IMG/VR virus record: IMGVR_UViG_3300027754_000330
Location: 1-29,154 of that record
Strand: one strand, 5' to 3'
From: a virus
DNA length: 29,154 bases
In this document: piece after piece, positions 1-29,154 of the stretch
Numbering within the stretch: position 1 is the first letter of the stretch
How the letters are laid out: every line of letters begins with the position of its first letter
The notes under the pieces: model-generated
Databases searched by the model: none
The model's input: the letters and a program-made list of their open reading frames with translations, nothing else
What the model was told of the DNA's origin: nothing
Made by a program: the position numbers and the translations under genes

Positions 1-1626
1 GCGAACGCTCTCCCGAGACTTTACTGCAGCAGCTCCGTTGCGACAACCCTCACGGGCTCGATCGTTCCACCGCTTCCGTTCCGCTTCAAGGCGACGAAGG
101 GAACCGTGGACGGATCTGCCTACATCGGATCGCCGGGTCTCCTCGAGATTCCTGACTCACGCTACCACTGGGGCGTGAAGTTCGAGCGTCTGCCTGCGAC
201 AGCTTCCATCTCAAGCGCCGTGATGAACTCCAACGATGGGACCGAGTTCAATCCTCTTATCCTTTCCTACTCGAAGATGCAGGGAATCCAGAAGCTCGAC
301 GCTCTCGTGACTGGATCCGATGCCGATATCTTCAACGCGAATAAGTTCACTCTCGCTAGGGTCGCACTTTCCAACACATCACTAACGGATGTCACGGGAA
401 CTGTCGAAGCTCACATGAAGGAGACGGCTTACATCAGGAATGGAGTTCCGAGCACAACGGACTACAGGATCGCTGATGCCGCTCTTGGTGGAAGCCGAAT
501 CACCTTCGCCTCACTGCTTTCAGGTTCGGCGAACACATTCAACAAGTTCGCTGAGTACGCAAAGTTCTCGACGATGTTCTACGGTGGATTCGACGGAGTC
601 AACATCCTCGACGCAGCTTCTGCGAAGCTCGGGGATCGTGCCACCTCAACGGAGTCCGGTGGGCTCGCGGCAGGTGGTGTTGAGCCGATCGCAAGATCAG
701 GTCTCGGTTACGACCCGGCGGGCAGCAGCCTTAGCAACAACGCTGTGAACTCCTACAGGGTCGCTTCGAAGCTCATGACTGACAAGTACACCGTCAATGT
801 CAATGTGATCGCAACGCCCGGCGTCCGCGAGCCGCTCGTGACCGACTACCTCGCTCGCAGGCTTTCGTCCTACGCTCTTGGAATGTACGTTCTTGATGCT
901 CCGGCTTACTCCGACGCAAATGTTAGAATCTTTGAGGATTCTGCGTTGAAGCCGAACGTCACGAAGACCGCTGACGCTGTTACCGCAAGGTCACTCAACA
1001 ACAACTACGTCGCTACCTACTTCCCGGATGTGTTCGTCAATGATACAACAACGAACAGAAGGGTCAAGGCGCCCGCCTCCATCGCTGCTCTCGGCGCTCT
1101 TGCGTACAGCGACAGAGTCGCCTACCCATGGTACGCGCCGGCTGGATTCAACAGGGCTGCTCTTGACTTCGTCACCAACGTTGAAGTAAGGCTTAACACA
1201 TCCGATCGCGACTACCTGTACGATAACAGAATTAACCCAATCGCGACCTTCCCTGGTAACGGTTTCGTTATCTTCGGACAGAAGACACTCCAGGTTTCGA
1301 AGTCGGCCTTCGATAGGGTCAACGTTCGCAGGCTCTTCCTCGAGCTCAAGCGCGTTATCCAGGACGTGGCACGTGGCCTTCTGTTCGAGCCCAACGACGC
1401 GACAACGAGGCAGTCTTTCATCGATCGAGCCACCCCGCTTCTGAGTCTCATCAAGGCGCAGGCTGGTATCGAGCAGTTCAGGATCGTCATGGATTCAACG
1501 AATAACACTGCTGCCGATGTTGCCGCGTACAGGTTGAATGGTCGAATTGTTGTGGTTCCAACAAGAGCGGTAGAATTCATCGCTGTCGACTTTATCATCA
1601 CACCGGCGGGCGTCGAGTTCGTCTAA
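1..1626 (+). CDS. Tail sheath protein, C-terminal part (5' end outside window)
   Basis: This is the contractile tail sheath subunit, which polymerises around the tail tube and contracts at infection. The reading frame is open from base 1, so the gene starts upstream; a GTG at 106 is only an internal codon. The visible 541 residues end in the conserved sheath C-terminal domain: a VNVRRL helix start near visible residue 440, then GLLFEPND, then a last strand ending AVEFIAVDF. The same blocks recur in the next gene (VNVRRL, GLLFEPN, TAEFISIDF), so the two are paralogues. A shared central GGFDG(V/L)NI(L/F)D block and a VTDY/ITDY block support this. Family assignment is confident. Whether this copy forms the main sheath or a minority or decorating sheath cannot be read from sequence. 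Confidence 0.88.
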   Translation, partial: ANALPRLYCSSSVATTLTGSIVPPLPFRFKATKGTVDGSAYIGSPGLLEIPDSRYHWGVKFERLPATASISSAVMNSNDGTEFNPLILSYSKMQGIQKLDALVTGSDADIFNANKFTLARVALSNTSLTDVTGTVEAHMKETAYIRNGVPSTTDYRIADAALGGSRITFASLLSGSANTFNKFAEYAKFSTMFYGGFDGVNILDAASAKLGDRATSTESGGLAAGGVEPIARSGLGYDPAGSSLSNNAVNSYRVASKLMTDKYTVNVNVIATPGVREPLVTDYLARRLSSYALGMYVLDAPAYSDANVRIFEDSALKPNVTKTADAVTARSLNNNYVATYFPDVFVNDTTTNRRVKAPASIAALGALAYSDRVAYPWYAPAGFNRAALDFVTNVEVRLNTSDRDYLYDNRINPIATFPGNGFVIFGQKTLQVSKSAFDRVNVRRLFLELKRVIQDVARGLLFEPNDATTRQSFIDRATPLLSLIKAQAGIEQFRIVMDSTNNTAADVAAYRLNGRIVVVPTRAVEFIAVDFIITPAGVEFV

Positions 1627-1632
1627 TCAACA

Positions 1633-1639
1633 ATAGTTA
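1633..1639 (+). promoter_or_regulatory. Candidate late-promoter-like motif ATAGTTA upstream of sheath 2
   Basis: The heptamer ATAGTTA lies in the 39-base gap between the two sheath genes, 26 bases before the start codon. The same heptamer occurs at 4701 (tail tube) and 7539 (tape measure). Position and AT-rich character resemble the TATAAATA late promoters of T4-type phages, but the sequence differs. This is a proposal from recurrence only. Confidence 0.35.
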
Positions 1640-1665
1640 AGCGAAGAGATTAAGGAGTTCAACGA

Positions 1666-4600
1666 ATGGCTGCGCCAGGCATAACACTAAACGAGATCGA
1701 TAGCACCGGTGGTGTAACGGAGGTTCAACCCTCGGGCCGCTCCGCCGGTGTGATTGGAACGGCAACGCAGGGAACGGCGTTCGTGCCGATCACCTTCGCG
1801 AATAACACACAGTTCACAACTGAGTTCGGCAATCCGGATGCGAATTATCACGCTCCCTTTGCCCTGTACCAGTGGCTTAGCAACGCCTCAGCTGGAACAT
1901 ACGTCAGGGTTCTCGGCGCCGGAGACGGAAACAAGAGAACGACAGGCGCCACAAACGCAGGAAGCGTGACAAATGCAGGATTCGTGGTCGGCTCCCGGAA
2001 GGTTCAGGTGTCCAACGGTCAGCTCGGCAACAATCCCTACGCGACTGCCGGCGGTCTGGAAGGTAGGACGTACTTCCTCGGATGCTACATGTCCGAGTCT
2101 GCGGGCTCCTGGTTACTTTCCGAGCCAGGAATCCAGACATCGACGGCAGCCCAGCCGATCGTTCGCGGCGTTCTTTTCGCAGCGTCGGGAGTTCAGATCA
2201 CCGTATCAAGCTCAGCGCCGGGAGCGACATCTGATATCTACTCATTAGCTGCGACGACTGCCAGCCCTGCAAAAGGCTGGTTCACCGGATCGCTCGATCT
2301 CCGGAGCGGAGAGCAGACATTCGTGCTCTTCCTGAACGGACACACCGATTCCGCTGGTTACCCAAGCATCCTCACGGCATCATTCAACCCAACTTCCGAC
2401 TCCTACTTCGGAGCAAAGTTCAACAGCAACCCACTTCTTCTCGAAGAGCACGGCTACGTCCTCTACAATCACTACGACGTTCTGGACGCTTTCGCAGTCC
2501 CAACTGGATCCGGAGTTGCAGCTGAGGCTGCGATCCGTCGTGTTAGCACGTCAGCCGCTGTCGAAGAGATCGTGTTCTGCCTTTCCGGCTCTCAGTCAAG
2601 GAACAACGGAACCACAACATTCCCGAACTACGACGGATTCGAGGACAGGTACGGTCATCCGATGACCCCGTACGTAACATCCCAGAACTTCGGTGGGACT
2701 CGCTACAATCTCTTCAAGATCCACGCTCGTGGCGACGGTGCAGCGACCAATGAACTGTACAGGGTCGCGATCGAAAGCATCAAGTACCCTGCTGCTGGCT
2801 CTTACGCTACGTTCACCGTGAAGATTCTTAGCTTTACCGGAGAGGACGGCTACGCGACCGTATACGAGACATACTCTGGATGCGATCTTGATCCTGATAG
2901 CGACAACTTCATTGGAAAGAAGATCGGTGACCAGAACACCTACTTCGATTTCGATCGTACCGCTGATGCCCAGAAGATCATTGAGGAAGGACTCTACGGC
3001 AAGGTCTCACGTCGGGTCAGAGTTGAGCTCTCTGATGAAGTCATCAACAAGGTCATCCCGTCGAACACTATTCCCGTCGGTTCACGTGGTCTCTACCACC
3101 TAGTGACCTCTGGGTCTGGTTTCATGTCGACTGGTTCATCGGGCCCGTCGGCTCACCTCAACGTTCCCCTGACGAACGCGCGTGAGGCGCCGGTCTTCTT
3201 CCGTCGCAGCATCAACGTAGGAGACGTTGCCGGTGGCGCGAACGCCACGGGCGAGAGCAAGCTCTACTGGGGACCCCAGTTCGGCCTCTACAACTCAACG
3301 ACTCGTCCTAACGATGGAGTCTCGACCTCCACCGAGACACTCGGTGCTGGCGGACTTTCAAGCTACACCAAGTACTTCCCGAAGTACCACACGACCTATC
3401 AGAACCCGTGGGTCGGTGACAATGATGGCGCAGCCACCGTCAACGGCTCCGTGGTGGACGCTGACCTCTTCAACAGGAACCTCTTTACGCTTGAGAACAT
3501 CCAGGTTCAGACAAGCTCCGGCGGTACTCTCGACAGAGACCGTTGGGACGAGGCTGTGTACCAGAGGGACGGAATTCTTGACGCCAGCCTCGGTGGACGT
3601 TTCATCGACACAACGATCGATTTCCCGTCCAGTACTCCGTCATCTTACCTCAAGTTCGTGACCTTCATGCAGGGAGGCTTCGATGGTCTCAACATCTTCG
3701 ATGCAGATAAATTCTACATGCGTGATGCTGCGGCTCGTCGAGAGATGGACTACAGCAACCAGGGTCAGCTGAACGGACCGACGGTCGCTGCCTATCGCAA
3801 GGCGGTAGACATCATGGGTAACAAGACTTACTCGGACATCAGCGTCCTCGCGATTCCGGACACTCGTCACCCCGCGATCACCGACTACGCTCTCTCGGCG
3901 ATGCAGACAAAGTTCGATGCTCTTTACATCGCCGATGTCGAGCTGAAGGACGATAACAACAACTTCGTGACTGCCTCCATCAACGCCGGGTCTTCATACC
4001 CCAACGTCAACGTCGCGTTCACATCAACGAGGTTCAAGAATCGCAGCCTCAACAGCTCATTCGGTGCTGCTTACTTCCCGGACGTGAACGTCAGCGTTGA
4101 CCCGGGAACCGGCGTAGCAGTTAGCACACGCCTTCCAGCTTCGACCCTGGTCCTCGGCGCCTACGCGCAGAACGATCGGATCGGATTCACTTGGAGCGCA
4201 CCGGCAGGCTACACAAGAGCGGTTATTCCTGGAAACTCCCTTAGCACGATACTCAACAACGATAACATCAACACCGTTTACGATGCTGGTATCAACCCGA
4301 TCGTTTCGGTTCCTGGCGCGAATATCGTGATCAATGGACAGAGGACAACTCTCGTTGAGGGCTCGGCTCTTGATCGTGTTAACGTCCGTCGTCTGCTCAT
4401 CGAGGTTCGTCGTCGAGTGAAGGCTGTTGCTTACGGTCTTCTTTTCGAGCCGAACAGAGAGTCGACCATCGCTCGTTTCAATGCTGCCGTTACACCGATA
4501 ATGAAGCAGATCCAGTCCCAGCGCGGTGTTGAGAGGTATCGCGTGCAGATTGACACCACCACCACCACACAGGCTGACATAGAGAATAACACGATTCGTG

Positions 4601-4683
4601 GTAAGATCTACCTGCAGCCGACAAAGACCGCAGAGTTCATCTCGATTGATTTCGAGGCGACAAATGCTTCAACCTTTGTCTAA
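1666..4683 (+). CDS. Tail sheath protein, second tandem copy (1005 aa)
   Basis: A full-length contractile tail sheath subunit. The N-terminus MAAPGITLNEID matches the usual sheath start (SPGVYVNEID type), the strand that links neighbouring subunits. The C-terminal domain has VNVRRLLIEVRRRV, YGLLFEPNRES and a final TAEFISIDF strand. At 1005 residues it is much longer than T4 gp18 (659), with the extra length in the middle (roughly residues 130-560), where insertion domains exposed on the sheath surface normally sit. The ATG at 1666 follows AAGGAG (1652-1657) at 8-base spacing. It lies between a paralogous sheath gene and the tube gene, the standard sheath-tube order. Family is certain from the terminal blocks; the role of having two copies is unknown. 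Confidence 0.92.
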   Translation: MAAPGITLNEIDSTGGVTEVQPSGRSAGVIGTATQGTAFVPITFANNTQFTTEFGNPDANYHAPFALYQWLSNASAGTYVRVLGAGDGNKRTTGATNAGSVTNAGFVVGSRKVQVSNGQLGNNPYATAGGLEGRTYFLGCYMSESAGSWLLSEPGIQTSTAAQPIVRGVLFAASGVQITVSSSAPGATSDIYSLAATTASPAKGWFTGSLDLRSGEQTFVLFLNGHTDSAGYPSILTASFNPTSDSYFGAKFNSNPLLLEEHGYVLYNHYDVLDAFAVPTGSGVAAEAAIRRVSTSAAVEEIVFCLSGSQSRNNGTTTFPNYDGFEDRYGHPMTPYVTSQNFGGTRYNLFKIHARGDGAATNELYRVAIESIKYPAAGSYATFTVKILSFTGEDGYATVYETYSGCDLDPDSDNFIGKKIGDQNTYFDFDRTADAQKIIEEGLYGKVSRRVRVELSDEVINKVIPSNTIPVGSRGLYHLVTSGSGFMSTGSSGPSAHLNVPLTNAREAPVFFRRSINVGDVAGGANATGESKLYWGPQFGLYNSTTRPNDGVSTSTETLGAGGLSSYTKYFPKYHTTYQNPWVGDNDGAATVNGSVVDADLFNRNLFTLENIQVQTSSGGTLDRDRWDEAVYQRDGILDASLGGRFIDTTIDFPSSTPSSYLKFVTFMQGGFDGLNIFDADKFYMRDAAARREMDYSNQGQLNGPTVAAYRKAVDIMGNKTYSDISVLAIPDTRHPAITDYALSAMQTKFDALYIADVELKDDNNNFVTASINAGSSYPNVNVAFTSTRFKNRSLNSSFGAAYFPDVNVSVDPGTGVAVSTRLPASTLVLGAYAQNDRIGFTWSAPAGYTRAVIPGNSLSTILNNDNINTVYDAGINPIVSVPGANIVINGQRTTLVEGSALDRVNVRRLLIEVRRRVKAVAYGLLFEPNRESTIARFNAAVTPIMKQIQSQRGVERYRVQIDTTTTTQADIENNTIRGKIYLQPTKTAEFISIDFEATNASTFV

Positions 4684-4700
4684 GATTTCAACGATACGTA

Positions 4701-4707
4701 ATAGTTA
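4701..4707 (+). promoter_or_regulatory. Candidate promoter motif ATAGTTA upstream of tail tube
   Basis: Second exact copy of ATAGTTA, in the 40-base gap before the tube gene, 16 bases before its ATG. The flanks AATAGTTAAG match those of the copy at 1633. A late promoter here would fit the need for many tube subunits. Not tested. Confidence 0.35.
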
Positions 4708-4723
4708 AGGAACAGGAGACACT

Positions 4724-5212
4724 ATGGCCGAGACACTCTCAGTCACCGATATGCTACCCAACAAGTTCGAACCGAAGAGGAAGAACCGATGGGTCTTTGC
4801 GGTCGAAGGAATCGATGCTTACCTCATCAAGTCGACGAAGCGCCCGAGCGTGAAGACTGAGGAGAAGGAAATTCCTTGGATCAACTCACGTCGTTACATC
4901 GCTGGAAAGACGACATTCGATACGATCGACGTTGTCCTCTACGATGCTATCGCACCCTCCGGCGCCCAGCAGGTGATGGAATGGGTTCGTACCCACTTCG
5001 AGTCAGTCTCAGGCCGCGCGGGTTACGCCGACTTCTACAAGCGTGACTGCCAGCTCAAGATGCTCGACCCGGTCGGCACGGTGGTGGAGCTCTGGGATAT
5101 CAAGGGCGCGTTCATCACGTCAGCTGGTTTCGGTGACCTTGCTTATGATGGCGACGATCCGATGGAAATCTCGCTGACACTCCGCTTCGATAATTGTGTT
5201 CTACAATATTGA
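4724..5212 (+). CDS. Tail tube protein (T4 gp19-like)
   Basis: The 162-residue length matches T4 gp19 (163). Stacked hexamers of this protein form the inner tube through which DNA passes, wrapped by the sheath. Recognisable features are an N-terminal region with a KNRWVFAVEGID strand, a PSVKTEEKEIPWIN loop typical of tube proteins, a central region describing a domain closed by AQQVMEWVRTHF, and the C-terminal strand MEISLTLRFDNCVLQY. The start is set by AGGAG (4714-4718) five bases ahead of the ATG. It directly follows the sheath genes as in most contractile phages. A mobile endonuclease gene now separates it from the chaperone genes that would normally follow. Confidence 0.9.
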   Translation: MAETLSVTDMLPNKFEPKRKNRWVFAVEGIDAYLIKSTKRPSVKTEEKEIPWINSRRYIAGKTTFDTIDVVLYDAIAPSGAQQVMEWVRTHFESVSGRAGYADFYKRDCQLKMLDPVGTVVELWDIKGAFITSAGFGDLAYDGDDPMEISLTLRFDNCVLQY

Positions 5213-5219
5213 CGTGAGG

Positions 5220-5243
5220 ATTCGACAAAATATTTTGTCGAAT
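5220..5243. repeat. Perfect 24-bp palindrome after tail tube gene
   Basis: The arms read ATTCGACAAAAT and its exact reverse complement with no spacer, starting 7 bases after the tube stop codon. As RNA it can form a stem of about 10 pairs with a four-base loop, which could end or stabilise the abundant tube transcript. It lacks a downstream U tract, so intrinsic termination is uncertain. A dimeric protein-binding site or a scar of the neighbouring homing gene are alternatives. Confidence 0.6.
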
Positions 5244-5252
5244 TAATAAGTC

Positions 5253-5289
5253 ATCTGGTCCATGGTATATTTACTATCATGGACCAGAT
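5253..5289 (+). promoter_or_regulatory. Hairpin enclosing the start codon of the HNH gene
   Basis: Twelve-base perfect arms (ATCTGGTCCATG at 5253-5264 and its complement at 5278-5289) flank a 13-base AT-rich loop. The right arm contains the ATG at 5279. In any transcript reading in from the tube gene the initiation codon would be base-paired, and no Shine-Dalgarno sequence is visible upstream. The expected effect is strong repression of translation on read-through mRNA. T4 I-TevI is controlled by an analogous sequestering hairpin; that this one works the same way is inference. Confidence 0.65.
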
Positions 5290-6085
5290 TTCTTTTAAGT
5301 GCCCTTCTTGCGTAGACTATTCGACCGACAGCCTGGATTCGCTTCGAATCCACTGCCAGAAACGCCATGGAATCACCGCACGTGATCTCTACGTGAGCTT
5401 GTTTATTCCTGGCGGCCAAGAACCCACGTGCGGCTGTGGGTGCGGGACGACGACCAAGTTTAACTCCCTTCAGAAGGGATTCTCGGGGTACATTCTCGGA
5501 CATGCATCTCGCGTCAAGAATAATTGGGGAAATAATAAGGCTGCGCTGGCTAAGAGCCTTGAAGCGCGTCGCAAAGAAGAGCGATGGGGTTGTAATCCGT
5601 GGAATCGAGGTAAAACGAAAGAAAATGACTCCGATTTCGCGAAGTTATGCGAAATTGCGTACGGATCTGACAAAGAAAGAAAGAGAAAGTCAGAAATGAT
5701 GACGAGACATTGGCAGACCGGGGTCATCGTTCCGCTCACCGGCTCGGCTCATCCGCAGTGGAAGGGCGGGACATCGACAATCGGGACGCTGTGCCACGGC
5801 AGCTCGCGACTCTACAAGCTCTGGAAGTTCCCAGCCCTGCAGCGAGCAGGGTTCAAGTGCGAGCGTTGCGCCGCGACCGACGATCTCCACGTCCATCACA
5901 GCGAGGTTCGTATGGCGGAGATCATCCATCGGTGCGCCCCCACGTCGGATGAGATCAGCTGGGAGGATCAGGCAGCGTGGGTCGAGCGGGTGATCGACTG
6001 GCACGTTGAGATGATGCCCACCGCCGAGGTTCTCTGCCATCGCTGCCACGGTGAGGAGCACCCATCACTTAACTTTGATCCGTGA
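5279..6085 (+). CDS. Free-standing HNH homing endonuclease with N-terminal zinc finger
   Basis: A 268-residue protein expected to nick or cut a phage target lacking this gene and so spread by recombination. In order: a C2H2-type finger (C8, C11, H25, H30), a second cysteine-rich stretch (CGCGCGTTTKF, near 50), a NUMOD3-like DNA-binding motif (NPWNRGKTKEND, near 107), and an HNH nuclease domain with zinc pairs C194/C197 and C253/C256, catalytic-type H204-x-H206-H207, and CHRCH at 253-257. The ATG at 5279 is chosen because the finger requires it, although it lacks a Shine-Dalgarno sequence and lies inside a hairpin. The first two thirds look more AT-rich than neighbouring genes while the HNH end is GC-rich, suggesting foreign and possibly mosaic origin. 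It sits between the tail tube and chaperone genes with no intron, so it is a stand-alone element. Confidence 0.88.
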   Translation: MDQISFKCPSCVDYSTDSLDSLRIHCQKRHGITARDLYVSLFIPGGQEPTCGCGCGTTTKFNSLQKGFSGYILGHASRVKNNWGNNKAALAKSLEARRKEERWGCNPWNRGKTKENDSDFAKLCEIAYGSDKERKRKSEMMTRHWQTGVIVPLTGSAHPQWKGGTSTIGTLCHGSSRLYKLWKFPALQRAGFKCERCAATDDLHVHHSEVRMAEIIHRCAPTSDEISWEDQAAWVERVIDWHVEMMPTAEVLCHRCHGEEHPSLNFDP

Positions 6086-6092
6086 TTTTTTT
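6064..6092 (+). terminator. Weak candidate terminator at end of HNH gene
   Basis: A short stem ATCAC/GTGAT (6064-6068 with 6082-6086) overlaps the HNH stop codon and leads directly into seven T (6086-6092). The U tract is good but the stem is only five pairs with a 13-base loop, so efficiency is doubtful. Confidence 0.35.
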
Positions 6093-6097
6093 ACTTG

Positions 6098-6141
6098 TCT
6101 CTCCTTTCCTTAAGAATTGTATTAGCAATTTCTAGGAGAGA
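6098..6141 (+). promoter_or_regulatory. Hairpin sequestering the ribosome-binding site of the chaperone gene
   Basis: TCTCTCC (6098-6104) is the exact complement of GGAGAGA (6135-6141), which contains the AGGAG ribosome-binding site (6134-6138) of the next gene's GTG start. Between them an inner hairpin pairs AGAATTG (6113-6119) with CAATT(T)CT (6126-6133), one base bulged, with loop TATTAG. Long transcripts entering from the HNH gene could therefore mask this site, whereas a transcript starting inside the region would not. Regulatory role is inferred from pairing only. Confidence 0.45.
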
Positions 6142-6146
6142 TTCAA

Positions 6147-6989
6147 GTGGCATCAGAGACAGATCGTAGTGCATTATTCGGCGGTGCAGTTCCGGCCGGT
6201 ATCCAAACGAAGGACGTCATGCGTGACGATTTCGGTTTTGAGGTTCCAGTTGAGTCGATTCCACTTCCCTCGAACGGCGCAGTTTATCCGGCTGAGTCTC
6301 CCCTTCATGGAAGGGAGACGGTCGACATTCGGGCGATGACAGCTCGTGAGGAGGACATTCTCACATCCAGAGCTCTGATCAAGAAAGGAACAGTTATCAC
6401 CGAGCTCATCAAGAGCTGCCTCATGGACAAGCGAATCAGCGTTCCCGACATGCTTGTCGGAGATCGCAACGCTCTGATGATTGCTCTTCGAGTGACTGGA
6501 TACGGCGCCGAGTACAACGTTGAGGCTGATTGTCCGAAGTGCAACACTCGCTCCAAGCAGGAGTTTGATCTCGGAGCGCTTCCGATCAAGCGTCTTTCGA
6601 TCGATCCCGTCTCTCCTGGCCAGAACGTATTTGAGTTCAAGCTTCCTGTCACCAAGAAGACCGTTCATTTCAAGTTCCTCACTGGTCGAGATGAGGAGGA
6701 TATCAACGTTGGCCAGGAACGCGCGAAGAAGCAGGGTGCCCAGGCTGATAATATCATCACGACCCGTCTCCAATATGCTATCGTTTCAGTCGATGGTAAG
6801 ACTGATCGCGGTGCGATCAACGGCTTCATCCGAAATATGCCCGCTCGCGACTCCATGGCCCTGCGTAAGTTTATCGATGCGAATGAGCCTGGCATCGAGA
6901 TGAAGGGAAACCTTGACTGCCCATCCTGCAGCGAAGTAAGCGAGGTGCGGATGCCGTTGGGTGCCAGCTTTTTTTGGCCTGACACCTGA
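6147..6989 (+). CDS. Zinc-motif tail/baseplate assembly chaperone (T4 baseplate-protein family)
   Basis: A 280-residue protein of the family that includes the T4 gp26/gp51-type baseplate hub assembly proteins. Visible features are the N-terminal VESIPLPSNGAVYP block, the TAREEDILTSRALIKKGTVI helix segment, two CxxC pairs (C129/C132 and C258/C261) likely binding one zinc each or together, and a C-terminus ending MPLGASFFWPDT. The start is GTG at 6147, eight bases after AGGAG; no better ATG is upstream. Placement between the tube and tape-measure genes is where contractile and siphovirus phages keep their tail assembly chaperones, which coat the tape measure during tube polymerisation. The last codons run through seven T (6969-6975), where ribosomes may shift into the overlapping ORF. 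The family call is fair; chaperone versus structural role is not settled by sequence. Confidence 0.72.
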   Translation: MASETDRSALFGGAVPAGIQTKDVMRDDFGFEVPVESIPLPSNGAVYPAESPLHGRETVDIRAMTAREEDILTSRALIKKGTVITELIKSCLMDKRISVPDMLVGDRNALMIALRVTGYGAEYNVEADCPKCNTRSKQEFDLGALPIKRLSIDPVSPGQNVFEFKLPVTKKTVHFKFLTGRDEEDINVGQERAKKQGAQADNIITTRLQYAIVSVDGKTDRGAINGFIRNMPARDSMALRKFIDANEPGIEMKGNLDCPSCSEVSEVRMPLGASFFWPDT

Positions 6990-7239
6990 GGATCGAGAGA
7001 TCTTCCTTGAGCAATCATTCTCACTGATGTACTACATGGGTTTCTCGTACTGGGAGTGTTACAACATTCCCATACGATATCGCGTCTGGTTCATCACGAG
7101 GTTGAACAAGGAGCTCCAGCGAGCAAGTGAGAAGGAAAACACACCGACGAGGGCCGCTCATCAGAACAGCCCGCAGGCTCGATCTTTGATGGGGCTGAAC
7201 CGCGGTGAAACTCCAGCGCGCCTTCGTCGATTCACATAA
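6961..7239 (+). CDS. Small tail protein, probable frameshift extension of the chaperone (92 aa as separate ORF)
   Basis: This ORF overlaps the end of the chaperone in another frame. From its first possible start (GTG 6961) it reads PAFFGLTPEDREIF, then LMYYMGFSYWECYNIPIRYR and an amphipathic, Arg-rich tail; the conserved-looking part begins right at the T run. No properly spaced Shine-Dalgarno sequence precedes 6961 (AGCGAGG lies too far upstream). Shifting +1 or -2 on TTT TTT at 6969-6974 would fuse it in frame to the 280-residue protein, giving a product of about 370 residues. Paired chaperones joined by frameshifting before the tape-measure gene are established for lambda (G/GT), and a -2 shift is known in Mu-like phages. 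Function beyond that is not recognised. Confidence 0.65.
   Translation: MPAFFGLTPEDREIFLEQSFSLMYYMGFSYWECYNIPIRYRVWFITRLNKELQRASEKENTPTRAAHQNSPQARSLMGLNRGETPARLRRFT
6969..6975 (+). other. Candidate slippery site for +1/-2 ribosomal frameshifting
   Basis: Seven consecutive T read as TTT TTT Tgg in the chaperone frame. Slipping +1 (skip the T at 6975) gives ...ASFFGLTPED; slipping -2 gives one extra Phe. Both enter the frame of the overlapping 92-residue ORF. The zero-frame stop is only 12 bases downstream (6987-6989). Confidence 0.5.
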
Positions 7240-7242
7240 TTA
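7236..7242 (+). promoter_or_regulatory. Variant motif ATAATTA upstream of the 86-aa gene
   Basis: ATAATTA differs by one base from the ATAGTTA motif seen before three tail genes and lies 20 bases ahead of the ATG at 7263. It overlaps the TAA stop of the preceding ORF, so coincidence is quite possible. Confidence 0.2.
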
Positions 7243-7262
7243 GAGATCGAGTTGGAGGTTTT

Positions 7263-7523
7263 ATGAGCAAAGAAGAAAAGGTGCTTGCGGAGATTTTTTC
7301 GGCCGCCGGTAGATACATCATCGAGGGTGGTACTCCCCCCAAGCTGGTGGGTGATCCGTCCCAGATGAAGATTATCCGCCGAGCAACTCTCGCTTCACGT
7401 CGTCTTTACGAGGCTCTCTGCGACGAGAATGCATCGCTTGCTGCTGTCGCAACGATGGTCGAGGAGAAGCGCCGAGCAGAGCGGGAGTTTCAGCGAGCTT
7501 TCGGTCGGGACTGGAGACTCTGA
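7263..7523 (+). CDS. Small protein of unknown function before tape measure
   Basis: An 86-residue protein not recognised. It has an N-terminal helix (MSKEEKVLAEIFSAAGRYII), a short Gly/Pro segment, then two long charged helices rich in Arg, Glu and Ala (about residues 35-80). No membrane segment, signal peptide or cysteine pair is visible. The start is well supported by GGAGG four bases upstream of the ATG. Sitting between the chaperone pair and the tape measure, it may take part in tail assembly, but that rests on location only. Confidence 0.7.
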   Translation: MSKEEKVLAEIFSAAGRYIIEGGTPPKLVGDPSQMKIIRRATLASRRLYEALCDENASLAAVATMVEEKRRAEREFQRAFGRDWRL

Positions 7524-7538
7524 AAAATATGATCCGGC

Positions 7539-7545
7539 ATAGTTA
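7539..7545 (+). promoter_or_regulatory. Candidate promoter motif ATAGTTA upstream of tape measure
   Basis: Third exact copy of ATAGTTA, in the 44-base gap before the tape-measure gene and 22 bases before its ATG. The right flank (TTTGC) differs from the other two copies. Proposed as a late promoter from recurrence and placement. Confidence 0.33.
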
Positions 7546-7567
7546 TTTGCTGGAAGGCGAATAAAGC

Positions 7568-10500
7568 ATGGATCCCGAATTACAGAAGCAGCAGCTTGAG
7601 TTAGCCAAGCAGATGCTCGAGGCGCTTCAGAGTCAGGAGCGCACGCTTAGAGCCATCCAGGAGCTGCAGGCCGGTCAATCAGGCATACATCAGGAGACCG
7701 CTGTCGCGATCGAAGAGCACGCGGACGCAATGTCACAGCTCAATGAGCAGCAAAGCGCCTTCAACGGAGTGATGGAAGAGGGCTCGAAGCAGAACGAAAC
7801 GTTTACCCAGAGTCTTCAGGGTTGGTTGAACAAGGGCAACTCAAAGCTGACCGAGGGGTTAAGCCTTGCAGTTGGTCAGCTTTCAGAAAACTTCAGCATG
7901 CTGGCTGACGTTATCACGAATCCCCTGCAGGCATCGATGGGATTCCTGTCAACATTCTTTGATTACATATTTGAGCTTGCCAACGAGCGTATCCAGGATA
8001 TGCTCCATTTCCGGGAAGCTCTAGAGAGGGTTCGTAAGGAGTTCGGAAGCTTCACCGAGAACACCTCAAAGCGAGTGAGGGAGACGTATGACGGCTTCGG
8101 AGCCAGCCTGAAACAGGCTGCCGGTGGCGTGAATGTCTTTGCATCAAAGTTTAACATGGGCATGGAGGGCGCGATCGAGCGTCTCGATCTCGTCCGCGAG
8201 CTTGCGGGCGCGATGGGTCCCACTCTCGATGTCCTCGGTGATGAGTTCAACGACTCTGCTGCGAATCTGTACGTCATGCGTGACGCGCTCCTTTTCAACG
8301 AGCAAGCGCTCAAGAATGTCTCAACAATGTCGATCCTGAGCAGCAAGTCGTTGAAGCAGTTCAGCGATGAGACCCTTGCCAGCGTGAATAAGATCGGCCG
8401 CCAGCTCGGTATCTCGTCCAAGGTCCTTGGAAAGGATGTCGGCGCGTTCCTCTCAAACTTCAAGTCGCTTGGTCGGATGACGGGAGATTACGTAACAGAG
8501 ATCACCAAGGCCGCCGCTTACACCCGTAAGCTCGGTATCGAGCTCAATGAGCTTATCGGTCTGAACCAGAAGTTCGATGACTTCGAGACGGGAGCTGAGG
8601 CTGCGGCTCAGTTAGCCGCTGCATTCGGTATGGTGCTGGATCCTGTCAAGCTCATTCAGGCCCAGAATCCCGCTGAAGTTCTAGATGATCTTCAGAAAGC
8701 GTTCGCAGCGACAGGAAGATCTTTTGAGACACTTTCTCGTCAGGATAAAGCTCTTCTTACGTCCCAGTCGGGTCTCACCGAGGAGCAGGCAGCCCTTGCA
8801 TTCTCAGCCAAGGGTCTCTCGATGTCATACGACGAGGTGAAGACGGCCGCAGACGGGGCAATGAAGGGACATAAGACGCAGGAAGAGATCATGCGCGATC
8901 TCGCCGATAGCATCGAAAACGTGATAATACCCATTCAGAGATTCACGAGCTTCTTCGATGCGTTCATCAAGGGCTTTATGGATGCCTTTGATCGTTCGAA
9001 ACCCGTCCAGGACGCCGTCAACAATATCGCCAAGGCGCTGCTGGAAACTTATTACGCAGGAATGAGGACGTTCTCAGCATTCCTACAGGTGCCAGGCGTT
9101 ACGAAAGCCCTCCAAGGTCTTCTCGACGTTGTCACAACGATCGGTGATATTTTCTCGAAGGTTGCTCTTGAAATTGAAAAATTTACAATAGCGATGTCAA
9201 CGGATCCGAAGAACGCTGCAAAAAACTTGATGACGGGAATCACATCCGTCATCACGGATGGTTTCAATGGTCTTTTCACCGGTAAAAACGGGCAACCCTC
9301 GATATTCGACAATTTGATGGAAGGTCTCACCCAGACGTTTCTCGCGGTCGCAGCAGCGTTGCCGGGAATCGTCCTCGGTCTCGTTCGATCATTGAAGACT
9401 GTGCTTTCGAATCTTACGAAAACAATGCGTCAGGCATTCACGAAACCGGCCGACGGTTCCCCATCGATCGGTCAGGGGCTGCTGGAGGGCATAAAGGACG
9501 GTTTCAGTGAGCTTGTCAGGGAGCTTCCCTCCTTCATGCCGATCCTGATCGAATTCGGGTCCGAGCTCGTTGCTTTCCTGGGACGTGCCATCCAGGAGTT
9601 CCCGTTCGCGACGTTGTTCGTCACTGGCGGTCCTATTCTCACAGCAGCGTCTGGAATTTTCGGGCAGCTAAAAGATACTGTGATGGGCCTCTTCACCGGT
9701 GGCGGAACAACAGAGGAGATCTCTGAGGCTGCCCGGCAGGCGGATGAGAGCGCCAAAGCCCAGAATGATCTTGCTGCTGCGCTTAACAAGCAAGGTGCTG
9801 CTATGACAGGCACGGGTCCGGATAGCTTCGGTGGACTGGTCGGCATGTTCGGGGGCGCTGCGACAAAAGCAGCTGAGTACGGAGCTATTGCTCTCGGCAT
9901 CTCATTGATAGGTGCATCGATCATCAAGCTCGTGAGATCAGTGCTGGAGCCTCCTGAGGGTGGCGGAAAAAGTCTCATTCAGCTTTTCGCTGACGCAGGA
10001 GCGACGCTTTCGACCGTGAATGCGGACGGGTTGCAGAACGCTTTCTTGATCACTGGGGCTGTGCTCGTGGCCGCTATGGGCGGCATAGCTGCGATCTTGA
10101 TGGGAGTCGCGTCGATGGACAAGGGAGACCTGTTCGCGAAATTGGCAGGCGGCGCCGTTTCTGTCGCGGTCCTCGCTGGCATCTCGCATATCTTCGATGC
10201 GGTTATTCCGAAAGTTACGGCGATGATCTCTTCTATGACCACGTATCTTAGCAGTCCAGAGTTTGCTGCTCAGCTGAAGAACATCAATTCTTTGGCCGCG
10301 TCCGTGAAACCCGAGGACATCGACGCAATGGGTAATCTCGGAAAGATATTCTCGAGTGTTGGAACAATGATGGGAACGATGATAAAGGTCGCGACGGATC
10401 TTAACTCGCTTCCTGGCATTCCGACGGTGGTCGCGACAACCACGAATCCCGACGGAACGATCACTGAGGTCATGGGCGAAGAATCTCCATCTTCAAAGAT

Positions 10501-11863
10501 CGCAAGAATCATGGGATACATCTCTTCCATGGTCGGAAACAAGGACGAGAAGGTCGGAATCGTCGGTGTCATAAGCAAGTTCGAGGATTCACTCGGTGGC
10601 GATCTTGCGACAGCAACACAGAAGTTCCAGACCCTAGCTCTCATCCTCGATCCGATGTCAAAGATGATGAGCACGTTCGGAACCGCAGGACTCGATTTCA
10701 TCAAGACTTCGGCTAGTCTCGCAGCTGGTGGCTCCACGGCCACAGCCGAAGATTCGATGGACCAGGTTCGTAAGTTCATCGGCGCTGTCGGAGGCGGTGC
10801 GGTTGATATTCTCAACGACATTAACAGCAGGGTGAATCTATCGAAAGATCAGGTCGACGCTCTTTCTGGTAAGGTGAGCCTCATCTCCACAGTCGCTACA
10901 TTCTTGGGCTCATTCGGAAAAAGCATAACTGAGCTCCTTAAATCAGTGCAAGCGTTTGATGTATCTGGAAACGTCGTTTCCGCGATGTCATCATTGAACT
11001 CTCTCCTGTTCGGAACGGGAAGCGGAGTCATCGAAACTGACACCGAATCGATCCCGGTCGAGGCATCCGACGGAATCATTCAGATGATGACGAAAGTCAT
11101 CAATAATTTAGCGACAGCGTTGAACGATCCAGCAAATGCGATAGATCAGACCCAAATCAGCTTCTTCACCGAGATATTTGCTCCCTCGGGCGCGCTCATG
11201 GGAATGATCTCGGCGATATCAGCGGCGTCCAAAGTTGCTACCACTGACATCGAGAGCGCTAAAACTTTCCTAGACACAGTCGCTGGTAACGGCGATCTCA
11301 CGGCGAGCTTCCCAACCCATCTGTTCAACGCGCTCAACAGCTTCAAGGCTTTCGATGGTATCGACCTTGAAGCTCTCGCGAAAAGAGAAACCAACATGAA
11401 GGGTTCGTTCAACGTGCTCGGCACCTATATCGCGGGCATGACCGAAAAGCTCCCAGGCGACGTGGCAAAGCGTGTGAACGCGTCACTGGAGCAGCTCCAG
11501 CAGATCAAGGCTGCGATGGCGGAGACGGCCAAAGTGCTCGAAGCTCTCGATACTGTGAGACTCGACGCTGCTGTCGAAGGGTTCGGCACCAAGATGAACG
11601 TCGTGAAGAAGAAGTTCGACATAAACAACGGCGCTGTCTCGATCACCGTCAACATGAACGTCACGATGAGCGCGCAGAAGATGGCGGAGACACTCGTCCT
11701 CGATGGATTCGTCAAGCCCAACGTTGAATTTGCCGATTATCTCCAGTCTCCGGACTCCGTGCGTAGCAACCAGTACGATTTCTACACGACAGAGTACAAG
11801 CCCGGAAGCCCGGAGAGCTTGCTCGAAACCAGAAGAAACGATGACTCATGGAGAGGAGAATGA
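7568..11863 (+). CDS. Tail tape measure protein (1431 aa)
   Basis: The largest gene of the tail cluster. Its product fixes tail length by spanning the tube lumen during assembly and is ejected ahead of the DNA. Evidence is size, location after tube and chaperones and before baseplate genes, and composition: a long N-terminal Gln/Glu/Leu coiled coil (residues 1-80, LQKQQLELAKQMLEALQ), Ala/Gly-rich helical body, and several hydrophobic segments in the middle (IALGISLIGASIIKLV near 775; FLITGAVLVAAMGGIAAILM near 825-850; AVSVAVLAGISHIF near 865), typical of tape measures that enter the host membrane. No lysozyme or peptidase motif was recognised. Using the usual 0.15 nm per residue the tail would be about 210 nm long. 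GGAAGG lies 10 bases before the ATG. The last codons overlap the next start (ATGA). Confidence 0.88.
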   Translation: MDPELQKQQLELAKQMLEALQSQERTLRAIQELQAGQSGIHQETAVAIEEHADAMSQLNEQQSAFNGVMEEGSKQNETFTQSLQGWLNKGNSKLTEGLSLAVGQLSENFSMLADVITNPLQASMGFLSTFFDYIFELANERIQDMLHFREALERVRKEFGSFTENTSKRVRETYDGFGASLKQAAGGVNVFASKFNMGMEGAIERLDLVRELAGAMGPTLDVLGDEFNDSAANLYVMRDALLFNEQALKNVSTMSILSSKSLKQFSDETLASVNKIGRQLGISSKVLGKDVGAFLSNFKSLGRMTGDYVTEITKAAAYTRKLGIELNELIGLNQKFDDFETGAEAAAQLAAAFGMVLDPVKLIQAQNPAEVLDDLQKAFAATGRSFETLSRQDKALLTSQSGLTEEQAALAFSAKGLSMSYDEVKTAADGAMKGHKTQEEIMRDLADSIENVIIPIQRFTSFFDAFIKGFMDAFDRSKPVQDAVNNIAKALLETYYAGMRTFSAFLQVPGVTKALQGLLDVVTTIGDIFSKVALEIEKFTIAMSTDPKNAAKNLMTGITSVITDGFNGLFTGKNGQPSIFDNLMEGLTQTFLAVAAALPGIVLGLVRSLKTVLSNLTKTMRQAFTKPADGSPSIGQGLLEGIKDGFSELVRELPSFMPILIEFGSELVAFLGRAIQEFPFATLFVTGGPILTAASGIFGQLKDTVMGLFTGGGTTEEISEAARQADESAKAQNDLAAALNKQGAAMTGTGPDSFGGLVGMFGGAATKAAEYGAIALGISLIGASIIKLVRSVLEPPEGGGKSLIQLFADAGATLSTVNADGLQNAFLITGAVLVAAMGGIAAILMGVASMDKGDLFAKLAGGAVSVAVLAGISHIFDAVIPKVTAMISSMTTYLSSPEFAAQLKNINSLAASVKPEDIDAMGNLGKIFSSVGTMMGTMIKVATDLNSLPGIPTVVATTTNPDGTITEVMGEESPSSKIARIMGYISSMVGNKDEKVGIVGVISKFEDSLGGDLATATQKFQTLALILDPMSKMMSTFGTAGLDFIKTSASLAAGGSTATAEDSMDQVRKFIGAVGGGAVDILNDINSRVNLSKDQVDALSGKVSLISTVATFLGSFGKSITELLKSVQAFDVSGNVVSAMSSLNSLLFGTGSGVIETDTESIPVEASDGIIQMMTKVINNLATALNDPANAIDQTQISFFTEIFAPSGALMGMISAISAASKVATTDIESAKTFLDTVAGNGDLTASFPTHLFNALNSFKAFDGIDLEALAKRETNMKGSFNVLGTYIAGMTEKLPGDVAKRVNASLEQLQQIKAAMAETAKVLEALDTVRLDAAVEGFGTKMNVVKKKFDINNGAVSITVNMNVTMSAQKMAETLVLDGFVKPNVEFADYLQSPDSVRSNQYDFYTTEYKPGSPESLLETRRNDDSWRGE

Positions 11864-12096
11864 GCAGGCTTCTTAATATCATACAGAGAACTCCTCTCTA
11901 CGCCTCGCTCCTTGAGCGTGTGCCGGAAGCTGAGCGTGAGGCTGCGATCGCAACCCTCGAAGCTGAGCTCAGACCGTATGAAGCTCTCATCACGGGTCTT
12001 CCGCAAGGAGCTCTCGATAACTTCCTTACGTCATTAAATAAGGATGCGGCGGCTGATCCCAATCGCCCGACCCAACGCGCTCCAAGGAGGTTCTGA
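11860..12096 (+). CDS. Small tail-cluster protein, unknown function (78 aa)
   Basis: The ATG at 11860 overlaps the tape-measure stop (ATGA) and has GGAGAGGAG just upstream, so it is preferred over the in-frame ATG at 11848, which lies inside the binding site. The product begins MSRLLNIIQRTPLYASLLERV, is mostly helical and acidic through the middle (EAEREAAIATLEAELRPYE), and ends with a disordered Pro/Arg tail. No known family is recognised. Tight coupling to the tape measure and to the next structural gene (shared TGATG) suggests a tail or baseplate assembly role. Confidence 0.7.
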   Translation: MSRLLNIIQRTPLYASLLERVPEAEREAAIATLEAELRPYEALITGLPQGALDNFLTSLNKDAAADPNRPTQRAPRRF

Positions 12097-15000
12097 TGCC
12101 ATCGACGAAGTTCACACCACCATATCCGTTAATCGACGCTGGGGGCGATGGAGTTCAGTTCGATGGGACCGACATTCCCGAAGAGCAGAAGAGAACGCTT
12201 GGATCATACCTCAGCTCCCTCACACACGGATTCACACCTGGATTTGACAGTAACAATCCGAACCCTTACACGGGACAAGATCCCCCAAATCATGCGAATC
12301 CCTATAGCATCGCAGAGGGTGATGCGACGCAGAATAGCTTCACATCGGGACTCACGGGCGCAGTTCATGAAGCTATGGACCTGGAGACTCAGCCTTCAGC
12401 TCTTTTCGGAGATGTAAGTCAGATCGTTGACGTTTCTCCGAAAGGTCAGGCACGCTCCAACCACGTCGGCAGCGGACCTGATGCTCTCGATGGTGTTGTC
12501 GGATCACAGGGTCCTGGAACAAGCACCCGAGTCACGACTCCTAACGCGTCGAGGTACGCGAAAACTTTGGGTGAAGCGCTTCGAGACAAGAACCTAAATT
12601 CGGGACAGACGATAGTCAATGATCTTGAGGTCTCAGCCGACAACAGCTTCTCGAGACACGAGGGGATCGAGACAGCCCGACGTGTTCGTCTCGGTGATTC
12701 TCTTGGAAAATCGTACGACACCGCCGACATCAAGCGAGTCGATCTTAAGGATCTTACGGGCGTTGCGCAGAGCCTGATGGCACGAGCGATGGGCGCTCCC
12801 ATCACGGCAACAGGCCCGAATCAGGACGTAAGCAAGTGGCTTAAGGGTCCTTGGAAGCAAGAGCCGCTCAACGCTGCAACGTTGAGAGCAGCAGCAGCAG
12901 CGCCAGAGAGCCTCCAGGACCTGAATAGGACGATGGCGTCCGGCGGACTCGACGCGTTTGAGACCGGAGAAGCTGGGGAAGATCAGGGTCGTTATACCAC
13001 GAAAGCGACCCCGGTCCCATACGGACCAGACGCTCCATATACAGGATTCGACACGGGATCCGCTGCTTTCACCGCGTTCGTCACGAGCGGCGTATTCATT
13101 GGGGCTGTTCTAGCCGCCGCGCTGCTTGGGTCGGCCGGTTCATCGAAAGAATCGAAAGCAGCGATTCCAGCCGAGGTGAACTCGGGACTTAAAAACAACA
13201 GGAGACTGAAGTTTGGAAAGTTCAGGTACGAGGAACCACCCGGAAGTTTCGCTTCCGGGTTAACGAAAGCCCTCGATATCGCAAGCAACGTCACAGGTCT
13301 CACACTCACCAACCCGTTCTATTCTCCGACAAACCCAACCGCAAATTATGGAGACTGCGTTGTCGCAGGCCTTGCTTCGTTTCTCGGAGTTTCATACGGA
13401 ATCGACAAGGATCTTATTCTGGGAAGCGGTTTTTTCGTTCTCAATGGAAACACCGCTGTTATTCTTGCTGAAACGACTGCTCGACTAACATCGGTTATTT
13501 TCGCTGATCCCGTTCAACGTCAGTACTACATGAACATCATAAGAACGCTCAACCGTAATGCTTACGCTCTGGGTGATATTGTGACTGAACTGAAAAACGC
13601 AGGTCTCGATCTCATCGGAGCTGGCGGAGGCTCAAACAGCATCTTTGATTCGACCCTCTTCAAGTTTGTGAACACTCTCGCGCAGATCGGTGACTTAGTT
13701 TACACGCAAGCTGCTGCGATCGAGCATCGTGGCACTGACATTGAGACCTCACCAGCATATGCTTATGGAACTTCAGCTGGATTTGATCTTTCGAAAGATA
13801 AAGGTGCAAGCGTCACCGCGAAGGGTTTCGCAGCTCGTCGTGTTTACGGTGACAAGCTCGTCGGCCTGCGTGGAAGCACTTTAGGACTCGCTGATCTCCC
13901 ATCGGCGCACTTGATTCCAGCCGGAAGCACGCAATCTTATCGAAATCTGATGACGGGAAACGTCGCTGATCGTATGAAGGGCGTGGTCCCCAGCGATGTT
14001 GACGGTAAGTTAAGGATTTCTGCCGAGACGGTTCGATCGATAGAATCAGCTCTTGACGCTGAGTACATGCCCTTCTATTTCCATGATCTTCGAACAAACG
14101 AGATCATCTCTTTCCACGCTTTCCTAGATGACATCACTGATTCTTACACTGCGAACTATAATTCAACTTCGGGATACGGTCGCATTGAGAACGTTCAGAC
14201 GTATAAGGATACAAAGCGCTCCGTTGCATGTACGTTTCACATTGTTGGAATGAACCCGCAGGATTTCGATTACATGTGGTGGCAGATCAATAAGTTGACA
14301 ACGATGGTTTATCCGCAATGGTCTAAAGGCAGAGAGCTCAGCGGAAAGATAAACGACTCTGATTTCAAGTTCACTCAACCGTTTTCTCAAATACCCACTG
14401 CAACTCCGGTTATTCGCTTAAGAGTCGGAGACTTGATTCGATCGAATTACTCGAGATTCAATCTAAAACGTATCTTCGGTTATCAGAGTAACGATTTCGG
14501 TCAATCTGTTTCTGGTCTTGGGGCTGGAATATCATCTTTCACGGTAAAGCCCGGAGAATATTACGCAGTAGACGCAATCACGGGTGTAGTTTCGGGTGAA
14601 ATGATCAAGATCTTTAAAAAAGCGGAGAACGCTTCTGGAACTGTTGATCCCACAAACGGCGTAGCTACGTTGAGTATATTTGCGGAAGGTAAATTGGTTA
14701 CCATCCTCGTAAATTACGACGAGTACACTCCCAAAACGTATCTGAACTACGACGCAAATGGTGACATAAGAGATTTTTACGACGCAAAAAACAATTTCAT
14801 CGTTCGCTCTTTCGAATCAGCTGCAGGCATGGGGCTCGCAGCCGTTGTCACACAGCTTGGCTTTACATGGAATGACGCTCTCTGGGGCGTTGGAGAGGAT
14901 GGGCCCGGTAACAGAGCGCCCCGTTCTTGCAAGGTGCAAATGAGCTTTGAGCCCATCCACGACATCGCACCGGGCCTCGACCATGAGGGCTTCAATAGAG

Positions 15001-15170
15001 CACCGATCTACCCGGTCGGAAGACTCGTCAATGGAATCGTTGAGGGCGGTGAAAAAGAGCCTTACGGTGCAGGAACAACGAAGAGAACAGACGCAGCTCT
15101 CGATGCAGCTGAGAGCCAGATAGCTTACGAAGAGACATTCAAGCCTAACTGGTTAGGCAAATTGTTCTAA
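12096..15170 (+). CDS. Large baseplate or tail structural protein (1024 aa)
   Basis: Not assignable to a named T4 protein with certainty. The first 310 residues are Gly/Ser/Asp/Pro-rich and look flexible. A single hydrophobic stretch (AFVTSGVFIGAVLAAALLG, about residues 325-343) could be a membrane-active segment or a buried helix. The C-terminal third holds a tail-associated module: YMPFYFHDLRTNEIISFHAF near 656, a YGRIENVQTYKDTKR strand pair, FHIVGMNPQDFDYMWWQINK and KLTTMVYPQW, a pattern seen in tube-terminating, tube-initiating and baseplate hub proteins of large myoviruses. An ideal AAGGAGG (12084-12090) precedes an ATG that overlaps the previous stop by one base. Position between the tape measure and the gp53-like gene supports baseplate hub or tube-initiator function. 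A strong 9-pair hairpin (13238-13260) and a 7-pair one (15143-15158) occur inside the coding sequence. Confidence 0.7.
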   Translation: MPSTKFTPPYPLIDAGGDGVQFDGTDIPEEQKRTLGSYLSSLTHGFTPGFDSNNPNPYTGQDPPNHANPYSIAEGDATQNSFTSGLTGAVHEAMDLETQPSALFGDVSQIVDVSPKGQARSNHVGSGPDALDGVVGSQGPGTSTRVTTPNASRYAKTLGEALRDKNLNSGQTIVNDLEVSADNSFSRHEGIETARRVRLGDSLGKSYDTADIKRVDLKDLTGVAQSLMARAMGAPITATGPNQDVSKWLKGPWKQEPLNAATLRAAAAAPESLQDLNRTMASGGLDAFETGEAGEDQGRYTTKATPVPYGPDAPYTGFDTGSAAFTAFVTSGVFIGAVLAAALLGSAGSSKESKAAIPAEVNSGLKNNRRLKFGKFRYEEPPGSFASGLTKALDIASNVTGLTLTNPFYSPTNPTANYGDCVVAGLASFLGVSYGIDKDLILGSGFFVLNGNTAVILAETTARLTSVIFADPVQRQYYMNIIRTLNRNAYALGDIVTELKNAGLDLIGAGGGSNSIFDSTLFKFVNTLAQIGDLVYTQAAAIEHRGTDIETSPAYAYGTSAGFDLSKDKGASVTAKGFAARRVYGDKLVGLRGSTLGLADLPSAHLIPAGSTQSYRNLMTGNVADRMKGVVPSDVDGKLRISAETVRSIESALDAEYMPFYFHDLRTNEIISFHAFLDDITDSYTANYNSTSGYGRIENVQTYKDTKRSVACTFHIVGMNPQDFDYMWWQINKLTTMVYPQWSKGRELSGKINDSDFKFTQPFSQIPTATPVIRLRVGDLIRSNYSRFNLKRIFGYQSNDFGQSVSGLGAGISSFTVKPGEYYAVDAITGVVSGEMIKIFKKAENASGTVDPTNGVATLSIFAEGKLVTILVNYDEYTPKTYLNYDANGDIRDFYDAKNNFIVRSFESAAGMGLAAVVTQLGFTWNDALWGVGEDGPGNRAPRSCKVQMSFEPIHDIAPGLDHEGFNRAPIYPVGRLVNGIVEGGEKEPYGAGTTKRTDAALDAAESQIAYEETFKPNWLGKLF
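13238..13260 (+). repeat. Intragenic GC-rich hairpin
   Basis: ACCCGGAAG (13238-13246) pairs perfectly with CTTCCGGGT (13252-13260) across a five-base loop TTTCG. It lies inside the large structural gene, encoding PGSFASG, with no U tract after it. Possibly slows translation or stabilises a processed mRNA; may also be chance. Confidence 0.5.
15143..15158 (+). repeat. Short hairpin near end of structural gene
   Basis: GCCTAAC and GTTAGGC are perfect complements separated by two bases, 12 bases before the TAA stop at 15168-15170. There is no convincing U tract, so termination is unlikely to be strong; partial termination or mRNA end protection is possible. Confidence 0.35.
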
Positions 15171-15188
15171 GATTGACGGGGAGAGAAA

Positions 15189-15482
15189 ATGGCCACCAGC
15201 AGGTATCAGAAAGATCAGATCATCGGGGCGCCTCAACGGCTCGCTTCCTCACAGGCGATCCTGCGAATTCGACAGGCAATCGCGAATGGTTCAATAGCGA
15301 CCCGTGAGATCACCACCACCGAAGCGCAACGTCTCGATCACATCGCTGGTGATCTCTACGGAGATGGCAAGCTCTGGTGGGTTATCGCCATCGCTTCTGG
15401 GGTCGGCTGGTGGTTGCAGGTCCCGCCCGGGACTCGTCTCCTTGCTCCGACAAACGTGAACTCAGTTCTGGAGCTTGTGTAA
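15189..15482 (+). CDS. LysM-like baseplate protein (T4 gp53 / P2 gpX type)
   Basis: A 97-residue protein with one LysM-like fold: ITTTEAQRLDHIAGDLYGDGKLWWVIAIAS, then a VPPGTRLLAPTN end. The pattern (first strand, GDLYGDGKLWW helix pair, PPGT closing strand) is shared by P2 gpX and the LysM part of T4 gp53. In those phages the protein belongs to the baseplate hub or wedge and binds other tail proteins or cell-wall glycan. The start is supported by GGGGAGAG four to ten bases before the ATG. It is followed after two bases by the TTG-started hub gene, implying translational coupling. Confidence in the fold is high; T4 versus P2 equivalence is open. Confidence 0.8.
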   Translation: MATSRYQKDQIIGAPQRLASSQAILRIRQAIANGSIATREITTTEAQRLDHIAGDLYGDGKLWWVIAIASGVGWWLQVPPGTRLLAPTNVNSVLELV

Positions 15483-15484
15483 CC

Positions 15485-18400
15485 TTGCCACGTTCACCAC
15501 TTCTCAATGCTGCAACCAACGAGCTTGCTCAGTACTTCGGCGCGATTACCGACGCTGATTACATCGACAGGACATGGGAGGCACGCCTTGTCGCCCGCGC
15601 GAATAGAAAAGCTGCTTCTACCACAACAAATCTACAGAGCTCATATCGAACCGATCTCGATAAAATTAACGCGCTCGGGGACGTGATCAGGGTCGCTGCT
15701 GAGCCGAGGACAGGATCTCCATCAGCAGAGCATATCTCTGATCTCATCAACGGAGCACTCAGCATCAGCGCCTTCCTCGGAAATGTGAATAATGTTGATC
15801 AATTGAGCGTCGAGGACAAGTACGGTTCACAGTTCAAGATCGCTGGTATCGGAGAAAAGAAGAGCATCTTTTCGGGCGCAAATTTCGAAAAGATTAGCGG
15901 AATCGGAGCTCCGAGCAAGATAAACACGTCCCCGACGGAACCCACGAATCAGGCTCCGAACGTGTACGCTGTAGCAGTCGCGAATCCAGCTATGGGACCA
16001 GCGACGAGGGACATGGGACCGATCGAGGTTTTCATGAACGCGATTCCGACGCTTGAACTGTCGAAATGCGTTCCATATGTGAACGTTGAGCTTGTCACCT
16101 CACGTCCAGCGACGGGTGCGGATGGCAATACGGTCGCCCCGACTCTGCTCAGGTTTCTCAACCCACCGGGACTCGGGTCTGCCGACTCTGCGATGTTAGG
16201 CGCTCAAGCGACGCCAGTGGGATCCGAGGTTCTCGATTTTGGAATCGGAACACGATCTGGCATGGAGCTTTTCACAGCTCCTCAGACGCTCGTCAACATG
16301 GACGCTCACGGAGCGGAGTACGTACCGGTTATCGATCGACTTCGCCCTCTCGCCTCCCTCGGTGAGCTTAGCGTCTCTGTTAAGATGCAGAAGAACACCT
16401 CATCATTCTCACAGATCAGGATGGAGATCACGGTACATGATCGATCTCGACTTCGTGAGATCGCTGATCTCGTCCGACCTGATCTCTACGGAAGAACATT
16501 CATCGACGTCACTTACGGGTGGTCACATCCTGACGGGGGACTCAAATCAAGCAACTCGTTCGGAAAGTTCCTTGACGCTTTGAAGGTGGAGGGTCGCTAC
16601 AGGATTGCGACATCAAGTTACAACTTCGAGGAAGGCGGAGGAGTAAAAATCTCTCTAAATCTCTTTTCAGTGGGAAGCACGGATCTTCTAAGCTTATCAA
16701 CCCGAGCAACTCGGCAGTGGCAGCATGATCTTGAACGCATAGTTCGGAAAGTGAAAGAAGCCCTAGCGCTCGTTCGAGCTTCGGGCCTCCCTGGTCCAGG
16801 GATGGCAAAGTACGATTTCGTGAATTCAATCACCGATCCAACATCACTCATTAAAGCTGCGAGCGATAGCAGCTTCATGAATGCTCTTGACTCCCTTCAG
16901 GAGCAGAAAGGAAAGGGCATCACTATGGATAAGAGCGATGCCATAGTGAATGCTTTTGCTGACGCTTTCGGAGAGGTGACTCTGAGCAAGGGTGCGTGGA
17001 AAGCGAAACCAGGGACAAATGGCACAGTTTTTGAAATCGCTGATAAACTAAAGACAAGCTACACGGAGATGGTCGGAAAAATTCCAAAAATGGGAGATGA
17101 TGGCATCTCAGATGATTTTTTCACGGATCTTGAGGGACGACGTGCCGGAGGTTGGTACGACTCGAATGGAGGCACGGCACAGCAGGCACTGGATTACGTG
17201 AAAGGTAAGAACCCGGCCGAATCGGGCGGTTTCTCATCGCTGGGTTCGATTTTTATGTCACTCGTCGCGAATCCGCTTGCTGATTCAGGTCAGTACGAGG
17301 AAGTTCAGGTCATCTTTTACCCTCTCAATGATTACGCGGGCGCTCTTCACGGCTGTCCCCTAAGCTGGTTTCCGATCAGCAAGAACAAGCTCAGCTCCTA
17401 TGTGTCCGAGTTCGTGACCAAAAATCCAGAGATGTCGCTCCATCAGATGATTGAGCTGCTCAACAGTAGATTCGTTGGGTTTCCTGTCGACCCAGCTTAC
17501 ATGATGGCAGATTTTTACAACAAAGATAAGGCTTCGAAGGGAACGGCTGAGTTTGCCAAGGGCAAGAACGCAGCTTCATTCTTGGCGACCCAGGAGGAAC
17601 GCTTAGAGAAAGTTGGTATCTACGAAAAGAAATTCATTCAACCGAAGCTTGGAATTTTCGTTGAGGGAGCTCCTCTTCTCGACGCGCGTGGAGAGAAGCT
17701 TCGCTACTCGGATGGAACAGCAAAGACAATAATAAAGATTCATGTCTTTGACTCAAGCGCAACAGCCACCAGAACTCTCGGTGAAATGCTCACGGCAGCT
17801 CGTGATGACCAACTCGGGGTGATAGTCGGACCGGTCTCTGATGCAACACGTGAGGCAGTCGGCAGCCCGGGTAAGGAGTTCATCACTCAAAGACGTCAGG
17901 ATCTCAATGCGGTCCTTGAAGCCGGTGAGAAAGCTGGATTGCTGAAAAAGCTTGACACCTCAAACGTTAAAGGAAGCGACGGAAAGCCCATTGAGGGTCT
18001 GCCACCGATGTACTCGGTAGCGGGAGACTACAATGATATCAAACGTCTTGTGTCTGCTGGAATGCCAACCTTCACCTACGGTTCGATGAACTCGGGAATA
18101 ATCAACGCTTCACTTGCGAGCGTATCGAATGCCGGCTTTGGTAATGCCATGATGGTAAGGTCATTTCAGGCTCCCGGCGAGGTGGCACCTGATGTCGTTG
18201 ACGGCGGAGTTCCCATGCAGCTCATTCCAGGTTCACTGAGTCTCTCGACGTTCGGTTGTCCGCTCTTCTTCCCGATGCAACGTGTTTTCGTTGATTTCGG
18301 AACTGGAACTTCAATCGACAACGTGTACTTCGTGCAAGGAGCCGAGCATAAGATCGGTCCATCAGGATTTAAGACTGACGTCAAGCTCAGCTACGGTGAG

Positions 18401-18991
18401 GGCTTCGCGACCTACACAAGCTTGAGCCAGAATCTCGCGATGCTTGCCGTTCGGGTGAAGAATGCAATGTCAGAGAAAGCCCCGAGTGACGCTTCGCCGA
18501 CTGCGCCACCCGCTCCCGTGAAACTCTCTGGTCCCCGGGAAGAGAAGAACGCGATTGATCGCGCAAAGATAAAGGAGCGCGAGTTCCTGCAGGCCGCTGG
18601 TCGCGCGATCGGCAAGTCACTCGCGCCCGCCGCACGCGTTGCAATCGAAGTTCAGATGAAGATCGATGCTGAGCTGCAGAAGGTGAAGGACAGGATCGCG
18701 CTTGAGGTTGAGGAGGCAAAGGTCGCAGCCCAGGCGAAGATCGAGGCGATGATACCGGAGGAGGTCAAGATCGCCGCCGCTGAAGCGCAGAAGAAAGCTG
18801 CCGAGGTTGCTGCGAAGTACGCAGAGGTCCAATCTGACATCGAGCAGGCGAAGAGAATCGTAGAGCTCATCTTGAACGCTGACGAGTACATCGCCGCGAT
18901 GGGAGCTGAAGCTGCCGGGATCGTCATGGCTGCTGCGAAAGAGGAACTCGACCAGCAGCTGAAGGACAAACCGCCCAAGGCTCCGAAGTGA
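15485..18991 (+). CDS. Large baseplate/hub structural protein with C-terminal coiled coil (1168 aa)
   Basis: The frame is open back to 15377, but the upstream part overlaps the gp53-like gene. The TTG at 15485, 11 bases after GGAG (15470-15473) and two bases after the preceding stop, is the likely start (MPRSPLLNAATNELAQYFG). The body contains repeated beta segments typical of baseplate hub proteins: LELSKCVPYVNVELV near 187, RPLASLGELSVSVKMQK followed by RMEITVHDRSRLREIADLV near 285-330, and DLYGRTFIDVTYGW. The region near 940-1000 has PLFFPMQRVFVDFGTGTSIDN and SGFKTDVKLSY strands. The last about 140 residues are an Ala/Glu/Lys helix, probably coiled coil, ending in a Pro/Lys tail. It likely forms part of the hub or a wedge component contacting the hub. 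No lysozyme domain was recognised, and the exact T4 counterpart is not identified. Confidence 0.7.
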   Translation: MPRSPLLNAATNELAQYFGAITDADYIDRTWEARLVARANRKAASTTTNLQSSYRTDLDKINALGDVIRVAAEPRTGSPSAEHISDLINGALSISAFLGNVNNVDQLSVEDKYGSQFKIAGIGEKKSIFSGANFEKISGIGAPSKINTSPTEPTNQAPNVYAVAVANPAMGPATRDMGPIEVFMNAIPTLELSKCVPYVNVELVTSRPATGADGNTVAPTLLRFLNPPGLGSADSAMLGAQATPVGSEVLDFGIGTRSGMELFTAPQTLVNMDAHGAEYVPVIDRLRPLASLGELSVSVKMQKNTSSFSQIRMEITVHDRSRLREIADLVRPDLYGRTFIDVTYGWSHPDGGLKSSNSFGKFLDALKVEGRYRIATSSYNFEEGGGVKISLNLFSVGSTDLLSLSTRATRQWQHDLERIVRKVKEALALVRASGLPGPGMAKYDFVNSITDPTSLIKAASDSSFMNALDSLQEQKGKGITMDKSDAIVNAFADAFGEVTLSKGAWKAKPGTNGTVFEIADKLKTSYTEMVGKIPKMGDDGISDDFFTDLEGRRAGGWYDSNGGTAQQALDYVKGKNPAESGGFSSLGSIFMSLVANPLADSGQYEEVQVIFYPLNDYAGALHGCPLSWFPISKNKLSSYVSEFVTKNPEMSLHQMIELLNSRFVGFPVDPAYMMADFYNKDKASKGTAEFAKGKNAASFLATQEERLEKVGIYEKKFIQPKLGIFVEGAPLLDARGEKLRYSDGTAKTIIKIHVFDSSATATRTLGEMLTAARDDQLGVIVGPVSDATREAVGSPGKEFITQRRQDLNAVLEAGEKAGLLKKLDTSNVKGSDGKPIEGLPPMYSVAGDYNDIKRLVSAGMPTFTYGSMNSGIINASLASVSNAGFGNAMMVRSFQAPGEVAPDVVDGGVPMQLIPGSLSLSTFGCPLFFPMQRVFVDFGTGTSIDNVYFVQGAEHKIGPSGFKTDVKLSYGEGFATYTSLSQNLAMLAVRVKNAMSEKAPSDASPTAPPAPVKLSGPREEKNAIDRAKIKEREFLQAAGRAIGKSLAPAARVAIEVQMKIDAELQKVKDRIALEVEEAKVAAQAKIEAMIPEEVKIAAAEAQKKAAEVAAKYAEVQSDIEQAKRIVELILNADEYIAAMGAEAAGIVMAAAKEELDQQLKDKPPKAPK

Positions 18992-19026
18992 TGTGAAAAA
19001 GTAGGGTGGTCTCGTTAGGGTTGCTC

Positions 19027-20202
19027 ATGCTATCAATCTCGAGATACGCCCTTAACTCACCCAAGAACCTTGTCTTCGAAGGTGGTTCATCCCGTTGGGA
19101 GTCGGAGACTCAAGGATCCTGGATGTTAGGCGACCCTCAGGCATCGATGTCTGTTATCGCTCTCTTCGAGACTCTCGGGATAGAATCACCCGCACCGATC
19201 CCTCCGGAGTATGAGAGATCGATGGATGGCCTCGCGCGTGGCCAAGTTCCGTGGCCCCTTGTCATTCCGATCGGTGCGCTCCGGGATCACGCTGAACGTG
19301 TCAGCAGCATCCTCGAGGAAGCTCTGGAACGTCTCGAGGGCTACGCAGATGTCATGGCTCGCTCACGCCGCGTGCTCGAGGCCCTTCGACCCTGTAGGAT
19401 CGATCTCGCAGCGCTTCGGATCTGCCAGACAGGATCGTCCTCTCACATTCTTGATTCCTTCGAACCAGGACCTGATTTCATGGTTCAACCACCGGTCTAC
19501 TCCCATGCGACCGCAACGGGTCGACTCACGGTGAAGGAGGGCCCGAGGATCCTCACGTTGCAGAAGGATCATCGTCGGATTCTGTCGAGCAGGTTTGACG
19601 GCGGTCAGATGATGCAGATCGACTTTGTGTCTCTCGAGCCCCGAGTCCTTCGCTTGCTTCGAGCTGGTGTTGCACCCATCGACATCTATTCCGACGTCTC
19701 AGAACGTCTCGGGGGGGCCGCGAATCGCAGGCAGGTGAAGCTTGCCACGCTGAAGATGCTTTACGGATCTTCACGGGCTGGTGTAGCCGAGGAAGTCGGA
19801 AATCTTAGCTCCAGCATGGTGAAGCAGATTGAGGATTACTTCGGACTTTCAACCCTTCGGGCACGTCTCGCATCAGATCTGGGACGAAGTGGTATGATCA
19901 AGAGTCACTGGGGCCGGCCGCTCCCGGAAGCTCGTGACCAGCATCTTCTCGTTTCACACTTCACGCAATCCACAGCTGTTGACGTCGCGCTCGGAGGATT
20001 CGGTGACGTCTTGGAACGTGTCAAGGCACTGGATCTCGATGTCGTTCCCTGCTACGTCCTGCATGACGCGCTTCTTGTTGATGTTCATCCGGGCTCGATG
20101 GAGCAGCTGATGGCAATTTCTGACGAAGGAATAGATGTCGAGGGCTTGGGACACTTCGAAGTTTCCCTTTCACCGGCCTATGTATCACAGGAGACTGCAT
20201 GA
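19027..20202 (+). CDS. Family A DNA polymerase, polymerase domain only
   Basis: Template-directed DNA synthesis. The conserved pol I blocks appear in order: TATGRLTVKEGPRILTLQK (TGRL...NLQ block, near 162), motif A QIDFVSLEPRVL with catalytic D199, motif B NRRQVKLATLKMLYGSS with K238 and the Tyr-Gly pair, and motif C CYVLHDALLVDV with H346-D347. The usual HDE reads HDA here. At 391 residues it is only the size of the thumb-palm-fingers part, with no 3'-5' proofreading or 5'-3' nuclease domain. A 5'-3' exonuclease is encoded separately at 23826; a proofreading gene is not in the window. Polymerase and exonuclease on separate genes is known in the myovirus RM378 of Rhodothermus. ATG 19027 is preferred over GTG 19006 because TTAGGG sits six bases before it. 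It is the first replication gene after the tail cluster. Confidence 0.85.
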   Translation: MLSISRYALNSPKNLVFEGGSSRWESETQGSWMLGDPQASMSVIALFETLGIESPAPIPPEYERSMDGLARGQVPWPLVIPIGALRDHAERVSSILEEALERLEGYADVMARSRRVLEALRPCRIDLAALRICQTGSSSHILDSFEPGPDFMVQPPVYSHATATGRLTVKEGPRILTLQKDHRRILSSRFDGGQMMQIDFVSLEPRVLRLLRAGVAPIDIYSDVSERLGGAANRRQVKLATLKMLYGSSRAGVAEEVGNLSSSMVKQIEDYFGLSTLRARLASDLGRSGMIKSHWGRPLPEARDQHLLVSHFTQSTAVDVALGGFGDVLERVKALDLDVVPCYVLHDALLVDVHPGSMEQLMAISDEGIDVEGLGHFEVSLSPAYVSQETA

Positions 20203-20639
20203 GCATTCGTGATAACCTGAAATCGAAGTACCGGAGCTTCGGAGACAACCCACCACGATGGGCGGGAAGCGGACTCGGTCGTGCTGATCGTGACCCCGAC
20301 GGATTGCTCAAAGGCTTGGGTCTTTCGAGATTCAGGGGTAAGGGTGAGGACGGACTTCAGGACATATACAATATCCTTGAGCTCGCGATAAGATCAAGCG
20401 TCCTCAACGGTCTCTACACTGGAATCAGCAAGCGTGAGAGCCAGGGACAGGTCATCGTTGAAGCTGCGGCTGATCTGTACCGCTTTGGTTCTGGCCAGGC
20501 TGTCATGATCAGATTCATCCGTGCCACGCTCGCTGCCGCTGACAAGCTGGGCTGGATCGCGATCCCCAGCGGTCTCAAGACGAACGTGACAAGCTCAGGA
20601 ACAGGTGTCGTTATTAGTTGGGAAGGGTTTGCAAAATGA
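20199..20639 (+). CDS. Unknown protein coupled to the polymerase (146 aa)
   Basis: Not recognised. The ATG overlaps the polymerase stop (ATGA), indicating translational coupling and perhaps a shared task. The first 50 residues are basic, Gly/Arg-rich and probably flexible (KYRSFGDNPPRWAGSGLGRADR); the rest looks folded, with helices around GLQDIYNILELAIRSSVLNGL and QVIVEAAADLYRFGSGQAVM and a final strand GTGVVISWEGF. No membrane segments or cysteine pairs. A nucleic-acid-binding accessory role would fit the basic N-terminus and context, but it is speculation. Confidence 0.7.
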   Translation: MSIRDNLKSKYRSFGDNPPRWAGSGLGRADRDPDGLLKGLGLSRFRGKGEDGLQDIYNILELAIRSSVLNGLYTGISKRESQGQVIVEAAADLYRFGSGQAVMIRFIRATLAAADKLGWIAIPSGLKTNVTSSGTGVVISWEGFAK

Positions 20640-20662
20640 ACGTCATCCGCCAATAATAAGGC

Positions 20663-21247
20663 ATGATGAACGAACGCGAACTTACCGACCTCTGGACAAG
20701 CTACACCAAACTCGTTGACAAGATCGATCGCGGTGACGGTCTCACTCGGATGATGGAAGATCTCGGTGAGAGACTCCTCATGTGTCCCGCTGAACCTCGA
20801 AATGACAGTCCCGGCTGCGAGCCGGGTGGTCTCATCCAGCAGGCGATCACTGTCGCAAAGGGCATGAAGAAGCTCAATGATGGTTTCGGTATGGGAGCTT
20901 CGACGGAGTCCATCCTTCTTGTCGGTCTCCTCCACGAGCTCGGCAAGGTCGGCAACCTCAAGGAATCGTACTTCGTTCCGGAGGAGGAGAGCTGGCGTCG
21001 CGAGAAGCTCGGCGCTTTCTACAAGCCCAACGAGGGCATGTCACGAATGACGATTCCGGAGCGCTCGCTCTATCTCCTGCAGCATTACGGCGTCCATCTC
21101 ACCGAGGAGGAGTTCATGGCGATCCGTGGTCCGAGCCGTCCGCCTGATTGGGTCGAAAGTCGTCTGGCTCCGACCGCCGAGCCAACGCTCACAATTCTCC
21201 TTCGCTCCGCACGTGATATTCTCGTCAGAAAGGTTGGAAGCGAATAA
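20663..21247 (+). CDS. HD-fold phage protein lacking the HD catalytic residues
   Basis: The 194-residue sequence follows the plan of phage HD-family phosphohydrolases: PGGLIQQAITVAKGM where these usually have PGGLxxHSL, LLHELGKVGN at 89-98 where they have LLHDLGKVGD, a WRREKLGAFY segment, the ERSLYLLQHYGVHLTEEEFMAI helix pair, and EPTLTILLRSARDI near the end where a His/Asp-rich LLHxAD segment is typical. At each place the metal ligand appears changed: first His to Gln, H91 kept but Asp to Glu (E92), the His after MAIR absent, and the final His/Asp segment replaced. It is therefore probably a non-catalytic relative, perhaps binding nucleotides or a host factor. ATG 20663 follows AATAAGG; ATG 20666 is equally possible. 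Located between polymerase-coupled gene and SSB. Confidence 0.68.
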   Translation: MMNERELTDLWTSYTKLVDKIDRGDGLTRMMEDLGERLLMCPAEPRNDSPGCEPGGLIQQAITVAKGMKKLNDGFGMGASTESILLVGLLHELGKVGNLKESYFVPEEESWRREKLGAFYKPNEGMSRMTIPERSLYLLQHYGVHLTEEEFMAIRGPSRPPDWVESRLAPTAEPTLTILLRSARDILVRKVGSE

Positions 21248-21255
21248 TTAAAAGC

Positions 21256-21549
21256 ATGAAGACGCTGGACAGAAAAAACCTTCGACTCATGATTATGGAA
21301 GCGCTTGATGGAATGCGTCAGTGTTCCGAGTGCGGATCGATGTATGAGGCTGGTGAAGTCCATGAGTGTGGCATGTACGAGGGCGAGAAAGATGAGGACG
21401 AGCTCGATGAGTTCTCAGGTGCCGGTGCGATCGCTGGTTATACGATGCCGCTCGGCATGCGTCCGCCTGGTCCACGTCGCGATGTTGTCAACGTCGCCCG
21501 TCGATCGTTCGGTGGTCTTGGTAAGCGAAAGAAAAGAAAGAACCGCTGA
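21256..21549 (+). CDS. Small protein with zinc-finger-like motif and basic tail (97 aa)
   Basis: Not assigned to a family. The N-terminus MKTLDRKNLRLMIMEALDGM resembles the short helix R-x-x-L-R-x-x-I-x-E-x-L seen at the start of many small phage proteins. Next comes CSECGSMYEAGEVHEC (CxxC...HxC, residues 23-38), a likely single-zinc site, an acidic linker (EGEKDEDELDEF), a Gly-rich GAGAIAGYTMPLGMRPPG segment, and a very basic end (GKRKKRKNR). The ATG is eight bases after the previous stop with a poor Shine-Dalgarno sequence (TTAAAAG), so translation may depend on the gene before it. A role in nucleic acid or protein binding is possible; no more can be said. Confidence 0.62.
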   Translation: MKTLDRKNLRLMIMEALDGMRQCSECGSMYEAGEVHECGMYEGEKDEDELDEFSGAGAIAGYTMPLGMRPPGPRRDVVNVARRSFGGLGKRKKRKNR

Positions 21550-21562
21550 AAAAACTCAACCC

Positions 21563-21570
21563 ATAAATTA
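21563..21570 (+). promoter_or_regulatory. Candidate promoter element ATAAATTA before SSB leader
   Basis: ATAAATTA resembles the T4 late-type TATAAATA with one base inserted and lies 11 bases before the structured leader begins at 21581. A start in this gap would give a transcript whose 5' end is the folded leader. Proposed from position and similarity only. Confidence 0.3.
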
Positions 21571-21580
21571 CAATCTCCCT

Positions 21581-21649
21581 ATGTTCTGGCCCGAAAGGCG
21601 GGACATCGGGTAAACCCCGGAGAGGGGAAGCGAAAGCCGAAACTCTCCG
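21581..21649 (+). ncRNA. Structured 5' leader RNA of the SSB gene
   Basis: Three back-to-back helices fill 69 bases. Helix 1 (21581-21606): ATGTTC pairs with GGACAT, continued by GCC/GGC around a CGAAA loop. Helix 2 (21608-21617): GGG and CCC around TAAA. Helix 3 (21618-21649): CGGAGAG pairs perfectly with CTCTCCG, and inside it a GC-GAAA-GC hairpin. GAAA tetraloops and lack of spacing between helices suggest a compact fold. It is followed by about 40 bases free of G-C pairing potential, rich in A and C, containing the AAGGA ribosome-binding site. In T4, gene 32 mRNA carries a leader pseudoknot followed by an unstructured stretch on which gp32 binds and represses itself; this leader has the same arrangement. 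No known riboswitch or ribozyme consensus was recognised. Confidence 0.6.
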
Positions 21650-21688
21650 TCTATCAACAACAATCAATCAAGGAAAAACTAAAACATC

Positions 21689-22531
21689 ATGGCAATCGAT
21701 CTCGACGCAATCCGCCGCAAGCTCGGCGAACTCTCCGGTAAGAACAACAAGCGTGACCAGCAGTGGAAGCCCGAGGAGGGCAAGGAGTACACGGTACGAC
21801 TCCTGGCATTCCAGAACAACGACGGTCAGCCCTTCAAGGATCGCTGGTACTACTACGGCGTTGGCAACAGCCCAGGTATCCTCGCGCCCTTCCAGTTCGG
21901 CAAGGCCGATCCCATCAAGGAGCTTCGTGGTAAGCTCTACGATGAGGGCAGCGACACGAGCCGTGAGCTCGCGAAGAAGGTTGCTCCGAAGATGCGCACT
22001 TTCGCTCCTGTCATTGTTCGTGGTGAGGAGGACAAGGGCGTTCGAATCTGGTCCTTCGGTAAGATGGTTTACCAGGACATCCTGAACCTCATGCTCGATG
22101 AGGACTACGGCGATGTTACCGATCCGCTCGAGGGCCGCGACATCCGTGTCTCGGTCTCGAAGCTTCCCGGCAAGCAGTTTGCCGACACGAAGATCTCACC
22201 CCGCGCGAAGGTTGAGCCCCTCAGCCGTGACTCCGCCCAGGCGAAGAAGTGGATCGAGTCGATCCCCGAGGTTGACGAGGCTGCGAACCTCAAGCCGTAT
22301 GAGGAGATCGAGAAGATCGTGAATGATTGGATCAACGGTGGCAGCCCGAGCGATACTGGCACCACCCGCGGCGGTCCGGCGCCCAAGGCCGATCCGAAGC
22401 CCGATAAGCTCGCCTCTTTCGATGACGATGAGGACGATGTGAAGCCCGTGAAGCGTTCGAGCGGTGGTCCGAAGGCCGCAGCACGCGATCTCGATGATGC
22501 ATTCGCCGATCTCGAGGACAGCGGGTTCTGA
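21689..22531 (+). CDS. Single-stranded DNA-binding protein (T4 gp32-like)
   Basis: Coats single-stranded DNA at forks and recombination intermediates and recruits partners through an acidic tail. The 280-residue length is near T4 gp32 (301). The N-terminal basic segment (LDAIRRKLGELSGKNNKRDQQW) would mediate cooperative binding; the core has KEYTVRLLAF, DRWYYYGVGN, a SFGKMVYQDILNLM helix and an RDIRVSVSKLPGK strand, with many aromatic residues as in OB-fold DNA binders. From about residue 215 the chain is Gly/Pro/Asp-rich and ends DLDDAFADLEDSGF, the acidic interaction tail. The Cys/His zinc ribbon of T4 gp32 is absent. Its neighbours (UvsX, nuclease, helicase) support the role. AAGGA lies 14 bases before the ATG, a long spacing, behind the structured leader, which suggests translational control. 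Confidence 0.87.
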   Translation: MAIDLDAIRRKLGELSGKNNKRDQQWKPEEGKEYTVRLLAFQNNDGQPFKDRWYYYGVGNSPGILAPFQFGKADPIKELRGKLYDEGSDTSRELAKKVAPKMRTFAPVIVRGEEDKGVRIWSFGKMVYQDILNLMLDEDYGDVTDPLEGRDIRVSVSKLPGKQFADTKISPRAKVEPLSRDSAQAKKWIESIPEVDEAANLKPYEEIEKIVNDWINGGSPSDTGTTRGGPAPKADPKPDKLASFDDDEDDVKPVKRSSGGPKAAARDLDDAFADLEDSGF

Positions 22532-22552
22532 TCCCTTAGCTGGGTGATGCGG

Positions 22553-22586
22553 GGGCAGGGGAGTTGAATAAGCTTCCCTGCCCTTT
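22553..22586 (+). terminator. Rho-independent terminator between SSB and UvsX genes
   Basis: GGGCAGGGGAG (22553-22563) pairs with CTTCCCTGCCC (22573-22583), eleven pairs with a single G-T wobble and a nine-base loop, followed by TTTGCACTTT. The stem is strong and the T tract short. It lies in the 97-base gap after the SSB stop, so SSB is probably transcribed to higher levels than the genes that follow. Confidence 0.75.
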
Positions 22587-22628
22587 GCACTTTCTATCGT
22601 CTCGATTTAGAATAACGAAGGAGTAAAA

Positions 22629-23825
22629 ATGGCAAAGAAGGATACTGCAGCAGCGAAGACCGCTGCTGATGATTTCACCAGCGAGCTCATCTCATCCCTA
22701 AACAAGGACCATGGGTCACGAATCGCGTACAACCTCGCGGTCGATGCATCCCCGACGCATGTGAAGCGTTGGATCTCGAGCGGTTGCAAGCAGCTCGACC
22801 TTATCATCGCGAACAGGCCCAGCGGTGGGCTCCCGGAGGGACGTATCGTCGAGATCTTCGGTCCTCCGTCGATCGGAAAGTCGCATATTGCAACGCAGAT
22901 CGCTCGATCCACCCAGGGCATGGGTGGCATCGTAGTCTACATCGATACCGAGAATGGTACCTCGGTCGAGAACTTGGCGGCTCTCGGCGTTGATGTCTCG
23001 AAGCGATTTGTCTACGTCGACACACACTGCACCGAGGAGGTTCTCGACATCGCCGAGAAGACGATCCTGAAGGCAAAGGCGATGGCAAAGGACGTCCCGA
23101 TCACCATCATCTGGGACTCAGTCGCCGCAAGCTCACCCAAGGCTGAGCTCGAGGGTGCCTACGACAAGGATACCATTGGTCTCCAGGCCCGTGCGATCTC
23201 GAAGGGCATGCGAAAGATCACCGGTGTCATCGGTGACCAGAACGTCCTCTTCGTCATCCTCAATCAGATCCGCACAAAGATCGGCGTCATGCACGGTGAT
23301 CCCACGACGACCCCCGGCGGCATGGCGATCCCGTTCCATGCCTCGGTCCGTCTCAAGCTCGGTGCCGGCGCGCCGATCGAGAACAAGCAGGGCGAGGCGA
23401 TCGGCATCAACGTCTGGGCGAAGACGATCAAGAACAAGGTCGCGCCTCCCTTCCGCAAGGTGCACTTCCGGATCATCTTCGGTCAGGGCATTGAGGAGCA
23501 TGAGGAGGTGTTCGACGTCCTCCGCGAGCACGGTCCGGACATGGTGAACGATCATGAGGTGAGCATCGAGGGCACCGCAGCGTGGAAGACGATGCGAGTC
23601 ACGAATGAGAAGAACGAGAATATCGTGGAGAAGAAGTTCCACAAGACCGATTTCGGTCAGATGTGGAAGGATCCGCAGTACAAGCCGTGGATTGATGGTC
23701 TTCTCGAGAGAGCTCTCATCCGAACCGCGGTGAACACGGCCGATCTTGACATCGATCCTGAGTCCTACGAGGAGATGCGAGCTCTTCGTGACCAGATGAC
23801 CGGCGACATCGACCCGGAGGCCTAA
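22629..23825 (+). CDS. uvsX: RecA-like recombinase (UvsX)
   Basis: Forms ATP-dependent filaments on single-stranded DNA and carries out strand exchange for recombination-dependent replication and repair. Seen in sequence: the SGCKQLDLIIAN...SGGLPEGRIVEI lead-in, Walker A GPPSIGKS (residues 78-85), a TENGTS segment near 105, Walker B ITIIWDSVAA with D163, LFVILNQIRTKIGVMHGDPT for the loop 1 region, and TTPGGMAIPFHASVRLKL for the DNA-binding loop 2 region and following strand. The 398-residue length matches T4 UvsX (391). AAGGAG lies five bases before the ATG. It is preceded by a terminator, so it probably has its own promoter, and is followed without any gap by the nuclease gene, implying coupling. 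It would load onto SSB-coated DNA made by the gene upstream. Confidence 0.92.
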   Translation: MAKKDTAAAKTAADDFTSELISSLNKDHGSRIAYNLAVDASPTHVKRWISSGCKQLDLIIANRPSGGLPEGRIVEIFGPPSIGKSHIATQIARSTQGMGGIVVYIDTENGTSVENLAALGVDVSKRFVYVDTHCTEEVLDIAEKTILKAKAMAKDVPITIIWDSVAASSPKAELEGAYDKDTIGLQARAISKGMRKITGVIGDQNVLFVILNQIRTKIGVMHGDPTTTPGGMAIPFHASVRLKLGAGAPIENKQGEAIGINVWAKTIKNKVAPPFRKVHFRIIFGQGIEEHEEVFDVLREHGPDMVNDHEVSIEGTAAWKTMRVTNEKNENIVEKKFHKTDFGQMWKDPQYKPWIDGLLERALIRTAVNTADLDIDPESYEEMRALRDQMTGDIDPEA

Positions 23826-24788
23826 ATGCTCGGTGGAAGACCCACGCTTCTCGTGGACGGAATGAATGTTTGGTTACGCCATTTCTGTGCAAATCCAACC
23901 CTGGGCGCGAATGGACAGGCCGTCGGCGGGATCGTGGGCTTCCTTAACGAGCTAGGGCAGAAATGTGAGTTTCTGAGCCCAAGGCGAGTGATTGTCGTCT
24001 GGGAGGGAGGCGGTTCTCCCAGACGACGTGCTCTCTTCGCTGAGTACAAGACGAAGCGAAAGCCCCAGAAGCTCAACAGGTACTACGAGGGTGATATCCC
24101 TGACACTGTAGGAAACCGCAACTGGCAGGTTGCGACCCTCGTTCAGATTCTGAAGCTCCTACCGGTGCAGCAGAGCTATGTCACCGACTGCGAGGCTGAC
24201 GATGTCATCGCATACGTCGCCCGCTACCGCCTGAAGGACGATCCGTGCGTCATTATGTCATCGGACAAGGATTACTACCAGCTTCTGGACGATCGTGTCA
24301 GGATCTGGAGCCCAACCTCGAAGTCTTTCGTCAACGAGCCCGACGTCCTGACCCGTTTCGGGTGCACGGCGAAGAATTTCGTGTCTACTCGTTGCTTCGT
24401 CGGTGACGCTTCCGACGGGATCCCGGGAATCGACGGCGCGGGCTGGAAAACTATGGCCAAGAGGTTCCCAGAAGTCGCGGGAGAGGCCCTGCTCAGCCCG
24501 GATGATATTGTCAGCCTTGCAGCTGCGAAGGTGGCTCCGAAGGCCCCACAGTTGTTTCAGAGCATAGTTGACGGAGCTGCCGAAGCACGTCTAAACTGGC
24601 AGCTGATGAATCTTGACGTCTCCTCGCTGTCTGGAAATCAAGTCGGGAAAATCGATTCCGGACTCGAATCATTCAAGCCAGAAGCCAATAAGATGGAGTA
24701 TCTCAGGCTGCTCGTCAGGTCCGGAATCAACAATTTCGATCGAGAGCGCGCTTTCTTTCAACTGACAAGTCATCTTCTTCATACTTAA
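23826..24788 (+). CDS. 5'-3' exonuclease / RNase H (FEN family, T4 RNase H-like)
   Basis: Removes RNA primers and flaps from lagging-strand fragments. The 320-residue protein shows the FEN metal ligands in order: LLVDGMN (D11), a basic arch segment EYKTKRKPQK near 75, CEADDVIAY (E123, D125, D126), SSDKDYYQLL (D147, D149), and VGDASDGIPGIDG (D194, D197) followed by the helix-hairpin-helix region binding duplex DNA. Length agrees with T4 RNase H (305). The ATG immediately follows the UvsX stop (TAAATG) with GACCCGGAGG as possible binding site upstream. It would supply the nuclease function missing from the small polymerase at 19027. Assignment is secure; whether it acts as RNase H or a general 5' exonuclease is not decided by sequence. 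Confidence 0.9.
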   Translation: MLGGRPTLLVDGMNVWLRHFCANPTLGANGQAVGGIVGFLNELGQKCEFLSPRRVIVVWEGGGSPRRRALFAEYKTKRKPQKLNRYYEGDIPDTVGNRNWQVATLVQILKLLPVQQSYVTDCEADDVIAYVARYRLKDDPCVIMSSDKDYYQLLDDRVRIWSPTSKSFVNEPDVLTRFGCTAKNFVSTRCFVGDASDGIPGIDGAGWKTMAKRFPEVAGEALLSPDDIVSLAAAKVAPKAPQLFQSIVDGAAEARLNWQLMNLDVSSLSGNQVGKIDSGLESFKPEANKMEYLRLLVRSGINNFDRERAFFQLTSHLLHT

Positions 24789-24796
24789 GGACACTC

Positions 24797-26188
24797 ATGC
24801 TCTCAAACGAGATTAACGCCGGTGAGGCCCTGTTTCGCCAATATGGGAAGCAGTTCCAGGAAAAAATCTTCCAAAGTCTACTGACAGACCACGCCTGGGC
24901 AGCCCAGATGGTCGAGGTGATGAAGCCCGATTACTTCGACTTGAAGTACCTCGCGTTTCTGACGGACCGCTACTTCAAGCATTTCGAGAAGTTCAAGTGC
25001 TTCCCGACGATGCAGCTCCTGGTGTCGATCATCAAGGAGGACCTGCAGCAGGGTCCTGATGCGATCCTCAAGGACCAGATCATCGACTTCCTGCACCGGA
25101 TGCGGGCGAACCCTGACCCTGGTGACCTCGGCTACACGAAGGAGAAGTCGCTCGATTTCTGCAAGCGACAGGCTTTCCGTGAGGCGCTCGAGAAGGCAGT
25201 CGAGATGGTCGCGACGGATAAGTTCGAATCGGTCGTGGACCTGATGAAGAAAGCCGTCTCCGTCGGCATGGCGAACACCACGGGTCACGATTTCTTCGAG
25301 GATGCTGAGGCGCGCTTCGTGAAGATCAACCGCAACCCGTGCCCGACGGGTCTCAACGTCCTTGACAGCAAGGAGATCTTCCGTGGTGGTCTCGGTCGCG
25401 GCGAGCTCGGAGTCGTTGTGGCACCGACGGGTGTCGGCAAGTCGCACTGGCTCACGGCGATGGGAGCTCACGCTCTCAAGATGGGTAAGAACGTCGTTCA
25501 TTACACGTTCGAGCTCACGGAGACAGCTGTCGGCCTTCGTTACGACTCGAACCTCTGCGGAATTCCCTCGAACGAGGTTCCCGACATGAAGGACGACGTT
25601 CTCAACACATACAAGAACATGGACCTCGGTCGTCTCATCATCAAGGAGTACCCGACAGGTACCGCAACGGTGCAGATGATCAGGAATCACATCGAGAAGC
25701 TGAGCCTGAAGGGGTTCGTCCCAAGTCTCATTGTCATCGACTACGCCGACATTATGAGATCCTCCAGGACCTTCGACTCCCTTCGTCATGAGCTGAAGCT
25801 CGTTTACGAGGAGCTCAGAAACCTGGCGATGGAGCTCAACCTCCCGATCTGGACCGCATCGCAGGCGAATCGTGAGGCGTCGGGTGCGGAGGTCGTCGGT
25901 CTCGAGAACATGAGCGAGGCGTATGGCAAGGCGATGGTCGCTGACGTCGTCGTCTCGATCTCCCGTAAGCCGAGCGAAAAAGCTGATGGGTCAGGTCGTC
26001 TTTTCGTGGCAAAGAATCGAGCTGGGAAGGACGGCGTTCTTTTCCCTATTCACATCGACACCGCGCAATCTAGGATTAAGATTCTTGATGAGAACAGCTT
26101 GACGCTGAGTGAATCCATGACGCAAGATAACAATGATGCCAAGAAGCTCCTGCGCAAGAAGTGGCAGGAAGTTACGGGCGGGAAATAA
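24797..26188 (+). CDS. Replicative DNA helicase (DnaB / T4 gp41-like)
   Basis: A hexameric ATP-driven helicase that unwinds the fork 5' to 3' on the lagging strand. The first 150 residues form the N-terminal helical domain (DHAWAAQMVEVMKPDYFDLKY). The RecA-fold motor follows: GLNVLD...GGLGRGELGVVVAPTGVGKS with K215 of Walker A, HYTFELTE near 235, Walker B LIVIDYADIM with D315, a WTASQANREASG sensor segment near 352, and VVVSISRKPSEKADG. Size (463) is close to T4 gp41 (475). AAGGA precedes the ATG, which is eight bases from the nuclease stop. No primase domain is fused, so a separate primase should exist outside the window. Confidence 0.92.
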   Translation: MLSNEINAGEALFRQYGKQFQEKIFQSLLTDHAWAAQMVEVMKPDYFDLKYLAFLTDRYFKHFEKFKCFPTMQLLVSIIKEDLQQGPDAILKDQIIDFLHRMRANPDPGDLGYTKEKSLDFCKRQAFREALEKAVEMVATDKFESVVDLMKKAVSVGMANTTGHDFFEDAEARFVKINRNPCPTGLNVLDSKEIFRGGLGRGELGVVVAPTGVGKSHWLTAMGAHALKMGKNVVHYTFELTETAVGLRYDSNLCGIPSNEVPDMKDDVLNTYKNMDLGRLIIKEYPTGTATVQMIRNHIEKLSLKGFVPSLIVIDYADIMRSSRTFDSLRHELKLVYEELRNLAMELNLPIWTASQANREASGAEVVGLENMSEAYGKAMVADVVVSISRKPSEKADGSGRLFVAKNRAGKDGVLFPIHIDTAQSRIKILDENSLTLSESMTQDNNDAKKLLRKKWQEVTGGK

Positions 26189-26197
26189 GGAGAAATG

Positions 26198-29154
26198 ATG
26201 ACTTACAGTAAGGCAGAGGTCTTGAGGCGAGCTAGCGAGTACTTCGAGGGAGATGAGCTAGCACCGGATGTTTTCATGAAGTACGCCCTTCGTGACGCTG
26301 ATGACAACATCCTCGAGGCCGATCCGGATCAGATGCACCGTCGACTCGCGAAGGAGTTCGCCAGAATCGAGGCGAAGTATCCGAATCCGATGGGAGAGGA
26401 CGAGATCTACGAGCTCCTCAAGGGTTTCGCGGATGTCGTGCCGCAGGGATCGCCGATGTCAGGAATCGGAAACCCGCATCAGCTCCAATCGCTCTCGAAT
26501 TGCTTCATTGTGGATCAGCCACATGACTCTTACGGTGGCATCCTTTTCTCCGACCAGGAGCAGGTACAGATCATGAAGAGACGTGGAGGCGTCGGAATGG
26601 ATGTCTCCAACATTCGCCCTCGTGGACAGCCCACGACGAATGCAGCGAGGACCACCGACGGCATCGGCGTCTTCATGGAGAGGTTCTCGAACTCCTGCCG
26701 AGAGGTCGCTCAGGGCGGTCGTCGCGGTGCACTCATGCTCACGATCGACTGTCGTCATCCAGAGATTGAGACCTTCATCGATATCAAGCGCGACCTGAAG
26801 AAGGTCACGGGCGCGAATATCAGCATCCGTTTCACGGACGAGTTCATGCAGGCGGTCGAGAGCGGGTCTGATTTCACGCTCCGCTGGCCTGTCGAGGCGC
26901 ATCCGCTCGACGCAGAGATCTGCAAGGTCGTCAATGCGAAGCAGGTCTGGGACAAGTTCGTGGATGCTGCGTGGTCCTCTGCAGAACCAGGCGCTCTCTT
27001 CTGGGACACAATCGTCAATCAGGGTATTGTGGACTGCTATCGAGATGTCGGATACAAGACAATCTCGACGAATCCTTGCATCACGGGAGATTCCCTAATC
27101 GCGGTCGCAGATGGACGAAATGCAATAAGCATTGCACAACTTACGCAAGAGGGTCGTGACGTTACGGTCTATTCTACAGACATCAAGACGGGACGGACTG
27201 TTATAAAGATGGGCAGAAATCCCCGTCTCACCGGGGAAAAGAGAGAGGTCTGGAAGCTAACACTGGATGATGGATCGTCTCTTCGCGCCACCCCAGATCA
27301 CAAGATTCTCCGTAAGGATCTCGTGTATGTTCCTCTCTCCGAGCTGAAGTCTGGTGATAGCATCGTTCCATTCAACTCCTTCGATTCAAACGGATACAGA
27401 CAGATCTGTAATACGGGAGAGAAGCTCAAGGGAGACGGCTTCAGGAATAGACGGCAGTATCGTCTCATTCACGAGTTCTTTGACGGACCAGTTGACGCGA
27501 AAACTCACGCAATCCATCACTTGGATTTTGACAGCTACAACGATCGAATCGAAAACCTGTCCGTTCTTCTTCACGAAGACCATCGCGAGCTTCATGCCTC
27601 CAAAATGAGAGGGGAAAACAATCCCTATCATCGGATGGACGATGAGTGGAAACATAGCTTCGCATCTCATCCAGGAGAAACCAACGGAAGGTTCAGCGGC
27701 TTCACGAATGAAGATCTAATTTCTGAGGGCCAGAAGATCTACGCACGCGATGGAAAGATCACCAAGCGGTCATGGACATCACATGCCAAGTCCATCGGTG
27801 CGCCAGTACACATCTCTAATGAGTTTAGATTTGAAAACTTTAGCAACTTCAAGAGCTGTGTCATTGGAAACCACAAGGTCACCTCTGTGGAATTCGTCGG
27901 CTTTGAAGATGTCTATAACATCACTGTTGATGATAACCACAACTATTTTGTGATTACTTCAAATTCAGATGACAAGTTTATAGAATCTTCTGGTATCTGT
28001 GTGAAAAATTGTGGTGAGATCCCGCTTAGCCCTTACGACTCCTGTCGTCTCATGGTCATTAACCTTACATCGTTTGTGAAGGGACCTTTTGGTGAAAGTC
28101 CCACATTTGACTTCGAGCGATTCAATACGGTTGTCATGAAAGCGCAACGCCTGATGGACGACCTTGTCGATCTCGAGATCGAATGCGTGGACCGGATCCT
28201 CGAGAAGATCGAGAAGGACCCGCAGCCCCAGCACGTGAAGCAGATCGAATGGGATCTCTGGCACAAGATCAGGGCTGCCGGTCGTAACGGTCGACGGACG
28301 GGTCTCGGCATCACTGGTCTTGGTGATGCGCTTGCCGCTCTAAACGTTCGCTACGGTTCGCAACTCTCTGTCGAGACGACCGCTGCCATCTACCAGCACC
28401 TTGCGATGGGAGCCCACAAGTCGTCCTGCCAGCTCGCCGTCGAGCGTGGCGCGTTCCCTGTCTTCGACTATAACAAGGAGAAGGATCACCCGTACCTCAA
28501 CCGGGTTATGAATGCCTGCGGCACTGCGACTCAGGATCAGTGGAGAAAGACCGGTCGACGCAATATCGCCCTTACGACCACCGCACCAGTCGGATCAGTC
28601 TCCTGTCTCACACGAACGACATCCGGAATTGAGCCCGCTTTCATGCTCTCGTACAAGCGTCGTCGTAAGATCACGCAGGGTGATCTCACCTCACGTCATG
28701 ATTACACTGACCCGATGGGAGACCGCTGGCAAGAATACACGGTCTATCACCACTGGTTCAAGAAGTGGATGGACGTCACCGGAAAGACCGATCCGCAGGA
28801 GAGCCCGTACTGGGGCGCGACTGCCAATGATATCGATTGGGAGAAGTCCGTCGATATCCAGGCTGCAGCTCAGCAGTGGGTCGACCACAGCATCAGCAAG
28901 ACCTGCAACCTTCCTAACAGCGCCACCAAGGAGACTGTCAACGCAGTCTATATGAAAGCTTGGAAGACGGGGTGTAAGGGCTTCACGGTCTACCGCGATG
29001 GGTGCCGAACCGGCGTTCTCGTCGCCACCGATGAGCCCAAGAAGGAGACGAAGAAGCTCGAGGACGGTCGACTCATTCCGAAGCGTCCAAAGAACCTTCA
29101 GTGTGACATCCACCGCGCAAACGTCAGGAACGGTGACACGTCCGAGTCGTGGCT
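26198..29154 (+). CDS. nrdJ: Class II (B12-dependent) ribonucleotide reductase with intein, 3' end outside window
   Basis: Reduces ribonucleotides to deoxyribonucleotides for phage DNA synthesis. After removing the intein (27077-28009) the host protein reads QSLSNCFIV (first redox Cys, C102), RRGGVGMDVSNIRPRG, GGRRGALMLTIDCRHPEI, STNP-CGEI (catalytic Cys and Glu), LGITGLGDALAALN, TTAPVGSVS, GIEPAFMLSYKRR, SKTCNLPN and GCKGFTVYRDGCRTGVL; the last block is characteristic of adenosylcobalamin-dependent NrdJ. There is no ATP-cone domain at the N-terminus. The frame is open to the window end, so the C-terminal redox cysteines are not seen. AAGGAG (26187-26192) is five bases from ATG 26198 and two from ATG 26195; the former is better spaced. 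Class II is favoured, but class I large subunits share several blocks. Confidence 0.88.
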   Translation, partial: MTYSKAEVLRRASEYFEGDELAPDVFMKYALRDADDNILEADPDQMHRRLAKEFARIEAKYPNPMGEDEIYELLKGFADVVPQGSPMSGIGNPHQLQSLSNCFIVDQPHDSYGGILFSDQEQVQIMKRRGGVGMDVSNIRPRGQPTTNAARTTDGIGVFMERFSNSCREVAQGGRRGALMLTIDCRHPEIETFIDIKRDLKKVTGANISIRFTDEFMQAVESGSDFTLRWPVEAHPLDAEICKVVNAKQVWDKFVDAAWSSAEPGALFWDTIVNQGIVDCYRDVGYKTISTNPCITGDSLIAVADGRNAISIAQLTQEGRDVTVYSTDIKTGRTVIKMGRNPRLTGEKREVWKLTLDDGSSLRATPDHKILRKDLVYVPLSELKSGDSIVPFNSFDSNGYRQICNTGEKLKGDGFRNRRQYRLIHEFFDGPVDAKTHAIHHLDFDSYNDRIENLSVLLHEDHRELHASKMRGENNPYHRMDDEWKHSFASHPGETNGRFSGFTNEDLISEGQKIYARDGKITKRSWTSHAKSIGAPVHISNEFRFENFSNFKSCVIGNHKVTSVEFVGFEDVYNITVDDNHNYFVITSNSDDKFIESSGICVKNCGEIPLSPYDSCRLMVINLTSFVKGPFGESPTFDFERFNTVVMKAQRLMDDLVDLEIECVDRILEKIEKDPQPQHVKQIEWDLWHKIRAAGRNGRRTGLGITGLGDALAALNVRYGSQLSVETTAAIYQHLAMGAHKSSCQLAVERGAFPVFDYNKEKDHPYLNRVMNACGTATQDQWRKTGRRNIALTTTAPVGSVSCLTRTTSGIEPAFMLSYKRRRKITQGDLTSRHDYTDPMGDRWQEYTVYHHWFKKWMDVTGKTDPQESPYWGATANDIDWEKSVDIQAAAQQWVDHSISKTCNLPNSATKETVNAVYMKAWKTGCKGFTVYRDGCRTGVLVATDEPKKETKKLEDGRLIPKRPKNLQCDIHRANVRNGDTSESW
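27077..28009 (+). mobile_element. HNH-endonuclease intein in the ribonucleotide reductase
   Basis: A 311-residue in-frame protein intron. Block A is CITGDSLIAVADG starting with Cys1 just after the extein residues STNP; block B is SSLRATPDHKIL (TxxH); block F is VYNITVDDNHNYFV; block G is GICVKN ending in Asn311, followed by the extein Cys of CGEI. The usual penultimate His is Lys. Between the splicing halves lies an HNH nuclease domain (AIHHLDFDSYNDRIENL...HEDHRELHASKM, about intein residues 143-180) with a NUMOD3-like GENNPYHRM next to it, rather than the commoner LAGLIDADG type. The DNA is visibly more AT-rich than the flanking reductase gene, supporting separate origin. Splicing would rejoin NP with CGEI, restoring the active site. 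Confidence 0.92.

What the first reader, a model, noticed from the sequence alone, without database searches (positions are those of the whole stretch)
21563..21691. Compact three-helix leader RNA ahead of the SSB gene: possible new autoregulatory operator
The sequence shows three contiguous helices with GAAA-type loops (21581-21649), then about 40 bases of A/C-rich unstructured RNA holding a weakly spaced ribosome-binding site, then the ATG of a gp32-like protein. T4 gene 32 is known to repress its own translation by binding cooperatively to an unstructured stretch nucleated at a leader pseudoknot. The same arrangement here, with a quite different RNA fold, suggests an independently built SSB-binding operator. 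A pseudoknot between helix 2 and the flanks is possible because CGGG at 21607 can pair with alternative C runs.
Basis: partly seen in the sequence, partly recalled or inferred. Interest (0 to 1): 0.75.

Follow-up and report, generated by a model that had tools for sequence, protein, structure and literature searches.

The report
Conserved leader RNA of phage SSB gene
The messenger RNA for a phage single-stranded-DNA-binding protein begins with two evolutionarily conserved hairpins followed by a bare, unpaired ribosome-binding stretch, and related phages carry 7-base repeats there that match the footprint of one protein molecule, so the protein probably switches off its own synthesis by coating this RNA.

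Summary
The leader is real, structured and conserved. A sigma70-like promoter (-35 21546-21551, 17-nt spacer, -10 21569-21574) puts the predicted +1 at 21581, the first base of hairpin 1. Hairpins 21581-21606 and 21618-21649 show strong compensatory change in 18 relatives (11 of 22 pairs; 0/500 shuffles). Then comes a nearly G-free unpaired tract (unpaired probability 0.89) holding the Shine-Dalgarno, then a gp32-fold SSB. An exact IMG/VR scan finds the motif 21 times, always just upstream of this SSB. A sister clade has a differently sequenced two-hairpin leader (15 of 20 pairs compensatory). No Rfam match.

In the wider SSB family, leaders carry Shine-Dalgarno-phased 7-8-nt repeats (38% of 101 leaders significant at lag 7; 44% of 54 fresh leaders; 3% of controls), matching the 7+/-1-nt site size of T4 gp32, and often a hairpin beginning exactly at +1. 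This supports autogenous repression by cooperative SSB coating, as in T4 gene 32 but with other RNA parts. The window's own tract has no clear heptads, and 5'-hairpin mRNA stabilisation remains a live rival. New variant of a known kind; binding and repression are untested.

The parts
21546..21551 (+). -35 element CTGAAA of the predicted ssb promoter (overlaps the stop codon of the upstream ORF 21256-21549)
   Evidence: 136 of 143 leaders score >=11 for a TTGAAC/TTGACA-16/17/18-TATAAT promoter (38% of shuffled sequences do), 124 of 143 with a 17-nt spacer; position
21569..21574 (+). -10 element TACAAT
21577..21579 (+). CCC that can extend hairpin 1 by pairing with GGG 21608-21610; lies upstream of the predicted +1
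   Evidence: covaries (CG to UA and CG to AU) in alignment A3; function unexplained
21581..21581 (+). predicted transcription start (+1, 7th nt after the -10)
   Evidence: In D-group relatives this position is G in 56% and A in 18%, never C, and hairpins tend to begin here; no RNA mapping
21581..21606 (+). hairpin 1: 21581-21588 pairs with 21599-21606; upper pairs 21590-21591 with 21597-21598
   Evidence: 98.3% of cells paired, 4 pairs with two-sided change; same fold predicted de novo by RNAalifold
21618..21649 (+). hairpin 2: stem 21618-21624/21643-21649, conserved purine internal loop 21625-21629/21638-21642, GC-GAAA-GC cap 21630-21637
   Evidence: 5 of 7 stem pairs with two-sided change; loop sequence nearly invariant while the stem varies
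21650..21688 (+). unpaired A/C-rich tract (UCUAUCAACAACAAUCAAUCAAGGAAAAACUAAAACAUC); proposed SSB-coating lattice
   Evidence: mean unpaired probability 0.89 for 21654-21688 versus 0.48 in the CDS start; two G in 35 nt; group A mean 0.78 over -45..-1 versus 0.43 for control genes in the same loci
21670..21674 (+). Shine-Dalgarno AAGGA, 14 nt before ATG
   Evidence: sequence
21689..22531 (+). gp32-like single-stranded-DNA-binding protein, 280 aa, acidic C-terminal tail, no cysteine (so no zinc finger)
22629..23825 (+). UvsX/RecA-like recombinase, next gene (its leader served as a control)
   Evidence: PF00154 E=1.5e-60

Best explanation
This is the 5' untranslated leader of the ssb mRNA and most likely an autogenous translational operator. 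Transcription starts at about 21581, so hairpin 1 forms at the very 5' end. Hairpins 1 and 2 form a compact 5' domain; the tract after it is kept single-stranded and nearly G-free and contains the ribosome-binding site. When SSB exceeds the single-stranded DNA available, SSB is nucleated at or beside hairpin 2, and monomers then coat the tract cooperatively up to and over the Shine-Dalgarno, blocking ribosomes. The 5' hairpin would also protect the message while it is repressed. Shown by computation: promoter-like sequence, the two covarying hairpins, the unpaired tract, exclusive linkage to ssb, the gp32 fold, and the 7-nt phasing in relatives. Inferred: that SSB is the ligand, that hairpin 2 nucleates, and that translation is repressed.
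For: Covariation in group A (11/22 pairs, 23 cells, 0/500 shuffles) and sister group B (15/20 pairs, 90 cells, 0/500; GNRA cap GUGA/GCGA/GAGA, with a G-C to C-G swap of its closing pair in L187). Motif scan of all IMG/VR: 21 of 21 stretches lie just upstream of this SSB; the 3 hits in 84,980 species genomes are not at SSB genes. One strong copy per contig, at ssb. The A and B models each weakly find the other's leader at the exact place (R1 on L182 E=0.037; R2 on G005 E=0.031 and on the window E=0.21). A+B form one clade of the SSB tree (100/96). In the other SSB leaders, 7-nt periodicity: z=14.9 at lag 7 and 10.4 at lag 14; 38% of 101 individually significant versus 3% of control gene leaders and 3% of other intergenic stretches in the same loci; replicated in 54 new leaders, 44%, z=13.9; phased on the Shine-Dalgarno with U peaks at -3, -10, -17. 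T4 gp32 occludes 7+/-1 nt (PMC5892887). The T4 gene 32 operator is a folded 5' element plus an unpaired tract with UUAAA repeats over the RBS (PMC535899, PMC3014915). The protein has the gp32 fold.
Against: No binding or expression data. The window's own tract shows CAAT/CAAC repeats (group A excess at lags 4, 7 and 8) rather than clear heptads. An unpaired A-rich RBS with a 5' hairpin is also what a stable, strongly translated mRNA would have. T4 repeats are 5 nt, and neither T4 nor the cultured relatives examined show lag 7. Predicted unpairedness of the heptad leaders is only modestly above control (0.52 versus 0.44). Leaders are related by descent, so the z-scores overstate the number of independent events. 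Group A sequences are close relatives apart from L018, L019/L021 and L025/L026.
Confidence: 0.6

Rival explanations
1. mRNA stability and strong-expression element. The hairpin at +1 shields the 5' triphosphate end from RppH/RNase E, as in ompA, and the unpaired A-rich tract is a ribosome (S1) landing site, so that ssb is made in large amounts; SSB does not bind specifically.
For: In foldable D-group leaders the first paired base is exactly at the predicted +1 in 37 of 52, and the 5' 26 nt fold better than shuffles more often than the RBS side does (39% versus 3% at p<=0.05); when folding starts right after the -10, position 6-7 is the first paired base in 27 of 71 versus about 2% in shuffles. 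5'-terminal stem-loops stabilise mRNA (Emory 1992, Bouvet and Belasco 1992, in the reference list of PMC3997798).
Against: Does not predict 7-nt phasing on the Shine-Dalgarno, nor a nearly invariant internal loop and GNRA cap in hairpin 2, which lies away from the 5' end. It is compatible with the operator model; both may hold.
Confidence: 0.25
2. DNA-level operator or processing site: the dyad over the start site (21577-21610) is bound by a transcription factor, or the extended hairpin in read-through transcripts is cut by RNase III.
For: The dyad extends 3-6 bp upstream of the predicted +1 in groups A and B, and some of those pairs covary (CCC/GGG to UCC/GGA; CUC/GAG to CUU/AAG).
Against: G-U pairs and one-sided G-C/G-U changes are common in hairpin 1, hairpin 2 lies well inside the transcript, and most other SSB leaders do not extend the dyad this far.
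Confidence: 0.07
3. The heptad arrays come from polymerase slippage or a host repeat system (compare the TAACTGA heptamers of Beggiatoaceae) and say nothing about SSB.
For: Heptanucleotide repeats are known before start codons elsewhere and slippage was proposed for them (PMC4679880).
Against: Other gene leaders and other intergenic stretches of the same phage loci show no lag-7 signal; the units are imperfect, vary in sequence and are phased on the Shine-Dalgarno.
Confidence: 0.08

Closest known systems
Phage T4 / RB69 gene 32 autogenous translational operator
   Same: gp32-fold SSB; folded 5' element, then an unpaired G-poor tract covering the RBS; repeats in the tract (in relatives of the window).
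   Different: Two hairpins, the second covarying and GNRA-capped, instead of a pseudoknot; A/C-rich tract (window) or 7-8-nt units (relatives) instead of UUAAA units; the leader begins at its own promoter; autoregulation untested.
5'-terminal stem-loop mRNA stabilisers (ompA type)
   Same: Hairpin at the first transcribed base.
   Different: A second conserved hairpin, and restriction to one gene family.
Cyanophage gp32 leaders (for example S-RIM4, S-SSM4)
   Same: A/C-rich, G-poor tract before the Shine-Dalgarno, with a small hairpin upstream in S-RIM4.
   Different: No heptad signal, different hairpin, distant SSB (about 25% identity).
STAXI motif (Weinberg 2010, PMC2864571) near ssb genes
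   Same: Structured element near SSB genes.
   Different: STAXI is a tandem pseudoknot; the Rfam scan of the window found no match.

Membership tests
T4-type gene 32 autogenous operator | Downstream gene encodes a gp32-fold SSB | tested here: met
   Pfam PF08804; Foldseek to 2a1k, 1gpc, 8gme
T4-type gene 32 autogenous operator | 5' pseudoknot as nucleation element | tested here: not met
   RNAalifold and covariation give two simple hairpins; RNAalifold cannot predict pseudoknots, and inspection of the hairpin-1 loop against CGGG in the alignment found no conserved pairing
T4-type gene 32 autogenous operator | Unstructured tract over the RBS | tested here: met
T4-type gene 32 autogenous operator | UUAAA/UAAA repeats in the tract | tested here: not met
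   Window tract is CAAC/CAAU; relatives have 7-8-nt units
T4-type gene 32 autogenous operator | SSB binds the leader and represses translation | not testable with these tools
   needs gel shift/footprinting and a reporter
Rfam families | Match at gathering score | tested here: not met
   0 matches in the window and in 7 related loci; the permissive search gave only weak matches to eukaryotic RNA families, E 1.9 or worse
5'-terminal stem-loop mRNA stabiliser | Stem begins at the first transcribed base | tested here: inconclusive
   True for the predicted +1; +1 itself not mapped

The most novel reading that the evidence does not exclude
SSB operators in this large uncultivated phage group encode the SSB register in the mRNA: each monomer of the coating filament reads one 7-nt unit, phased so that the last unit is the Shine-Dalgarno, and in the window's clade the same job is done by a GNRA-capped hairpin that nucleates coating of an A/C-rich tract. 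That would explain how a supposedly sequence-blind protein finds its own message.
Probability: 0.42. Interest if true: 0.82.

Novelty: new variant of a known kind. Interest (0 to 1): 0.68.

Why it matters
How T4 gp32, a nearly sequence-independent single-strand binder, picks out its own mRNA is still described as unclear (PMC535899), and study in diverse phages was called for (PMC3014915). This gives two new covarying leader folds and many natural leaders whose repeat spacing equals the protein's site size. The spacing, number and sequence of units can be varied directly, so the question becomes testable in E. coli reporters.

Tried and rejected
Middle helix GGGUAAACCC: broken in L016, L019, L021, L025 and L026 (my first count of it, used columns one off and is void). 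Pseudoknot of CGGG 21607-21610 with the hairpin-1 loop: not kept in L019, L021, L025 or L026 (by inspection of the alignment). Mini-ORF AUGUUCUGGCCCGAAAGGCGGGACAUCGGGUAA (21581-21613, MFWPERRDIG): by eye on the leaders, interrupted in L037, read through in L018, without ATG in L019, L021, L025 and L026, not conserved in group B; rejected as a conserved leader peptide. Transcription terminator: hairpin 2 has no U run after it. Known Rfam RNA: none. DNA similarity to cultured phages: none. PDB sequence search with the SSB profile: nothing, although the fold search succeeded. Genome contigs motif hits L095-L097: no SSB or UvsX homology nearby. Searches failed on malformed structure strings, on a term, one search was a report with wrongly formed fields.

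Full report
WHAT WAS CHECKED. The window is a fragment of an uncultivated contractile-tail phage (tail sheath, tube, tape measure; gp32-like SSB, UvsX, 5'-3' exonuclease, DnaB-like helicase). The finding sits in the 139-nt gap between an unnamed ORF (21256-21549) and the SSB gene (21689-22531). The case therefore rests on relatives.

RELATIVES. A scan of IMG/VR with the SSB gave 73 loci; two further scans with SSB alignments gave more, and 143 distinct leaders were extracted. They fall into group A (window type), group B (57-60% identical SSB, also a two-hairpin leader) and the rest (D). An SSB tree places A and B each as a clade and A+B as one clade with support 100/96.

STRUCTURE. In group A (18 leaders) RNAalifold predicts, without being told, hairpin 1 and hairpin 2. 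95.9% of cells pair, 11 of 22 pairs have changes on both sides, shuffles reach none of these values except the number of pair types (8 of 500), and slid structures collapse to 34-54% paired. In group B (20 leaders) 15 of 20 pairs have two-sided changes in 90 cells, again 0/500; hairpin 2 there is capped by a GNRA tetraloop (GUGA, GCGA, GAGA) and L187 swaps the closing G-C to C-G. In group A the cap is GCGAAAGC inside a nearly invariant purine internal loop while the outer stem varies freely, which is what a recognised hairpin looks like.

WHERE IT OCCURS. A 21-base pattern from hairpin 2 matches 21 stretches in 2.9 million viral contigs; all 21 lie just upstream of this SSB. The three matches in 84,980 species genomes show no SSB or UvsX nearby. 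A covariance model of group A gives one strong hit per contig, always at ssb, in contigs of up to 171 kb. The A and B models each weakly recover the other's leader in place (E 0.037, 0.031, 0.21). No Rfam family matches at gathering score.

PROMOTER AND 5' END. 136 of 143 leaders have a good TTGAAC-16/17/18-TATAAT-like promoter, mostly with a 17-nt spacer (38% of shuffled sequences reach the same score). In the window this puts +1 at 21581, the first base of hairpin 1. Among D leaders position 7 after the -10 is G or A in 74% and never C, and of those whose 5' end folds, 37 of 52 have their first base pair exactly at +1. Folded from directly after the -10, position 6-7 is the first paired base in 27 of 71, against about 2% in shuffles. 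Groups A and B are odd in that the dyad continues 3-6 bp upstream of the predicted +1 and some of those pairs covary; this is unexplained.

THE UNPAIRED TRACT AND THE HEPTADS. The window tract 21654-21688 is unpaired with mean probability 0.89 and has two G in 35 nt, both in the Shine-Dalgarno. Group A averages 0.78 and group B 0.66 over -45..-1, against 0.43 and 0.42 for control genes in the same loci. In the D leaders the 60 nt before ATG repeat with a 7-nt period: z 14.9 at lag 7, 10.4 at lag 14, with lags 8 and 15 also raised; uvsX leaders of the same loci show no lag-7 excess. Leader by leader, 38% are significant at lag 7 and 20% at lag 8, against 3% and 1% of 181 control gene leaders and 3% and 4% of 91 other intergenic stretches. 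I then fetched a fresh set, kept 54 leaders less than 75% alike to the old ones and to each other, and repeated the same test: 44% at lag 7, z 13.9. Aligned on the Shine-Dalgarno the U peaks fall at -3, -10 and -17, the Shine-Dalgarno being the last unit, as in ATTAAACATTAAGGAG. T4 gp32 occupies 7+/-1 nt (PMC5892887). T4 itself has 5-nt UUAAA units, and neither T4 nor the cultured relatives examined show lag 7.

MECHANISM. T4 gp32 represses its own mRNA by nucleating at a leader pseudoknot and coating an unpaired UUAAA-repeat tract over the RBS (PMC535899, PMC3014915). The window protein has the gp32 fold, though no cysteine and so no zinc finger, and an acidic tail. The simplest reading is the same logic with different RNA parts: hairpin 2 as nucleation site, A/C-rich tract as lattice. 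Shown: sequence, structure, linkage, phasing in relatives. Inferred: ligand, nucleation, repression.

LIMITS. No experiment. The heptads are in relatives, not clearly in the window (group A has raised lags 4, 7 and 8 from CAAT/CAAC units). Descent inflates z-scores; the per-leader fractions and the clean controls are the safer evidence. A stabilising 5' hairpin plus an open ribosome site explains part of the data and may coexist with repression. The heptad test was chosen after seeing the first leaders; the fresh set is the out-of-sample check. The literature library holds open-licence papers only, so a prior report of these repeats cannot be excluded.

Noticed in passing
L118, L120, L149, L106, L285 and other D-group leaders, 60 nt before ssb ATG: Shine-Dalgarno-phased 7-8-nt repeats (for example ATTAAACATTAAGGAG) in SSB leaders of a large phage group, absent from other leaders and intergenic stretches of the same loci.
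   Followed up: yes
window 21577-21579 with 21608-21610; same in groups A and B: The hairpin-1 dyad extends upstream of the predicted +1 and covaries; either +1 is earlier than thought or the dyad acts on DNA.
   Followed up: partly
window 21581-21613: A 10-codon mini-ORF (MFWPERRDIG) begins at the predicted +1 in many group A leaders, but is broken in several relatives.
   Followed up: yes
L415 (S-RIM4), L251 (S-SSM4) upstream of gp32: Cultured cyanophages have an A/C-rich, G-poor tract before the gp32 Shine-Dalgarno, with a small hairpin upstream in S-RIM4, resembling the window's layout.
   Followed up: partly
window 106-1626 and 1666-4683: Two adjacent genes both match tail sheath families, the second twice as long (1005 aa).
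   Followed up: no
window 5279-6085: Weak match to an HNH endonuclease family (E=1.3e-4) between tail tube and baseplate hub genes, perhaps a homing endonuclease.
   Followed up: no
window 19006-20202: 398-aa ORF with a weak match to DNA polymerase A (PF00476, 24 bits, below the cut-off), preceded by a 1204-aa ORF (15377-18991) without Pfam match; possibly a split or diverged polymerase.
   Followed up: no
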